NCBI GenBank assembly: GCA_944323885.1
Contig: CALUUD010000001.1
Coordinates: 434,001 to 498,000, forward strand
Reading direction: 5' to 3'
Length of the DNA stretch: 64,000 nucleotides
DNA from: an uncultured Helicobacteraceae bacterium
Lineage (GTDB): Bacteria > Campylobacterota > Campylobacteria > Campylobacterales > Helicobacteraceae
Below the pieces are notes generated by a model. It made no database searches, had not been told where the DNA came from, and saw only the letters and a list, made by a program, of their open reading frames with translations. Shown one piece after another: positions 1-64,000 of this stretch. The translations under genes and the position numbers were made by a program. Numbering within the stretch: the first letter of the stretch is position 1; each line of letters begins with the position of its first letter.

Positions 1-189
1 TTGGATTTTATTTTCACCAAATGTTCTATGCCCAGCATTATAAAGTGCTTCTATATCACTTATATTTGTATATTTTGACACAGCTACAAGTCTTATTATT
101 TGATGTGAAGAATACTTTAATCTTTCTTTTTCTATTTCTTCTATTAAGTTTCTTAAATTATTTTTTAATTGATTTTGTCTACTATCCAT
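1..189 (-). CDS. YggS/PLPBP family PLP-binding protein, N-terminal part (runs off the window)
   Basis: The first 63 codons are present on the minus strand, starting at an ATG at 187-189 that overlaps the end of rseP by 8 bp. The translation contains IIRLVAVSKYTNISDIEALY followed by AGHRTFGENKIQ. This matches the family's VAVSK segment, whose lysine binds pyridoxal phosphate, and its FGENxxQ segment. The family controls PLP homeostasis in the cytoplasm and is not a classical enzyme. The overlap suggests co-translation with rseP. The rest of the gene lies outside the window. Confidence 0.85.
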   Translation of the reverse strand, partial: MDSRQNQLKNNLRNLIEEIEKERLKYSSHQIIRLVAVSKYTNISDIEALYNAGHRTFGENKIQ

Positions 190-1243
190 TTTTTATAGCA
201 ATTCTCCCTATATCATTGTATAGACCTAATACCATCAATCCAAATAATATAATCCAACCAAGAACTGTTAATTTGTATAGAATATTTTCATTTAAAGGTT
301 TTTTTGTAATCCATTCATATAGTGTAAACATAATGTGTCCACCATCAAGTGCTGGTATTGGCAATAGATTTAAAATTCCAAGATTAATTGATATAAGTGC
401 ACTTAAGCCAAGTAATGCCACAAATCCTGCTTCTTGTGCTTGAGATATTGCTTGAACTATGGCTATTGGTCCACCTAATTGATCTATTGGAAGTATTCCT
501 ATTATTATTTTTTGAATACTAAGGATTATTAATTTTGCTGCAAATATTGTTTCATCAATTGCAAATGGTATGATTTCATCTATTCCATATTTAACTCTAT
601 CTATATCACCTTTTGCTGCAATACCAATAAAACCTTGTTTTATGGTTTCACCAAATATATTTTTAGAATCTCTCATTTCAGGAATAATAGAGGTTTTAAA
701 TATTTCGTTACCTCTTTTATATTCTATGATAACCTCTTTTTCTTGATTGTTTATATTTTGACTTATATCTCTCCAGGTTTTTATATCTTTACCATTTATT
801 TTAATTATTGTGTCACCATTTATCAACCCTGCTTTTTGTGCAGGAGAATTTTCTATGGTTTTTCCTATAGTAGGCAAAATTGTGGTTATTCCATAAAATC
901 CAATTATGATATACAAAATAAAAGCTAGTAATATATTTGCACCACTTCCTGCAAGTAGTATACATATTCTTTTCCATGGTGCTTTTGTGTTATAGCTATC
1001 ATCATCTTTGCTAGTTTTGCTAGGGTCTAAATCATCTTGTCCCTTCATCTTTACATAGCCACCAAGTGGTATTATAGAAATTGTATATTCTGTCTGTTTA
1101 TATTGTTTACTCCATATTTTTTTTCCAAAACCAATGCTGAAAACTTCTACTTTTACACCAAAAAGTCTCGCAATAAGAAAATGTCCACTTTCATGAAAAA
1201 AAATTAATATTGATAAAACAATAATCGAAATAATAATCCACAT
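182..1243 (-). CDS. rseP: RseP-family site-2 zinc metalloprotease
   Basis: A 353-residue membrane protease that cleaves substrates within the bilayer. The zinc-binding HExxH motif is HESGH at residues 17-21 in the first membrane segment. A PDZ-like domain follows at about 110-180 (AQKAGLINGDTIIKINGKDI). The second catalytic motif is in NLLPIPALDGGH near residue 300, which carries the LDG aspartate. Length is typical for the shorter one-PDZ members of the family. It sits 5 bp after pgsA and overlaps yggS, so it is probably in one transcript. Its substrate here is not known; in gammaproteobacteria it is an anti-sigma factor. Confidence 0.93.
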   Translation of the reverse strand: MWIIISIIVLSILIFFHESGHFLIARLFGVKVEVFSIGFGKKIWSKQYKQTEYTISIIPLGGYVKMKGQDDLDPSKTSKDDDSYNTKAPWKRICILLAGSGANILLAFILYIIIGFYGITTILPTIGKTIENSPAQKAGLINGDTIIKINGKDIKTWRDISQNINNQEKEVIIEYKRGNEIFKTSIIPEMRDSKNIFGETIKQGFIGIAAKGDIDRVKYGIDEIIPFAIDETIFAAKLIILSIQKIIIGILPIDQLGGPIAIVQAISQAQEAGFVALLGLSALISINLGILNLLPIPALDGGHIMFTLYEWITKKPLNENILYKLTVLGWIILFGLMVLGLYNDIGRIAIKNG

Positions 1244-1248
1244 ATATC

Positions 1249-1791
1249 TTAGCTTTTATAGTATTGTTTTGTATATTCATATCCAGAATATATTGTTATT
1301 ATTGTTGCACACCATAGTAATAGTGTTCCACCTGGAAACAAATCCGCTAATAAGAATGCAATTGCGGCAATTTGAAACCCAGTTTTATATTTACCTAAAT
1401 TGCTAGCAGCTACATTTTTTCCATCACTAGCAGCCATTACTCTAAGTCCTGTTATAAAAAACTCTCTACTTAAAATCAAAAAAATAGCCCAAGGATTTGC
1501 TCTATCCAATATAAGCAATCCAATGAATGCACCAAGTATTAACATCTTATCTGCAAGTGGATCAAATACCTCACCAAATTTACTTTTTATATTATACATT
1601 CTTGCTATATAGCCATCAAAAAAATCAGTAAAACTTGCTATACAAAATATTAAACAAGCAAGATAATTAATCCAAGAATAATGAACCCAATTTGGTAGTA
1701 AACTATTACCATATAATATGACAATAAGCATTAGTATTGTTAATATGATTCTAACTACTGTTAATATGTTCGGTATATTCTTATAATACAT
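1249..1791 (-). CDS. pgsA: CDP-diacylglycerol--glycerol-3-phosphate 3-phosphatidyltransferase
   Basis: This 180-residue integral membrane enzyme transfers a phosphatidyl group from CDP-diacylglycerol to glycerol-3-phosphate, the committed step to phosphatidylglycerol. The CDP-alcohol phosphotransferase signature DG-x2-AR-x8-G-x3-D-x3-D is complete: DGYIAR, then FGEVFDPLADK, at about residues 58-83. Several hydrophobic segments flank it. It lies between an SDR gene and rseP on the same strand, and H. pylori also keeps pgsA close to the SDR and dapA genes. Confidence 0.94.
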   Translation of the reverse strand: MYYKNIPNILTVVRIILTILMLIVILYGNSLLPNWVHYSWINYLACLIFCIASFTDFFDGYIARMYNIKSKFGEVFDPLADKMLILGAFIGLLILDRANPWAIFLILSREFFITGLRVMAASDGKNVAASNLGKYKTGFQIAAIAFLLADLFPGGTLLLWCATIITIYSGYEYTKQYYKS

Positions 1792-1816
1792 ATGTTTTAT
1801 AATAGATTAGTTTAAA

Positions 1817-2617
1817 TTATTTAAATGTTGTTCCACCATCAATTACTATTGTTTGACCTGTTAGCCAACCACTTTGTGTTTTATCACATAAGAAAAATGC
1901 AGCACCTGCTAAATCTTTTGGATCTCCCATTCTTTTTAATGGAGATTGCTCTTCTACTTTTGCCTTTACTTCATCATAATCTGGAAAAGCTCTAAGTGCA
2001 TCAGTGTCAATAGGTCCACCACTTACTGCATTTACACGAATTCCAAATTCACCAAGCTCTGTAGCTGCATATTTAACCATTGTTTCTACAGCATTTTTTG
2101 AGTTTCCATGTCCTGCATAATTTGGCATATATACAAGATTTCCTGTAGAGCTTAAAGAAATAATTGCTCCACCACCTACTTCTTTCATTCTTTTTGCTGC
2201 TTCTTGTGCTCCTACAACAAATGCCAACACAGTAGCAGTATAAATATTGTTTAACCCCTTTGGTTTTAATCTCATGAAAGGGGCAAATCCTCCTACGACA
2301 CTTCTCCCATATATAATCGCATTAGAAATAAAAAAATCAACTCTATTAAAATCTTCATCTATTTTTTTGAATAGTTCAGTATATTGTTCTGGTTCTAATA
2401 CATTTAGTGGGTAATATCTCGCCTTTATATTATATTGTTTATTGACATCATCAGCAATTTTTTTAGCTTCTTCTTCATTTTTATTATATGTAAATGCAAT
2501 ATTTACACCATTTTGTGCAAACTTATAAAGTATAGCTTTCCCAATACCCCTTGTAGCACCACTTATAACTAAAGTTTTTCCTTTCATATATTCCGCAGTA
2601 TTTAATTCTTTACTCAT
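1817..2617 (-). CDS. FabL-like SDR enoyl-ACP reductase (commonly labelled 7-alpha-hydroxysteroid dehydrogenase)
   Basis: A 266-residue short-chain dehydrogenase/reductase. The nucleotide-binding motif GATRGIG is at residues 20-26. The active site reads YAGHGNSK, with Tyr167 and Lys174 in the Y-x6-K spacing of enoyl-ACP reductases rather than the Y-x3-K of ordinary SDRs. The following [17 protein letters not shown] closely resembles Bacillus FabL as I recall it. The likely role is reduction of trans-2-enoyl-ACP in fatty-acid elongation; a hydroxysteroid activity seems less likely on these residues. It overlaps dapA by 4 bp. Whether another enoyl reductase (FabI) exists elsewhere in the genome cannot be seen. 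Confidence 0.75.
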
Positions 2618-3501
2618 TGTTTTACCTCGTATTTCTCTAAAGTTTTTTCTAGTAGTTTCAAATTTTCTCTACTAATTCTACATAAAGGTAACCTAAATTC
2701 CAATGTATCAATTAGACCAGATAGCCACATAGCTGTTTTAATAGGTATTGGATTTGTTTCACAAAATAACACCCTATTAATTTCAAATAAATCTGCATTT
2801 TCTTTTAGACAGCCTTTATAATCACCATTATTTGCATATCTAACTAGATTTACAATTTTATCTGGAATAAGATTTCCTGTAACTGATATAACACCACATC
2901 CACCTGTTGCAAGTATTGGATAATTTATAGAATCTTCTCCGCTTAATATTTTTAGAGTTGGTATTTTAGCATTTATTTCAACTATTCGCTCTATATCCCC
3001 AGCAGCTTCTTTTATGGCATATATATTCTTGTTAGCATTATGGAGTTTCTGTATTGTATTTATATCTATACTTATATTTGTTCTACCTGGGATATTATAT
3101 AGCATCATCGGTATTTCAACACTATTTGCAATTGCTAAAAAATGTTGCAATAGTCCTTCTTGTGTAGGTTTATTATAATATGGAGATACACAAAGAATTG
3201 CATCAGCACCGGCTTTTTGAGCAAATTTTGCCAAATCTATAGCTTCTTTTGTTGAGTTGCTTCCTACCCCAGCCAATACTAAAGTATTATTTTTCTTGCA
3301 TATATTTACAGTGGCTTCTATGCATTCCATATGTTCTTTATGGCTTAGAGTTGCAGATTCTCCTGTTGTACCCATGGTAACACATGCATCCATTCCATAT
3401 TTTATCTGTCTTTTGATTAGCTTTTCGTAACAAACAAAATCTACCTTATCATTTTTAAATGGTGTAATTAAAGCACTCATCGCTCCTATAACTTCTTTCA
3501 C
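2614..3501 (-). CDS. dapA: 4-hydroxy-tetrahydrodipicolinate synthase
   Basis: This 295-residue TIM-barrel enzyme condenses pyruvate with aspartate semialdehyde in the lysine/meso-diaminopimelate pathway. Visible family motifs are [14 protein letters not shown] near residue 44, the YNIPGRT loop carrying the catalytic tyrosine near 135, and YAIKEAAGD with the Schiff-base lysine near 163. Full length. The stop overlaps the start of the SDR gene by 4 bp, so the two are probably translationally coupled. The M16 peptidase gene lies 9 bp upstream, as in H. pylori. Confidence 0.95.
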
Positions 3502-3510
3502 TTTTAACCT

Positions 3511-4812
3511 TTATTTTCTTAGAAATATTGTGGTTGATGACTCTTCTTTAAAATATTTGTTTGCAACTTTTATTATATCATCTAGATCTAGTTTATCAAA
3601 ACTATTCTCATATTCTAATAATGGTTTTATATTACCTTTTGCAAAATAACCACCATATAGTGATGCAACCTGTGATGAATTTTGCAACCCGAATATAAAA
3701 TCAGCCTTTATGTTTATTTTAACTTTATCTAATTCTTCTTTTTCTATTTTACCTGCTTTAATATTATCTATTTGTTTTAAAATAGATGATTCTAATTCTT
3801 CAGCTTTTATATCTTTATTTCCCATAGCCATTATTATAAACAAGCCTTCATCTTTTAAGTCCATATTATACGCATCAACACTTTGAGCTATTTTTTCTTT
3901 ATTTACTAAATTATCAAATAGAATTGAGCTTTTACCACCACTTAAAATATAGCTCAGAACTGATAGAGCATTCTGGTCTTTATGTTCAAAGTTTGGAATT
4001 TTATATGCTAGTGCATACAATTCAACTTCTTGATCTTCTCTTTTAATGTCAATAAATCTTTTATCTGTTTGTTGTGGTTCTATAGTATGTATAGCTGGTA
4101 TTTCTTTTTTATTTTTTACTTTATCAAAATATTTCTTTGCACTATCAAATACATCATTTGAATCTATATCACCAGCTACTACTACGATAGCATTTTTTGG
4201 TTGATAATATGTTTTGTAAAACTCTTTAATATCTTCTATATTCCAAGATTTTATATCATCCATAAAACCTATTGGAGTCCAATGATATGGGTGGTATAAA
4301 AATGCTGTATTAAATAGCCTAAAATATAAATACCCCATAGGAGAATTATCTGTTCTCCATAATCTTTCCTCGCTTACTACATTTCTTTCTGTTTGAAACT
4401 CTTCATCTTTTAGAGATAAATTATTCATCATTTCTGCAAACAATTCTAAGGATTTGTCTAGGTTGTCTTTATTTGATTTTATGTAATATCTAGTATAGTC
4501 AAAACTTGTAGAAGCATTTGTATTGCCACCAAATCTCTTTACTATGTTGTCAAACTCTCCACTTTTTAGATTTTTTGTACTTTTAAAATTCATATGCTCT
4601 AACATATGTGCTATACCACTTTTACCCATAATCTCGTTTCTGCTTCCAACCTTATAGAAGATATTTATGTCAATTACATTGCTATTGTTGTGCATGGGTA
4701 TTGCAACAATCTTTAATCCATTATCTAAATCTAATTCTTCATATTTGTATAATACACTTGAAAATGCATAGCTACTCATCAAAATTACTCCAAATAAAAC
4801 ATTTTTAATCAT
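3511..4812 (-). CDS. M16-family zinc peptidase, exported (PqqE-like of Helicobacter)
   Basis: This 433-residue protein begins with a hydrophobic leader (about residues 3-18), so it is probably periplasmic. The inverted zinc motif HxxEH is present as HMLEH near residue 67, with the downstream glutamate region ERNVVSEERLW near 142-152. The C-terminal half is the usual second, inactive M16 domain. H. pylori calls the homologue next to dapA PqqE although it has no role in PQQ synthesis. Substrate unknown. It is embedded in the same-strand run between pyrD and dapA. Confidence 0.88.
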   Translation of the reverse strand: MIKNVLFGVILMSSYAFSSVLYKYEELDLDNGLKIVAIPMHNNSNVIDINIFYKVGSRNEIMGKSGIAHMLEHMNFKSTKNLKSGEFDNIVKRFGGNTNASTSFDYTRYYIKSNKDNLDKSLELFAEMMNNLSLKDEEFQTERNVVSEERLWRTDNSPMGYLYFRLFNTAFLYHPYHWTPIGFMDDIKSWNIEDIKEFYKTYYQPKNAIVVVAGDIDSNDVFDSAKKYFDKVKNKKEIPAIHTIEPQQTDKRFIDIKREDQEVELYALAYKIPNFEHKDQNALSVLSYILSGGKSSILFDNLVNKEKIAQSVDAYNMDLKDEGLFIIMAMGNKDIKAEELESSILKQIDNIKAGKIEKEELDKVKINIKADFIFGLQNSSQVASLYGGYFAKGNIKPLLEYENSFDKLDLDDIIKVANKYFKEESSTTIFLRK

Positions 4813-4821
4813 TTTAAATTC

Positions 4822-5874
4822 CTAATATAAACTTTTTCCAATAGCTTCACTTATATTTTTAAATCCATCTTCTTCTAATTTTTCTAATATTGTTTTATTT
4901 ATTTCTCTAACAATACTTGGTCCTTCAAATATCATTGTTGTATATATTTGGACAAGCGAGGCACCCAACTTTATCCTTTCATAAGCTTCTTCGCCATCAT
5001 CTATTCCACCTATTGAAATTAATGTTGTTTTTTCAAATAGATTTTCACTCAATATTTGAAATACTTCTTTTGATCTTTTTTTTAGAGCTTGTCCGCTTAT
5101 TCCACCTTTTTCCCTTGGATTCTTTAATAGTGAATAATCAATTGTTGTATTTGTAGCAATAATACCATCAATGCCATTATCTACAGCACATTCGCATACA
5201 TTTAACATATAATCTATATCCATATCTGGAGATATTTTTAAGAATATAGGTTTATTTGTTTGAGATCTTAACTCTGTTAATAAGGATTTTATAAATACTT
5301 CATTCTGCAGATCTCTTAAATTTGGTGTATTTGGAGATGATAGATTAAGAGTAAAATAATCACCGATATCTTTAAACATTGATACTAGCTTTTTGTAATC
5401 AAATATCACTTTTTCTTGTTCTGTTATTTTATTTTTTCCTATATTGATGCCAATTGGTATTACATAAGGATATATTTTTTCAATCCTTTGTAATATTTTT
5501 CTTCCTCCATCATTATTAAATCCCATTGCATTTTGAATACTTTTTTCTTCTACAAATCTAAATATTCTAGGCTTTGGATTTCCATCTTGTGGTTTTGGTG
5601 TAATTGTTCCAATTTCTATAAATCCAAACCCAAGTGCACTAAGTGCTTTTGTCATTGTTGCATTTTTATCAAAACCTGCACCAAGTCCAACTGGATTGTA
5701 AAAATTTAATCCACATATACTTTGTTTTAATCTATCATCTACAACACAATATTGTTTAGCCAGATACTCTAAAGCCATAGGTGTAGTTTGTGCGATAGAT
5801 AATAATTTTTCTACAATTGAATGCATATTTTCTGGATCAAACTTGAATAAAAAAGGTCTTATTGCACTATACAT
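4822..5874 (-). CDS. pyrD: Dihydroorotate dehydrogenase (quinone), class 2
   Basis: This 350-residue flavoenzyme oxidises dihydroorotate to orotate in pyrimidine synthesis and passes electrons to the quinone pool. The N-terminal membrane-associating helices characteristic of class 2 are present (MYSAIRPFLFKFDPENMHS). FMN and substrate motifs include NPVGLGAGFDKNA, the NAMGFNNDG loop, NLSSPNTPNLRDLQ and IIATNTTIDY. Length is normal. It is 9 bp upstream of the M16 peptidase gene in the same run. Confidence 0.95.
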   Translation of the reverse strand: MYSAIRPFLFKFDPENMHSIVEKLLSIAQTTPMALEYLAKQYCVVDDRLKQSICGLNFYNPVGLGAGFDKNATMTKALSALGFGFIEIGTITPKPQDGNPKPRIFRFVEEKSIQNAMGFNNDGGRKILQRIEKIYPYVIPIGINIGKNKITEQEKVIFDYKKLVSMFKDIGDYFTLNLSSPNTPNLRDLQNEVFIKSLLTELRSQTNKPIFLKISPDMDIDYMLNVCECAVDNGIDGIIATNTTIDYSLLKNPREKGGISGQALKKRSKEVFQILSENLFEKTTLISIGGIDDGEEAYERIKLGASLVQIYTTMIFEGPSIVREINKTILEKLEEDGFKNISEAIGKSLY

Positions 5875-5883
5875 AATAAACCC

Positions 5884-6123
5884 TTACCAAATTAAGAATT
5901 CTTTTTTTACTTTGTTTAGTTCATCAATTTTTGATTTTAACTTATTTATTTCCATGTCTATTTGTTCTATCATCCATATTTCCAAATGAGATGGATAATC
6001 AATACTGCACCTTTTTATCATAATATAATCTATAAGACTAATTTTATGCATTCCCAACAATATCTTTATTTCTTGTTGTGTATCTTCTATATCTCTTATT
6101 ATTTTATCTATTTTATCAAACAT
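5884..6123 (-). CDS. Small coiled-coil hypothetical protein
   Basis: A 79-residue protein I do not recognise. It is rich in charged heptad-like helix: residues 1-24 (IDKIIRDIEDTQQEIKILLG) and 50-75 (IEQIDMEINKLKSKIDELNK) look like two short coiled-coil helices separated by a linker. No signal peptide or membrane segment. It lies 9 bp upstream of pyrD and 15 bp downstream of kdsD on the same strand, which supports it being a real gene in the operon. Function unknown. Confidence 0.7.
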   Translation of the reverse strand: MFDKIDKIIRDIEDTQQEIKILLGMHKISLIDYIMIKRCSIDYPSHLEIWMIEQIDMEINKLKSKIDELNKVKKEFLIW

Positions 6124-6138
6124 AATCTTGCTCTTTAA

Positions 6139-7098
6139 TTAGATTCCAGCTTCTATGAGTTTGTGTATATGAATCACACCTTTTATTTCCTTATCTTTGT
6201 TAGTTATTATAAGTAATTGAATCTTAGAATTTTCAATTAGATGGAGAATATCAAAAGCAAGTGTATTTTCATCATCACATATTTTTGGGTTTTTTGTTGC
6301 ATAATCTATGGCCATTGAATCAAGATTGAAGTCATCCCTTAACATTGCACGCCTTAGATCTCCATCACTTAATATTCCAACCAGTTTATTATTTTCAGCA
6401 ATTAATACGCTTCCTAATTTGCCATTGGTCATTTTTATTATTGCTTCTTTTAGTGATATATCTTTTGATATTATTGGTAGATTCTCTTTTTGCATTAAAT
6501 CTTTAATTTTTACAAAAAGCCTTTTCCCTAAACTTCCACCAGGATGAAATGCTGCAAAATCACTATCTTTAAAGTTTCTTTTTTTCATTAAACAAATAGC
6601 TAGTGCATCGCCCATTGCAAGTGTTAGTGTAGTAGATGATGTTGGTGCTATATTTAAAGGGCAAGCTTCTTTTGAGACACTAATATCAATAAAATAATCT
6701 CCTTGTTTAGATATTGGACTATTTATATTTTTTGTCATAGTGATTATTTTATACGACAATCTTTTTAAATGAGGCATTAGGTTTAATAGTTCATCACTTT
6801 TGCCACTATAACTTATAGCAAGTATGATGTCATTCTTATTTATCATCCCTAGATCCCCATGCATTGCCTCTGTAGGATGCATGAAAAAACTTGGTGTTCC
6901 TGTGCTAGCTAATGTGGCTGATATTTTTTGTCCAATTAACCCACTTTTGCCAACACCAGTTACAATAATCCTGCCACTTGTATGATATATTTCATCGATA
7001 ATTGCATTTATATTATTAGAATCTATTTTTTTTGAAGCCTCTATTAATTCGTTTGCTTCATTTATTAAAACCTCTTTTGCAGTTTCTTTAAAGTCCAT
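6139..7098 (-). CDS. kdsD: Arabinose-5-phosphate isomerase (KdsD/KpsF family)
   Basis: This 319-residue enzyme converts ribulose-5-phosphate to arabinose-5-phosphate, the first step towards KDO for lipopolysaccharide. An SIS domain covers about residues 35-170 (TGVGKSGLIGQKISATLASTGTPSFF and AISYSGKSDELL are typical). Two CBS domains follow at about 200-319. The HPGG segment (AAFHPGGSLGKRL) between the domains is diagnostic. It is 15 bp downstream of rnj, as in H. pylori, where the kpsF, RNase J and ksgA genes are also neighbours. Confidence 0.92.
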   Translation of the reverse strand: MDFKETAKEVLINEANELIEASKKIDSNNINAIIDEIYHTSGRIIVTGVGKSGLIGQKISATLASTGTPSFFMHPTEAMHGDLGMINKNDIILAISYSGKSDELLNLMPHLKRLSYKIITMTKNINSPISKQGDYFIDISVSKEACPLNIAPTSSTTLTLAMGDALAICLMKKRNFKDSDFAAFHPGGSLGKRLFVKIKDLMQKENLPIISKDISLKEAIIKMTNGKLGSVLIAENNKLVGILSDGDLRRAMLRDDFNLDSMAIDYATKNPKICDDENTLAFDILHLIENSKIQLLIITNKDKEIKGVIHIHKLIEAGI

Positions 7099-7113
7099 AT
7101 ATTCCTCAAGATA

Positions 7114-9069
7114 TCATAAAAAATAAATATTTAATACCATTGTTGGGTATTTTTTAAATCTTTTAAATACAATTTTTCTTAAGTAGTTTTTAATATTGTT
7201 TTCTAGATTTTTATTTATAGTCTCTGGCTTTGCATTGCTTATATATAATTTTATAGCATCATCCAATTCTTTTATAAATATTTTTTCTTCTTTATCTCCA
7301 AGTAATCCAAAAGTCTGAATTCTAGGATTTTCTACCATTTTAGAATCTTTTATTTGCATACTAATTATTATAATTCCATCTTCAGCTAGTTTTTGTCTAT
7401 CTAAGACTGTTAAATTGTCAACTATTTTACCAAGTTGATTATCTATAAATAATTTTCCATTTTTTACACTTCTTATTTTTTTGATATAGTTTGGACATAC
7501 CTCTATTTGATCACCATCTTCCATAAGTAGAATATTTTTTTCTAGAACCCCACATTTTATTGCTGTTTCTTTGTGTTTTGCTAGGTGATTATATTCACCA
7601 TGAATTGGCAAGAAAAATTTAGGTTTAATTAGTCTAAGCATTAGTTTTTGTTCTTCTTGTGCAGCATGTCCACTTACATGAATTTCACTAAAATCTTGAT
7701 ATGCAACTTTTGCACCTGACTTCATTAGAAAATTTATTACTTTTGATACATTGCCTTCATTGCCAGGTATTGGTTTTGCAGATATTATTATTGTATCTGT
7801 TGGTTTTATTTTTATATGTCTATGTTCATCTGTTGCCATTCTATATAATGCACTCATAGTTTCACCTTGTGAGCCTGTAGTAACTATTAATACTTCACTA
7901 TCACTATATTTTTCTACTTCATGTGCATCAATGAAAACATTTTGTGGGATATGTATATATCCTAGCTGTCTTGCAATTTCAAGGTTTTTCTCCATTGATC
8001 TTCCAATGACGCATATTTTTCTATTAAATTGCAAACCATAATTTATTGCTTGATATACTCTATGTATATTGGAGCTAAATGTGCTCATAATAATTCTATC
8101 TTGTGTATTTTTAAAAATATTTTCAAAAGATGGTCCTACACTAGATTCACTTGGAGTATATCCAGGTCTGTGTGAATTTGTGGAATCGCTTAGCATAAGC
8201 ATAATTCCATTTTCGCCATAATATGCAAGTCTATGTAAATCTGTTGGAAAATTATCTACTGGAGTGTGATCTATTTTGAAATCTCCAGTATGAAGTATTA
8301 CACCAGCTTGTGTTTTTATAGCTAATGCACTTGCATCTATTACAGAGTGGGTTATATGAATCCACTCAATTTCAAAATCACCAATTTTGATTGGTTTTCT
8401 TTTTTCTACAATTCTAAAATATGATCTAAACTTTTTTAGCCCACACTCATCAAATTTATTTCCAATCATTCCAAGCGGAAGAGGTGTTCCATATATAGGA
8501 AATTGTAATTGTTTGAATAAATGTGGTACAGCTCCTATATGATCTTCGTGTGCATGGGTTATTATTAATCCAACTATTTTGTCTTTGATTGCATGTAAAT
8601 AACTAAAATCAGGCACTAAAATATCTACTCCATGCATATCAGCTTCTGGAAAACTCATACCTGCATCAACAACTATAGCAGAATCTTGGCTTTCTATAAC
8701 GGTTATATTTCCACCAATTTCACCAAGTCCTCCAAGTGGAGTTATTCTAATTTTTGCTTTTGTTTTTAAGTCAAGTTTATAGTGAGGGTTTAGAGTATTT
8801 TTATGGTTTTTATTGTTTAATTCGACCACTCTTTTTAAATCTTTATGCAGCCCTAAATTTGATTTTTCATTTAAACCCTCTTGAATGCTACTAATTCCAT
8901 CTTGAATTTCACTACTATTTTTAAAGTATTCTTTTTTTTCTTTTTTTGGAAACTCTCTATCATCTTCTTTTCTTTTCCATTTTCTAAATGTTTTTTTTCT
9001 ATTAGTATTTTCGCTTTCTATATTCACTTGATCATATGTTGTTTTATTATTTTGACTGTTTTCTTCCAT
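7114..9069 (-). CDS. rnj: Ribonuclease J
   Basis: A 651-residue metallo-beta-lactamase/beta-CASP ribonuclease with 5' exonuclease and endonuclease activity, the main mRNA-decay enzyme in Helicobacter. The first about 100 residues are a charged, low-complexity extension (KKTFRKWKRKEDD), a feature also of H. pylori RNase J. The catalytic core follows: THAHEDHIGAVPH (HxHxDH motif) near residue 171, HTGDFK, and HVSGHAAQEE further on in the beta-CASP region. It ends 1 bp before the start of the rsmA stop codon region, so the genes are almost abutting. Confidence 0.95.
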   Translation of the reverse strand: MEENSQNNKTTYDQVNIESENTNRKKTFRKWKRKEDDREFPKKEKKEYFKNSSEIQDGISSIQEGLNEKSNLGLHKDLKRVVELNNKNHKNTLNPHYKLDLKTKAKIRITPLGGLGEIGGNITVIESQDSAIVVDAGMSFPEADMHGVDILVPDFSYLHAIKDKIVGLIITHAHEDHIGAVPHLFKQLQFPIYGTPLPLGMIGNKFDECGLKKFRSYFRIVEKRKPIKIGDFEIEWIHITHSVIDASALAIKTQAGVILHTGDFKIDHTPVDNFPTDLHRLAYYGENGIMLMLSDSTNSHRPGYTPSESSVGPSFENIFKNTQDRIIMSTFSSNIHRVYQAINYGLQFNRKICVIGRSMEKNLEIARQLGYIHIPQNVFIDAHEVEKYSDSEVLIVTTGSQGETMSALYRMATDEHRHIKIKPTDTIIISAKPIPGNEGNVSKVINFLMKSGAKVAYQDFSEIHVSGHAAQEEQKLMLRLIKPKFFLPIHGEYNHLAKHKETAIKCGVLEKNILLMEDGDQIEVCPNYIKKIRSVKNGKLFIDNQLGKIVDNLTVLDRQKLAEDGIIIISMQIKDSKMVENPRIQTFGLLGDKEEKIFIKELDDAIKLYISNAKPETINKNLENNIKNYLRKIVFKRFKKYPTMVLNIYFL

Positions 9070-9070
9070 T

Positions 9071-9874
9071 TTATTTACTCCTTATGAGTTTAAAGATTTG
9101 GTGATATTGCGATGTAGTTATTTGATGTGCTCTAGTATTCTTTTCTATATTTAGACTATCTAGTATTTCTTCTATATTTTTTATAAAAGATAAATTTTTA
9201 TATATTGTTTTTCTAGGTGAAGCAAAAGCTTTCTTAATCAAATTACAAAAATCATTATCCAAGATATTGCCATTTTTTTTAATGCTAAAAATAGCAGATT
9301 CTACCTTTGGAGCCGGACTAAATGCATTTGGTGGAACTATTGTTACTAACTCTATTTCTTTACTCATACTTTGGGTTATAACACTAATTGCACAAAAATC
9401 ACTACTTGAAGCCTCGGCACAAAATTTATAGGCGACTTCCTTTTGTGTCATAACAACCATTCCCATACACATCGTATCTTCAAGAGCATTTAGTATAATT
9501 CTACTTGCTATATAATAAGGTAAATTTGATACTAATACATAAGGCTTGTTATGTAGCCAAGTATTTTCACCTTTCTTATTTTTACTAAATTTTACCGATA
9601 GAACATCTACATTGTATAGTTTAAATTTATCACTAGAAAATCTATTTTCTAAATAACCACATAATCTATTATCAATTTCATAAGCAATCAAACTAAAGTT
9701 ATCTAATATCTTTACGCTTAAATCACCCAATCCAGGCCCTATCTCTATGATATCTAAAGATTTTCCATTGTCTTCAAATTCGTCTATCATATTGGACATC
9801 GATTCGATGATTTTATTCAAAATTATTTCATCTTTTAAAAAATTTTGCCCAAACTTTTTATTTGCTTTTATTAT
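9071..9874 (-). CDS. rsmA: 16S rRNA dimethyladenosine transferase (KsgA/RsmA), probable ATA start
   Basis: This enzyme dimethylates two adjacent adenines near the 3' end of 16S rRNA. Visible motifs are the SAM-binding IIEIGPGLGDLS and the NLPYYIAS motif IV. The first ATG (9820) would remove the conserved N-terminal KKFGQNFLKDEIIL, which is encoded in frame just upstream (9822-9863). No ATG, GTG or TTG exists between that segment and the preceding in-frame stop. A good AGGAG (9882-9886) precedes two ATA codons at 9872-9874 and 9869-9871. Starting at 9874 gives 267 residues, normal for the family. Function is sure; the start is inferred. Confidence 0.88.
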   Translation of the reverse strand: MIKANKKFGQNFLKDEIILNKIIESMSNMIDEFEDNGKSLDIIEIGPGLGDLSVKILDNFSLIAYEIDNRLCGYLENRFSSDKFKLYNVDVLSVKFSKNKKGENTWLHNKPYVLVSNLPYYIASRIILNALEDTMCMGMVVMTQKEVAYKFCAEASSSDFCAISVITQSMSKEIELVTIVPPNAFSPAPKVESAIFSIKKNGNILDNDFCNLIKKAFASPRKTIYKNLSFIKNIEEILDSLNIEKNTRAHQITTSQYHQIFKLIRSK

Positions 9875-9951
9875 ATAAAATCTCCTAGGTTTATATAAAA
9901 TATAAATTTTCTATCACAAGGCGATTGCTTACTATTCTAACTTTTTTTTGT

Positions 9952-9957
9952 TAAAAT
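9952..9957 (+). promoter_or_regulatory. Putative -10 element upstream of hisF
   Basis: TAAAAT lies after a run of eight T (9942-9949), about 43 bp before the hisF start, in the gap between divergent rsmA and hisF. AT-rich upstream tracts with a -10 box are the usual sigma-70 promoter form in Helicobacter. Assigned by eye only. Confidence 0.4.
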
Positions 9958-9999
9958 ATCAAGTATTTTTAGGGTTGTAAATTTTAAATTGGTGGTTAT

Positions 10000-10764
10000 A
10001 TGGTAAATAATCTAGTATTTAGAATTATTCCTTGCCTTGATGTTAAAAATGGAAAGGTTGTAAAAGGAATTAATTTTATAGATTTAAAAGACATTGGAAG
10101 TCCTGTGGAAATTGCTAGTGGCTATAGTATACAAATGGCTGATGAGATTGTATTTTTAGATATCACAGCCACGAATGAAGATAGAGATACGATGATAGAT
10201 GTTGTCAGATCTGTAGCAAAAGAGATTTTTATTCCATTTACTGTTGGTGGTGGTATAAAAAGTTTGCAAGATATGTATAACCTTTTGGATGCAGGTTGTG
10301 ATAAAATTAGTATTAATTCATCAGCTATAAAAATGCCATCTTTGATAGATGAAGGTGCAAAACGGTTTGGTTCGCAATGTGTTGTGGTTGCAATTGATGT
10401 AAAACGAGTTTCTGATTTTAGATGGAATGTTTTTATTAATGGTGGGAGAGTTGATACTGGTATTAATTATTTTGATTGGGTAAAAGAAGTTGAAAATCTT
10501 GGTGCTGGAGAAATATTATTAACAAGCATGGATAAAGATGGCACAAAGGATGGATATGACTTAGACCTTATCAAATGGACCTCTTCAAATATAAAAATTC
10601 CACTTATTGCAAGTGGAGGTGCTGGAACAATGGAGCACATAAAAGATGTATATTTAGCTGGAGCCAATGCAGCTTTGGCTGCTAGTATATTCCACTACAA
10701 AGAGATAGAAATACCAATATTAAAATCCTATTTAAAAGATCATAGTATTCCTGTTAGGGTTTGA
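10000..10764 (+). CDS. hisF: Imidazole glycerol phosphate synthase, cyclase subunit
   Basis: This 254-residue (beta/alpha)8 protein forms imidazole glycerol phosphate and AICAR with the HisH glutaminase in histidine synthesis. The catalytic aspartate is in [14 protein letters not shown] near residue 14. Phosphate-binding loops TVGGGI and LIASGGAGT are clear, and [15 protein letters not shown] carries the second active-site region. Length is normal. No other his gene is in the window, so histidine genes are scattered in this genome. It stops 1 bp before the next gene begins. Confidence 0.94.
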
Positions 10765-10765
10765 T

Positions 10766-11299
10766 ATGTTTATTTGTGCTAGTGGTGAAAATTTTTCGTT
10801 TGCAAAAGAAATTGGTGTTGGTCTTGTAGATAGTGCTATGATGTTAAGTAATATAGTTTTAAAAGATAATCCAAAAGAAATAATATTTATAGGAAGTGCT
10901 GGTAGCTATGATGAGAAGATTGATCTTTTTGAAATTTTTGTAAGCTCTATTGCAATGCAGATTGAGACGTCTTTTATAACACACAACTCATATACTCCAA
11001 TATTTAATAAAATTGAAAATGTTTCATGTGAAACAAATATTGTAGTAAATAGTAGTAACTATATTACGACAGATAAAAATTTATCAAGGCAATTTTTATC
11101 TGCAGGCATAAAACTTGAAAATATGGAATTTTTCAGCGTATTAAGAGTAGCCCAGTATTTTAATATTCCAGCATTTGGTATCTTTTGTATTACTAATTAT
11201 TGTAATGTAAATGCTCATAATGATTTTTTAAAAAATCATTTGCTTGCAAAAAAATATCTAGAATCTTATGTAAGAGAAAATTATGCAAAATATTTTTGA
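10766..11299 (+). CDS. Diverged purine nucleoside phosphorylase / MTA nucleosidase-like protein
   Basis: A 177-residue protein resembling the PNP/UDP phosphorylase superfamily. IIFIGSAGSYDEKIDLFEIFVSS corresponds to the nucleosidase GSAGG-xxxxxxGDIVVS segment. LENMEFFSVLRVAQYFNIPA corresponds to the DMEGAAIAxVAxxFxVP segment that holds the ribose-binding Met-Glu. It is shorter than the usual 230 residues, lacking much of the N-terminal part. Substrate is uncertain. The start follows the hisF stop by 1 bp (TGATATG) and the end overlaps rlmN by 17 bp. The gene contains a parS-like site at 11020-11035. Confidence 0.6.
   Translation: MFICASGENFSFAKEIGVGLVDSAMMLSNIVLKDNPKEIIFIGSAGSYDEKIDLFEIFVSSIAMQIETSFITHNSYTPIFNKIENVSCETNIVVNSSNYITTDKNLSRQFLSAGIKLENMEFFSVLRVAQYFNIPAFGIFCITNYCNVNAHNDFLKNHLLAKKYLESYVRENYAKYF
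11020..11035. promoter_or_regulatory. parS-like ParB-binding palindrome, site 1
   Basis: TGTTTCATGTGAAACA is a perfect 16-bp palindrome apart from its central TG step. It differs from the classical parS core TGTTTCACGTGAAACA at one central position. It lies inside the coding region of the nucleosidase-like gene and is identical to a second copy 1.3 kb downstream. Confidence 0.7.
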
Positions 11300-12341
11300 T
11301 TATACTTTTGATGAATTAAAAGGATTGTTGAACCCATCGTTTCGTGCTAAACAAGTTTGGCATTGGTTATATATTCAATACGAAGATGATTTTTCTTTGA
11401 TGATAAATCTTCCAAAAGAGATAAGAAGTAAATTAAAAGAACAATTCAGCACAAAAAATCTAAATATAAAAAATGTTGCTTTAAGTGCAGATGGTACAAA
11501 AAAATACTTATTTTCAACATATGATAATCATACATTTGAATCTGTACTTTTGAAAATGCGTGATAAAGAATTTGATGAAAGTGGCAATATAAAAAGCTCG
11601 GAGAAATTTACAATTTGTGTTTCATCGCAAATTGGTTGTAAAATAGGTTGTAAATTTTGCTGCACTGGTAATAATGGATTTACTAGAAATTTAAGTACAG
11701 GAGAAATAGTAGAGCAAGTTGTAGCTATAAAAAAAGATAATAATATAGCTCCAGAAAAATGTGTAAATATCGTTTATATGGGCATGGGAGAACCACTTGA
11801 CAATTTTGATAATTTAGTAAAAGCTATAAAAATAATTTCTCATATAGATGGGCTTTCTATATCACCAAGAAGGCAAACTGTATCTACAAGTGGGATTTCT
11901 CCTATGATTGATGCACTTGGGAATCTTGATTTAGGTGTTCAATTAGCTATCTCACTTCATGCTGTGAATGATGATATTAGAAATAAATTAATGCCTATTA
12001 ATAAAGTTTACAATATAAAGAGTGTTATTGATAGTGTTAAAAGATTTCCAATTGATCTTAGAAAAAGAATTATGTTTGAATATCTTATGATAAAAGATAT
12101 AAATGATAGTATAGATGATGCAAAAGATTTATTAAAGCTTTTGGATGGAGTGAAGGCGAAAGTAAATTTAATATTATTTAATCCATTTGAAGGCAGTAAT
12201 TTTAAAAGACCAGATTTGGAAAGTGCAAAGAAGTTTGCAGATTATCTTTATAATAAAGGTCTTGTATGCACCATAAGAGAATCTAAAGGTATAGATATTG
12301 ATGCTGCTTGTGGTCAACTAAAATATAAAAATAAAAAATAA
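11283..12341 (+). CDS. rlmN: Dual-specificity 23S rRNA/tRNA adenine-C2 methyltransferase RlmN
   Basis: This 352-residue radical SAM enzyme methylates C2 of adenine in 23S rRNA (A2503 in E. coli numbering) and in tRNA. The Fe-S cluster motif CxxxCxxC reads CKIGCKFC at about residues 119-126, and MGMGEPLDN and LAISLHA are family motifs. The C-terminal catalytic cysteine region is DAACGQL. It overlaps the preceding gene by 17 bp with a purine-rich site (AAGAGAAAATT) before the ATG. A parS-like palindrome begins at its stop codon. Confidence 0.93.
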   Translation: MQNIFDYTFDELKGLLNPSFRAKQVWHWLYIQYEDDFSLMINLPKEIRSKLKEQFSTKNLNIKNVALSADGTKKYLFSTYDNHTFESVLLKMRDKEFDESGNIKSSEKFTICVSSQIGCKIGCKFCCTGNNGFTRNLSTGEIVEQVVAIKKDNNIAPEKCVNIVYMGMGEPLDNFDNLVKAIKIISHIDGLSISPRRQTVSTSGISPMIDALGNLDLGVQLAISLHAVNDDIRNKLMPINKVYNIKSVIDSVKRFPIDLRKRIMFEYLMIKDINDSIDDAKDLLKLLDGVKAKVNLILFNPFEGSNFKRPDLESAKKFADYLYNKGLVCTIRESKGIDIDAACGQLKYKNKK

Positions 12342-12359
12342 TTGTTTCATGTGAAACAA
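12342..12359. promoter_or_regulatory. parS-like ParB-binding palindrome, site 2
   Basis: TTGTTTCATGTGAAACAA immediately follows the rlmN stop codon. The inner 16 bp are identical to the site at 11020-11035, and both continue into AA on the right. An intergenic copy cannot be explained by codon choice. It has no T-run suited to a terminator. Confidence 0.72.
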
Positions 12360-12370
12360 AAAGGAATTTT

Positions 12371-12460
12371 ATGATTCTTGATATCATTTTAATGATATTT
12401 TTGGCAGTAGTTTTTATTGTAGGCATAGTTGGATTCTTGATATATTCAAAGGAAGAGTAA
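12371..12460 (+). CDS. 29-residue single-pass membrane miniprotein
   Basis: An ATG at 12371, preceded by AAGGAA at a good distance, opens a 29-codon frame ending in TAA. Residues 1-24 (DIILMIFLAVVFIVGIVGFL) form one hydrophobic helix, and the tail is the charged YSKEE. It ends 5 bp before queH, whose ribosome-binding site lies in its last codons. I do not recognise the family. Its membrane segment, ribosome-binding site and tight spacing make it a plausible real small gene. Confidence 0.6.
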   Translation: MILDIILMIFLAVVFIVGIVGFLIYSKEE

Positions 12461-12465
12461 GATAA

Positions 12466-13572
12466 ATGTTAGTTCATATTTGTTGTTCTGTTGATAGTCA
12501 TTATTTTTTACAAGAGTTAAAAGAAATATATCCCAATGAAAAGATGATAGGATTTTTTTATAATCCAAATATACATCCAAAAGAAGAATATGATTTGCGT
12601 CTTTTTGATGTAAAAAGAAGCTGTAGTTCTCTTGGTATTGATTTAATTGTGGGTGATTATAATCTAGAATCTTGGCTTAATAAAGTTAAAGGTTTTGAAG
12701 ATGCAGAAGAAAAAGGTGACAGATGTACAATATGTTTTGATGAAAGATTGTTAAAAAGTGCTATTCTTGCTATGCAGCTTAATGAGAGATATTTAACAAC
12801 AACCTTATTAACAAGCCCTATGAAAAGTCAGAGTGAATTATTTAATCAAGGTGAAAGTATTGCAAAAATATATGGACTTGAATTTATAAGTATTGATACT
12901 AGGAGTAATGGAGGAACTCAAAGACAAAGTAAAATGGCAAAAGATTCTAATCTTTATAGACAGAATTATTGTGGATGTATTTATGCACTTGATAAGCAAA
13001 GAAGTCGTTCAAATAAAGTTACTTTGGAAATGTTTAATAATATAGGTAAACAAGTATTAAAAGGTAGTGCAAGATGGACTTTAGAGACTTTTAAAGAATT
13101 ATATGAATATGAAAGAAATAATATACCATATATTCTTCAAAAAAATAATATAAACGCTTATAGGTTGCTTAGTGGATATGTATTTGAGCAATTATCTGCT
13201 AGCGGAGTAAAAAATATAATACCATCATATATTTTTACACATTCAAAATCATCAAAAAATTTAAAAACTGGTGATATTATATGGAAGAAAATTGATTTTG
13301 ATGGTAAGAAAATTATGCTTGGATTCTGTGATAATGCTCTTTTTGTTGATATTGATAGTATTAACCTAGTTTTTAATATAAACTACAAAAATGTAATTGA
13401 TATGATTTACAATCCACCATTATATAATGATGAGTTGTCATTTAGGATAAAAATACTTGGAAGTGATAGTGTAAAACCATTTATTGTTGTAGATAATTTT
13501 GTTTCTTCTTTAAAAATAAATATAGATAGCATTTTTCAAAATATAGATATTTTTGAGGTTATTAAGTTTTAA
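12466..13572 (+). CDS. queH: Epoxyqueuosine reductase QueH
   Basis: This 368-residue protein belongs to the DUF208/QueH family, which reduces epoxyqueuosine to queuosine in tRNA and is unrelated to QueG. The conserved cysteine pattern is present: HICCS at residues 4-8, RCTICFDERL near 87, and NYCGCIYA near 169. The N-terminal about 190 residues are the catalytic region. The remaining about 170 residues are an extension seen in some epsilonproteobacterial homologues and have no motif I can name. It is preceded by a 29-residue membrane miniprotein. Confidence 0.88.
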   Translation: MLVHICCSVDSHYFLQELKEIYPNEKMIGFFYNPNIHPKEEYDLRLFDVKRSCSSLGIDLIVGDYNLESWLNKVKGFEDAEEKGDRCTICFDERLLKSAILAMQLNERYLTTTLLTSPMKSQSELFNQGESIAKIYGLEFISIDTRSNGGTQRQSKMAKDSNLYRQNYCGCIYALDKQRSRSNKVTLEMFNNIGKQVLKGSARWTLETFKELYEYERNNIPYILQKNNINAYRLLSGYVFEQLSASGVKNIIPSYIFTHSKSSKNLKTGDIIWKKIDFDGKKIMLGFCDNALFVDIDSINLVFNINYKNVIDMIYNPPLYNDELSFRIKILGSDSVKPFIVVDNFVSSLKINIDSIFQNIDIFEVIKF

Positions 13573-13632
13573 TTGATAGATGTTTTAGTAGAATCTAGAC
13601 TCTTTAAATCTTAAAAATCACGGACTATTTTA

Positions 13633-14079
13633 ATGATAGATATAGATAAAATAATAAAGATACTCCCACATCGATACCCTATATTGTTAGTTGATAGAGT
13701 GACATTATTAAAGGATGATATTGTAGAAGCTTATAAAAATATAACAATCAATGAACCTATATTTTTAGGACATTTTCCAAGCAAAGCTATATATCCTGGT
13801 GTTATGATTATTGAAGGTATGGCTCAAGCTGGTGGTGTTTTAGCTTTTTACAATACTTATGGTGATAAAGTTGATGAGGCAAATGATAAACTAGTCTATT
13901 TTATGAGCATAGATAGGGCAAAATTTAGATCCATGGTAAGACCGGGGGATAGATTAGATTATAGATTAGAAGTATTAAAGAATAAAGGCAAGATTTGGGT
14001 TCTTGATGCTAAAGCATTTGTTGATGGAAAACTTGTTGCAGAAGCAGAGCTAAAAGCTATGCTTGCTGATAATAATTAG
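13633..14079 (+). CDS. fabZ: 3-hydroxyacyl-ACP dehydratase FabZ
   Basis: This 148-residue hotdog-fold enzyme dehydrates 3-hydroxyacyl-ACP in type II fatty-acid synthesis. The motif [13 protein letters not shown] and the catalytic [22 protein letters not shown] region, holding the active-site His and Glu, are intact. It is followed by lpxA after 18 bp, the common Gram-negative pairing that links fatty-acid and lipid A synthesis through hydroxyacyl-ACP. It starts the fabZ-lpxA-clpX-mreB-mreC run also found in H. pylori. Confidence 0.95.
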
Positions 14080-14097
14080 ATAAAGAAACAGGTAAAT

Positions 14098-14871
14098 ATG
14101 AATACATCAGTAGTTAAGACAAAGCACATAGGGCAAGGAACTACAATTGGGGATTTTTGTGTTATTGGTGAAAATGTAAAAATTGGCAATAATTGTAAAA
14201 TATATAATAATGTAGTTTTAGATGGATATACAACAATTGGTGATAATACTAGTATTTTCCCAAATGCTGTGATTGGGACTATTCCTCAAGATTTAAAATA
14301 TAATGGTGAAAAGACTGAGTTAATAATTGGCAAGAATAATATTATAAGAGAATTCACTATGTTTAATACTGGGACGGGGGATGGTGGCAAGACGGTTATT
14401 GGAGATGGGAATTTATTTATGGCTTATGTTCATATAGCCCATGATTGTATTATAGGTGATAATTGTATATTGGCAAATTGTGCAACACTTGGTGGGCATA
14501 TAAGAATAGGAAATAATGTAAATATAGGTGGTCTTAGTGCTGTACATCAGTTTGTTCACATTGGAGATGGTTCTATGATAGCTGGTGCTTCAGCATTATC
14601 TCAAGACATACCTCCTTATTGTCTTGCAGAAGGGAATAGAGCTACTATAAGAGGATTGAATAAATATAGGATGCGTAAAATTTTTCAATCAGATGAAATA
14701 AATGAAATTAGCCATGCATATAAACTACTTTTATCAGGAAGTAAACCAATTAAAGAAATTGCAGATGATATATTATGTAATACCAATTTAGATTCTATAA
14801 AAAATATTTGTATTTTTATAAAGAATTCTAAGCGTGGAATTCCGTATAAAAGGGGCACTATAAATGAGTAA
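14098..14871 (+). CDS. lpxA: UDP-N-acetylglucosamine acyltransferase LpxA
   Basis: This 257-residue left-handed beta-helix enzyme carries out the first step of lipid A synthesis, acylating UDP-GlcNAc from hydroxyacyl-ACP. Hexapeptide repeats run through about residues 10-190 ([20 protein letters not shown] is typical). The catalytic histidine lies in [15 protein letters not shown] near residue 120. The C-terminal helical domain is present. The stop codon overlaps the clpX start by 8 bp. Confidence 0.95.
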
Positions 14872-16135
14872 AAAGCAATGTAGTATTTGCAGTGCTATAG
14901 ATAGTGATAGTAATCCGGTTTTTTCAAAAAAAGGACTTTTTATATGTAGAGATTGTCAAAATAGATATGGAGCTGATAGTATAGATGACTTCATAAGTAG
15001 ATTTGATGTAGTTAGCAATGATGATGATATATGTGATATAGGTATAGATTTTAGTAAGACTTCCCCAAAGGTTTTAAAAGCTACATTGGATGAATATGTT
15101 ATAGGGCAAGATGAAGCTAAAAAACTTTTATCTGTAGCTGTATATAATCATTATAAGAGAATCTTATACAAAAATTATGATGATGGCGATGATGTAGAGA
15201 TTGCAAAATCAAATATTCTACTACTAGGTCCAACAGGTAGCGGAAAGACTTTAATGGCTCAAACTTTTGCAAAATTTTTAAATGTGCCTATTGCCATTTC
15301 TGATGCCACTAGTTTAACTCAAGCTGGGTATGTTGGTGAAGATGTAGAAAATATTTTAACTAGACTTTATCAGGCTGCAGATTATGATATTAAACGAACG
15401 GAAATGGGTATTGTTTTTATTGATGAAATTGATAAAATTGCTAGAGTTGGCGAAAATCGTTCGATAACTAGAGATGTATCTGGTGAAGGTGTGCAACAAG
15501 CTTTACTTAAGATAATAGAAGGAAGTATTGTAAATATTTCTCCTCAAGGTGGGAGAAAGCATCCACATCAAGAATTTGTACAAATCAATACAGAAAATAT
15601 TTTATTTATATGTGGTGGTGCATTTGATGGTTTGAATGATATAATCAAAAGGCGACTTGGCGGTAATATGCTAGGGTTTAATAGTGATAAGAGAATTATT
15701 GACAACAATGTGAATTATTTTCACTTAGTAGATTCTAGTGACTTAATGAATTATGGAATGATTCCAGAGTTAATAGGAAGGTTACATGTTGTTGCAACAC
15801 TAAATGAAATTAACCAGGATGCCATGTTAAATATATTGTTAAAGCCCAAAAATTCTTTAATTAAACAGTATCAAAAAATTTTTCAACTTGATAATGTAGA
15901 GTTAGAATTTGAAGAAAAGGCATTAAGACTTATAGCACAAAAGGCAATAGAAAGAAAAACCGGTGCAAGAGCGCTAAGAGCTATAATGGAAAGTCTTATG
16001 GTTGATTTAATGTTTGATATCAAAGATTACAGTGGTTATAAATTAGTTGTTACTGCTGATTTTGTTTCAGATAATAAACCACCTATGCTAATCAAAAAGA
16101 GTTCAAAATCTGTCAAAAAACAAAAAAATAATTAA
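14864..16135 (+). CDS. clpX: ATP-dependent Clp protease ATPase subunit ClpX
   Basis: This 423-residue AAA+ unfoldase delivers substrates to ClpP. The N-terminal zinc domain has four cysteines at residues 6, 9, 28 and 31. Walker A is GPTGSGKT (about 123-130), Walker B is [10 protein letters not shown], and the pore loop is AGYVGED. Its coding start overlaps lpxA. The C-terminal lysine-rich tail ([13 protein letters not shown]) is lineage-specific. Full length. Confidence 0.95.
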
Positions 16136-16161
16136 TAAAAAATAAAGAAAAGGATATTATA

Positions 16162-17199
16162 ATGATTTTAGACACCATTATAGGGATGTTTTCACAGGAT
16201 ATTGCAATAGACCTTGGTACAGCAAATACTGTTGTGCTAGTGAAAGGTCGTGGTATTGTTATAAATGAACCAAGTATTGTAGCTGTTCAGTCTAATAAAT
16301 ATAGTAGAAATAAAACTTTGGCTATAGGTAAGGAAGCTAAAGATATGTTAGGTAAAACTCCAGATGGTATAGAGGCTATAAGACCTATGAGAAATGGTGT
16401 GATAGCTGATTTTGATATGACTGAAAAAATGATTAGGCATTTTATAGAAAAAACACATAATAGAAAGAAAATGATTCGTCCAAGAATTGTTGTTTGTGTC
16501 CCATATGGATTAACTGGTGTTGAAAGAAAGGCTGTCAAAGAATCTGCTACAAGTGCTGGTGCTAGAGAAGTGTTTCTCATAGAAGAACCTATGGCTGCTG
16601 CAATTGGTGCTGGACTGCCTATTAAAGATCCTCAAGGTAGTTTGGTTGTTGATATTGGTGGTGGAACTACAGAGATTGGTGTTGTATCACTTGGCGGACT
16701 TGTTATAAGCAAGTCTATTCGAGTAGCAGGTGATAAAATGGATGAATCCATTGTTGATTATGTTAGAAAAAAATATAATCTTTTAATAGGTGAAAGGACA
16801 GGTGAAGAAATCAAGATAAAAATAGGATGTGCAGCTCCGCTTGAAGAAATGTTGTCTATGCAAGTTAATGGTAGAGATCAAGTTAGTGGTTTATTAAATA
16901 CTATTGAACTTACTAGTGAAGATGTTAGAGAAGCTATGAAAGAGCCATTAAGAGATATAGTTGATGCGTTAAAGAGTGTTTTAGAGGTTGTACCACCTGA
17001 TTTATCTGGTGATATTGTAGAAAATGGAATTGTTTTAACAGGTGGTGGTGCATTAATAAGAGGTATTGATAAATATTTAGCAGATATTGTTAAACTCCCA
17101 GTTTATGTTGCTGATGAGCCATTATTGTCTGTTGCTAAAGGTACAGGAAAGGTCCTTGATGAAGATGGTATTTTAGAGCAATTGATATATGAAGATTAA
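16162..17199 (+). CDS. mreB: Rod-shape actin homologue MreB
   Basis: This 345-residue actin-like ATPase organises lateral cell-wall synthesis. The phosphate-1 loop IAIDLGTANTVV (about 14-25), phosphate-2 region VVDIGGGTTEIG (about 161-172) and adenosine motif VLTGGGALIRGIDKYL are all intact. It precedes mreC by 10 bp. There is no mreD immediately downstream, because the strand switches after mreC. An AAGGAT ribosome-binding site precedes the ATG. Confidence 0.96.
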   Translation: MILDTIIGMFSQDIAIDLGTANTVVLVKGRGIVINEPSIVAVQSNKYSRNKTLAIGKEAKDMLGKTPDGIEAIRPMRNGVIADFDMTEKMIRHFIEKTHNRKKMIRPRIVVCVPYGLTGVERKAVKESATSAGAREVFLIEEPMAAAIGAGLPIKDPQGSLVVDIGGGTTEIGVVSLGGLVISKSIRVAGDKMDESIVDYVRKKYNLLIGERTGEEIKIKIGCAAPLEEMLSMQVNGRDQVSGLLNTIELTSEDVREAMKEPLRDIVDALKSVLEVVPPDLSGDIVENGIVLTGGGALIRGIDKYLADIVKLPVYVADEPLLSVAKGTGKVLDEDGILEQLIYED

Positions 17200-17209
17200 T
17201 TCTTAATAT

Positions 17210-18016
17210 ATGAAAAAACGCAATAGAGTTTTATGGGTTAGCATAGTAATTGTATTTATTTTATTTATACTTGAAATTAACAAGGGTATATTTATTTATA
17301 TCACTTCAATTAATAATTTTATAAGAGAGAATGTATCTATTGTTAAAGATAATGTTTCACTTGTCTTAAATAAGTATTTAAATCAAGCAGAAGAGATACA
17401 AAAATTAAGTAATATAGAATTAAAAAATGAATATCTAGAATCTAAATTATTGGCATTACAAGAAGAAAATAAAAAATTAGTTGAATTGTTAGGAATTAAT
17501 AAGAAACCCGATCTCCCAAATATATTTTTAGTAAAAGCATATTCTTATGTTAATATGGGTAAATATTCTCAAGTTTGGCTGATGAGTGATGAGTTTAATA
17601 ATATTGCAGAGAATAAAATTTTTGGGCTTATTAGAAATGGATATGCTGCAGGAATTGCATTAAATATAAATGGTGATTTAGTTGGTATTCTAAACGGAGA
17701 TTCTAAAGCTAGCTATGGAGTTTATATAGGTGACTCAAAATCTATTGGTATTTTAAAAAATAATACAAATGGTAATATTATTATTGAATATATTAATGCT
17801 TGGAGTGAAATTAAAGCAGGCGATGAGGTTGTTACAAATGGTTTAGATGGAATATTTTTTGAAGGAATTAGAGTTGGAAAAATAAAAAAAGTGTCTCAGG
17901 AATATGGATATATTGTTGCAGAAGTTGATTTATATAATAAAAATAATGATATAGGACACTTTTGGCTTATTGATATACCTGTTAAACAATCAAGCAAGAT
18001 AGATTCTATTAAATAG
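17210..18016 (+). CDS. mreC: Rod-shape-determining protein MreC
   Basis: This 268-residue protein has a single N-terminal membrane helix (about residues 9-26), a short coiled coil (about 60-95, ELKNEYLESKLLALQEENKK) and a periplasmic beta-domain region. This is the MreC architecture, and it directly follows mreB. It links MreB filaments to the periplasmic wall-synthesis enzymes. Its 3' end overlaps the convergent ruvX gene by 8 bp, so no dedicated terminator fits between them. Confidence 0.88.
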   Translation: MKKRNRVLWVSIVIVFILFILEINKGIFIYITSINNFIRENVSIVKDNVSLVLNKYLNQAEEIQKLSNIELKNEYLESKLLALQEENKKLVELLGINKKPDLPNIFLVKAYSYVNMGKYSQVWLMSDEFNNIAENKIFGLIRNGYAAGIALNINGDLVGILNGDSKASYGVYIGDSKSIGILKNNTNGNIIIEYINAWSEIKAGDEVVTNGLDGIFFEGIRVGKIKKVSQEYGYIVAEVDLYNKNNDIGHFWLIDIPVKQSSKIDSIK

Positions 18017-18383
18017 ATTTTATATACCGCTCCATTATTATCATAGCACTTATGCTATCTATAATACCATTTTTTCTCATTATGTGGCTATTGTTTCTAT
18101 TTTTTATTTTCTCTTCTGCTTCTTTTGAGCTTAGTCCTTCATCTATAAATTCTATACTCCCGCTAAACTTTAAAAGAGTAGTAAAGTGTTTTATTCTTAT
18201 ACTCATTTCTTCATTTGCTATACCAATAATAAGAATTTTTGCATTTTTTTGAGTTAATATATCATCTAAATTTGATGCAGCTTGATTTCTATTTTTTCTG
18301 ATTATTGGTTCAAGTGGTAAAATAATACCATTTACATAGTGTGCTATTCCTATTTTTTTTAATCCAAAATCTATAGCTATCAT
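18009..18383 (-). CDS. ruvX: Holliday junction resolvase-like protein RuvX/YqgF
   Basis: This 124-residue RNase H-fold protein is implicated in 16S rRNA maturation (YqgF) and predicted Holliday junction resolution. The first strand AIDFGLKKIGIA holds the catalytic Asp at residue 4. FIDEGLSSKEAEEKI carries the second acidic site, and GIIDSISAMIIMERY the third. It overlaps dprA by 4 bp, as expected for a coupled pair, and H. pylori also has these genes adjacent. Slightly short for the family (usually about 130-140). Confidence 0.88.
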   Translation of the reverse strand: MIAIDFGLKKIGIAHYVNGIILPLEPIIRKNRNQAASNLDDILTQKNAKILIIGIANEEMSIRIKHFTTLLKFSGSIEFIDEGLSSKEAEEKIKNRNNSHIMRKNGIIDSISAMIIMERYIKSI

Positions 18384-19162
18384 TTTGTCACTATTGTATT
18401 ATTGCATCTTTCTAAAAGTCCAAGAAACTCATATTCTAACAACTTATTCCCAAATTTTTTAAAAGCTACTTCAAAACCAGGTGAGTTTTTACAGAATTCT
18501 AAGATTTCATCATATTTTATTTCTTTAGTTTCTTTATTTTTATTATTTGCAGGTGAAATATATTTATTTATAAAATAATCAATATCATATATGACTTTAG
18601 CATTTCTATTTATTATTAGTTCATCTGTAAGTAGACTTTCTTTGTATCTGTGTGGTATTGTAAATATTGGTTTATTTAATTCTATTGCAATTTTTGCACT
18701 TGAACTAGTACCACTATTTAAATCACCTTGAGGAAATATTACAATATCACTTAGTGCTATAACTATTCTATTTCTTTCAATAAAACTATATTTTTTGGGG
18801 AAATACTTATTTTTGTATTCGCTAATTATTAAAGCTTTATTTTTAATATCATCTATTAGTTTGGCATTTTCTTTTGGATATACTATATCTAGACTTGATG
18901 GTGATATCATTATTGTATTTGGTATTGAATTTGCATGTGCTATAAAGTCTATGCCAATTGCCCCACCACTTACAACTACAGCATATTTGCTTATTTTTTG
19001 AGCCAATATTGAAGTGATTGTTTTTGTATACTGATTGGGTCGCCTTGTCCCTACTATTGCAACCTTAAATTTATCTATCAACTCTTTATTTCCTATGTAA
19101 TATAATTCCTTTGGTGGTTTTTTTAAAGATTCTAAAGATTGTGGTGTTTGTAGAGTTTCCAT
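18380..19162 (-). CDS. dprA: DNA-processing protein DprA
   Basis: A 260-residue Rossmann-fold protein that loads RecA on incoming single-stranded DNA during natural transformation. Family motifs include VGTRRPNQY (about 36), VSGGAIGIDFIAH with the nucleotide-type loop (about 63-75), and FPQGDLNSGTSSSAKIA. A short C-terminal helical region replaces the longer winged helix of other DprA proteins. The start abuts the stop of the propeller protein gene. Presence of this gene suggests natural competence. Confidence 0.9.
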   Translation of the reverse strand: METLQTPQSLESLKKPPKELYYIGNKELIDKFKVAIVGTRRPNQYTKTITSILAQKISKYAVVVSGGAIGIDFIAHANSIPNTIMISPSSLDIVYPKENAKLIDDIKNKALIISEYKNKYFPKKYSFIERNRIVIALSDIVIFPQGDLNSGTSSSAKIAIELNKPIFTIPHRYKESLLTDELIINRNAKVIYDIDYFINKYISPANNKNKETKEIKYDEILEFCKNSPGFEVAFKKFGNKLLEYEFLGLLERCNNTIVTK

Positions 19163-21273
19163 TATTGTTGTATCAATGTTTTTTGATATCTGAAGCTTAT
19201 TTTTACTCTCTCTTTATTGTTTGTTTTATCAAGTATATAATCTAATTTATTAACCGTGCAAAAGTCAATTATTTCATCATCTTTGCCAAATATATCAATA
19301 TAATTATTTATACTTTTTTCCCAATTGATTGCATTATTTGCTCTAATTTTAAATTTAAATTCTTCTATATATGCAATCTTGTAAATATTTTTGATACTAT
19401 CTAGCCAATATTCAATTTTTATATAATCTTTAAATATATTTTCTAGCATATATGCCTTGCCATTAAAAGCTATTTCTCTTGCTTGATTGTATAAGTTATT
19501 AAATTCTTTAGAAAATTCTTTAAATTCATCCAAATATTGTAATTCATCAAATTCTAATGCAAGCTTATATATTTCATCTGTTTTTTTGTCTTTAATTAAA
19601 TTAATAATTTCTATTTTTTTAGATACAGATACTAAATGACTTGTTATTACATCTTTATATGATGGAAAATTTTGTAGAAATTTTGCTAATTTCATAAATT
19701 CATCATATTTTTTACCGTTCTCACAATCAATAGCTTTTTGATATAGATTATCACCAAGCAATAATACTTTTTTGTATAGCTCTGTATCTTTTAGATAAGA
19801 AAAATTTGAAGTAAGTAAAAAATAATCTTTAAAATTTTGATCTTTTACCATTTGTTCAGCATCTTTGAATATATTTAAATTGTTCAATAGCTGCATTATC
19901 ACTGGTTTTTTTGGTGTTTTTATAAATGGTTCTAGAATCTTTTTTGCAGAATCTATATATCCTACATCTTCTTCTAATATTCTTTTTGCATTGCTGAATG
20001 TCTTGTGCCAAATATTTTCTAAATTATCAAAATGAGATGTTTTTAGCAGAAATTTAGACTGCAAGGTCATATTGTATGCTTCTTCGTATAGTTTTTTATT
20101 AATTAAATCCTGAAACTTTTGTATTGTGTTTTTTGAATTTAAATATATATTAAAAGCTTGTTTTTTTGCATCATCTCGCATAAAAGGCTCTACTAATTCA
20201 ATTGCATCATCTATTTTATCTTGACTTAATAGTTTTGTTGCATCTTTTAATATAATCTCCCAATCATCATCAAAAATACTTGCACAAGGAAGTATTGATA
20301 AAAAAATATTTCTATCTAGTAATTTTGCAGCACTTTTATAGTCTTTATTTTTGCACGCTTGTGTGAATTCATCATTTTTATCGTTATAGTTTATAACTAG
20401 CAATTCACCGTTTGTAAAGCCAATAAAAATTTTTCCTAAACACATATAAAGAGCGCTTATCCCAGTTGTATTTTCAAGTTTGATACTAAATATTTTCCTA
20501 TTTTCTTTAAGATTTATTGCATATATTGTTGAATCCCTTGATCCAACTATAGCAAGATTATCATCTTCACTTATGTAAAATATAGATGGCCATGATGTAA
20601 ATGGTGTGGCAATACTTATTGTCTCATTTGCTCTTGTATCATATACAATTGAATTTGCATTTCTTAGAATCATAAACAACTTTGAATTATTGTCAAAAAA
20701 GTCTGCCCATTCAACAACTTCATTTGTATTGAACATATTTGTTGTTTTTGTCCTTTGGCAATCAAAAACTATATTTGATTTATTAAAGCATGATGCAAAT
20801 AAAAATCTAGAATCTTTAGAAAAATTTAGTGCTGATATATAGTCTGGTTTATAAGGCAATGTAACCATCTTTTGCAATTTATTGGTATTATAAATATGAA
20901 CTCTGCCATCTTCTCCACCACTTGCAAGCATATTATTATTTTTTGAAAAATTTGATGCACTAATTGAGCCCTTATGATAATCCAGGTTTATAAATATTTC
21001 ATTTGGTGATTTTATTTTTCTAATTGATAAGATTTTAGAAGAACTCTCAGTGATACTTATTAGGTTTTTATTTGCACTTGCTATCTTTGAGTATTTATGA
21101 GGCAATTCCTTTGAATGCAGCATTGTTGCTAGATTCCTCATCTGCATATTTTTCATATCAATTTCAAATACCTGGTAATTTTGCGTTATAATAATTAAAC
21201 TAGTTTGTGATTGATTAATACTTAAGATTCCTCCATTTAGATAGAATCTATTTACTATATCAATATTATTCAT
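19162..21273 (-). CDS. WD40-like beta-propeller plus helical-repeat protein, function unknown
   Basis: A 703-residue cytoplasmic-type protein without signal peptide or membrane segment. Residues about 10-305 look like a seven-bladed propeller: recurrent strands with WD-like turns such as GSISASNFSKNNNMLASGGEDGRV and NLAIVGSRDSTIYAINL. From about 315 to the end it is almost all alpha-helical with TPR-like pairs (QACKNKDYKSAAKLLDRN, DAIELVEPFMRDDAKKQA). I do not recognise a specific family function. It overlaps the deacetylase gene by 8 bp and abuts dprA, so it belongs to the minD-minE-dprA-ruvX run. It could be a scaffold. Confidence 0.75.
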   Translation of the reverse strand: MNNIDIVNRFYLNGGILSINQSQTSLIIITQNYQVFEIDMKNMQMRNLATMLHSKELPHKYSKIASANKNLISITESSSKILSIRKIKSPNEIFINLDYHKGSISASNFSKNNNMLASGGEDGRVHIYNTNKLQKMVTLPYKPDYISALNFSKDSRFLFASCFNKSNIVFDCQRTKTTNMFNTNEVVEWADFFDNNSKLFMILRNANSIVYDTRANETISIATPFTSWPSIFYISEDDNLAIVGSRDSTIYAINLKENRKIFSIKLENTTGISALYMCLGKIFIGFTNGELLVINYNDKNDEFTQACKNKDYKSAAKLLDRNIFLSILPCASIFDDDWEIILKDATKLLSQDKIDDAIELVEPFMRDDAKKQAFNIYLNSKNTIQKFQDLINKKLYEEAYNMTLQSKFLLKTSHFDNLENIWHKTFSNAKRILEEDVGYIDSAKKILEPFIKTPKKPVIMQLLNNLNIFKDAEQMVKDQNFKDYFLLTSNFSYLKDTELYKKVLLLGDNLYQKAIDCENGKKYDEFMKLAKFLQNFPSYKDVITSHLVSVSKKIEIINLIKDKKTDEIYKLALEFDELQYLDEFKEFSKEFNNLYNQAREIAFNGKAYMLENIFKDYIKIEYWLDSIKNIYKIAYIEEFKFKIRANNAINWEKSINNYIDIFGKDDEIIDFCTVNKLDYILDKTNNKERVKISFRYQKTLIQQ

Positions 21274-22297
21274 TTATAATTCTTTGAGCATATTTAGTTA
21301 TATTTGCACTCTGCAATATTTTATCTAACTCATTTAAATATACTACATCTACATCTTTTAATATATTATCTTTTGCTGTTTTTAGTGCTTTTAATGTTTC
21401 TTTATGAGGGTGTGCTATCAATATAGCATACCCTCTTTTTTTTGCAATTTTTACTCCATTTGATATTTGTTGGTTTAAAGAATGTCTATCAAGGCGATTA
21501 TCTATAAATATATCTCTGTATAAAATTAATCTATTTTGTTCTTTTGCTATTTCATTTAGTTTTGTATCTGGAGTTGTTCTGCTATCTACAAATTTTATTT
21601 TGTTATCATCTAAGATATTTAGCAAATTTTTCATACTTATTTTATCTGCTGTAAATTTGCTTCCTGTATGGTTGTTTATGTATTCTACATTCGGCATAGA
21701 TAGCTTTATATCTTGTATTTTTTTTCTTATTCTATCAGTAGAATCACCAATTTTTATTGTATCTAGATCATCTGTATATATTTTTGCTTCTAATGGGAGG
21801 TGTATCATAAAAAAATCTAATTTTTTTACTGCTCTTATCATTTCATTATCATTGCTTGGAAAAATCGATGGTGTTAGCTTTAAATCTATAGATTTAATAT
21901 CATGTAATTGCTTTGTATTTAAAATATCATCAATTATTATTACTATTTTTGGCTTAGAATCTTTGAGTATATTTTTATATGGTATTTTATTTTGTGTATT
22001 ATCATTTTTTGTTGATACGACCTCCTCTATTATATTATCCTTATAGTCTGCTATCTCTGATGATGTTGGATTGCTGTAATCTACCCTTTTTTTGTATTGT
22101 ATGGTATAAGATTCTATATCTTTTACATCTTGTTCTAATTGTTTTATATCATTATTGATTTTCTCTATTTTATTATTATCATCTAAGTGGACAATATTAT
22201 CTGCTTTAATTTTAGGATGTGATAATGTAAGATCTGTGATTGTATATAATACTGCTAACACAAAAGATAAAATCATAAATTTATGTAGTTTTTTCAT
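21266..22297 (-). CDS. Divergent polysaccharide deacetylase family protein (YibQ-like)
   Basis: A 343-residue protein with an N-terminal signal-anchor helix (about residues 7-25), a coiled-coil linker (about 38-70) and a C-terminal divergent NodB-like domain. Diagnostic segments are KIVIIIDDI near 115, LTPSIFPSN, FMIHLPLEA, FVDSRTT and the final AILIAHPHKETL. The family lacks a confirmed substrate and is probably periplasmic. It overlaps minE by 17 bp and the propeller gene by 8 bp, placing it in the min operon. Confidence 0.82.
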   Translation of the reverse strand: MKKLHKFMILSFVLAVLYTITDLTLSHPKIKADNIVHLDDNNKIEKINNDIKQLEQDVKDIESYTIQYKKRVDYSNPTSSEIADYKDNIIEEVVSTKNDNTQNKIPYKNILKDSKPKIVIIIDDILNTKQLHDIKSIDLKLTPSIFPSNDNEMIRAVKKLDFFMIHLPLEAKIYTDDLDTIKIGDSTDRIRKKIQDIKLSMPNVEYINNHTGSKFTADKISMKNLLNILDDNKIKFVDSRTTPDTKLNEIAKEQNRLILYRDIFIDNRLDRHSLNQQISNGVKIAKKRGYAILIAHPHKETLKALKTAKDNILKDVDVVYLNELDKILQSANITKYAQRIINE

Positions 22298-22511
22298 CTA
22301 ATTTTATTTCTATCTCTAGCGTATTTATATCTTGATTGGAATCTGCTCTGATATTTATTTGATTTGTTTGTGTGTATTTTCTAATGACTGCTAGAATCTC
22401 ATTTTTCATATCTTCTATGTATGGTATCTTTGATGTTCTATCATGAGCTAGAGCAAATAAAAGTCTATTTTTTGCTTCATCTGCAGTTTTTTTCTTTTTA
22501 AAAAATATCAT
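22281..22511 (-). CDS. minE: Cell division topological specificity factor MinE
   Basis: This 76-residue protein stimulates MinD ATPase and drives pole-to-pole oscillation of the division inhibitor. The N-terminal helix [20 protein letters not shown] is the amphipathic membrane-targeting and MinD-binding region; the C-terminal half (LEIEIKL) is the dimerising beta-sheet. It overlaps minD by 4 bp. No minC is next to it, so minC, if present, lies elsewhere as in H. pylori. Confidence 0.93.
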
Positions 22512-23302
22512 TTAAACAACCTACTAAAAAAACTATCATTTTCTATTACAAATGGAACATCCTTGCCCAAGATTCTATCGCTTATTCTTTCATACGCCTT
22601 TGCGCTTTTAGTTTTTTTATTATAAATTACAGGTTCCCCACTGTTTGTTGCTGCTACTATCTTTTCATCTTCTGGAACAAGTCCAATAAGAGGTATGCCA
22701 AGTATTGTTAATACATCATCACTGCTCATCATATCACCTTTTTTAACTAAATCTTGCTTGATTCTATTTATAATAAGGTGCTTGCTTACCTCTTTTCCTT
22801 CTCTAGCTTTATCACTTTTTGCATCAATTATTCCAATTACCCTATCTGCATCTCTTACGCTACTAACCTCTGGTGTAACTACAATTAGTGCCCTATCTGC
22901 CCAAAAAATAGCATGTTCAAATCCACCTTCAATTCCCGCTGGAGAGTCAATAATTATAAAATCAAAATTCTGCTTTAATTCTTCAATTAATAATTTTACT
23001 TTATCTTTATCCAATATATTTTTATCTTTATTTTGAGAGGCTGGAAGAAAATATAAAGACTTTGCCCTTTTATCATTTATTAGTGCTTGATTTAAGTTGC
23101 ATTTACCTTCCATTACATCAATTACATCATACACTATTCTATTCTCAAGTCCTAGAATCATATCTAGGTTTCTAAGACCTATATCAAAATCTATTGCTAC
23201 AACTTTTTTTCCACGATTTGCTAATCCTACAGATAGATTTCCAACTGCTGTTGATTTGCCAACACCACCTTTACCTGAAGTAACGGTAATAACAATTCCC
23301 AC
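22508..23302 (-). CDS. minD: Septum site-determining ATPase MinD
   Basis: A 264-residue deviant-Walker ATPase. The motif GKGGVGKST is at residues 10-18, with [12 protein letters not shown] and [11 protein letters not shown] as the switch regions. The C-terminal [12 protein letters not shown] is the amphipathic membrane-targeting helix. MinD rather than FlhG is supported by that helix and by the coupled minE. A putative promoter lies just upstream at 23339. Confidence 0.95.
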
Positions 23303-23338
23303 TAAATCACCTTTGAATAAGTTAATATAAATCCTATT

Positions 23339-23344
23339 AATATA
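23339..23344 (-). promoter_or_regulatory. Putative extended -10 element for the minD operon
   Basis: On the minus strand the sequence reads TGCTATATT, an extended -10 box, 37 bp upstream of the minD ATG. It lies in the 98-bp gap after the prepilin gene. Assigned by eye. Confidence 0.4.
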
Positions 23345-23400
23345 GCAGATTTAATCCAATAAAGCCATAAATATTCAATCTTAATTTATACCAATTTAAG

Positions 23401-23928
23401 TTAGAACTTAACAGCTCCAGTTGTTGCAAGAGGTATTATTCTGTTGCTTCCACTTGGGTAAGAGTTCTTTAAACCATCACATAATAGTTTTCCACTGCTT
23501 GCTGGCGGCAATATTTTATTAGGATCAAATATTAAATTTCCATTTGTGGTATCTATTTTTATATAGTCTCCAGAACACATTTCGTTTTTTATTGCTCCAT
23601 TTGATCCAGCCCTAACGGCAACAATTTGTATTTCATCATTATTAGCTTCCCATCTACCCTTATCTAATCCACCTGTATCTATCATCCATTCACCCCAGTT
23701 GCTAAAGCCAGTAGGAGCAGATTGTGTAGGATCTATATTTTCAGCAAAGATTCTTGCAGGAATTGCTTTTAATACACTAGCAATATCGCTTCTTAACATT
23801 GCAACTTGTGCATCAGTTCTTGTTGTTACAAATCTAGGAACAGCAACAGCTGCTAAAACTCCAAGAATTACTATAACAAATACTAATTCTATCATTGAAA
23901 AACCACTTCTTGTTTTCATAAAAATCAC
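23401..23928 (-). CDS. Type IV prepilin-like (pseudopilin) protein
   Basis: A 175-residue protein with a textbook class III signal: a short basic leader MKTRSG, then FSMIELVFVIVILGVLAAVA with Glu at position +5 and a hydrophobic helix. It should be cut by a prepilin peptidase before Phe. The C-terminal domain has two cysteines (MCSGD and LLCDGL) that could form a disulfide. The GTG at 23926-23928 lies very close to an AGGAG site; the ATG three codons on (23917-23919) is an alternative start. No assembly ATPase, platform protein or peptidase gene is nearby. It may be a competence or type II-like pseudopilin. Confidence 0.82.
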   Translation of the reverse strand: MIFMKTRSGFSMIELVFVIVILGVLAAVAVPRFVTTRTDAQVAMLRSDIASVLKAIPARIFAENIDPTQSAPTGFSNWGEWMIDTGGLDKGRWEANNDEIQIVAVRAGSNGAIKNEMCSGDYIKIDTTNGNLIFDPNKILPPASSGKLLCDGLKNSYPSGSNRIIPLATTGAVKF

Positions 23929-24172
23929 ATAGCTCCTAGTTTAAAATATTGTTAAATATTTAGAATGTTTATTTTTATTAAAGTTAGAATAATTTTTAAT
24001 TCTAAGTAAACGAATTATTAATAAAAAATACTTAATATAGCCTTAGATTAACTCATAGTTACACTGTATTTAAAATTTAATATAAAAAGTAGAATAGTAA
24101 GATGTATGGTATGTTGATTTTGATATATTCACATAGTCTTACAAATGAGATTTTAAAATATGGAGATTATTA

Positions 24173-24709
24173 ATGAGTAAAGCTTTAATTATTGTAGATG
24201 TTCAGAATGATTACTTTCCAAATGGAAGATATGAATTATCCAAACCACTTCAAGCATTGGAAAATATTAAGAAATTGGTTAGATATTTTAATGATAAAAA
24301 TTATTCAATTTTTCATATACAACATATTGCTCCAAAGGGTGCAACATTTTTTGAAGAAGGGACTTGTGGTGCTGATATACATAATGATTTATTGCCAGCA
24401 AAGAATGTTATTATAAAACATGCACCAAATAGCTTTTTAGATACTAATCTTGATAAAGAGTTAAAGGATAAAGGTATTAAAGAGATAGTTATATGTGGTA
24501 TGATGACACATATATGTATAGATGCTACTGCTAAAGCAGGGGATGACTTGGGGTATAAAGTTACAGTCATTTCTGATGCTTGTGATACTAGAGATTTAGA
24601 GTGGAATGGTGAGAAACTACCATCTCATTTAGTTGAAAAAGTATTTTTTGCATCATTAAGTTTTAAGGCTTCAGTAATAAAAACTACAAGTGATTTTATT
24701 AATTCTTAA
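24173..24709 (+). CDS. Isochorismatase-family cysteine hydrolase
   Basis: This 178-residue hydrolase has the family's catalytic triad: Asp in ALIIVDVQNDYF (about residue 9), Lys in NVIIKHAPNSF (about 83), and Cys in GMMTHICIDATA (about 115). The substrate cannot be read from the sequence; nicotinamidase, ureidoacrylate-type amidase and true isochorismatase share this fold. Its ATG overlaps the stop of a 23-codon upstream frame (24102-24173) with no good ribosome-binding site, so that upstream frame is doubtful. It precedes the globin gene by 99 bp. Confidence 0.85.
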   Translation: MSKALIIVDVQNDYFPNGRYELSKPLQALENIKKLVRYFNDKNYSIFHIQHIAPKGATFFEEGTCGADIHNDLLPAKNVIIKHAPNSFLDTNLDKELKDKGIKEIVICGMMTHICIDATAKAGDDLGYKVTVISDACDTRDLEWNGEKLPSHLVEKVFFASLSFKASVIKTTSDFINS

Positions 24710-24722
24710 AACTTAGTAAATA

Positions 24723-24750
24723 CATATAATTAACATTTGTTAATTATATG
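24723..24750. promoter_or_regulatory. Crp/Fnr-family (NssR-type) operator upstream of the globin gene
   Basis: The core TTAACATTTGTTAA (24730-24743) is a perfect TTAAC-N4-GTTAA palindrome. Its symmetry extends to 12-bp arms with a 4-bp spacer (24723-24734 and 24739-24750). In C. jejuni the nitrosative-stress regulator NssR, as I recall, controls the globin cgb through a site of this form. A TATTAT box at 24764-24769 predicts a transcript start near 24777, placing the operator centre at about -40, suited to class II activation. Confidence 0.7.
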
Positions 24751-24808
24751 TATTATTGATTTCTATTATGATTATAAGTTTAAAACTAAAAATATTAGAG
24801 GATTTATT

Positions 24809-25249
24809 ATGTTAGATTCAAAGACTATAGAAATTATAAAAAGTACAGTTCCTGCGCTAAAAACATATGGTGAAGATATTACAAAAGTATTTTATAAACA
24901 TCTTTTTACAAGATACCCTCAAGTTCAGGGTATGTTTGATATGGAGAAACAAAAGAATGGCAAACAGCCAAAGGCCCTAGCAATGGCTGTATTAAATGCT
25001 GCTATAAATATTGATAATTTGGAGAATATTAGAAAATCTGTTGAAAATATAGGAAAGGTTCATGTTGGTTTAAATGTAAAAAAAGAACATTATCCATTAG
25101 TTGGTGAGTGTTTGTTGATAGCGATTAAAGAAGTATTAAAAGACGCTGCTACTCCAGAAGTGATGGATGCATGGACAAAGGGTTATAATGAAATAGCAGA
25201 TTTTTATATAAAAATAGAAGAAGATTTATACTCTAAAACTAATAATTGA
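24809..25249 (+). CDS. cgb: Single-domain globin (Cgb-like nitric oxide detoxifying haem protein)
   Basis: A 146-residue globin closely resembling C. jejuni Cgb in length and in segments such as NGKQPKALAMAVLNAA and KEEHYPLVG-like KKEHYPLVGE. Key haem-pocket residues fall at the expected positions: Tyr29 (B10), Phe43 (CD1) and proximal His85 (F8). Cgb converts NO to nitrate. The ATG at 24809 follows GAGGA; an earlier in-frame start at 24737 would run through the operator and promoter and is rejected. The upstream palindrome suggests induction by nitrosative stress. Confidence 0.9.
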   Translation: MLDSKTIEIIKSTVPALKTYGEDITKVFYKHLFTRYPQVQGMFDMEKQKNGKQPKALAMAVLNAAINIDNLENIRKSVENIGKVHVGLNVKKEHYPLVGECLLIAIKEVLKDAATPEVMDAWTKGYNEIADFYIKIEEDLYSKTNN

Positions 25250-25260
25250 GATTTTATATC

Positions 25261-25282
25261 TATCTCTTGAGATATATTTTTC
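25261..25282 (+). terminator. Possible intrinsic terminator after the globin gene
   Basis: TATCTCTTGAGATA (25261-25274) forms a short AT-rich stem followed by TATTTTTC. The stem is weak, but its position 11 bp after the globin stop and before the trp promoter fits a terminator. Confidence 0.4.
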
Positions 25283-25291
25283 AATTCATAT

Positions 25292-25297
25292 TATAAT
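25292..25297 (+). promoter_or_regulatory. Putative -10 element of the trp cluster
   Basis: A consensus TATAAT lies 64 bp upstream of the first trpE ATG. The roughly 58-nt leader that would follow contains no Trp-rich reading frame and no clear attenuator hairpin. Confidence 0.5.
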
Positions 25298-25358
25298 ACT
25301 TAGTATTTAGATATTTATATGTTTTATAAGAAATCTAAAGATTCCATTCTTAGGAGAA

Positions 25359-26837
25359 ATGATGTACCCAAGTTTGGAGGTAATAGAACAAATATTAGAT
25401 ATTGATACATATAGATATGTGCCAATTTCAAAGGAGATATATGCAGATTTTATTACTCCTATTGAGATTGTTCGTATTCTTAAGATGAAGTCTAATCATG
25501 TTTTTTTATTTGAGAGTGTAGAGGATAGAAAACAATGGGGTCGTTATAGTTTTATAGGATTCGATCCCAAGCTAGAAATTGTGTGTAAGGGTGGCAAAGC
25601 ACAGGTAAATTATTTACGTGAAAATCAATCTAGCATACACTATGATAATGATAAAGATGCTATAAGAAAGATTCTAAAAGATTATAAAAGTCCAAGAATA
25701 GACACTCTTCCTTCATTTACTGGTGGTCTTGTGGGATATTTTGCCTATGAATATATCGGATATGTAGAGCCAAAACTATCATATTTATTTGAAAATAATA
25801 CAGATTTTAATGATGTAGATCTAATGCTTTTTGATACTATTGTTGCTTTTGATAATTTGAAGCAAAAAATATTTCTTATTACAAATATAAGTTTAAACAA
25901 CCTAACAGAATCTTATTCTAATGGTATTGCCTACCTTAATAGCTTAGATGAAATTTTGCGTAGTGGAATGAAATCACAAAATAAACCTTTTTATTTTATT
26001 ACTCAACCACAAGCAGATTTTTCACAAACTGAATTTATTTCAATAATTCAAAAAGCAAAGCAATATATTTATGAAGGTGATATTTTTCAAGTGGTATTAT
26101 CAAATCCATTTCGTGCAAAAGCAAGTGGGAGTTTATTTGATATATATAGAATATTGCGTACAAGTAATCCATCTCCATATATGTTTTATTTATCAAGTGA
26201 CAAAATAGAAATAGCAGGAGCTTCACCAGAAACTCTTGTAAAATTATCAAATGGTGAAATTTATACTTATCCATTAGCTGGAAGTCGCCCTAGAGGTAAA
26301 GATTTGATTGAAGATAAGATATTACAAGAAGAATTATTATGTGATTTAAAGGAATTAAGCGAGCATAATATGCTTGTAGATTTGGGTAGAAATGATATAG
26401 GTAAGGTTTCTAAAATAGGTAGCGTGGAAGTGAAGTCTTATATGGATGTTGTAAAGTATTCTCATATTATGCATATAAGTTCTGTAGTTAGTGGCATTCT
26501 TGATAAAGATAAAGATGCATTAGATGCCATTAGAGCAATTTTACCAGCAGGAACATTATCAGGTGCACCAAAGATTCGAGCATGTGAAATTATACATGAG
26601 CTAGAGGGTAGTTGTAGAGGGGTATATGGCGGTGCAATTGGATATCTAGATTTTTCAGGTAATATGGATACTTGTATTGCAATACGACTTATTTATAAAA
26701 AAGGTGATGAAGTTTGTATACAATCTGGAGCAGGAATTGTAATAGATAGTGATCCTCAAAGTGAATTTTTTGAAACAATTAATAAGGCTAAAGCTGTTAT
26801 AGATGCAGCACAAAATGCACAAGGTGGGATTAGATGA
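25359..26837 (+). CDS. trpE: Anthranilate synthase component I
   Basis: This 492-residue enzyme converts chorismate to anthranilate with ammonia from TrpG. The feedback-inhibition loop region near the N-terminus (LLFE-like VFLFESVED) and the chorismate-binding core (YTYPLAGSRPRGKD, ELSEHNMLVDLGRNDIGKV, PAGTLSGAPKIRA, YGGAIGYLDFSGNMD) are intact. Two ATG codons in tandem (25359, 25362) follow AGGAGA; the second has the better spacing. The stop overlaps trpG by 4 bp. Arginine codons include several CGN, unlike most neighbouring core genes. Confidence 0.95.
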   Translation: MMYPSLEVIEQILDIDTYRYVPISKEIYADFITPIEIVRILKMKSNHVFLFESVEDRKQWGRYSFIGFDPKLEIVCKGGKAQVNYLRENQSSIHYDNDKDAIRKILKDYKSPRIDTLPSFTGGLVGYFAYEYIGYVEPKLSYLFENNTDFNDVDLMLFDTIVAFDNLKQKIFLITNISLNNLTESYSNGIAYLNSLDEILRSGMKSQNKPFYFITQPQADFSQTEFISIIQKAKQYIYEGDIFQVVLSNPFRAKASGSLFDIYRILRTSNPSPYMFYLSSDKIEIAGASPETLVKLSNGEIYTYPLAGSRPRGKDLIEDKILQEELLCDLKELSEHNMLVDLGRNDIGKVSKIGSVEVKSYMDVVKYSHIMHISSVVSGILDKDKDALDAIRAILPAGTLSGAPKIRACEIIHELEGSCRGVYGGAIGYLDFSGNMDTCIAIRLIYKKGDEVCIQSGAGIVIDSDPQSEFFETINKAKAVIDAAQNAQGGIR

Positions 26838-27415
26838 TTGTGCTTATCGATAATTATGATAGCTTTTCATATAATCTTTATCAACTTGTAGGAAGTTTAT
26901 ATAGAGATATATGTGTAATACGCAATGATGAGTTAAGCGCACAAGAGATCAGAGATTTGCACCCTAAATTAATTATTATTTCACCTGGTCCAGGTAAGCC
27001 TCAAGATGCAGGTGTATGTGTTGATGTAATTAGACTTTGTACAGGAATTGTCCCCATTTTTGGTGTATGTTTAGGACATCAGGCAGTTACATTAGCTTTT
27101 GGAGGAAAAGTAGGTTATGCTAAAAGTATTATGCATGGAAAATCTTCCATTATCAATATATACAAAGAGAGTGTATTGTTTAAGGGGTTGCCATCGCAAA
27201 TACAAGTAGCGCGATATCATTCATTAGCTAGCATAAAAGATTCTATGCCCAATTGTTTAGAAGTATTGGCAAGTAGTGATGATGGTGAGATTATGGCTAT
27301 AGCTCATAATAAATATCCTATTTATGGAGTTCAATTTCATCCTGAATCTGTGCTTACACCTAATGGCAAGATAATGCTTAATAATCTTATAGAATCTATA
27401 AATACAATGCAATAA
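26834..27415 (+). CDS. trpG: Anthranilate synthase component II (glutamine amidotransferase)
   Basis: A 193-residue class I glutaminase that supplies ammonia to TrpE. The triad is visible: Cys in GVCLGHQ (about residue 79), and His and Glu in QFHPESVLT (about 172-174). It is a stand-alone TrpG, not fused to TrpD. The start overlaps trpE (ATGA). A 127-bp gap then separates it from trpD; the gap holds no clear hairpin and may contain a second promoter. Confidence 0.94.
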   Translation: MIVLIDNYDSFSYNLYQLVGSLYRDICVIRNDELSAQEIRDLHPKLIIISPGPGKPQDAGVCVDVIRLCTGIVPIFGVCLGHQAVTLAFGGKVGYAKSIMHGKSSIINIYKESVLFKGLPSQIQVARYHSLASIKDSMPNCLEVLASSDDGEIMAIAHNKYPIYGVQFHPESVLTPNGKIMLNNLIESINTMQ

Positions 27416-27542
27416 AGATTCGTTATAGTGAATGTGTTTATTTTCAAAGAGTGCGATAAATGTTAAAATGTTAAGTCTAAGTTTTTAGTAAATTTAAGAA
27501 TAATTAGTAATAAAATATTGATAGATTTGTGAGATACAATCA

Positions 27543-28553
27543 ATGATAAAAGAAGCTATTATCCAACTTTCACGCAAAGAAGACCTTGGTTTTAATCAGG
27601 CTCAAGAAGTTATGAATGAAATTATGGATGGCAAAGCAACTGCAGTTCAGATGTCAGCATATCTTACTGCATTAGCGCTTAAGGGTGAGAGTATTGAAGA
27701 AATTACTGCATCAGCAAAGAGTATGCGTTCTCATTGCGTTAGGTTGTTAAATGATATGGATGTATTAGAAATTGTTGGCACAGGAGGAGATGGGTCAAAT
27801 TCATTTAATATCTCTACAACTACTGCTATTGTAGTTTCTAGCTCTGGAGTATCAGTTGCTAAACATGGTAATCGTGCCGCATCATCTAAGAGTGGTGCGG
27901 CAGATATGCTTGAAGCATTGGGTGTAAATATTTCTATTTCACCTGAGCACTCTCAATCTCTTCTTAAAAAAATTAATATATGTTTTTTATTTGCACAAAA
28001 TTATCATATTTCAATGAAATATGTAGCACCTATCCGTAAAGAGCTAGGTATAAAAACTATCTTTAATATTTTGGGGCCTCTTTGTAATCCTGCTGGAGCA
28101 AATATGCAACTTATGGGTGTATATGATGAGAGTCTTGTAGAACCATTAGCTAAAGTTATGTGTAATTTAGGAGTAAAGCGTGGTATGGTTGTTTATGGTA
28201 GAGATAAACTTGATGAAATCTCAATGAGTTCTACGACAAAAGTTTGTGAGATTGATAGTGGTAAATTTAGTGTTTATGAAATAAATCCAAAAGATGTAGG
28301 CTATTCATATTGTCATAAAGAAGCTTTAAGGGGTGGTGATGCATATGAAAATGCACATATCGCTAGAAATATTATTTATGGCAAAGAAAAAGGTGCTAAG
28401 CGAGAAGCTGTGTGCTTTAATGCAGGTGCAGCATTATACATAGCAAATAAGGTAAAAAGCATAGAAGAAGGTGCAAGAATGGCAGAAAGTCTGATTGATG
28501 ATGGTTTTGCTAGTGCTCAATTAGAAAGATTTATTGCAGAGAGTAATAAATGA
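27543..28553 (+). CDS. trpD: Anthranilate phosphoribosyltransferase
   Basis: This 336-residue enzyme joins anthranilate to PRPP, the second step of the tryptophan branch. The PRPP-binding motif GTGGDGSNSFNISTTTA (about residues 79-95) and KHGNRAASSKSGAADMLEALG are diagnostic. The FNILGPLCNPAGA segment is also conserved. It overlaps trpC by 4 bp. Length is normal for the unfused form. Confidence 0.95.
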   Translation: MIKEAIIQLSRKEDLGFNQAQEVMNEIMDGKATAVQMSAYLTALALKGESIEEITASAKSMRSHCVRLLNDMDVLEIVGTGGDGSNSFNISTTTAIVVSSSGVSVAKHGNRAASSKSGAADMLEALGVNISISPEHSQSLLKKINICFLFAQNYHISMKYVAPIRKELGIKTIFNILGPLCNPAGANMQLMGVYDESLVEPLAKVMCNLGVKRGMVVYGRDKLDEISMSSTTKVCEIDSGKFSVYEINPKDVGYSYCHKEALRGGDAYENAHIARNIIYGKEKGAKREAVCFNAGAALYIANKVKSIEEGARMAESLIDDGFASAQLERFIAESNK

Positions 28554-29341
28554 ATATTTTAGAGCAGATAGCACAAGATACAAGAGATCGTATAGCATAT
28601 AAAAAAACAAAAAAACCATTAAAATCTTTGCAGATAGAAGCTTTATCTATGGATAAGGATTATAGGCGATTTGAAAAAGCTTTAAAACAAGAAGGTGTAA
28701 GTTTTATATGTGAAGTAAAAAGAGCATCACCATCACAAGGAATAATAGCTAAAGATTTTGATCCTATTAATATTGCTATATCATATCAAGAAGCTGGAGC
28801 ACAATGCATTTCATGCCTTACTGAACCAAAATATTTTCTAGGTGATGATAATTATCTAAAATCAATATCAAAACATGTAAATATCCCTATATTGCGTAAA
28901 GATTTTATACTAGATCCATATATGATTTATGAGGCAAAGTTACTTGGTGCAAGTGCAGTTTTATTTATAGTTGGATTGCTAGATTATAGTCAGCTAAAAG
29001 AATATCTGCAAATATCTGATACATTAGGGCTTTGCGCTCTTGTTGAGGTTCATAATGAGGAAGAATTGCAGGTTGCATTAGATTGTAAATCGCGTATTGT
29101 TGGTATAAACAATAGGGATTTAAGAGATTTTAGTGTTGATATTTATACAAGTACAAGACTTGCAAAACTTGTTCCAAAAGATGTTATTCTTGTAAGCGAG
29201 AGTGGTATAAAGACTTCAGATGATATTAAATTATTAGAATCTAATGGTTTTCATGCAGTGCTTATAGGACAAACACTTATGAGTTCAAATGATAAGGGCT
29301 TAACATTATCAATGTTGCGCTCTAGGGATATATATTTATGA
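28550..29341 (+). CDS. trpC: Indole-3-glycerol phosphate synthase
   Basis: This 263-residue TIM-barrel enzyme closes the indole ring. The catalytic lysine and glutamate regions are present: FICEVKRASPSQG (about 52-64), ILRKDFILDPY (about 109-119), LVEVHNEEEL and VGINNRDLRDF, and VLVSESGI-like ILVSESGIKTSDD. It is separate from TrpF here, whereas gammaproteobacteria fuse the two. The gene overlaps trpD and trpF by 4 bp each. Confidence 0.95.
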   Translation: MNILEQIAQDTRDRIAYKKTKKPLKSLQIEALSMDKDYRRFEKALKQEGVSFICEVKRASPSQGIIAKDFDPINIAISYQEAGAQCISCLTEPKYFLGDDNYLKSISKHVNIPILRKDFILDPYMIYEAKLLGASAVLFIVGLLDYSQLKEYLQISDTLGLCALVEVHNEEELQVALDCKSRIVGINNRDLRDFSVDIYTSTRLAKLVPKDVILVSESGIKTSDDIKLLESNGFHAVLIGQTLMSSNDKGLTLSMLRSRDIYL

Positions 29342-29934
29342 AAATAAAAATTTGTGGGCTTTCTAGGGAAGAAGATATTATTTTTGTTAATGAATTAAAA
29401 CCTGATTTTATTGGTTTTGTTTTTGCTCCAAGTAAAAGAGAAATAGATATAGCCAAAGCATATAAGCTAAAAAAACTATTGATAGATTCTATTGAAGTTG
29501 TAGGCATTTTTGTTAATAGCCCTAAAGAAATAATCTGTGATATTATCAAAGAGGGAATTATTGATATGATACAGCTTCATGGTGAAGAAAATGAATATTA
29601 TATAAATGAAATTAAGAATTTATGTAATATACCTATTATAAAAGCTTTGCGTGTGCAAAATATGCAAGATATAAATATTGATACAATTGCAGACTATATA
29701 TTGTATGATAGTGGCGGAGGAAGTGGTTTGTGTTTTGATTGGAGCTTGCTTAGTCAATATCACAAAGATAAACCATACTTTTTAGCAGGTGGTATCAATG
29801 AAAGTAATATTTCACAAGCTATAAAATTAAACCCTTATGCAATTGATGTGTCAAGTGGAGTTGAAACTAAAGGTATAAAGGACTTTAATAAAATGGCATA
29901 CATTATACACACTATTAGAGAGAATACTATATGA
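29338..29934 (+). CDS. trpF: Phosphoribosylanthranilate isomerase
   Basis: A 198-residue barrel enzyme that performs the Amadori rearrangement before TrpC. The N-terminal [13 protein letters not shown] carries the catalytic cysteine, QLHGEE the middle motif, and the aspartate lies in [15 protein letters not shown]. The C-terminal phosphate-binding segment is [11 protein letters not shown] with DVSSGVE. Coupled by 4-bp overlaps on both sides. Confidence 0.94.
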
Positions 29935-31115
29935 GTGAAGCATATTTTGGTGAATTTGGTGGTATGTTTGTCCCAGAAATTCTTATGCAGGCTTTAATTG
30001 AATTAAAAGATGCATATTTTTGTTATAAAAATGATGAATCATTTAATTCTCAATTAAAAGATTTGTTGCAAAATTATGTTAATCGTCCATCACCATTGTA
30101 TTTTGCTAAAGCAATGAGTGAGAATCTAGGTGGAGCAAAGATTTATCTAAAGCGTGAAGACCTTAACCATACAGGATCGCATAAAATCAATAATGTACTA
30201 GGACAAGCACTTTTAGCAAAAAAAATGGGCAAGAAACGCCTTATAGCTGAGACAGGTGCGGGACAACATGGTGTTGCTACTGCAACTGCAGCAGCACTTT
30301 TGAATATGGATTGCGAGATTTTTATGGGCAAAGAAGATACTATACGCCAATCACTTAATGTTTATCGTATGAATCTTTTAGGTGCTAAGGTCAATGCAGT
30401 TGAAAGCGGTACAGCAACATTAAAGGATGCTGTCTCTGAAACTCTTAAAGAATGGACACGAAATATAGATAATACACATTATGTTCTTGGTTCTGTTATG
30501 GGTCCTCATCCATTTCCTACTATGATTCGTGATTTTCAATCAATTATTTCTAAAGAAATCAAAGAACAAATTTTAATGCTTGAAGGGCGATTGCCAGATG
30601 TTGTTGTTGCATGTGTAGGAGGAGGTTCTAATGCAATTGGGGCATTTTATCATTTTTTAGAAGATTTAGAAGTTGAACTTGTAGGATGTGAAGGTGCTGG
30701 CGATGGTGTAGATTCACCAAATAGTGCTGCAACATTAAGTGTGGGCAAAGTTGGGATTTTTCATGGAATGAAGTCATACTTTTGTCAAGATCAATATGGA
30801 CAAATTGCTCCTGTAGAGTGCATATCTGCTGGACTTGATTATCCAGGTATTGGACCAGAACATGCTTTTTTAAGAGATAGTGGACGCGCTAAATATGTCC
30901 CAATTACAGATATTCAAGCAGTAGAGGCTTTTGAATATCTTGCAAAAATCGAGGGTATAATCCCTGCCATTGAAAGTGCACACGCATTAGCATATGCAAT
31001 ACAGATTGCTCCTTTAATGTCAAAAAATCATATCATAGTTGTAAATTTATCTGGTAGAGGCGATAAAGATTGTGCATCAATAGCGCGATATAGAGGAGTA
31101 AATATTTATGAATGA
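29931..31115 (+). CDS. trpB: Tryptophan synthase beta subunit
   Basis: This 394-residue PLP enzyme condenses indole with serine. The lysine that binds PLP is in [10 protein letters not shown] (about residue 84), the phosphate-binding glycine loop is [10 protein letters not shown], and the N-terminal [12 protein letters not shown] is typical of TrpB1. Arginine is often encoded by CGT, CGC or CGA here (for example in VNRPSPLYF and KKRLIAETG), a bias shared across the trp cluster. Overlaps trpA by 8 bp. Confidence 0.96.
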
Positions 31116-31872
31116 AATCTTTAGTAACAAAGCATTTATACCTTTTATTACTTGTGGCTATCCAAATATAGATGTTACTGAAGATATTATCTATACTTTG
31201 GCAGAGAATGGTGCAGATCTTATTGAACTTGGTATTCCATTTTCAGATCCTATAGCAGAAGGTCCTGTAATACAGAAAGCAAGTGAAGAAGCTTTAAAAA
31301 GTGGGGTAAGCACAGATTCTATATTTGATATGGTAACTCGAATAAGGCGCAAATGTAATGTTCCATTAGCATTTATGACTTATGCCAATGTAATATTTTC
31401 TTATGGAAGTAAAGATTTTATGCGACAAGCAAATATTCTTGGGGTTAGAGCATTACTTCTCCCTGATGTTCCATTTGAAGAAAAAAAGGAATTTGAGGTA
31501 GTGTGTAAAGAATTTGATATCAATCTTATTTCATTTGTTGCCCCTACTTCAGCTAGGAGATTAGATAGTATCATACAGGAAGCTAAAGGTTTTGTCTATT
31601 GCGTGTCCTCATATGGGGTTACAGGGATTCGTGATGAGATAAGTAGTGATGTTAAATATATGGTAGATTCTATAAAGTGTATTCGTGATATACCAGTAGT
31701 TGTAGGTTTTGGAATCTCTACACCACAACAAGCCAAAACAATTAGTCGTTATGCTGATGGTGTAGTAGTTGGTAGTGCAATTGTTAAACTCTGTGCAAAG
31801 TATGGTAACGATGCCCCAAGATATATTGGAATATATGCTAAAGAAATGAAACAAGCTATGCAAGATATATAG
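31108..31872 (+). CDS. trpA: Tryptophan synthase alpha subunit
   Basis: A 254-residue TIM barrel that cleaves indole-3-glycerol phosphate and passes indole to TrpB. The catalytic Glu is in [12 protein letters not shown] (about residue 46) and the catalytic Asp in [10 protein letters not shown] (about 125). The phosphate-binding [10 protein letters not shown] and [10 protein letters not shown] are intact. It is the last gene of the trp cluster and is followed by AT-rich inverted repeats. Confidence 0.95.
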
Positions 31873-31912
31873 CAATTAATTATAAAAAGGTGATATTTTA
31901 GATTGTAATTAA

Positions 31913-31932
31913 TTTTTAGAAATTTCTAAAAA
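31913..31932. terminator. AT-rich palindrome downstream of the trp cluster
   Basis: TTTTTAGAAATTTCTAAAAA is a perfect 20-bp palindrome, 40 bp after the trpA stop. It could end trp transcription, but its stem is almost all A-U. A second, longer AATTAATTA inverted pair precedes it (about 31873-31915). Confidence 0.35.
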
Positions 31933-32037
31933 TTTAAAAACTTGATTTTATATATTCAAGATATGGGTAAATACCATAAGCCTATCATAATACACAATAC
32001 TCTAGAATTTTATGAATATTATATATTAAGGATTAAC

Positions 32038-33036
32038 ATGCATACTTTTTATACTATCTTTGTTAGATTATGTTTTTGTTTTATTTTTTTAATAGAGATG
32101 ACTCAACTTTATGCAAACGAATCTAATCCACGCACCAAAAATATAAAGATAAAAGCTTATGATACAAGTTTTTATACACTTATTGATAAAGATGCTAAAG
32201 CCTTTATCCTATATGACAAAGGAGTATGGCTTGAGGGACCAGTTGCCCTTCCAGATAAAAGTCTTATCTTTAGTGATGTAAAGGCAAATAAACTCTTAAA
32301 GTATGATGAAAAAGAAGGCATTAGTGTCTATCTTCCAATATCACATTTTCAAAATGGACATACTTTAGATACCAAAGGTAATCTCATAGCAGCTTCACAC
32401 GGAAAAAGAGGCATTGAGAAATTAGAAAATGGTAAATGGGTCGTGCTTATAGATTCTTATAAGGGTAAGAAATTTAATAGCCCAAATGACTGTATTACAC
32501 ATAGTAATGGCGATATTTATTTTACCGATCCAGCCTTTGGGATACGCAATACACAAGAAAGCTATGGTGGCACAATCGAGCAAGATGGCGAATATGTCTA
32601 TCGCTATACGCCTTCAAGCAATACCATTGTGCGTCTTGATACACCACTTATTAAAGCTCCAAATGGATTAGCTCTATCTCCTGATGAAAAGACACTCTAT
32701 ATTGCAGATTCTCAAAAAGCATATAATACTAAGAATCCTAAACTTCATGCACACATTATCGCCTACACTCTTGATAAGGATAACAATCTAAGTCAAGAAC
32801 GCATTTTTGCAACTTTTAAAGATGGCTTTCCTGATGGTATCAAGGTGGATTCTAAAGGAAATGTATGGTCAAGTGGTAAAAATGGAATCTTGGTTTTTTC
32901 TCCAAATGGCACACTGCTTGGTGAGATAATCGTGGGTAATGTCGTAGGAAATCTTGCCTTTGGTGTGAATGAGGCTAATAAACCAGTGCTGTATATAACA
33001 GCCAATACAGAACTTCTAAGGATTGACTTGCCTTAG
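32038..33036 (+). CDS. Exported SMP-30/gluconolactonase-like beta-propeller protein
   Basis: A 332-residue protein with an N-terminal signal peptide (about residues 4-22 hydrophobic, ending near LYANES). The mature part is a six-bladed propeller of the SMP-30/gluconolactonase family: LEGPVALPDKSLIFSDV near the N-terminus holds the metal-binding Glu, then NSPNDCITHSNGDIYFTDPAFG and the APNGLALSPDEKTLYIAD motif. The probable reaction is periplasmic lactone hydrolysis, substrate unknown. The ATG at 32038 follows TAAGGA; an earlier in-frame start at 31942 would spoil the signal peptide. CGC arginine codons resemble those of the trp genes. Confidence 0.8.
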   Translation: MHTFYTIFVRLCFCFIFLIEMTQLYANESNPRTKNIKIKAYDTSFYTLIDKDAKAFILYDKGVWLEGPVALPDKSLIFSDVKANKLLKYDEKEGISVYLPISHFQNGHTLDTKGNLIAASHGKRGIEKLENGKWVVLIDSYKGKKFNSPNDCITHSNGDIYFTDPAFGIRNTQESYGGTIEQDGEYVYRYTPSSNTIVRLDTPLIKAPNGLALSPDEKTLYIADSQKAYNTKNPKLHAHIIAYTLDKDNNLSQERIFATFKDGFPDGIKVDSKGNVWSSGKNGILVFSPNGTLLGEIIVGNVVGNLAFGVNEANKPVLYITANTELLRIDLP

Positions 33037-33045
33037 AGATTTGTA

Positions 33046-33216
33046 TCACACAAAGCTAATTTTTGCAATCTCTCTTTCAATCTCCAAGCTTTTATGCAAA
33101 GTTTGGGTAATTTTTTGAAAATACTCAAAGTTGATTGCTTCATCTTTGTGGCTTTTTAGATATTTATCTAATACTTGATACCCTCCAATTTTATACTCCC
33201 ATACACTAGATTCCAT
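33046..33216 (-). pseudogene. Duplicate of the 3' end of the type IIG restriction-modification gene
   Basis: Positions 33048-33214 align without gaps with 36121-36287, the last codons of the intact restriction-modification gene, with about six mismatches. The minus-strand frame is open for 56 codons from an ATG at 33214-33216 to TGA. It encodes SSVWEYKIGGYQVLDKYLKS and ends EIAKISFV. Four of the six differences are synonymous. Homology stops at the ATG, and no ribosome-binding site precedes it. It is best read as a remnant or recombination scar. Confidence 0.85.
33048..33214. repeat. 167-bp direct repeat, copy A (copy B at 36121-36287)
   Basis: The two copies are in the same orientation, 3073 bp apart with no indel, at about 96 percent identity by hand alignment. 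They bracket the DUF3800, HsdR-remnant, hydrolase and membrane-protein genes. Recombination between them would delete that whole block and leave a single intact 3' end. Confidence 0.85.
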
Positions 33217-33719
33217 ATAAGATACACAGCTAAAGCATAAAAACCAAACTTACACATTTAACACCCACAAAACTAGACATACACGCACTTTAAGCACATA
33301 AAAAATACCCAAAAATAGTTTTGTATATAACTTTTGATATATAGCAAAAAACTTTAAATAGCACTTTAAAACTACACAAATATCTTTTTAAAAGTTTCTC
33401 TCTTGTGCTTAGGTTTTATATAAACAATCCTTACTTTACTTTTTGGCTATGTTTTTTATAACCTCTCGTTTCTCCACAATGCATTTGTGCTTTAATGTAG
33501 CTCATCAAAATCTATTTGATAATTATTTACACAATCAAAAAAAGCAATATTTATCTTTTCTTGAATTTATCTTAAGATTCTTTGGGGCTTGAATCAGCTC
33601 GAAGAATCATTTAAAATGTTTATTGTCTTTGTAAGTATGAAACTTTTGGAATCTATCTTTTGTGGTTAGGTATTGTTAATTTCTTTTGTTATTGAAAATA
33701 TAATCTAAATATGCTACAA
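33217..33719. other. About 500-bp stretch without a supportable gene
   Basis: Both strands are broken by stops. A minus-strand 22-codon tail near 33496-33563 (INIAFFDCVNNYQIDFDELH) reads like the end of a lost protein, but cannot be assigned. An imperfect hairpin lies at 33576-33608. The stretch separates the duplicated restriction-gene end from the structured element at 33720 and looks like decayed accessory DNA. Confidence 0.6.
33576..33608. other. Imperfect GC-containing hairpin in the island's non-coding stretch
   Basis: GATTCTT (33576-33582) pairs with AAGAATC (33602-33608), and the pairing continues inward with wobble pairs and two bulges to a small loop. The stem is much more GC-rich than its surroundings. 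It is followed on the plus strand by ATTTAAAATG, not a proper T-run, so it may be a structured RNA or a relic. Confidence 0.35.
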
Positions 33720-33791
33720 TCACGCAAAGTTCCTAGCTATCAATAAGACTTCAAGGAAGGCTTCCCTTAGTGGATAGATAGCATAGGTCAT
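33710..33791 (+). ncRNA. Candidate structured RNA or REP-like element with extended -10 promoter
   Basis: TATGCTACAAT (33709-33719) is a near-ideal extended -10 box on the plus strand. Downstream, CCTAGCTATC (about 33732-33741) pairs with GATAGCATAGG (about 33775-33785) with one bulge. A nested hairpin is formed by AAGGAAG/GCTTCCCTT. The predicted RNA runs antisense into the 3' end of the DUF3800 gene. On the minus strand the same DNA encodes a 23-codon frame whose ATG overlaps the DUF3800 stop (TGATG, 33720-33791). I cannot tell which reading is real. Confidence 0.4.
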
Positions 33792-34489
33792 CAATAATAC
33801 TCCTTTTGTCTATCTTTAGTCATTACTTCTTCTTCTAAAATGTATTTTGATATTTGTTGATAAAAGCTATCATCATCTTTTTCATATTTTCTAAAAATAG
33901 CCCAATTAATATAATCTATAATTTGCAAATTAACACTAGATGCACTTGCATGATGAAAGACATCATATTTTGCATTAATGTTATTTGCTTTAAGATACTG
34001 CTTAATCCCACCTTTGATAGCGACAACTTGCTTATTTTTATTATTTTTTACTGCAAGGTTGTCGGTAATGATAATAAAATTCTGCTTGATTTTAATTTTT
34101 TCCAAAAGTCTTGTAATTGCATATTTAAGATTTTCAGAATAAAATGTAGCACTATCTTGCGTTTTTTCTGGAAAGACTTTTGGCTTTTCTAAAATGTAAG
34201 AGTAAATCTTAATATCTTCTTGTTGAAAACTTGAAATCAGTTCAAAAAGTTGTTTTTTAATATGCTTATTATCTTCACAGGCATGAAATCTTTCAATATC
34301 TAATCTCTTTTCATTTTTTGGTAATGTTAGGCTTCGCTCTAGTAAATCATATCGATAATTCGCAATAGTCTCATGTAGCCTAAAAGGACGCTTTTTAACC
34401 AAAAAGCCAAACATATAATGTTTAGAGCCTTTTTGGCTAAAATCCATATCGCCAGACTCATCTACAAAAATATATAAGACCCCACTCAT
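33791..34489 (-). CDS. DUF3800 domain protein
   Basis: A 232-residue protein of the DUF3800 family, predicted to have an RNase H-like fold. The N-terminal acidic motif YIFVDESGD is at residues 6-14. FIIITDNLAVKNN and HHASASSVNLQIIDYINWAIF match the family's later conserved segments, which hold further acidic and serine residues. Function is not established; the family is common in mobile and defence regions. It stands alone on the minus strand inside the accessory island, with 104 bp to the HsdR remnant upstream. Confidence 0.78.
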   Translation of the reverse strand: MSGVLYIFVDESGDMDFSQKGSKHYMFGFLVKKRPFRLHETIANYRYDLLERSLTLPKNEKRLDIERFHACEDNKHIKKQLFELISSFQQEDIKIYSYILEKPKVFPEKTQDSATFYSENLKYAITRLLEKIKIKQNFIIITDNLAVKNNKNKQVVAIKGGIKQYLKANNINAKYDVFHHASASSVNLQIIDYINWAIFRKYEKDDDSFYQQISKYILEEEVMTKDRQKEYY

Positions 34490-34593
34490 TATGCTATATC
34501 CTATTCAACGCTTATCTATCATCAATTTTCTTTATTAGACTAATTTTACCACATGCAACTTGATTTAAATATAGTTTTATTTTTTATTAAGTT

Positions 34594-34677
34594 TTATTTG
34601 CTCTTTTTATAACTATTATTTTCTAATAGATAAGATTCTATAAAGTTTTCTAAATCTTTTTCTTGGTAGTTAGGCAT
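34594..34677 (-). pseudogene. Truncated N-terminus resembling a type I restriction HsdR subunit
   Basis: A 27-codon frame with a good ribosome-binding site (AAGGAATTGA before ATG) encodes MPNYQEKDLENFIESYLLEN, then NSYKKSK and a stop. The pattern EKxLExxIExxLL is typical of the first residues of some type I/HsdR-like restriction subunits. Nothing of the nuclease or helicase remains. It starts 1 bp after the stop of the hydrolase gene. The identification rests on a short segment and is tentative. Confidence 0.45.
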
Positions 34678-34678
34678 T

Positions 34679-35596
34679 TCAATTCCTTGAGATCATTCCT
34701 AGATAATAACCATTGAGTGAAATATTTCCTATTTGCTGGGTTGGTTGCTCATTTGCTTTCAATATATCACCATTTAAAATTTTTGTAGAATAATTTTCAT
34801 TTGATACATATATTTTACATTCATTATCTTCTACTTCAAACGTTATATTGCCAGCAGTGTTTTGGGTAATTGTATTAAAATTTTTAGCATAATCATAAAA
34901 CAAATTGTTTGAAGGACCTTCTCCAATAATAATCAAAGTAGGATTTAACTTTTCAAGCCATTCTTCAGGTATTTTTCCACTTTTTCTCCCATGATGGGGT
35001 GCAAATAGCACATTAACTTTTGGTAAATCCACATAGATTTTTTCCATAAATTTTGTTTCTAAATCACCCATCCACATAAAATTAATTCCATGAGCTTCCA
35101 ATAAAATAATGGGAGATATATTGTTAGGACTTTCTTTATTTTTTACTTTTTCTAGTTCGCTTATAAAAGCTTGATCATCTACATCAGGCCACAAAATTTT
35201 AATACCCGCAGATTTTCTTTCATTACTGTCTAGATTCATCCAGTGCCTTTTACAATTTTTTTTAATATAAAAAGCTTTTTTGGAATCTCTTAATTTACAA
35301 TAATGTTCAAAATCTTGATCATAGTCTTCTTTTTCAGCTTTATTTTTAACACAATAAAAATTTAATATTTTAAATCTTTCATCCAAGCTTTTTAATCCCA
35401 TAATATGATCCTTATCAGGATGAGTTGAAATAAATCTATGTATTGTTTTATCATAAGACATTATTTTTATATCATTAAATATTTGCTTTCTATTGTCATC
35501 GCATATACAACAATCAATTATTGTAAAATTATCACTATGATGTCTAATAGCAAACATATCGCCATTGCCTACAGAAAATGATTTTATAATTGTCAT
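34679..35596 (-). CDS. ComEC-like metallo-beta-lactamase-fold hydrolase
   Basis: A 305-residue protein without a signal peptide. The metal-binding motif STHPDKDHIMGL (residues 57-68) has the HxDxDH form of ComEC-type and related hydrolases. Further ligands lie in FMWMGDLE and VLFAPHHGRKSG. This suggests a phosphodiesterase or nuclease acting in the cytoplasm; substrate unknown. Its start overlaps the stop of the membrane-protein gene by 4 bp, so the two proteins are probably made together and act together. Located in the restriction-modification island. Confidence 0.75.
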   Translation of the reverse strand: MTIIKSFSVGNGDMFAIRHHSDNFTIIDCCICDDNRKQIFNDIKIMSYDKTIHRFISTHPDKDHIMGLKSLDERFKILNFYCVKNKAEKEDYDQDFEHYCKLRDSKKAFYIKKNCKRHWMNLDSNERKSAGIKILWPDVDDQAFISELEKVKNKESPNNISPIILLEAHGINFMWMGDLETKFMEKIYVDLPKVNVLFAPHHGRKSGKIPEEWLEKLNPTLIIIGEGPSNNLFYDYAKNFNTITQNTAGNITFEVEDNECKIYVSNENYSTKILNGDILKANEQPTQQIGNISLNGYYLGMISRN

Positions 35597-36093
35597 TTTT
35601 TCTCCTTATTATTTAATGCATTATTAATTCTTTTTATTACATATGAGTTTTGCTTCATATGTGAAAGTAAAAATAGAATTGAAAGCAATACAAATACAAT
35701 TAAAATTTTATAATCATTAGCTTGCCATTCATTTGGATAAATCATAAATGCATTTGCAATTGGTATCACAAGAAAACTTATCATTAATGTTCTATATGAA
35801 TTGCTAATTTCACTAAATAATTCTATCTTGTTGTCTATTTTTGATGCTTCAATATATTTTTTATAGTCTTCTCTTGGTAAGATTTTTATTTTTATTAAAA
35901 TAGGTTCTATTACTAATGATGATATTCTGCTTATACATAATCCTACAAAATAACACATAAAAGCATTTACAATAATTTCTTTATGAAATATGTTATAAAT
36001 ACTAAGTTTTTCTAAACAATAGCAAACAATAACACCAGGAAATAAGTAGTTAAAAATATTATAATTTGACAACTTATTGATTAGTTCTCCCAT
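35593..36093 (-). CDS. Small multi-pass membrane protein coupled to the hydrolase
   Basis: A 166-residue protein with about four hydrophobic segments: near residues 13-28 (IFNYLFPGVIVCYCLE), 41-66, 106-122 and 129-145. The N-terminal NYNIFNYLFPG motif is of a kind I associate with small membrane proteins in accessory regions, but I cannot name the family. The C-terminus is basic (NNALNNKEKK) and probably cytoplasmic. It is 25 bp downstream of the restriction-modification gene and overlaps the hydrolase gene by 4 bp. Confidence 0.65.
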   Translation of the reverse strand: MGELINKLSNYNIFNYLFPGVIVCYCLEKLSIYNIFHKEIIVNAFMCYFVGLCISRISSLVIEPILIKIKILPREDYKKYIEASKIDNKIELFSEISNSYRTLMISFLVIPIANAFMIYPNEWQANDYKILIVFVLLSILFLLSHMKQNSYVIKRINNALNNKEKK

Positions 36094-36118
36094 TTTTCCC
36101 CCTTATCATTATTTCCAC

Positions 36119-39100
36119 TTACACAAAGCTAATTTTTGTAATCTCTCTTTCAATCTCCAAGCTTTTATGTAAAGTTTGGATAATTTTTTGAAAATACTCA
36201 AAGTTGATTGCTTCATCTTTGTGGCTTTTTAGGTATTTATCCAATACTTGATACCCTCCGATTTTATACTCCCATACACTAGATTCTACTTTTTCAAAAT
36301 ATAGGCTTTTGTTTATAAAAAGCTCTTTTGTCTCTTTGGCATAAGTGATTTTAGAGATTTTTAAATCCTTGTTTGCAGTATCTTTATAAAGTGGCTCTCC
36401 GATAGGTGGTAAATCCTGCTCTTTTAGCAAATGCAGTGTGATGAGACTATTTCCCAAAGCACTAAGCTGTAAAAATAGCTCTTTAGATTCTACAAAGGGG
36501 ATTTTTGGAAAATCCACTTTCAAAAAGTCGATGTATTTTTCTCTATAGTCTTTGTGAAAAAGCATGGCATAGAGATAGCCTAGTATCGTTTCGGGGCTAA
36601 AATGCTCTTTGTATTTAGAATCTATAAACTCTCTAAAGCTTGGCGTGAAATTTTCTATCTTGGTATTCATATAATCAATATAAAGCGGAAATAAATTGCT
36701 TCCGCTTCCGACTAAATGTAAATCCATTAACTCATCTACGACAAATATATTGTCAAAGAATTTTCCGCAACTACGATAGCAAATCAACCCTAAATTATCT
36801 TGCAACATAAAATCTTGTATCTTACCAGCAGGACGACCTAAGAAACCTTTAGATTTTCCAGTATAAAATGTGTATCTAAAGTCAAAAGGCTTAAAATGAA
36901 CTTTTTTAATATACTTTTCATTACATTCTTTAGAAATTAATTCATCTTTTGCCTTTAAAATGCTCCAGTCATTCGTATCTTTTGGCAAATCAAAATCTAA
37001 CCTGTTTTCTTCTATCTCTTGATTGGTAAATTTTGCTATGCGCTCTTTTAATTCATCTTTGGTCTTTGCATAGCAAAAATCATCTCTATAGGTACAAATC
37101 CCAAGCCCCGTCATAACAAAAATATCTTTTATAGATTTGCAAGATTTATAAAAACTCTGTACATTGTTGTCTTGTTTAAAAAATTCATAATGTGGATATT
37201 TTGGGTTAAATTTGTTCCATTCTATAGAATCTAGATTATTATCTTTTAAAAAATCATACTTTGCCTTTCGCTCTCCATATAGATCAAAATAAAATACTTC
37301 ACATTTTGGTTCATTTGAAATAGTTTGGTTATTGGTTTTTATAAAAATAGAGATACAAACACCTTGCTTGATGTCAAATACATTTTGATCGTTGCTTCCA
37401 TCTTCACATTTTTCTTTTTTATTTGCATCTCCATGTAGATTGATAATGTATATTTTATTGAAAGAATTTAACAAGCTCCAGCGCATTCCACGCATTGTTG
37501 GGGCATCTAAAAAACTATTATTTGTTATTATTCCTAAGATTCCATTGTTTTGTTTATCAATTTTATTCTGCGCAAACCTAATAAACTTTATATAATCATC
37601 ATTTAAACGATGTTTTCTTTCTTTTATATTTATAAGTTTATTATTTTCATTAATTCCGCAAAATTTGTATGCATTAATATCATAGTTATTTGTGGATAAT
37701 GCGTTATAGGGTGGATTGCCTGTGATGATTAGGATTTCTTGCTCTTTTAGTTTTTGGGCTTTTTTGAATTCCTCTGTAAGCTCTATCATACCTGCAAAGA
37801 GATTTCTTTGCTTGTCTAACTCATCATTTTCTTTACTAAAATAAAGCGTGTTTGTGAGGGTAATATTTAGACTTTCATTATCTTTTAGCTCTGTGTCAAA
37901 TTCTTCTTTTAGACTTTGGGAGATTTTTAGGTGTGCGATAGTATAAGGAGCGATAAGAAATTCAAATCCATAGAATCTATCAATCAAAGCTTTTGGATTA
38001 TATTTTGGGCTGTTTTTATTGCTCTCTTTTAGGGCTTTTCTAAAGGATTCTAGCAAGAATGTCCCTGTGCCTGTGGCAAAGTCTAGAAGTGTGATAGCTT
38101 TATCACTCATTGCTTGATTTAATCCTGTTTTATTAAAGTCTTTTTGTAGTATCAAATCTATGGCATTGATGATAAAGCTTACCACTGATGCAGGGGTATA
38201 ATACACACCTCTTATCTCTCTAAGCTTAGGATCATAACTAGCTAGAAAAGTCTCATAAAAGTGCAAATAAGGGTCTTTATGCAGAGAATCTCCAAATAAA
38301 TCTTTTTGTGAGATTTTATTAAGCTCTTTTATCATTTCGCTTATATCTATGTGATTGATGATAGAGATGATTTCTTCTATAAGCCATTTGATAGAATCTA
38401 GCTCCTCTAGGTTGTCCAAAAATCCACTCATCGCTCTAATGAGTGGGAAAGATTTTGGGATAAATTTTTTGGCATTGACTAGATTGATGTTTTCTTGTGT
38501 GGTGTTGTTTAGGCGTGAGAGAAAAAGGCTATAAGTAAGCGTTTGAGCAAAGCTATCGCAAAAATTTTCATATTCTAACTCTTTGTATAAAACTTCTCTA
38601 AAGGTATTAAAAAGGCTTAGTATATATTCATTTGTATCATTTAGAAGCAATTCATCTTTTAAGATTCTAGTCCTTAGGGCTAGGGTATCAGCAAAGTCTT
38701 TGGCATTTGCTATGGGTTTTGGATTTTTGGAAAAAAAGAGAGTGAAAAACTCTAAGAGTTCTTGGGCTTTATCTTGTAAATATATATTGTCTTTGGTGAT
38801 AGCTTTTAGCTGTGAGTATTCACAAAGCCTAAGCTCTTTTGCAATGATGGGGTTATTTTTATTATCAAGCCCTATGAGACAAAACCGCAGATAATCTGTG
38901 AGTATGAGATTTAAAGAGAGGTCTAAATATTTTTTGATTTGTTGTGTTTGGAGAATCTTACTTAGATCTTCATTGATGCGTTTGTTTTCGATATATCCAA
39001 GTATCAGAGAATCTTTTGTGATGAGAAAATCTGGCGCACCTCTGCCTTCTTTGTCATTGTTTGGTTCGTGAATGATTTTTATATTTGTATATGCTACTTT

Positions 39101-39211
39101 TTCTTGAATCTTTATCAAAAGCGTATGCAAAAATGTGCGATAGGTATGTTCTTTGTCTTTTTCTGTGATATTTTGGATTTGTGATAGGTAGTCTTTTAGG
39201 ATATGTTGCAT
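36119..39211 (-). CDS. Type IIG-like restriction endonuclease and adenine-N6 methyltransferase
   Basis: A 1030-residue single-chain restriction-modification protein. The N-terminal nuclease has a PD-ExK pattern: Asp61 in GAPDF, then Glu75 and Lys77 in GYIENKR. The methyltransferase core has GVYYTP (about 335-340), the SAM-binding LDFATGTGTF (about 376-385) and the catalytic NPPY (499-502). The C-terminal about 400 residues should recognise DNA. The frame is intact, so it may be active. The last 167 bp are duplicated at 33048-33214. Recognition sequence unknown. Confidence 0.88.
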   Translation of the reverse strand: MQHILKDYLSQIQNITEKDKEHTYRTFLHTLLIKIQEKVAYTNIKIIHEPNNDKEGRGAPDFLITKDSLILGYIENKRINEDLSKILQTQQIKKYLDLSLNLILTDYLRFCLIGLDNKNNPIIAKELRLCEYSQLKAITKDNIYLQDKAQELLEFFTLFFSKNPKPIANAKDFADTLALRTRILKDELLLNDTNEYILSLFNTFREVLYKELEYENFCDSFAQTLTYSLFLSRLNNTTQENINLVNAKKFIPKSFPLIRAMSGFLDNLEELDSIKWLIEEIISIINHIDISEMIKELNKISQKDLFGDSLHKDPYLHFYETFLASYDPKLREIRGVYYTPASVVSFIINAIDLILQKDFNKTGLNQAMSDKAITLLDFATGTGTFLLESFRKALKESNKNSPKYNPKALIDRFYGFEFLIAPYTIAHLKISQSLKEEFDTELKDNESLNITLTNTLYFSKENDELDKQRNLFAGMIELTEEFKKAQKLKEQEILIITGNPPYNALSTNNYDINAYKFCGINENNKLINIKERKHRLNDDYIKFIRFAQNKIDKQNNGILGIITNNSFLDAPTMRGMRWSLLNSFNKIYIINLHGDANKKEKCEDGSNDQNVFDIKQGVCISIFIKTNNQTISNEPKCEVFYFDLYGERKAKYDFLKDNNLDSIEWNKFNPKYPHYEFFKQDNNVQSFYKSCKSIKDIFVMTGLGICTYRDDFCYAKTKDELKERIAKFTNQEIEENRLDFDLPKDTNDWSILKAKDELISKECNEKYIKKVHFKPFDFRYTFYTGKSKGFLGRPAGKIQDFMLQDNLGLICYRSCGKFFDNIFVVDELMDLHLVGSGSNLFPLYIDYMNTKIENFTPSFREFIDSKYKEHFSPETILGYLYAMLFHKDYREKYIDFLKVDFPKIPFVESKELFLQLSALGNSLITLHLLKEQDLPPIGEPLYKDTANKDLKISKITYAKETKELFINKSLYFEKVESSVWEYKIGGYQVLDKYLKSHKDEAINFEYFQKIIQTLHKSLEIEREITKISFV
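36121..36287. repeat. 167-bp direct repeat, copy B (within the restriction-modification gene)
   Basis: This is the intact copy and forms the last codons of the type IIG-like gene. See copy A at 33048-33214. The copies share the position of their stop codon, TAA here and TGA in copy A. Confidence 0.85.
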
Positions 39212-39222
39212 CTTTTACCTTA

Positions 39223-41187
39223 TTATTTCATATTTCTTATTTTTGTTATCTCATCCCTTAGTCTTGCAGCTTCTTCAAATTCTAGTGCTTTAGCAGCAGT
39301 ATGCATTTGTTTTGTTAAGTCTTTTATTATTTTATCACGCTCACTTTTTGGAATCTTTCCTTTTAATTTAGGCTTTTCATCATTGCTAGATATTTTTAAT
39401 TCTTCTTCTATATCCCTCTTTGTGCTTTTTGGGGTTATATTATGCTTTTTATTAAATGCTTCTTGTTTATTTCGTCTATAATTGCTTTCATCTAGTGCAG
39501 CTTGCATGCTCTTTGTAATCTTTTGTGCAAAAAATATAACCTTTCCATTTATATTTCTAGCTGCTCTTCCCATAGTTTGTATTAGGCTTGTTTGGCTTCT
39601 TAAAAACCCTTCTTTGTCTGCATCAAGTATAGCAACAAGGCTTACTTCTGGCAAGTCAAGCCCTTCACGAAGTAAATTAACACCTATTAATACATCAAAT
39701 TCCCCAAACCTAAGAGATCTAATTAGATGATTTCTCTCAATAGCATCTATATCGCTATGCAAATATTGGCATTTTATCCCTAAGTCGTTATAGTATTTAC
39801 ACAAATCTTCAGCCATTTTTTTTGTTAATGCACCTACTATTGCTCTTTCACCTCGATTTATGACTATTTTTAATTCATCATATAAAATTTCAACTTGTTT
39901 TGAGCTATCCTTTATCTCGCATATCGGATCAAGTAGCCCTGTAGGCCTTACAATTTGTTCTGCTATGTTTTCTTTGCTAAGTTTTAATTCTAATTCTTGT
40001 GGGGTAGCTGATACAAATAAATAATGAGGAGCTTTGTTTATGAATTCATCAAAATTAAGTGGTCTATTATCAAGTGCGCTTGGAAGTCTAAAACCATATT
40101 CTACTAATACTTCTTTTCTGTTTCTATCACCTGCATACATTCCTCCAAATTGTGGTAAGCTTACATGTGATTCATCTACTATGATGAGATAAGGTTTACT
40201 TTTTTGTTCAAAATAATCAAGTAAACAATATGGAGTTTCGCCTTTTTTTTTGCCAGTTAGGTGTCTTGCATAATTTTCTATTCCTTTGCAAATACCATTT
40301 TCTTTTATCATTTCTAAATCAAATTCTGTTCTGTTTTTTAACCTTGTGTATGCTATTTCGTTATCTTTAAAATCATTAAGTCTAGATTCTAGTTCTACTT
40401 CTATATCGTGTATAGCAGACTTCAGTCTTTCTTGTTCTACGATAAATGGATTTGCAGCATATAATACATAGCTATCAAGTTTTCTTATTTCTTTATTGTC
40501 AATAGAATCTATAAAAGATATTCTTTCAACTTCATCATCGAAAAATTCTACTCTAAGAACCTCATCTTCTATATATGCTGGATATATATCTACTACATCA
40601 CCATTTGTCCTAAATTCACCTCTTTTAAGGTGTGTTAGACTTCTTGTATATCCCATATTAACTAATCTTGTTAAAAAATCTTTATATTTTTTTGTATCTC
40701 CAATCTGTATTTTTTCAATCATTTGTAAATATTCTTTGGGATTTCCTAAACCATAGTTTGCAGAAACACTAGCTATAACTATCACATCATCATATGCAAG
40801 AAGAGAGGTGGTGGCAGATAGCCTATATCTTTCTAAATCATCATTTATACTAGAATCTTTTTCTATAAATAAATCTCTTCTTGGAATATATGCTTCTGGT
40901 TGGTAATAATCAAAGTGTGATATAAAATATTCAACTTTATTTTTTGGAAAAAAGCTTTTAAACTCACTATATAATTGTGCACATAAGCTTTTGTTATGTG
41001 ACATTATTAGGGTTGGCATTTGTAGATTTGCAATGATATTTGCCATAGTATATGTTTTTCCACTACCTGTAACACCAAGTAGCATCTGGTATTGATTGCC
41101 ATTTTTTATACTATTAGTTAGTGTTTCTATTGCTTTTGGTTGATCGCCTGCTGGTTTAAAGTTGGAATTTAATATAAATTTGCTCAT
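39223..41187 (-). CDS. uvrB: UvrABC system protein B
   Basis: This 654-residue helicase-fold protein is the damage-verification subunit of nucleotide excision repair. Walker A is [10 protein letters not shown] (about 39-48). The beta-hairpin region [12 protein letters not shown], the VDESH motif and the C-terminal UVR domain ([23 protein letters not shown], about 625-650), which contacts UvrA/UvrC, are all present. Divergent from the small coiled-coil gene at 41266, with a 78-bp shared promoter region. Confidence 0.97.
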
Positions 41188-41265
41188 ATATCTTAAGTAT
41201 TGCCTTAAAATGAATTATTATTTTGTTACAATTATAATATTTTAAATTGATAATAAAGGCTTATA

Positions 41266-41484
41266 ATGAGTATTTTAGAGAGGCTTACACAAAGAGTTGA
41301 TGAATTATTAAATAGACTTGATGAATTACACAATGAAAACAGGAAACTTCAATTAGAAAACTCTGCATTAATTACAGAATCTCAAGAAAAAGAAAGACAA
41401 ATAAATGCACTTTATGAAGAATTAGCATCTAGAGATAGAAGTTATGAAGATTTGATAAATAAAATAGATGGAGCAAAAAGATAG
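41266..41484 (+). CDS. ZapB-like small coiled-coil protein
   Basis: This 72-residue protein is almost entirely one predicted coiled coil (about residues 5-55, VDELLNRLDELHNENRKLQL) with regular leucine and asparagine heptad positions. The shape resembles the division factor ZapB, but no sequence signature proves it. AAGG lies before the ATG. The following gene begins directly after its stop codon, so the two are probably coupled. Confidence 0.7.
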   Translation: MSILERLTQRVDELLNRLDELHNENRKLQLENSALITESQEKERQINALYEELASRDRSYEDLINKIDGAKR

Positions 41485-41706
41485 GTGGATTCAGAGCTTA
41501 GATTAGATTTAGTTTTAAATGGAAAGAAAATACAAATAAATATAGCATCTATTAACAAAAATGCTAAAAAAGAAATTGAGGAATTACTTTTAAAACCACA
41601 TCTAGATATCAAAGAAATATTGAAGGCTTATATTAAGAAATCACAAGAATATGCAGAGTTAGAAGATAAAGTTCAAAATATATTAGATAAATTGGATCAA
41701 ATCTGA
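41485..41706 (+). CDS. Small hypothetical protein between the coiled-coil gene and priA
   Basis: A 73-residue protein starting with GTG immediately after the preceding stop (TAGGTG). The N-terminal half looks beta-rich (LRLDLVLNGKKIQINIASI), and the C-terminal half is a charged helix (AYIKKSQEYAELEDKVQNIL). The arrangement, a short beta unit plus coiled helix next to a coiled-coil protein, recalls ZapA/ZapB pairs, but I cannot confirm homology. Its stop overlaps the probable CTG start of priA. Confidence 0.65.
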   Translation: MDSELRLDLVLNGKKIQINIASINKNAKKEIEELLLKPHLDIKEILKAYIKKSQEYAELEDKVQNILDKLDQI

Positions 41707-43550
41707 ACTACTATAGTATTTCTCCATTAAAATTAAATCTTCCACCTTTGGTTTATCATAGCAGCATAGAAATACAAAATTATCAATTAGTAGATATAGA
41801 AATTAGAAAAAAAAGAGCATTAGGTGTCGTCATATCAAAGTGTGAAAAACCAAAGTTTGATACGCTTGAGGCATTTCCTAAAGATTTATTTTTTAATGAT
41901 ATTCAAGTTACCCTAGCTAATTTTATTAGTAATTATTATTGTGCTAATTTAGGACTCTGTTTTGGTCAATTTGTCCCGTATTATAGTGATGTAAATAATG
42001 GTAGCAATGAAGTATTTCCAATTACGCTAAAAAATACACTAAATTATTCACAGAATCTGGCTTTAGATTTTATAAGAAAACATAAAAAAACACTTTTATT
42101 TGGTGATACAGGTAGCGGAAAAACTGAAATTTATATTAATATGATTTTAGAAACCATCAATAATGGTAAAAATGTTTTATTTTTGATGCCAGAAATTTCT
42201 CTCACTCCACAAATGGAGAAGAGGCTAAGGAATGTTTTTGGTGATTTGGTGTGCATTTGGCACTCAAAGATTTCTAAAAAAACTAAAAATAAATATTTAG
42301 ACTACTTAAGTCATTATAAGATTATTGCAGGTGCTAGATCGGCATTATTCTTGCCAATACAGAATCTTGGTTTGATTATTGTTGATGAAGAGCATGATGA
42401 TGCATACAAATCAAACACAAATCCGAAATACAATGCAAGAGATTTGAGTATATATTTATCAATAAAGCATAATATAAAGTTGGTACTAGGAAGCGCTACA
42501 CCTAGTTTGACTAGTTATTATCACTTTAAAAATAGCAATGAAATTTTCAGACTTAAAGGGAGGTATTTTAATAGCAATAAGGAAATAATTTTTGAAGATT
42601 CCTATACAAAAATTACTCCAAAAATAGTTGAAAAGATTCAAGATGTATTGTCTAAGAAAAAGCAGGTAATTGTTTTTATACCTATTAGGGCAAATTTTAA
42701 AACTATTTTATGTGGTTCTTGCGGTAATAGCATAAAATGTAAGAATTGTTCTATTTCTATGAGTTTACATATAAATAAAAATGCTTTGGTGTGTCATTAT
42801 TGTGGTTATACAGAAAAATTAAAAAATATTTGCGATAATTGCGGCAGTGATACTCTCATAGCTCTTAATTTAGGGACTCAAGAAATTGCAAAAGAGTTAA
42901 GAGATTATTTTCCAAAAAGTATTATAGAAATTTTTGATAGAGATGAAGTAAAGACAGATAATCAATTAAAAAAAATATTAAGTAAATTTAATGATGGGAA
43001 AATTGATATTTTGGTAGGAACTCAAATGTTAAGCAAAGGGCATGATTATCATAATGTTTATTTATCCGTTATACTTGGTATTGATAATTTATTGTATAGC
43101 AATGATTTTAGGGCATTAGAAAAATCAATATCACTTATTTATCAAATATCGGGCCGTTGTGCTAGAAAAGAAGATGGTGAGGTATTTATTCAAACATTAA
43201 ATAAAAATATTTTTATGCAATTCTTAGATAATTATGAAGATTTTTTGTCTTTTGAGTTAAACCATAGGAGAGATTTTTATCCACCTTATGTAAAGTTAGC
43301 TCTTATTTTATCAAGCAATAAGAATGATAATATAGCAAGAGAAATCATAGAATCTTGCAAAAAGATAGTAGAATCTTGCAAAAATATTGAAATAGTTGGA
43401 GTTAATAAATCACCAATAGAGCGTATAAATGGTAGTTGGAGATATTTTATGCTTCTTCGTTCAAACAATATAAAAGACCTCTTAGAATGTGTTCATTTAT
43501 TAAGAGATAAGAAGGTATCAATAGATATTGATCCATTACAACTATTGTAA
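41703..43550 (+). CDS. priA: Primosomal helicase PriA, probable CTG start
   Basis: This superfamily 2 helicase restarts stalled replication forks. Walker A is GDTGSGKTE, the helicase box is VDEEHDDAY, and a zinc-binding cysteine cluster is present (CGSCGNSIKCKNC, CHYCGY, CDNCGS). The first standard start in frame is TTG at 41748, but it would cut off an N-terminal YYSISPLKLNLPPLVYH that fits the family's conserved DNA-binding start. Upstream, the frame contains only CTG (41703) or ATT (41691) before a stop. CTG gives 615 residues and overlaps the previous stop; GGA lies six bases before it. Confidence 0.9.
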   Translation: MNYYSISPLKLNLPPLVYHSSIEIQNYQLVDIEIRKKRALGVVISKCEKPKFDTLEAFPKDLFFNDIQVTLANFISNYYCANLGLCFGQFVPYYSDVNNGSNEVFPITLKNTLNYSQNLALDFIRKHKKTLLFGDTGSGKTEIYINMILETINNGKNVLFLMPEISLTPQMEKRLRNVFGDLVCIWHSKISKKTKNKYLDYLSHYKIIAGARSALFLPIQNLGLIIVDEEHDDAYKSNTNPKYNARDLSIYLSIKHNIKLVLGSATPSLTSYYHFKNSNEIFRLKGRYFNSNKEIIFEDSYTKITPKIVEKIQDVLSKKKQVIVFIPIRANFKTILCGSCGNSIKCKNCSISMSLHINKNALVCHYCGYTEKLKNICDNCGSDTLIALNLGTQEIAKELRDYFPKSIIEIFDRDEVKTDNQLKKILSKFNDGKIDILVGTQMLSKGHDYHNVYLSVILGIDNLLYSNDFRALEKSISLIYQISGRCARKEDGEVFIQTLNKNIFMQFLDNYEDFLSFELNHRRDFYPPYVKLALILSSNKNDNIAREIIESCKKIVESCKNIEIVGVNKSPIERINGSWRYFMLLRSNNIKDLLECVHLLRDKKVSIDIDPLQLL

Positions 43551-43567
43551 ATTAAAAAAGGATTGTT

Positions 43568-44005
43568 ATGAAAATATATATACATTGTCAAAGTCCTATT
43601 CTACAAAAAACTTTAGATTTGTATTTAAAAGATTATATATCAAGTTGTGATGATTGTGATTTTGTGATTTCTGATGCTATTTTTGATGATATTGATAAGC
43701 CAATTTGTTTGGCAACATTAAGAGGAGATTCTGATATAAAACGACCACTACATAAAGAATCTTTATTTAAAGATTTGGATTTATTTTATAAACAATTAAA
43801 TAAACCATCAAGTGATAGTGTCAAAAAGAGTGATAATATCCTTGACATAAATGAGCTTACTAATTTAAGGCAGTCTTTAGATTCTATTAATAACTTACAA
43901 TCTAAGAGTAATGTAAATATAGACCCTCTAAAATCTCAAATTGATAGTATATTTCAGGATTTTGCAAATAAATTGTATGATGTAATTAAGAAAAATAATG
44001 AATAA
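43568..44005 (+). CDS. Hypothetical protein between priA and rsmD
   Basis: A 145-residue protein I do not recognise. The N-terminal half (residues 1-60) looks like a small alpha/beta unit (MKIYIHCQSPILQKTLDLYL, then FVISDAIFDD), vaguely reminiscent of a receiver domain but without a full acidic pocket. The C-terminal half is a charged helical segment. It is 18 bp after priA with an AAAGGA site and overlaps rsmD by 8 bp, so it is a real operon member. Confidence 0.65.
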   Translation: MKIYIHCQSPILQKTLDLYLKDYISSCDDCDFVISDAIFDDIDKPICLATLRGDSDIKRPLHKESLFKDLDLFYKQLNKPSSDSVKKSDNILDINELTNLRQSLDSINNLQSKSNVNIDPLKSQIDSIFQDFANKLYDVIKKNNE

Positions 44006-44543
44006 ATCTAGTATCAAGATTATTGCAGGTGCATACAAAGGCAAGATTTTGCATATGGATTTGTTGCCAAATACAAGACCTACAAAATCAATTGTAAAGG
44101 AATCTTTGTTTAATACACTCCAAGATTCAATAAAAGGCAAAATTTTAATAGAAGTTTTCGCAGGTTATGGCAGTATTGGTTTTGAAGCATATAGTAGAGG
44201 TGCAAAGAAAGTAATTTTTATAGAAAAAGATTCTAAATCATACTCTATTTTGCTTGATAATATACGATTATTCAATAGTCAAAGTTTGGTAGCTTATAAT
44301 AAGGATTCTATGTTATTTTTAGATGAATTATGCAAAATTGAAGACTTTGATATTTTATATTTAGATCCACCATTTTGTTTGGATTATAATACAATTTTTT
44401 CATTATTATCAAAAATAGACTTAAGGAGTAAAATTCTTATTTTTGAGCATATGTCGAGTTTTCCTATGCCACAGAAACTAAATAATTTAAGTTTATATAA
44501 AAGTAGAAAATTTGGGAAAACTACTCTTAGTTATTACTATTAA
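43998..44543 (+). CDS. rsmD: 16S rRNA guanine-N2 methyltransferase RsmD
   Basis: This 181-residue SAM-dependent enzyme methylates G966 (E. coli numbering) of 16S rRNA. RPTKSIVKESLFNTL (about 33-47) is the family's hallmark, followed by the SAM loop VFAGYGSIGFEA and the catalytic DILYLDPPF. Length is normal. It overlaps the preceding hypothetical gene and is followed by fliL after 46 bp. Confidence 0.93.
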   Translation: MNKSSIKIIAGAYKGKILHMDLLPNTRPTKSIVKESLFNTLQDSIKGKILIEVFAGYGSIGFEAYSRGAKKVIFIEKDSKSYSILLDNIRLFNSQSLVAYNKDSMLFLDELCKIEDFDILYLDPPFCLDYNTIFSLLSKIDLRSKILIFEHMSSFPMPQKLNNLSLYKSRKFGKTTLSYYY

Positions 44544-44589
44544 TTTTTTGATAGAATACAGATTTTAACTTCAATATTAAGGTGTATAA

Positions 44590-45108
44590 ATGGCAGAAGA
44601 GCAAGCTAGTAAAGGTAAAAGCAAAATTGTAATTATTATTGCTGTAATTCTTATAATAGTTGCATTATTGCTTGGAGCAGTATTTTATTTTATGACAAAA
44701 GGCTCAACACAAGAAGATAATTCTCAAATGCAATCTGTATCTCAAAATAATTCTACAACTGATGCTCAAACAAGTGGATCCATAGGTAGTAAGAATTATA
44801 TAAGAGTTGGTCCTACATATCAACTTGATCAGTTTATAGTAAATTTGCTTACTCAAAGTGGTAGAAGATATTTAAAAGTTACTATGTCTTTAGAGATGAC
44901 AACTCCTAGCTTGCAAAATGAGCTTTCTGCTAAGTTACCAGCAATTAGAGATACTATTATTGATATTCTTTCATCAAAATCTTTGGAAGATGTTTCTACT
45001 ACAAGAGGAAAGGAAAAAATAAAAGAAGAAATTGTCCAAAGATTAAATGAATTTCTTGTTGATGGCAAAATAAGAAATGTATTTTTTATTGATTCTGCTA
45101 TTCAATGA
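44590..45108 (+). CDS. fliL: Flagellar basal body-associated protein FliL
   Basis: A 172-residue protein with a short cytoplasmic N-terminus, one membrane helix (about residues 15-36, IVIIIAVILIIVALLLGAVF) and a periplasmic FliL domain. The conserved region is YQLDQFIVNLLTQSGRRYLKVTMSLEM, and the C-terminus includes LSSKSLEDV. FliL sits around the flagellar stator and supports motor torque. It overlaps acpS by 4 bp and has no neighbouring fliM, as in H. pylori, where fliL lies between rsmD and acpS. Confidence 0.92.
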   Translation: MAEEQASKGKSKIVIIIAVILIIVALLLGAVFYFMTKGSTQEDNSQMQSVSQNNSTTDAQTSGSIGSKNYIRVGPTYQLDQFIVNLLTQSGRRYLKVTMSLEMTTPSLQNELSAKLPAIRDTIIDILSSKSLEDVSTTRGKEKIKEEIVQRLNEFLVDGKIRNVFFIDSAIQ

Positions 45109-45473
45109 TTGGAGTTGATTTAACATCAATAAAGCGAATAGAATCTTTGGTAAAAAAGTATGGTATTGTTTTTTTAAAAAAGATTCTAAATGATGATGAA
45201 ATATCACTTGTTAAAAATAAATTAGACTTTAATATTCATAGAATAGCAGGTTTTTTTGCTGCCAAAGAAGCTTTATCTAAGGCTCTTGGATGTGGTATTG
45301 GTAAGGATTTAAGATTTCATGATATACACATTCATAAAAATTGCAATGGCGCACCAAAGGTATCTTTAAGCCCTACATTGATGAAAAAATTTAATATAAA
45401 GAGCATACATTTATCAATAAGTCATGATAGAGACTATGCAGTAGCAGTGGTGCAAATTATTACACTTGATTAG
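45105..45473 (+). CDS. acpS: Holo-[acyl-carrier-protein] synthase
   Basis: This 122-residue phosphopantetheinyl transferase activates apo-ACP. The motif IGVDLTSIKRIESL with the metal-binding Asp is at the start, and RIAGFFAAKEALSKALG (about 46-62) holds the second metal ligand. The C-terminal SISHDRDYAVAVV is typical. It overlaps fliL and ends overlapping the convergent csd4 by 4 bp. Confidence 0.94.
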   Translation: MIGVDLTSIKRIESLVKKYGIVFLKKILNDDEISLVKNKLDFNIHRIAGFFAAKEALSKALGCGIGKDLRFHDIHIHKNCNGAPKVSLSPTLMKKFNIKSIHLSISHDRDYAVAVVQIITLD

Positions 45474-46783
45474 TTTGTAAAATCGACTATAATCATTCCT
45501 GCAAACTTGTCTTCTTTTTCTTCTTCTTGTTTATAAAACTCAATTCTATATTTTTTTCCATCTTTATCTATACTAAATTTATTCATTAATTCATCTTTTT
45601 TTATTTTTATATTAACTTCGCTATCTATATTTTTTTTATAATATCCTATTACATTTACTCTATAATTAAGAGATGGGATTATAAAATTATTTCTCACTGA
45701 TACTATTGTACCAATTGGAATCTCCACTTCATTATCATCAATAATAATATTTACATTTTTTAGGGAATAATCAAATTCTGTATAAAATGGTTTTAATCGT
45801 GTGATATTTTTATTGCCATGTTTTATTCTATAGTCTTCCCCATCTTTAAATAACCATATAATAGGTGTATTTGAATGAAAGTTATTATCTTTTTGTATTG
45901 GAAAATAATTTATACTAGGTCTTATATTGTGCAAAGGAAGCTCTATGATATCATTTATCACTATATTTGTATCCTTTTCATCTATAAGTTTATCTATACT
46001 TTTTATATCAAGATTGAAATTTCTTTCAAACTTTATATTCATATTTTTCATCATACCTTCAATTGCAAGCAAGTGGTAATACACTCTTTGATTTAATGGC
46101 AAACTTTTTGAGGCTTCATTTGCAAATGCCATTTTTTTATTTATTGTCGCAAAGTATGTAAGACTTTTTTCTTGTTCTTTATCTCCTTGTGCAGTATTTG
46201 TATCTCTTACTCTATATCTATGTAGTTCATCTAATAAATTTCTGTTTATATATTCTACAACTTTGGATATACTATTGTTTAGGTCATTTTGCTCAAATAG
46301 TGTTTTTTGATCTATTATAGAACAATTTCCCCATCTATTTTGATTTAGAAGATTGTTTATATATGTTTCCCTATAAAACCCACTTCCATCATGTAAATGT
46401 AGAATCTTGATAACATTTTCATCAAGTATTATTTTTTTTATATTTTGTATTATTTCATATTCAGGATCATCTTCACTTAGTTCTGCAAATTTTCTATTCA
46501 TATCTCCATAGATTCCTCTATTATTTTTTAGAATGCTATGTTGATTAAGATTTGGTACTACCCATACATTGCCATCATATATTTTGTAATGCTTTATAAG
46601 TATTGATGTTGCATTAAATCCACCAGGCTCATCCCCTTGGATACCGGATATTATAAGCAATGCAGGCTTATTATATATATCATTGGAATTTAATTTATAT
46701 AGGTTAAAATTTATTGGTTTTGTATTTGCAAATAAAGAAAATAAAATAAATATAAAAAATAAAAATCTCAAAATTATCACCAT
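45470..46783 (-). CDS. csd4: Cell-shape D,L-carboxypeptidase Csd4 (Pgp1)
   Basis: This 437-residue periplasmic peptidase trims peptidoglycan tripeptides to dipeptides and is needed for helical cell shape in H. pylori (Csd4) and C. jejuni (Pgp1). A hydrophobic signal covers about residues 2-19. The unusual Gln zinc ligand is conserved: GIQGDEPGGFN gives Gln49 and Glu52, and the His ligand is in LHLHDGSGFY. NNRGIYGDMNRKF, RWGNCSIIDQ and AFANEASKSLPL also match. Two further beta domains complete the C-terminal half. It implies a helical or curved cell. Confidence 0.93.
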   Translation of the reverse strand: MVIILRFLFFIFILFSLFANTKPINFNLYKLNSNDIYNKPALLIISGIQGDEPGGFNATSILIKHYKIYDGNVWVVPNLNQHSILKNNRGIYGDMNRKFAELSEDDPEYEIIQNIKKIILDENVIKILHLHDGSGFYRETYINNLLNQNRWGNCSIIDQKTLFEQNDLNNSISKVVEYINRNLLDELHRYRVRDTNTAQGDKEQEKSLTYFATINKKMAFANEASKSLPLNQRVYYHLLAIEGMMKNMNIKFERNFNLDIKSIDKLIDEKDTNIVINDIIELPLHNIRPSINYFPIQKDNNFHSNTPIIWLFKDGEDYRIKHGNKNITRLKPFYTEFDYSLKNVNIIIDDNEVEIPIGTIVSVRNNFIIPSLNYRVNVIGYYKKNIDSEVNIKIKKDELMNKFSIDKDGKKYRIEFYKQEEEKEDKFAGMIIVDFTN

Positions 46784-46821
46784 AAATATTTAAAATGCTA
46801 GTAATTATAGCAGATAAAAAA

Positions 46822-46838
46822 TGGAATAAAATATGCTT
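46822..46838 (+). promoter_or_regulatory. Sigma-54-like promoter upstream of the FliS co-chaperone-like gene
   Basis: TGGAATAAAATATGCTT has the GG and GC pairs exactly 10 bases apart, as in the TGGCAC-N5-TTGC consensus. The predicted transcript start is near 46848, 20 bp before the ATG at 46868. As I recall, the H. pylori homologue belongs to the RpoN regulon, and rpoN is also in this window. Confidence 0.55.
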
Positions 46839-46867
46839 TAATTTTGGTGTGATGAAGGAGTGGATTA

Positions 46868-47419
46868 ATGAATAATGATGATATATTAGCTACATTTAAA
46901 AAGCACTTATCAGGAATAGAGGAAATAAATACTAGTTTCACAAAAGCTAAGATATATAATTTTGGTGAAACAATGAAAGGTGTAAATGAATTTATTGGTG
47001 CAGTACAAACTATAAATTTAAATTTGTCTAAAATTAAAGATTTGATAGAAAAAATTCAATGGATTGATGATTTGTTACACACAGAAACTAATATGCAAAC
47101 AATTCAATTAATACAACAAGAAAAGCAAAACTATTTATCAAATATAGAGCATTTAATTGATAATGCAAAATTTATGGGTATTGATTTATTTGATGTTGAA
47201 TTGTCTTGTATTATTAATAGGAGTGAATTTAGCATTAATATTGCCAATCCTATTAATTTTATTAATGATGATATTTATGAGTATTGTGCTAATAAAATTA
47301 ATGAATTAAATATACTTCAATCTAAAATAAGTAAATGTTTAAGTGGTGAAAGTGATACAACAAATATCAGTAATGTTAATAACATTAAAGATGAATTATT
47401 AAATATATTCAAATCTTAA
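46868..47419 (+). CDS. Flagellin-like FliS co-chaperone-type protein (HP1076-like)
   Basis: A 183-residue, mostly helical protein without signal peptide. The segment NIEHLIDNAKFMGIDLFD resembles the flagellin stretch around its first beta-hairpin, and the rest is coiled-coil-like helix, as in the flagellin D1 domain. In H. pylori the gene next to csd4 is HP1076, a FliS-binding co-chaperone with a flagellin-like fold. Synteny, size and the sigma-54-like promoter agree; the sequence alone does not prove it. AAGGAG precedes the ATG. Confidence 0.6.
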   Translation: MNNDDILATFKKHLSGIEEINTSFTKAKIYNFGETMKGVNEFIGAVQTINLNLSKIKDLIEKIQWIDDLLHTETNMQTIQLIQQEKQNYLSNIEHLIDNAKFMGIDLFDVELSCIINRSEFSINIANPINFINDDIYEYCANKINELNILQSKISKCLSGESDTTNISNVNNIKDELLNIFKS

Positions 47420-47426
47420 AGCAAAT

Positions 47427-48374
47427 CTATTTAAGCAGGTTTCTTATTTTTACCTGTAGTTTTTGCCAAGTTTTTAATTCCATGATTGGATGGCCACCCC
47501 ATTTTGTATTTGGTGGTAGGCTTTTTGATACAGCTCCTCTACCTGCAATTTGAACAAAATCTCCAATATGAAGATGCCCGCCAGTTCCAACTTGACCACC
47601 ACAAACTACATTTCTCCCTGTAGTTGTGCTGCCTGCAAAGCCAACTTGAGATACTAATATGGTATGCTCACCTATTATACAATTATGTCCTATTTGGACT
47701 AGATTGTCTATTTTAGCACCTTTTTTTATGATAGTGCTATCCAATACAGCTCTATCTATGGTGGTATTTGCACCGATTTCTACATCATCTTCTATGATTA
47801 CATTGCCTAAGTGTTCTATTTTTATATGTTGTCCATCGCTAGTGTGTGCATATCCAAACCCATCACATCCAATAACACTTCCTGAATGTATGATTACATT
47901 ATTTCCAATTATGCTATCTTTGTATATTGTTACATTTGGGTATATTTTTACATTATTGCCAATTTTTACATTATCGCAAATAACACTACCAGGCATAATA
48001 ATTGAATTGCTTCCTATTATTACATCTTCCCCAATAAATACACCTTCATATATTTTTGTATCTTTGTATTCTTTAGATTTAGATTGTGTATTTTTAATTT
48101 GATCATATTTAAAAAGATGTGTTAAGTTTGCAAATACAAGATATGAATTTTCAACAAAAATAATGTTATCACCAATTACTATATCTTTATATTGTATATC
48201 TACTAATATTGCCCCAGCTTCACATTTATCTACTAGATCTATGTATTTCTTATCATTTATATAGCTTATATCATATTTTGTTGCATATTGTGGTGATTGC
48301 AATGAGGATACTTGAAAATCTTTTATTCCATTTGAATCTATATTTAATCTTTTTAATATTTCATGTAATGTCAT
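47427..48374 (-). CDS. lpxD: UDP-3-O-(3-hydroxyacyl)glucosamine N-acyltransferase LpxD
   Basis: This 315-residue trimeric acyltransferase adds the second hydroxyacyl chain in lipid A synthesis. The N-terminal uridine-binding domain (about 1-95) is followed by hexapeptide repeats (for example [20 protein letters not shown]). The catalytic His lies in [13 protein letters not shown], preceded by [18 protein letters not shown], a family signature. It is 16 bp downstream of ilvH. The other lipid A gene, lpxA, is in a separate cluster at 14098. Confidence 0.94.
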
Positions 48375-48390
48375 TTTATTCCTCTTTTAT

Positions 48391-48861
48391 TCAATACTGT
48401 TCTATTGCTACTACACCACTTCTTATTATTTCTTGTGGTTTGAAACGTTTTAATGCTTTTATAAAGTTATTAATTCGTTTTGGGCTATCTGTTATTGTTA
48501 GTATGATGTATTTATCATTTGCATTTGCTATTCTACCATTGTATGCTTTACACAAAGCATCAATATCACCAATTGATTCATGGATTGATATTTTTACAAG
48601 TACTGTTTCTTTTTCTATTAAATCTTCATTTTCAATTACATTAAGAACAGGTATTAGCTTATGCAACTGCTTAACTATTTGTTCAAATACTTTTTCATCA
48701 CCACTTGTAACTATTGTAATTCTTGATAATTCATTATTCTGCAATGGAGCTACAGTTAGAGATTCTATATTATAGCCTCTTCCAGCAAATAATCCTGAAA
48801 TACGAGATAAAACACTATGTTCATTAAGAACAGTTACAGACACAAGTCTTCTTTTTTTCAT
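48391..48861 (-). CDS. ilvH: Acetolactate synthase small (regulatory) subunit
   Basis: This 156-residue protein has an N-terminal ACT domain (VSVTVLNEHSVLSRISGLFAGRGYNIESL), which binds valine for feedback inhibition, and a C-terminal domain that activates the large subunit. Both are full length. It lies 131 bp after ilvB on the same strand; the gap has no strong terminator. Confidence 0.94.
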   Translation of the reverse strand: MKKRRLVSVTVLNEHSVLSRISGLFAGRGYNIESLTVAPLQNNELSRITIVTSGDEKVFEQIVKQLHKLIPVLNVIENEDLIEKETVLVKISIHESIGDIDALCKAYNGRIANANDKYIILTITDSPKRINNFIKALKRFKPQEIIRSGVVAIEQY

Positions 48862-48992
48862 AACTAACCCCTAATTAATATAGGTTCTATTGATAAAAGC
48901 ATTGATTTTAAAAATTTTTCTTAAATTATATCTAAAATAAATCACTTAACTAATGATGAAAAATAATACAATACTAAATGTTAACTATAATA

Positions 48993-50690
48993 TTAATTTA
49001 ATATCATATTATATAATGCTTCACCGCTTGGTACCATAGGAAATACAGATTCCATTCTATCTATTTTCACATCAAGTAAGCTCACCTTGTTTAATTTCAT
49101 GGCTTCTTGGAAGGCTGCTTTAAATTCTTCTTTTGTATGTACTATAAATCCTACTCCTCCAAAAGATTCTATGAGTTTTACAAAATCTGGTTGGTATGTG
49201 AGATCAACACTTGAATATCTTTCATTATAGAAAAATGTTTGCCATTGTCTAACCATGCCTAAATAATTATTATTTAATACTACATTTATAACGGGGATGT
49301 TTTGTTCTATGCAAGTCATTAATTCTTGTATATTCATCATAATAGAACCATCACCTGAAATATTAATTGAATATTTTTTTTCTTGAGCAATTTTAGCACC
49401 AATTGCAGCTGGAAGCCCAAATCCCATTGTTCCAAGTCCACCACTTGTTATAAATTCTCTAGGATTTGAAAATTTATAAAATTGTGCTGTCCACATTTGA
49501 TGTTGTCCAACATCTGTTGATATGATTGCATCTCCATTTGTCATCTGTGATATTGTTTCAATAACCCATTGAGGTTTTAATACATCGTTTAAGTCTTTAT
49601 AATGGAATGAATGCTTTGCTTTGTAAGATTCTAATGTGCATAGCCATTTTTTTGTCTTTGTATTATCATAATCACTCAAAGTATTTAGTAATTCTTCGCA
49701 TACATTTTTTAAATTACCAACTATTGGATAACTTGCATTTACAATTTTTCCAATAGAGCTAGGATCTACATCTACATGTGCTATTTTTGCATGTTTTGCA
49801 AACTCACTTAGTTTTCCTGTAATTCTATCATCAAATCTAGCACCAAGTGATATTAATAAATCACATTCTGATATAGCCATATTTGATGCATAACTACCAT
49901 GCATACCAGCCATACCAAGAAATAAATCATTAGAATCCCCACATACGCCTCTAGCCATTAATGTCTCAACAGCTGGTATGTTTGTAATTTTAATTAATCT
50001 TCTTATTTCATTACTTGCATTTGCAATAACAGCTCCACCACCTATGTAAAATAAAGGTTTTTTTGCTTGACATATTGCATCTTTTAGTTTTAATATTTGC
50101 CTTGAGTTGCCTTTTATTGTTGGTTTGTATGTCTGTAGTTCTATTGTTTTTGGATAACTAAATTCTCCAATGGTATTGCTTATATCTTTTGGTAGATCAA
50201 TTAATACAGGCCCAGGTCTCCCACTTTTTGCAATATAAAATGCCTCTTTCAATATTCTAGGGAGTTCTTTTATGTTTTTTACAAGGTAATTATGTTTTGT
50301 ACATGGACGAGAAATCCCTACAGCATCTATTTCTTGAAATGCATCTGTTCCAATTTGTGTAATTGGTACTTGACCACTTATTACTACAAGAGGTATAGAA
50401 TCTGTATATGCAGTAGCTATTCCTGTGACTGCATTTGTAAATCCTGGACCACTTGTAATAATTGCCACTCCCACTTTTCCACTAGCTCTTGCATATCCAT
50501 CAGCAGCATGTAATGCACCTTGCTCATGTCTTGTTAGCACATGTTTAAAATAATTTTGTTTATATATTTCATCATATATGAATAATACGGCCCCACCAGG
50601 ATATCCAAAGACAATTTCAACCCCTTCTTCCTTAAACGCTTCCATAATCATCTTAGCGCCTATCATTTTATTTGTGATTGTGTTGGGCAT
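48993..50690 (-). CDS. ilvB: Acetolactate synthase large (catalytic) subunit
   Basis: A 565-residue thiamine diphosphate enzyme that starts valine, leucine and isoleucine synthesis. The catalytic Glu lies after the VFGYPGGAVL segment (AEE-like region near residue 50). The TPP-binding motif is GDGSIMMNIQEL-x-NNNYLGMVRQWQ in the C-terminal domain, and GLGTMGFGLPAAIGA is conserved. The ATG at 50690 follows AAGGAAACAAGA; an upstream in-frame start at 50780 would add 30 hydrophobic residues and is unlikely. Divergent from dnaX. Confidence 0.95.
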   Translation of the reverse strand: MPNTITNKMIGAKMIMEAFKEEGVEIVFGYPGGAVLFIYDEIYKQNYFKHVLTRHEQGALHAADGYARASGKVGVAIITSGPGFTNAVTGIATAYTDSIPLVVISGQVPITQIGTDAFQEIDAVGISRPCTKHNYLVKNIKELPRILKEAFYIAKSGRPGPVLIDLPKDISNTIGEFSYPKTIELQTYKPTIKGNSRQILKLKDAICQAKKPLFYIGGGAVIANASNEIRRLIKITNIPAVETLMARGVCGDSNDLFLGMAGMHGSYASNMAISECDLLISLGARFDDRITGKLSEFAKHAKIAHVDVDPSSIGKIVNASYPIVGNLKNVCEELLNTLSDYDNTKTKKWLCTLESYKAKHSFHYKDLNDVLKPQWVIETISQMTNGDAIISTDVGQHQMWTAQFYKFSNPREFITSGGLGTMGFGLPAAIGAKIAQEKKYSINISGDGSIMMNIQELMTCIEQNIPVINVVLNNNYLGMVRQWQTFFYNERYSSVDLTYQPDFVKLIESFGGVGFIVHTKEEFKAAFQEAMKLNKVSLLDVKIDRMESVFPMVPSGEALYNMILN

Positions 50691-50802
50691 TCTTGTTTCC
50701 TTTTGTGAGATTAAATGGCTTATGATTATATTAAAACAATAGCGTAAATAAAGCTTAAAAAACATAAAATAAAAATTCATTTTTTAAACCTAAAGGGAAA
50801 AA

Positions 50803-52308
50803 ATGTCAAAAGCATTATCACTTAAGTATCGTCCCTCAAAATTTAGTGATCTAATAGGTCAAGATTCTGTATCACAGACCTTATCATTAGCACTTGATTT
50901 AAATAAAGTATCTCATGCATATCTTTTTTCTGGACTTAGAGGGAGCGGAAAAACATCAAGTGCTAGAATCTTTGCTAGAGCATTGCAGTGTGAAAAATTC
51001 CCAACAAGCATACCTTGTGGTGAATGTAAATCTTGTAAAAGTGCACTAAATAATACACATATGGATATTATTGAGATGGATGCTGCTTCATCTCGTTCAA
51101 TTGATGATATAAAAGACTTGATAGAACAAATACAATATAAGCCTGCATATAGTAGATTTAAGATTTTTATTGTAGATGAGGTTCATATGCTTACAAGAGA
51201 AGCCTTTAATGCTCTCTTAAAGACATTAGAAGAGCCACCAGAATATGTAAAATTTATACTTGCTACAACAGATCCATTAAAATTACCACCAACGATATTA
51301 AGCAGGACGCAGCATTTTAGATTCAAAAAGATTCCGCAAAATAGTATTGCTACTCATTTAAAAAGAATTCTTGGACTAGAGGGGATTGATTTTGAAGATG
51401 ATGCTATAGATCTATTGTCTAGGAATTGTGGTGGAAGCTTGCGTGATGCTTTAACATTGCTTGAGCAATCTATTATTTTTTCTAAAGAAAATATTACATT
51501 AGAGAGTGTATCAAGTATGCTCGGGGCTTTAAACCCAAGTATGATAGAAGATTTCTTTAATTCAATATTATTAAAAAATGATTCTAAAATAGAAACTGCA
51601 TTAAAAGAATTCGAAGCTTATGAAGTTGAAAATATCATTGATGAGATGATTATCTTTTTAAAATATAGAATGTTAAGCAAAGATTCAAGATATAGTTTGA
51701 TTATCATTGATAGATTTTTTAGGATTCTAGGTGATGCTAAGAATATGTTATCACAGAATGCAGAATCTTCATTTGTACTACTTTTAACAACATTAAAATT
51801 TAAAGAAGCATTAAATATAAATGAGATTAATAAAATCATAGCCAAGATTGAAAAAGAGATTATCAATGAAAACCAACTTGTAGTAGATAGTAAAGAAATA
51901 GATGCGGATACAAATAGTGCAAATATAGATAAGATTGATTTTTCTAATGGAGTTATAAAAGAGGTAAAGCCAAAATTTGAGCAATTAATAGATAAAATTT
52001 ATAATCGTGATTATGAATTGGGTGAATTATTTAAAAAAAATATTGAATTTGTTGATTTTAAAGATTCTACTCTTACTTGGAATAGCAAGGCACAAGGTGA
52101 AGATAGAGATAAGCTAAGGCAATTTTTTAGTGTTATTACAGAGCTTGTATATGAAGTATTTGGCAGTAATACAAAAATAGTAACCCCAAAGCAAGAAAAA
52201 CTAAAAGAAAAAAATCAGGTACAAGAGCCAGAAATAATAAAAGATATAGAAAAAATTTTTACTATTGTTGATAAACAAATATTAAATGATGATTCTATTA
52301 AAGAGTGA
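50803..52308 (+). CDS. dnaX: DNA polymerase III subunits gamma and tau
   Basis: This 501-residue AAA+ clamp-loader ATPase has the Walker A GLRGSGKTSSAR (about 45-56), zinc cysteines in CGECKSCKSA, and DEVHMLTREAFNALLKTLEEPP with Walker B. The SRC-like ILSRTQHF arginine finger is present. Domain III ends near residue 360 and a short tau-specific tail follows. An A8 run at 52033-52040 lies near residue 412. A -1 slip there would end translation two codons later and give a gamma-sized product. Confidence 0.95.
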   Translation: MSKALSLKYRPSKFSDLIGQDSVSQTLSLALDLNKVSHAYLFSGLRGSGKTSSARIFARALQCEKFPTSIPCGECKSCKSALNNTHMDIIEMDAASSRSIDDIKDLIEQIQYKPAYSRFKIFIVDEVHMLTREAFNALLKTLEEPPEYVKFILATTDPLKLPPTILSRTQHFRFKKIPQNSIATHLKRILGLEGIDFEDDAIDLLSRNCGGSLRDALTLLEQSIIFSKENITLESVSSMLGALNPSMIEDFFNSILLKNDSKIETALKEFEAYEVENIIDEMIIFLKYRMLSKDSRYSLIIIDRFFRILGDAKNMLSQNAESSFVLLLTTLKFKEALNINEINKIIAKIEKEIINENQLVVDSKEIDADTNSANIDKIDFSNGVIKEVKPKFEQLIDKIYNRDYELGELFKKNIEFVDFKDSTLTWNSKAQGEDRDKLRQFFSVITELVYEVFGSNTKIVTPKQEKLKEKNQVQEPEIIKDIEKIFTIVDKQILNDDSIKE

Positions 52309-52311
52309 TGA

Positions 52312-52725
52312 ATGGTTTTTAATAATATAGCATTTGATAATTTAGATGTAATTTGTTTCAAAATAGATGAAATTATAAAAGATAAGAAACATATTATATT
52401 TTTATTATATGGTGATATTGGTGCAGGAAAAACTAGCCTGGTAAAAAAATATGCAAAATTTTGCAATATAAATGATTTTGTAACATCTCCAACTTTTAGT
52501 TTGATGCATCATTATGATGATAAAATATTTCATTATGATTTATATAATAGAGATATAAATCAATTATTGAGTATTGGTTTATTAGATTTGCTTGAAAATG
52601 ATGGTATTCATTTTATAGAATGGGCTGATGATATATTGAAATCAATATTAAATAATGCATTTTCTAATATTATTACTATAAAGATAAATAAAAGTTCAAA
52701 ATTTAGAGACTATGAGATTAGTTAA
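52312..52725 (+). CDS. tsaE: tRNA threonylcarbamoyladenosine biosynthesis ATPase TsaE
   Basis: This 137-residue P-loop protein supports the t6A37 tRNA modification complex with TsaB and TsaD. Walker A is GDIGAGKTSLVK (about 33-44), SPTFSLMHHY is the family switch region, and FHYDLYN and FIEWADD are conserved. It starts 3 bp after the dnaX stop and is followed by lptB after 9 bp, the same order as in H. pylori. Confidence 0.92.
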   Translation: MVFNNIAFDNLDVICFKIDEIIKDKKHIIFLLYGDIGAGKTSLVKKYAKFCNINDFVTSPTFSLMHHYDDKIFHYDLYNRDINQLLSIGLLDLLENDGIHFIEWADDILKSILNNAFSNIITIKINKSSKFRDYEIS

Positions 52726-52734
52726 AGGAAGCAT

Positions 52735-53457
52735 GTGAATATTTTAAGAGCCCAAAACTTGAGTAAAACTATTAAAAAGACAAAGATTGTAAATGATATA
52801 TCATTAGAGGTTAATAGTGCTGAAGTTGTTGGTCTTTTAGGGCCAAATGGTGCAGGAAAAACTACTACATTTTATATGATCTGTGGTTTATTAGTACCAA
52901 GTAATGGAAATGTATTTTTAAATGATACAAATATTACAACTTTACCACTTCATAAACGTTCAAATCTTGGCATAGGATATCTTCCACAAGAATCTAGTAT
53001 TTTTAGAGATTTAAGTGTGGAGGATAATTTAGAATTTGCTGCAGAAGTATCCATTAAAGATTCTAAATTAAGGGCACAGCGAATAGAAGAGATGCTTGAA
53101 GCATTCAATATTACTACTATTAGAAGAAGAAAAGGTTTATCTCTTAGTGGAGGGGAAAGAAGAAGAGTTGAGATTGCAAGGGCGCTTATTAAGGATCCAA
53201 AATTTGTATTACTTGATGAACCGTTTGCTGGGGTAGATCCAATTGCTGTTATAGATATTCAAAATATTATAGAAAAATTAATAGAATTAAATATAGGTGT
53301 ATTGATAACGGATCACAATGTAAGAGAGACTTTGTCTGTTTGTGATAGAGCTTATGTTATTAAAAGTGGTAGTCTGCTTGCAAGTGGAAGCAGTGATGAA
53401 ATATATGATAATGAATTAGTAAGAATGCATTATCTTGGTGAAAATTTTAAAATATGA
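52735..53457 (+). CDS. lptB: LPS export ABC transporter ATP-binding protein LptB
   Basis: This 240-residue ATPase powers lipopolysaccharide extraction from the inner membrane with LptF and LptG. Walker A is GPNGAGKTT (about 36-44), the ABC signature is LSLSGGERRRVEIARAL, and Walker B is FVLLDEPFAGVDP. The Q-loop GYLPQESSIFRDL matches LptB. GTG is the start, preceded by AAAGGAAG. It overlaps rpoN by 4 bp, the classic lptB-rpoN arrangement. Confidence 0.94.
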   Translation: MNILRAQNLSKTIKKTKIVNDISLEVNSAEVVGLLGPNGAGKTTTFYMICGLLVPSNGNVFLNDTNITTLPLHKRSNLGIGYLPQESSIFRDLSVEDNLEFAAEVSIKDSKLRAQRIEEMLEAFNITTIRRRKGLSLSGGERRRVEIARALIKDPKFVLLDEPFAGVDPIAVIDIQNIIEKLIELNIGVLITDHNVRETLSVCDRAYVIKSGSLLASGSSDEIYDNELVRMHYLGENFKI

Positions 53458-54722
53458 AATTAAAGCATTCTCAAAGTTTAAAGACTAAATTAAGCCCAAC
53501 TTTAAAGAGTTGGTTTCCTATATTGCAAAGCTCCACCATTGAATTAGAGGAAGTATTAGGTGAGTTTATTTTAGAGAATCCATTTGTAGATATACAAAGC
53601 AATATAAAGCAAAATTTGCCTGTGCCATCAATAAAAAATCATAGATACAATAGATCTGATTCTAGAAGATATATTAGTGATAAAATTGAATCTTTAAGTA
53701 TTTATAAAAAAAGTCTCTATGAAATACTAGAATCTCAAATTCTTCCACCTTTATTTCCTACTCCAATAAGTCAGAAAATAGCATTTGAAATTATCGACAA
53801 TATTGGCAATGAAGGTTATTTTGAGGGAGATGTAAGTGATATTGCAAGGTTGTATAATGTAGATTCTAGTTTTGTAGAAAATATTAGATTACGGTTTAGC
53901 AAACTAGATCCACCCGGTGTTGGTTCTATAAATGATAAAGAATCTATGATTTTTCAGCTTGATAGCTTTGATCTAGATAAAGATTTATATGATTTATCTT
54001 TTTGTCTTATTAATGATTTATCAAATCATAAAAAATATATAACTAATAAGCTATATACAAAATCTATGAATCTTATATCAAGATTAAAAAATCCTCCTGC
54101 ATTAGATTACTTTGTCGATGATTTAGATATTATTCCAGATATTATCATAAATAGCACAATTGATGGTTTTGAAGTCAATTTAAATGATGATTATTATCCA
54201 GAAATTGTTATTGATAACAATTTTAAAGATTCCAAAGAAACTGCTATAAAAATAAAATTAAAAGAAGCTAGAGATTTGGTAGATGCACTAAATATGAGAA
54301 AAAGTACTATTAAAAAGATAGGACTTATGCTTCTAGAATATCAATATGATTTTTTTACAGGTGGTAATATAAAGCCTTTGAAATTAAAAGATATTGCATT
54401 AGAATTAGGACACAATCCAAGCACTATTTCTCGTGCTATTTCAAATAAATACCTTGAATGTAACCGTGGCATATATCCATTAAAGAGTTTTTTTACAGCT
54501 GCAATTTCAGATGATACATCAAATACTTCCATAAAAGATTTCATATTGAATTGTATAAAATTTGAAGATAGAAAATCACCTCTAAGTGATATTAAAATTC
54601 TAGAATTAATAGAAAAAAAATATCAAATAAAAATTGTAAGAAGAACAATTACGAAATATAGAAAACAATTAAATATAGCAAGTTCAAGTGAAAGAAAGCG
54701 TCTATATGAAATGGAGTTGTAA
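53454..54722 (+). CDS. rpoN: RNA polymerase sigma-54 factor RpoN
   Basis: This 422-residue alternative sigma factor directs middle flagellar genes in Helicobacter. Region I is the Gln/Leu-rich N-terminus (LKTKLSPTLKSWFPILQSS, LEEVLGEFILENPF). The core-binding region follows, then a helix-turn-helix (LKDIALELGHNPSTISRAI) and the RpoN box, here VRRTITKYRKQL, near residue 400. Region II is short, as in other epsilonproteobacteria. Likely targets include the promoter at 46822. Confidence 0.95.
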   Translation: MKLKHSQSLKTKLSPTLKSWFPILQSSTIELEEVLGEFILENPFVDIQSNIKQNLPVPSIKNHRYNRSDSRRYISDKIESLSIYKKSLYEILESQILPPLFPTPISQKIAFEIIDNIGNEGYFEGDVSDIARLYNVDSSFVENIRLRFSKLDPPGVGSINDKESMIFQLDSFDLDKDLYDLSFCLINDLSNHKKYITNKLYTKSMNLISRLKNPPALDYFVDDLDIIPDIIINSTIDGFEVNLNDDYYPEIVIDNNFKDSKETAIKIKLKEARDLVDALNMRKSTIKKIGLMLLEYQYDFFTGGNIKPLKLKDIALELGHNPSTISRAISNKYLECNRGIYPLKSFFTAAISDDTSNTSIKDFILNCIKFEDRKSPLSDIKILELIEKKYQIKIVRRTITKYRKQLNIASSSERKRLYEMEL

Positions 54723-54736
54723 TTAAGGAGTGTATA

Positions 54737-55147
54737 ATGATAAGAGATATTTTGTTTAATTCTAAAATTATTGCAATAGTTGGACTAAGTCCAAATCCCA
54801 CAAAGGATAGCAATATGGTTGCTAGGTATTTACAAAATAATGGCTATAAGTTAGTTCCTATATATCCAAGTGAAGATGAAATCCTTGGCTGCAAAGTTTA
54901 TAGAAATATAAGTGATGCCTTGAGAGAAAATGATATAGATATAATAGTTGTATTTAGAAAAAGTGAAGTAGCGTTAAATATTGCAAAAGAAGTTATAGAT
55001 AATATAAATTATTCAACTAATTTGAAAGCATTTTGGCTTCAAATTAATATCATAAATGATAGCATCAAAGACTTACTAGCACCATATAATATACATTTTG
55101 TTCAGAATAAATGTATTAAAATTGAACATCAATTACTTCTTGATTGA
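54737..55147 (+). CDS. CoA-binding (YccU-like) protein
   Basis: This 136-residue Rossmann-fold protein belongs to the CoA_binding family (YccU-like). The N-terminal ILFNSKIIAIVGLSPNPTKDSNMVA is the nucleotide-binding loop, followed by GYKLVPIYPSEDEILGCKVY and IDIIVVFRKSE. The exact physiological role is unknown. It lies 14 bp after rpoN with AAGGAG, and overlaps the convergent pldA by 15 bp. Confidence 0.85.
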   Translation: MIRDILFNSKIIAIVGLSPNPTKDSNMVARYLQNNGYKLVPIYPSEDEILGCKVYRNISDALRENDIDIIVVFRKSEVALNIAKEVIDNINYSTNLKAFWLQINIINDSIKDLLAPYNIHFVQNKCIKIEHQLLLD

Positions 55148-55993
55148 TACCCCTAATCCTATACTTTGAGATTTTATATTGTATTGATATAGATTATCGC
55201 CATATCCTTGAAAGTATTGTATATACAAGCTCGTCCTTTCCAAATCAAATTTATATTCAAGCATAAATGCCCCTTTGTATTTTTTGTAGTTATGAATAAG
55301 ATTGTATATTGTTAAATTGATATGATTTTTATCTGCAAATTTATATCCAAGTTTTAAATCACTATATCCTATGTATCTTCTTATATCTCTAGGATCATAT
55401 CCAATGTAGAACCATGTTTTAAAACTTGCATTAAAGTCTTTATATCTATACATTAATTCTGTAATAATTCTATCTATACTTCTTGATTTATTTAGTAATT
55501 CTTCTCCATTTGATCTATGTATATATCCAAATCTTATATTATAAAATTCTCCACCAAATAGTTTCCAATTTAGTGCTCTATAAAATGTGAGTTCTGGCAT
55601 ATAATCATTATCTCTAAATGGCGCAGAAAGATTTCCAGAATACATTTGAAAAAATGATACCTGTGTATATCCGAAAAATAAACCTATACCAAATAAAATA
55701 TCATCAAATAAATTTACTTTTGCACTTATTTGTAATTTTACTTCATATGGTTTATATGGTGCCTTTATGCCTTTTATTGAGTAATATATCGGAATAAAAT
55801 AACTTTCATTGTGCATAGAAAACCGTTTAAGTATATCATTTGCAATATTTATGTCGCTATATTCTGGAAATTCATAGTTTTTAGTTTTCTCTTGATATTT
55901 ATTATCTATTTGGGGTATTCCTTCATTGTTATTATTTATATCTTTCCCAATAAGAATAGATAATAATATGGAGTATATTAATAAGAATTTCAT
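55133..55993 (-). CDS. pldA: Outer-membrane phospholipase A (OMPLA family)
   Basis: A 286-residue beta-barrel lipase with a signal peptide (about residues 1-16). The active-site region reads YIHRSNGEELL with His159 and Ser161. SRSIDRIITEL follows, where the third catalytic residue (Asn156 in E. coli) is Asp174, with one extra residue in the loop. OMPLA hydrolyses phospholipids in the outer membrane and affects haemolysis and acid survival in Helicobacter. The ATG at 55993 is preferred; an upstream start at 56083 would bury the signal peptide. Confidence 0.88.
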   Translation of the reverse strand: MKFLLIYSILLSILIGKDINNNNEGIPQIDNKYQEKTKNYEFPEYSDINIANDILKRFSMHNESYFIPIYYSIKGIKAPYKPYEVKLQISAKVNLFDDILFGIGLFFGYTQVSFFQMYSGNLSAPFRDNDYMPELTFYRALNWKLFGGEFYNIRFGYIHRSNGEELLNKSRSIDRIITELMYRYKDFNASFKTWFYIGYDPRDIRRYIGYSDLKLGYKFADKNHINLTIYNLIHNYKKYKGAFMLEYKFDLERTSLYIQYFQGYGDNLYQYNIKSQSIGLGVSIKK

Positions 55994-56161
55994 TTTAGAA
56001 TTACCTAGAAAATATTTGTTAAAATGATAATATCTTATTAATTCAATAACAATTAAATGGTACAAATAGCTGTTTGGTTTCAACCTTTTAATATTGTTTT
56101 GGATAAAATATAAAGGGATGATTGATTGCTAAAATAATCACTATTTAAATAAGGAACTTTA

Positions 56162-57946
56162 ATGTGTGGTATAGTTGGATATATAGGAAGCAATGAGAAA
56201 AAAAATATTATACTTAGTGGGTTAAAAGAGCTAGAATATCGAGGATATGATAGTGCAGGTATATCAGTGCTAAGCAATAATATTTTATCCACCTTTAAGA
56301 CCACGGGAAAATTAATAAATCTTGAAAATAAATGTAAAGATTTTAATTCTAGTGGTTTTGGTGTGGCAATAGGTCACACAAGGTGGGCCACACATGGTAA
56401 AGCTACAGAAGTAAATGCACACCCACATTTTGGTGAATCAAGCAGTGTTGTTCATAATGGTATTATAGAAAATTTTTTAGAAGTAAAACAACTCCTAGAA
56501 AGCAGAGGTAAGATATTTTTAAGTCAAACTGATACAGAGGTAATAGTGCATCTTTTTGAAGAAAATCTAAAAATTTATCCAAATCATTTAGAAGCATTTA
56601 AAAATACCATTAATAGTTTAATTGGTTCGTATGCAATTTTATTAATCACAAAAAGCGCACCAGATAGAATATTTTATGCAAAAAATGGCTCACCATTATT
56701 AATTGGCGCAAGTAAAGATGAGATTTATTTTGCTAGTTCATCTACGCCTCTTATTGGACTTATTGATAGGGTTTGCTATTTGGAAGATGGTGATATTGGA
56801 GTTATGGATACCAAGTCATTTGATAATTTAAAAAATATACAACCTATGGGTGGAGAAAAAATATCTTCACAAAAAGATGGTTATCGGTATTTTATGGAAA
56901 AAGAAATATATGAACAACATAAAGTATTAAAAGATACATTACGAAATAGAATCTTAGATGATGATATAATTTTAGATCTTCCAGATAATTTTGAAGATGA
57001 TATTAGTAGAATCTATATATGTGCTTGTGGTACAAGCTATAATGCAGGACTTAGTGCAAAATATTTATTTGAGCGTGAAGCAAAAATAAAAACTGATGTT
57101 GTGATTGCAAGTGAGTTTAGATATGCTGATCCAATAATGGAGAAGGATACGCTATTTATTGTTATATCCCAAAGTGGAGAGACAGCAGATACACTAGAGG
57201 CGTTAAAATTAGCAAATAAAAATAATTTAAAAACACTCGCAATTTGTAATGTTGATAATAGTTCCATTGTAAGAGAAGCAAAATATTCGTTATTAACTAG
57301 GGTTGGCATAGAAAAAGGCGTTGCATCTACAAAAGCCTTTTCATCACAAGTTATACTTCTTTGGATGCTTGGAATTTATATAGCAAAGAAGAAAAGTCTC
57401 ATTTCAATAGAACAAGTTAGAACTCAAGTATCAAATATTAAAGCTTCAATTGAAGCAACAAAGGTTAATGCTTGTATACATGATAGACTAAAAAAAATAT
57501 CTAAGCGATATCTACATGGGCATGGTTTCTTTTTTATTGGTAGAGATATATTTTATCCACTAGCATTAGAGGGTGCCTTAAAATTAAAAGAGATTAGCTA
57601 TTTACATGCAGATGGGTATCCTGGAGGTGAGATGAAACATGGACCAATAGCATTAGCTGATAGTGAATTATTTTGTGTTAGTTTGATGCCAAAGCATTTA
57701 TTGTATGATAAAATTAAAAATAATATACAAGAACTTAGTGCAAGGGATGCAACTATCTGCATAGTAGCCCAAGAATATAATGACATTGCTGATGATATAG
57801 TTCTTATTGATAAATTTAATAGCTATATGGAAGAATTTTTTGCTATGATGATTGTTTTGCAACTTCTTGCATTAGAGATTTCAATTAGACTTGGTAATGA
57901 TGTTGATATGCCTAGGAATTTGGCAAAAAGTGTAACTGTTGAATAA
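56162..57946 (+). CDS. glmS: Glutamine--fructose-6-phosphate aminotransferase (isomerising)
   Basis: This 594-residue enzyme makes glucosamine-6-phosphate, the entry point to peptidoglycan and LPS. After Met removal Cys2 (MCGIVGYIG) is the glutaminase nucleophile, with GHTRWATHGK further on. Two SIS domains follow (ACGTSYNAGLSAKY and FFIGRDIFYPLALEGALKLKE), and the C-terminal DMPRNLAKSVTVE is the conserved tail. There is no ribozyme-like leader in the short upstream gap. Followed 8 bp later by a diguanylate cyclase gene. Confidence 0.97.
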   Translation: MCGIVGYIGSNEKKNIILSGLKELEYRGYDSAGISVLSNNILSTFKTTGKLINLENKCKDFNSSGFGVAIGHTRWATHGKATEVNAHPHFGESSSVVHNGIIENFLEVKQLLESRGKIFLSQTDTEVIVHLFEENLKIYPNHLEAFKNTINSLIGSYAILLITKSAPDRIFYAKNGSPLLIGASKDEIYFASSSTPLIGLIDRVCYLEDGDIGVMDTKSFDNLKNIQPMGGEKISSQKDGYRYFMEKEIYEQHKVLKDTLRNRILDDDIILDLPDNFEDDISRIYICACGTSYNAGLSAKYLFEREAKIKTDVVIASEFRYADPIMEKDTLFIVISQSGETADTLEALKLANKNNLKTLAICNVDNSSIVREAKYSLLTRVGIEKGVASTKAFSSQVILLWMLGIYIAKKKSLISIEQVRTQVSNIKASIEATKVNACIHDRLKKISKRYLHGHGFFFIGRDIFYPLALEGALKLKEISYLHADGYPGGEMKHGPIALADSELFCVSLMPKHLLYDKIKNNIQELSARDATICIVAQEYNDIADDIVLIDKFNSYMEEFFAMMIVLQLLALEISIRLGNDVDMPRNLAKSVTVE

Positions 57947-57954
57947 GGTTTATT

Positions 57955-59922
57955 ATGTTTTTTACTAGATTAAAGATTTTTATACTAGCTTTCGTATTAC
58001 TTAGTTTGTTTAGTTATTTTTTACTTTATAAGTTAGATTTTTATGTTAAGAATCAAACTGTGTCTATATTATCTTCTGAGTTATCTAGTGTTGCAAATAT
58101 TGTTTTTTCAAATACAAATATAAAGCATAATGCTTCAGCTCATCACACTATCGCATTTGATTCGTTGAAAAATCAATCTGGCTTTAAGGATTTTTGGTTT
58201 AGCAGAAGTGATATAATTAGCGATGGATTAGGTAAGCCAAGAGTTTATCTTAGAGATGTAATAGAGAGGAAAGCATATCTAACAAAATCTAGTGAATCAT
58301 CATTTACTAAAATTGCTAATTCTAATCAAAATTTAATCAGGATTTCAGTACCGATAATAGCATCAAAATCATGTTTATCTTGCCATAATGGCTTAAAGAT
58401 TGGAGACATAGCAGGTTCTGTAAATACATCATTTATATCAGATGATAATATACTTACTATATACGATTCTATGAAGATTGAATTGCTATCAATCATTGGT
58501 ATTGCATCCTTAATATTTATGTTTATTATGTTATCTAGTATTAATTCATTTACAAAGATAGTGTTCAACCTAAGAAGTGCTATACAAGGTGCTATAGCTG
58601 GTGATTTTACAATTAGAATTAAAAATCAAGGAATCGGAATCTTTAATGATGCCATAAAACTATCAAACCAATTATTAATAGCATTAGATAAAAGTATTAC
58701 TTCAATTGATGTTAAAATAACTTCTATTTTTATTTACAATAAAAGTTCATATAGCAAGAATCCATTACTTAGAATTACAGAATTAATAGCAGAAATTACC
58801 AATTTATTTTTATTTAAGAGTAAAATAGAATCCCTTAGACAAAATACTGAAGTTTGCAAGGAAATACAAAATGTAATATCTAGGTATATAAAATATAAAT
58901 ATTTAATTTTTGCAGAGGTTGTTGATAATAATATTGTAAATGGTTGTAGAATTGAAGATAAGGGTGAAAGTAAAATTGTAGTTGGTGATGTAAAGAGCAT
59001 AGAAAGTCGTTTTCAAGTTGATAATCCAAATGTAATTTTCAATGATGATAAGGGCTGTATTTTTATTTCTACATCAACTGATCAGCTAAATGTTATAGAT
59101 TTAAAGATACGTATATCTGATAGTACTATACTCTATTATTCCATAGTTTTAAATTCTAAAAGAGATTTAATTTCAAAAGAGAATTCCATTATTAGAATTT
59201 ATAATTATATTCGTGAAGCAAGACCGATAATTAAAAATAATATGCTTGTTAAAAGTATAGAAGAATCTTCATATAGAGATCCTTTAACTAAAGCTTACAA
59301 TAGATTGTATCTAGAAAAGTATGCTTTAATTGTAGAAAGTAAGTTAAAGCAGTATACAAGTTTTGGTATTTTAATGCTTGATATTGATCATTTTAAGAAA
59401 GTTAATGATACATATGGACATGCTGTTGGTGATAGTGCAATTTGTTTATTAACAGATACTATAAGAAAGGCTATTAGGGCTAATGATAAGTTATTTAGAT
59501 ATGGTGGTGAAGAGTTTGTTGTTATTCTAGAAGGTTGTGATATGAAATCTGCACATATTATTGCAGAAAAAATTAGGACTATGTTTATTGTTGCAAAGCA
59601 TCCTAGATCTAATGAAGCAGATAAAAATAGTGCATTAAATATAGATTTCCCTAAATCTGTTAGTATTGGTGTCTCAGTTATGCCTGATTTTTCAAAAGAT
59701 ATTTGGGAGTGTATTAACCAAGCAGACTTAGCTCTTTATGAAGCAAAAGAAAGTGGTAGAAACAGGGTTGTTAAATATAGTGTAGAATTAAAAACAAAAG
59801 AATTGCAAAAAAATAAACAGGAAAAAGTAGCTCAAGATAGTGTATCCAATTCTTCTATTGATATTAATAATGATGAAGATGATGAAAAAGCTTTTTTAGA
59901 AAGCTTAAAATTAAATCAATAA
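57955..59922 (+). CDS. Membrane-bound haem-c (DUF3365-like) sensor diguanylate cyclase
   Basis: A 655-residue signalling protein. The N-terminal helix (about 7-26) and a second helix (about 176-200, IELLSIIGIASLIFMFIMLS) bracket a periplasmic domain with a c-type haem motif CLSCH at residues 140-144, as in DUF3365/Tll0287-like sensors. A HAMP-like linker and a middle domain follow. The GGDEF domain covers about 440-615 with LDIDHFKKVNDTYGHAVGD and the active-site GGEEF at 517-521, so it should make cyclic di-GMP. The acidic C-terminus is low complexity. Redox or ligand sensing through haem is inferred. Confidence 0.82.
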   Translation: MFFTRLKIFILAFVLLSLFSYFLLYKLDFYVKNQTVSILSSELSSVANIVFSNTNIKHNASAHHTIAFDSLKNQSGFKDFWFSRSDIISDGLGKPRVYLRDVIERKAYLTKSSESSFTKIANSNQNLIRISVPIIASKSCLSCHNGLKIGDIAGSVNTSFISDDNILTIYDSMKIELLSIIGIASLIFMFIMLSSINSFTKIVFNLRSAIQGAIAGDFTIRIKNQGIGIFNDAIKLSNQLLIALDKSITSIDVKITSIFIYNKSSYSKNPLLRITELIAEITNLFLFKSKIESLRQNTEVCKEIQNVISRYIKYKYLIFAEVVDNNIVNGCRIEDKGESKIVVGDVKSIESRFQVDNPNVIFNDDKGCIFISTSTDQLNVIDLKIRISDSTILYYSIVLNSKRDLISKENSIIRIYNYIREARPIIKNNMLVKSIEESSYRDPLTKAYNRLYLEKYALIVESKLKQYTSFGILMLDIDHFKKVNDTYGHAVGDSAICLLTDTIRKAIRANDKLFRYGGEEFVVILEGCDMKSAHIIAEKIRTMFIVAKHPRSNEADKNSALNIDFPKSVSIGVSVMPDFSKDIWECINQADLALYEAKESGRNRVVKYSVELKTKELQKNKQEKVAQDSVSNSSIDINNDEDDEKAFLESLKLNQ

Positions 59923-59939
59923 GATTTGATATATATTAT

Positions 59940-60446
59940 TTAATTTTTTAATTTTTCTATCTTAAAACCTCTTCTTGTCATCATTAAGCTTTGTTCATAA
60001 AATATAATCAAGGTGATAGAAATACCAACTGCAAGAGCAAAAGCTACAGAAATGGTAGTCATAAGATTATTTGTGATTTCTATTAGTAATTTATATTGGG
60101 TTTCTAAATCATTTTCGTTTGCAAAAGATACTATAGATAATATAGTTCTATATGCATACATTCCAGGTATCATAGGTAATAAAGCAGGAAATGCGATAAT
60201 TTCCATAGGACATTTTGCTTTTTTTGCAAATATTAATCCAATTAATCCAATAAAAAATGCAGCTATAAAGGTAGCACTTGCAATCCCGATAAAATGTAAA
60301 AGATAGAATCTGCTGCCATGTGCTACTGCGGCAAGTAAAGCAGATAGAAATAGTGTCTTTATAGGTGGATTGCAAGCAAATGCAAAGCCAAGACCAGCTA
60401 TAGCTGCAAATGCGCCATCAATAAGTGCAGATATTAAAATATCCAT
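59940..60446 (-). CDS. ThrE-type threonine/serine exporter, C-terminal-type subunit (DUF3815)
   Basis: A 168-residue protein with about five hydrophobic segments, matching the short ThrE_2/DUF3815 half of split threonine/serine exporters. FPALLPMIPGMYAYRTIL is the typical conserved segment. The ATG at 60446 lies 1 bp after the upstream partner's stop and follows AGGATGGAA; the frame is also open to 60503, but that would overlap the partner. The two halves probably form one inner-membrane transporter. Substrate is inferred from the family. Confidence 0.8.
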   Translation of the reverse strand: MDILISALIDGAFAAIAGLGFAFACNPPIKTLFLSALLAAVAHGSRFYLLHFIGIASATFIAAFFIGLIGLIFAKKAKCPMEIIAFPALLPMIPGMYAYRTILSIVSFANENDLETQYKLLIEITNNLMTTISVAFALAVGISITLIIFYEQSLMMTRRGFKIEKLKN

Positions 60447-60447
60447 T

Positions 60448-61224
60448 TTAGTATTCCATCCTAATTCCAGTAATACTAAGAGTGATATAAAGCCCAATTG
60501 CAATACAAGATATAAGAATAAGAGTGCTTATAGCCCTTGAAATACCAATTAGAGAATGCCCATCTAGTATATCTATCACAGAATTTATTAAATAAACACC
60601 AGGAATTAAAAATAGCACACTTGTCCCCATTGCTACATCAGGGGTGTTACTTATTACAATATGAGTTCCTATGTATGAAATCATTGAAGCTACAAATGCA
60701 CAAATTACAAAAATAAATCTAATATCAAAGTTGATTATTGTTAGAATCTTTTTTAAATTTAATCCTATAAAAGTAGCTATAAATACTATTGGCATTGATT
60801 GTAAGTCTCCACCAAATAACCTACAAAATGCTGCATTTGCAAGGCAAGTTAGTATTAGTGTATTTATATAGCTATATCTCTTTTTGTTTATGATTTTAAC
60901 ATATAGTTTTTTTAATTGTTTTAGTGTAATTTTTTCATCATATGCATGCCAACTAAGAGCACTTAATAATGATATAGCATTAAAGTTTATAGGTGACTCT
61001 GTATATCGTCTAACATATGTCCTTTGCAGAGAATAATCATCTTGGGCAAAAACACTAATTGTTATATTTTTTGAAAATATTGATATATTTACTTCATACC
61101 CAAATGCTTTGCCAATCCTAGTTGTGCATTTTACAACTCTAGATGTATAAGTGCCAACAGATAGCATAGATATTGTATAATCCATAAGAAACTCTGTTAA
61201 TTCCTGAATATTTACATTTTCCAT
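60448..61224 (-). CDS. ThrE-type threonine/serine exporter, N-terminal-type subunit (DUF1212)
   Basis: A 258-residue protein whose first about 110 residues form the soluble DUF1212 region (LLSVGTYTSRVVKCTTRIGKAFGYEV), followed by about five membrane helices and the conserved LFLIPGVYLINSVIDILDGH. It is the larger half of a split ThrE exporter and is followed directly by the DUF3815 half. The start is 5 bp after bcp's end on the same strand. Confidence 0.83.
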   Translation of the reverse strand: MENVNIQELTEFLMDYTISMLSVGTYTSRVVKCTTRIGKAFGYEVNISIFSKNITISVFAQDDYSLQRTYVRRYTESPINFNAISLLSALSWHAYDEKITLKQLKKLYVKIINKKRYSYINTLILTCLANAAFCRLFGGDLQSMPIVFIATFIGLNLKKILTIINFDIRFIFVICAFVASMISYIGTHIVISNTPDVAMGTSVLFLIPGVYLINSVIDILDGHSLIGISRAISTLILISCIAIGLYITLSITGIRMEY

Positions 61225-61228
61225 TTAT

Positions 61229-61690
61229 TTATAAATTACTATTTTTTATCATTTCTAGAATCTTTTTTGCATGGCCGCTTGATTTTACATTATATAATGC
61301 TTCTTTTATAATTCTATTTTTTATTATGAATGTTGATCTTAATATTCCCATATATTTTCTTCCATACATACTTTTTTCAACCCATACACCATAAGAATTT
61401 GCAATACTTTTTTCGTTGTCACTTATTAGCATTTGTGATAAGCTTTCTTTTTGTATAAATTTTTTATGAGATTCTATACTATCTGGACTGACACCAATTA
61501 TAATTGCATTTGATTTTTCAAATTCTTCTTTTAATTCATTAAATTCTTTATTTTCAATTGTGCACCCTTTTGTCATATCTTTTGGATAAAAATATAAAAT
61601 TATGGTTTTATCTCCAAATGTATCTAATGATACATCCTGGTTATTTTGATTTTTAGCATTAAAGTTTGGTGCTACATCTCCAGCCTTCAT
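61229..61690 (-). CDS. bcp: Thiol peroxidase of the Bcp/PrxQ family
   Basis: A 153-residue peroxiredoxin that reduces hydroperoxides using thioredoxin. The peroxidatic Cys lies in YFYPKDMTKGCTIENKEF (about residue 46). The position five residues later, where many PrxQ proteins have the resolving cysteine, is Lys or Glu here, so this is a 1-Cys form or uses another partner. The segment DVSLDTFGDKTIILYFYPKD is typical. Co-directional with the exporter genes and divergent from lctP. Confidence 0.9.
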   Translation of the reverse strand: MKAGDVAPNFNAKNQNNQDVSLDTFGDKTIILYFYPKDMTKGCTIENKEFNELKEEFEKSNAIIIGVSPDSIESHKKFIQKESLSQMLISDNEKSIANSYGVWVEKSMYGRKYMGILRSTFIIKNRIIKEALYNVKSSGHAKKILEMIKNSNL

Positions 61691-61780
61691 TTTTATACTC
61701 CTTGTTTCTAAAATTCTTAATAATAATTTTATTTTATTCTTAAAATATAAAGAACATTTAAGATTATCTGTTTTTATAGT

Positions 61781-61786
61781 TATAAT
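61781..61786 (+). promoter_or_regulatory. Putative -10 element of lctP
   Basis: A consensus TATAAT lies 74 bp upstream of the lctP ATG in the 169-bp gap between divergent bcp and lctP. It predicts a leader of about 68 nt with an AAGGAG ribosome-binding site. Assigned by eye. Confidence 0.45.
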
Positions 61787-61859
61787 GTTACTTTATTTTG
61801 ATTTTATAATTATTTATTTTATTTTAAATCAAAGTAAGTGTTTTTAAAGGAGATTGTTT

Positions 61860-63509
61860 ATGTTTATTCAAAATTATGATCCACTTGGTAATATTTGGTT
61901 AAGTGCATTTGTAGCATTTATACCAATAGCAGTTTTTTTTGTATCTCTTGTAGTTTTAAAAACAAAAGGTCATACTGCTGGATTTTTCACAATTATAGTA
62001 GCGGCTATTTTAGCAGTTAGTATCTTTGGTATGCCTGTTGATAAAATGTTTTATAGTTTTATATACGGTGCTTTATATGGTATGTGGCCAATTGCATGGA
62101 TTATTATTGCAGCCATTTTCTTATATAAGCTTACAGTAAAATCTGGTTATTTTGATATATTAAGGGAATCTATTATTGCTATTACTCCAGATCAAAGAAT
62201 ACAGGTTATTTTGATTGGATTTTGCTTTGGTGCATTCTTAGAAGGTGCAATTGGATTTGGAGGGCCTGTGGCTATTACTGCAGCATTGCTTGTTGGATTA
62301 GGGCTTAGACCTCTATATGCAGCAGGCCTTTGTATGATAGCAAATACTGCTCCTGTAGCTTTTGGTGCTGTTGGTATTCCTATTATTGCAATGGCAGGTG
62401 CTGTTAATGTCCCAGCAATAGAAATTTCAGCTATGGCTGGTCATATGCTTCCTCCACTTTCTCTTTTTATTCCATTTTTTTTAATATTTTTAATGAATGG
62501 TATAAATGGTGTAAAAGAGACTTGGCCCGTAGCACTTGTAGCAGGTGGTAGCTTTGCTATAGTTCAATTTATCACTGCTACATATCTTGGACCAGAATTG
62601 CCAGATATAGCTTCAGCAGTAGTTTCAATTATTTGTGTAGCGGTATTTTTACGCTTTTGGCAGCCAAAAAATATTTTTACATTTGATGAGGCTGTAGGAG
62701 GCAAAGCTACAATAGAAGCTAAGAAATATAGTATTAAAGAAATTATCTTGGCATGGATGCCGTTTGTTTTACTTATTGTAGTAATTATAATTTGGACACA
62801 AGGTTGGTTTAAATCTTTATTTGCTCCAGAAGGTGTTATGGCATTTTCTGTATTTAACTTTAATTTTGAGAGTTTAGCAGAGATTATGCAAGTATCTCCA
62901 GTTGTTCCAGTAGAAAAAGGACAAGTGCCTGTAAAATCTGTTTTTCAACTTTCTCTTATAAATGCTACAGGAACTTCAATTTTACTTGTTGCAATTATTA
63001 CTATGTTTATGTTGAAAGTTAGTGTTGGTACGGCAATAAAGACATTTGGTGAAACATTAAATGAAATGAAATTTGCAATTCTTACTATTGCACTTGTTGT
63101 TGGTTTTGCTTTTGTTTCAAATTATAGTGGTATGTCTGCTACATTGGCTTTAGCTTTAGCTCAAACTGGAAGTGCTTTTGCATTTTTCTCACCGATTGTT
63201 GGATGGATTGGGGTATTTTTAACAGGAAGTGATACAAGTTCAAATTTACTTTTTGGGACATTGCAACAATTAACAGCAAGACAACTTGGTATTCCAGAAG
63301 TATTGTTCTTAGCGGCAAATTCTGTTGGTGGTGTTGTTGGTAAGATGATTAGTCCTCAAAGTATTGCAATTGCATGTGCAGCTGTTGGACTAGTAGGTAG
63401 AGAGTCAGAATTATTTAGATACACAGTTAAGTATTCAATAATTTTTGTAATTGGTATAGGAATCTTTACTTATGCGATTGCATTTTGGATTCCTTGGTTA
63501 ATACCATAA
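61860..63509 (+). CDS. lctP: L-lactate permease LctP
   Basis: This 549-residue inner-membrane protein has about 13 hydrophobic helices and imports lactate. GAFLEGAIGFGGPVAITAALLVGLGL (about 120-145) and FLTGSDTSSNLLFGTLQ (about 455) are the family's most conserved segments. The ATG at 61860 has AGGAG seven bases upstream; a TTG two codons earlier is open in frame but less well placed. A single copy is seen, where H. pylori has two in tandem. Ends at a strong hairpin. Confidence 0.94.
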   Translation: MFIQNYDPLGNIWLSAFVAFIPIAVFFVSLVVLKTKGHTAGFFTIIVAAILAVSIFGMPVDKMFYSFIYGALYGMWPIAWIIIAAIFLYKLTVKSGYFDILRESIIAITPDQRIQVILIGFCFGAFLEGAIGFGGPVAITAALLVGLGLRPLYAAGLCMIANTAPVAFGAVGIPIIAMAGAVNVPAIEISAMAGHMLPPLSLFIPFFLIFLMNGINGVKETWPVALVAGGSFAIVQFITATYLGPELPDIASAVVSIICVAVFLRFWQPKNIFTFDEAVGGKATIEAKKYSIKEIILAWMPFVLLIVVIIIWTQGWFKSLFAPEGVMAFSVFNFNFESLAEIMQVSPVVPVEKGQVPVKSVFQLSLINATGTSILLVAIITMFMLKVSVGTAIKTFGETLNEMKFAILTIALVVGFAFVSNYSGMSATLALALAQTGSAFAFFSPIVGWIGVFLTGSDTSSNLLFGTLQQLTARQLGIPEVLFLAANSVGGVVGKMISPQSIAIACAAVGLVGRESELFRYTVKYSIIFVIGIGIFTYAIAFWIPWLIP

Positions 63510-63514
63510 AATAA

Positions 63515-63539
63515 AGATTCTAGGATAATCCTAGAATCT
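63515..63539. terminator. Strong hairpin between convergent lctP and carbonic anhydrase genes
   Basis: The arms AGATTCTAGGAT and ATCCTAGAATCT are exact complements around a single A. The stem starts 6 bp after the lctP stop and ends 8 bp before the end of the opposite gene, so it can serve both. Downstream T-runs are weak on both sides. Confidence 0.7.
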
Positions 63540-63546
63540 ATCAATT

Positions 63547-64000
63547 CTAATATTTATCTTTTAAATTTACATATAGTTGAGCTTCTTTCTTAATATTCTC
63601 TATTTCTTCTTTTCTAAGAGGTCTTATTATCTTTGCAGGATTTCCAGATATAAGTGACATAGGTGGATATTTTTTATTTTTTGGTAGCAAACTTCCTGCA
63701 GTAACAAAACAATCGTCACCTACTTCTACATTATCAAGTATAATAGAACCCATACCAATTAAACATCTATTGCCTATTTTACATGCATGTATTATAACTC
63801 TATGTCCTATTGTTACATCATTTCCTATATTTACTTCAAGTCCATTTGCAAAACTATCATTATCTGGTTGATATGCATGTATTATTGCTAGATCTTGGAT
63901 ATTTGTTCTATCGCCAATAGTAATTTTATTTAAATCTCCCCTTATAACACTTCCAAACCATACACTAGAATCTCTACCTATCTTTACATCACCTACAATA
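63547..64000 (-). CDS. Gamma-class carbonic anhydrase family protein (partial)
   Basis: The C-terminal about 151 residues of a left-handed beta-helix protein; the N-terminus is beyond the window end. In order: VKIGRDSSVWFGSVIRGDLN, TNIQDLAIIHAY, TIGHRVIIHACKIGN and CLIGMGSIILDNV. The three zinc-ligand histidines of the family fall in IIHAY, IGHRV and IIHAC. An internal ATG at 63753 is not the start. Catalytic activity in this subgroup (YrdA-like) is often low or unproven. Confidence 0.88.
   Translation of the reverse strand, partial: IVGDVKIGRDSSVWFGSVIRGDLNKITIGDRTNIQDLAIIHAYQPDNDSFANGLEVNIGNDVTIGHRVIIHACKIGNRCLIGMGSIILDNVEVGDDCFVTAGSLLPKNKKYPPMSLISGNPAKIIRPLRKEEIENIKKEAQLYVNLKDKY

Follow-up and report, generated by a model that had tools for sequence, protein, structure and literature searches.

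A PADLOC-catalogued pair of a ComEC-like hydrolase and a membrane protein as a candidate anti-phage module with an exchanged membrane partner

The gene pair and its surroundings

The window analysed here is a stretch of 64,000 nucleotides from an uncultured Helicobacteraceae bacterium (contig CALUUD010000001.1, positions 434,001 to 498,000). It carries a gene for a small membrane protein that overlaps the gene for a hydrolase of the metallo-beta-lactamase (MBL) fold (Table 1). The earlier note had described a four-segment membrane gene overlapping an HxDxDH MBL gene by 4 bp, and both open reading frames (ORFs) lie where it placed them. They are not chance frames, considering their near-full-length matches to curated models and the recurrence of the same arrangement across phyla. 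A promoter scan, which carries little information here, found 46 where 37 were expected.

Table 1. Features of the locus, in window positions
Feature	Position	Strand	Basis
Membrane protein gene (PDC-M48A), 166 aa	35593-36093	-	ORF call, PADLOC model PDLC04670, AlphaFold2 model
ComEC-like MBL-fold hydrolase gene (PDC-M48B), 305 aa	34679-35596	-	ORF call, PADLOC model PDLC04673
Stop/start overlap of both genes, 4 bp	35593-35596	-	ORF coordinates; spacing -4 also in 15/64 related pairs
HPDKDH metal motif (HxDxDH), residues 59-64	35405-35422	-	same H, D, D and H in each of 78 aligned homologues
PHHGR motif of ComEC-type MBLs, residues 200-204	34985-34999	-	alignment of 78 homologues
Type IIG restriction-methyltransferase gene, open over 1030 aa	36119-39211	-	IIG model match, E 9.9e-291
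DUF3800 gene, downstream of the pair	33791-34489	-	DUF3800 match, E 1.1e-11
Truncated duplicate of the IIG 3' terminus, 166 bp	33048-33213	-	96% identical to 36121-36286
Second direct-repeat copy, at the 3' terminus of the intact IIG gene	36121-36286	-	repeat comparison

The earlier note took the pair to be undescribed and recognised no named system. It is, however, already catalogued in PADLOC as PDC-M48 A/B: the PDC-M48A model matches residues 1-161 of the 166 in the membrane protein (E 1.6e-59), and the PDC-M48B model matches residues 1-295 of the 305 in the MBL (E 5.4e-138). With an A match, a B match and adjacency all present, the window pair belongs to PDC-M48; it has the same two-gene layout of adjacent genes, and no difference excludes membership. 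The PDC entries of PADLOC came out of a 'guilt-by-embedding' analysis as putative defence candidates, and the majority lack validation (PMC12988326). We found no experimental phage test of PDC-M48 and no publication that names it.

In an alignment of 78 homologues the nuclease-type metal site of the window MBL is intact, with residues D28, H59, D61, D63, H64, D178, H201 and H202 invariant; the protein has GDLE at residues 177-180, and a hydropathy search found no transmembrane (TM) segment in it. The fold is ComEC-like as judged from an AlphaFold2 model (pLDDT 91.5), whose best match is the ComEC beta-lactamase-like domain 9ic4 (Z 24.4, 244 aligned, rmsd 3.0), a Mn-dependent DNase (PMC12455585). 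An insertion at about residues 79-131, following the first motif, is ordered in the model (pLDDT about 94-98 in the blocks that cover it) and highly conserved, and low confidence is confined to about residues 271-290, near the C-terminus. NCBIfam and PHROGs searches returned weak ComEC, Avs1a and 6A-MBL resemblances, and the RTasMBL, LmuA and Avs1a models match at E 6e-9 to 5e-5.

The model of the membrane protein (pLDDT 91.3) has four helices of membrane length, at residues 10-30, 40-68, 89-117 and 127-165, and a short helix (77-86) separates the two pairs. The positive-inside charge pattern would place the middle loop and the C-terminus on the cytosolic side. The matches from a fold search with this model were weak helical bundles (Z at most 6.7) and included no clear known fold, so that any pore-forming or lytic activity of the protein is putative. 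Its PHROGs match is a phage family without a name.

The neighbours reported for the pair, an intact type IIG gene, a DUF3800 gene and a restriction remnant, are all real. The IIG gene lies 25 bp upstream of the pair on the same strand, and co-transcription is possible; the DUF3800 gene is treated here as a neighbour outside the module. More precisely, the remnant duplicates the IIG 3' end in direct orientation. The two copies of this repeat are 3,073 bp apart and bracket the DUF3800, MBL and membrane genes, an arrangement consistent with a scar left by insertion, or by recombination, where the restriction gene ends. The annotated genes beside the pair are those for the IIG enzyme, the DUF3800 protein and an SMP-30 protein. 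In genomes of the same genus priA-uvrB is conserved, and because the sequence after uvrB varies and trpA is found elsewhere or on different contigs, no clean empty site was found among them.

Pairing and partner exchange in relatives

An MBL alignment searched against about 85,000 species genomes uncovered 179 relatives, and the best 80 were kept, these being the closest relatives as chosen by two peptide patterns. The MBL relatives come from many phyla of both bacteria and archaea. A multi-TM gene (at least two predicted TM segments, called with a simple hydropathy window rather than a dedicated predictor) lies within 150 bp of the MBL gene in 64 of the 80 loci, against a background rate of 38/687 (5.5%) in the same loci, so that the co-occurrence of homologues on which the earlier note made its reading depend is indeed found. 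A wider look adds L037, L055, L075, L081 and L095, bringing the loci with a multi-TM partner to 69/80; the others comprise two with a patatin, one with a metallophosphoesterase, several contig ends and a few without a clear partner. Among the 64 pairs, the partner is upstream on the same strand in 43, downstream in 19 and convergent in 2, and the commonest spacing is the -4 bp seen in the window.

The pairing also holds when approached from the membrane side. This check covered genome G076, P2-like phages, two plasmids, another two genomes of the order to which L020 belongs, and viral contigs (four, L192-L195, and ten of the L010 type, L177-L186). An adjacent MBL is present in every one of these loci except L186, where the 4.2-kb fragment stops at the membrane gene, but the loci are not all independent, since the MBL-anchored scan also returned several of the viral contigs, and L177-L180 nearly duplicate one another. 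A viral-contig scan with the window membrane protein as single query gave no match, whereas closer queries did match. Two M48A searches, one within the family to which G435 belongs and one within the order of G421, found none but carry little weight.

The relationship between the two components is not strictly one to one. The MBLs found beside M48A belong to several MBL subfamilies, and at about seven chromosomal loci two different MBLs accompany one membrane gene. Loci with two MBLs, in the order MBL2-TM-MBL1 and similar orders, are L081, L095, L075, L031, L051, L053 and L069. On a Rhizobium plasmid (L019:1414-5909), a patatin, a second MBL, a JAB-peptidase-like remnant and an M48B-type MBL occur in one stretch.

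The membrane partners themselves fall into a cluster of about 165 aa (M48A), a cluster of about 250 aa (WGGxPT) and smaller groups, and none of 33 non-M48A partners (0/33) matches a PADLOC model at E<=1e-5. When partner type is placed on the MBL tree, 33 changes are needed, where the least possible is 6, a figure close to the shuffled mean of 39.7. The well-supported branches of the tree alone force at least 10 changes for M48A and at least 11 for the WGGxPT family, and sister MBLs of Bradyrhizobium (support 100/99) carry different partners. The first hairpins of M48A and WGGxPT are remotely similar (hhalign probability 88%, E 3e-6), and the two families may, judging from their sequences, form one distant superfamily. 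Some of the partner changes may therefore be divergence rather than exchange; the repeated alternation of the two on the MBL tree stands with or without common ancestry. What is new here is that the MBL is the constant part of the module while its membrane partner switches again and again between families that differ in size: the PDC-M48 catalogue entry has the M48A partner only, whereas this MBL is also found with membrane families outside PADLOC and with patatins.

The WGGxPT family (cluster A4, for example L042:6919-7665) consists of proteins of about 250 aa with four helices and the motifs WGGxPT...LR and ENIxYGFxRN; it is absent from PADLOC and has no convincing Pfam match.

A patatin gene lies beside the MBL gene at three loci, 9 bp upstream in L032, 29 bp downstream in L098 and with a 1-bp overlap in L123, the last being a prophage contig; in all three the patatin phospholipase gene takes the place of the membrane partner. 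At L076:3950-5101, a gene for a calcineurin-like metallophosphoesterase overlaps the MBL gene by 4 bp and is possibly a further partner type.

Defence setting and distribution

The earlier note had also asked whether the homologues sit in defence islands. Around 20 of the 80 MBL loci, 148 neighbour genes, with the MBL and its membrane partner left out of the count, match 166 PADLOC families at E<=1e-20; a control set of 148 genes, taken far from the loci on the same contigs, matches 3. The number of families exceeds the number of genes involved, as many models can recognise a single restriction gene, and three of the neighbour genes are not independent, since they are a second M48B-type MBL. 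The matches include restriction types I-III, AbiEii, SoFic, HmaA and a CBASS cyclase.

The pair is carried by IMG/VR contigs, prophages and plasmids. In P2-like (pro)phages its relatives lie between the replication endonuclease gene gpA and the portal gene gpQ, a site described as a defence hotspot of these phages (PMC9122126), and the P2-type pair occurs in 44/5,426 E. coli genomes. Within the phylum of the window organism, strong M48A matches are found in two of the 397 genomes searched. The window genome encodes, elsewhere, a separate true ComEC with the PF03772 competence domain. The pair was probably acquired horizontally. The constant pairing, the enrichment of defence genes over the matched control, the carriage by prophages and at the P2 hotspot, the patchy presence and the separate ComEC together make it probable that the pair is an anti-phage defence module, as the earlier note had proposed.

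Known systems and possible mechanisms

The MBLs of Hachiman, AVAST and Canu are pro-nucleases that are unlocked by proteases (PMC12799240). The window MBL falls in the same ComEC-like MBL family as the gated pro-nucleases (Hachiman/AVAST/Lamassu/DRT and Canu; Tuck et al., PMC12799240) and likewise has an intact nuclease-type metal site. However, the gated enzymes have disordered active-site insertions with protease sites, whereas the insertion of the window MBL is ordered and conserved and its partner is a membrane protein. No trypsin-like or caspase-like protease was found among the annotated neighbours of the pair, and no protease family match either. The likeness to ComEC extends over the MBL fold and the HxDxDH and PHHG motifs, but the window MBL has no competence or OB domain and no TM segment seen, its membrane component being a separate small protein; the PF03772 competence TM domain matches neither window protein. 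The validated antiviral systems of the P2 hotspot that the text of PMC9122126 describes include no MBL. The hydrolase-TM system of Rousset et al. was set aside because its hydrolase is HAD-like; it comes from the P4 locus.

Which of the two proteins, then, is the effector? The earlier note had seen an effector-like enzyme joined to a small membrane protein; the pairing stands, but the roles may be reversed, since it is the membrane part that is exchanged. Considering that the MBL is constant while its partner is variable and sometimes a phospholipase, we tentatively favour, at a probability of about 0.45, a PDC-M48-type two-gene module in which the MBL is the switch and the membrane partner is the effector. 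A cytosolic ComEC-like MBL phosphodiesterase would be the constant sensing or processing component and would meet the nucleic acid of the invader. It would then switch on the membrane-embedded partner, either via the conserved insertion or via a released product; the activated partner would damage or depolarise the membrane, and the infected cell would stop before phage release. The more general proposal, that a ComEC-like MBL switch controls interchangeable membrane-damaging effectors (four-helix families or patatins), part of them outside PADLOC, is more doubtful. The small number of patatin partners counts against the MBL as switch.

Perhaps the roles are instead those of the characterised defence MBLs (HamM, Avs1a and CanC), which are themselves DNase effectors (PMC12799240) and so favour the opposite assignment. 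The MBL would then be a DNase that its partner keeps inactive at the membrane; this partner would act as a tether or as a sensor of phage adsorption, injection or membrane change, and the freed MBL would cut phage or host DNA. The related MBLs of Hachiman, AVAST and Canu are activated DNases (PMC12799240), the nuclease-type active site and the predicted ComEC-like fold point the same way, and ComEC itself couples an MBL fold to a membrane channel. On the other hand, the patatins that replace the membrane protein in three loci fit an exchanged effector better than a sensor, and the constant part would here be the effector, unlike in CBASS-type modular systems. We therefore place the MBL as switch first, with the MBL as DNase effector close behind, a serious but less probable reading.

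Two further explanations are weaker. The small size, tight coupling and carriage by plasmids and prophages would suit a membrane toxin held in check by an MBL that serves as antitoxin, detoxifying a nucleotide or a small molecule, such that inhibition of the MBL by a phage frees the toxin; but the free gene order of the pairs, and the several loci with two MBLs per membrane gene, are unlike usual operons of this kind and make such a system unlikely. A housekeeping role in DNA uptake or transport is suggested by the annotation of the E. coli relatives as 'ComEC/Rec2 family competence protein' and by the ComEC fold match. It is very improbable, because the pair is patchy and mobile and its relatives lie among defence genes; a competence role was rejected, as the genome has its own ComEC elsewhere.

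For PDC-M48, these observations turn a catalogue entry into something testable, with several kinds of exchanged membrane partner around a constant nuclease-fold core, and the P2-like E. coli prophage relatives are convenient for testing. If the MBL is indeed the switch, a fold that has so far been shown to act in defence as a DNase executioner would gain a second role, and the uncatalogued WGGxPT membrane family would join the known effectors.
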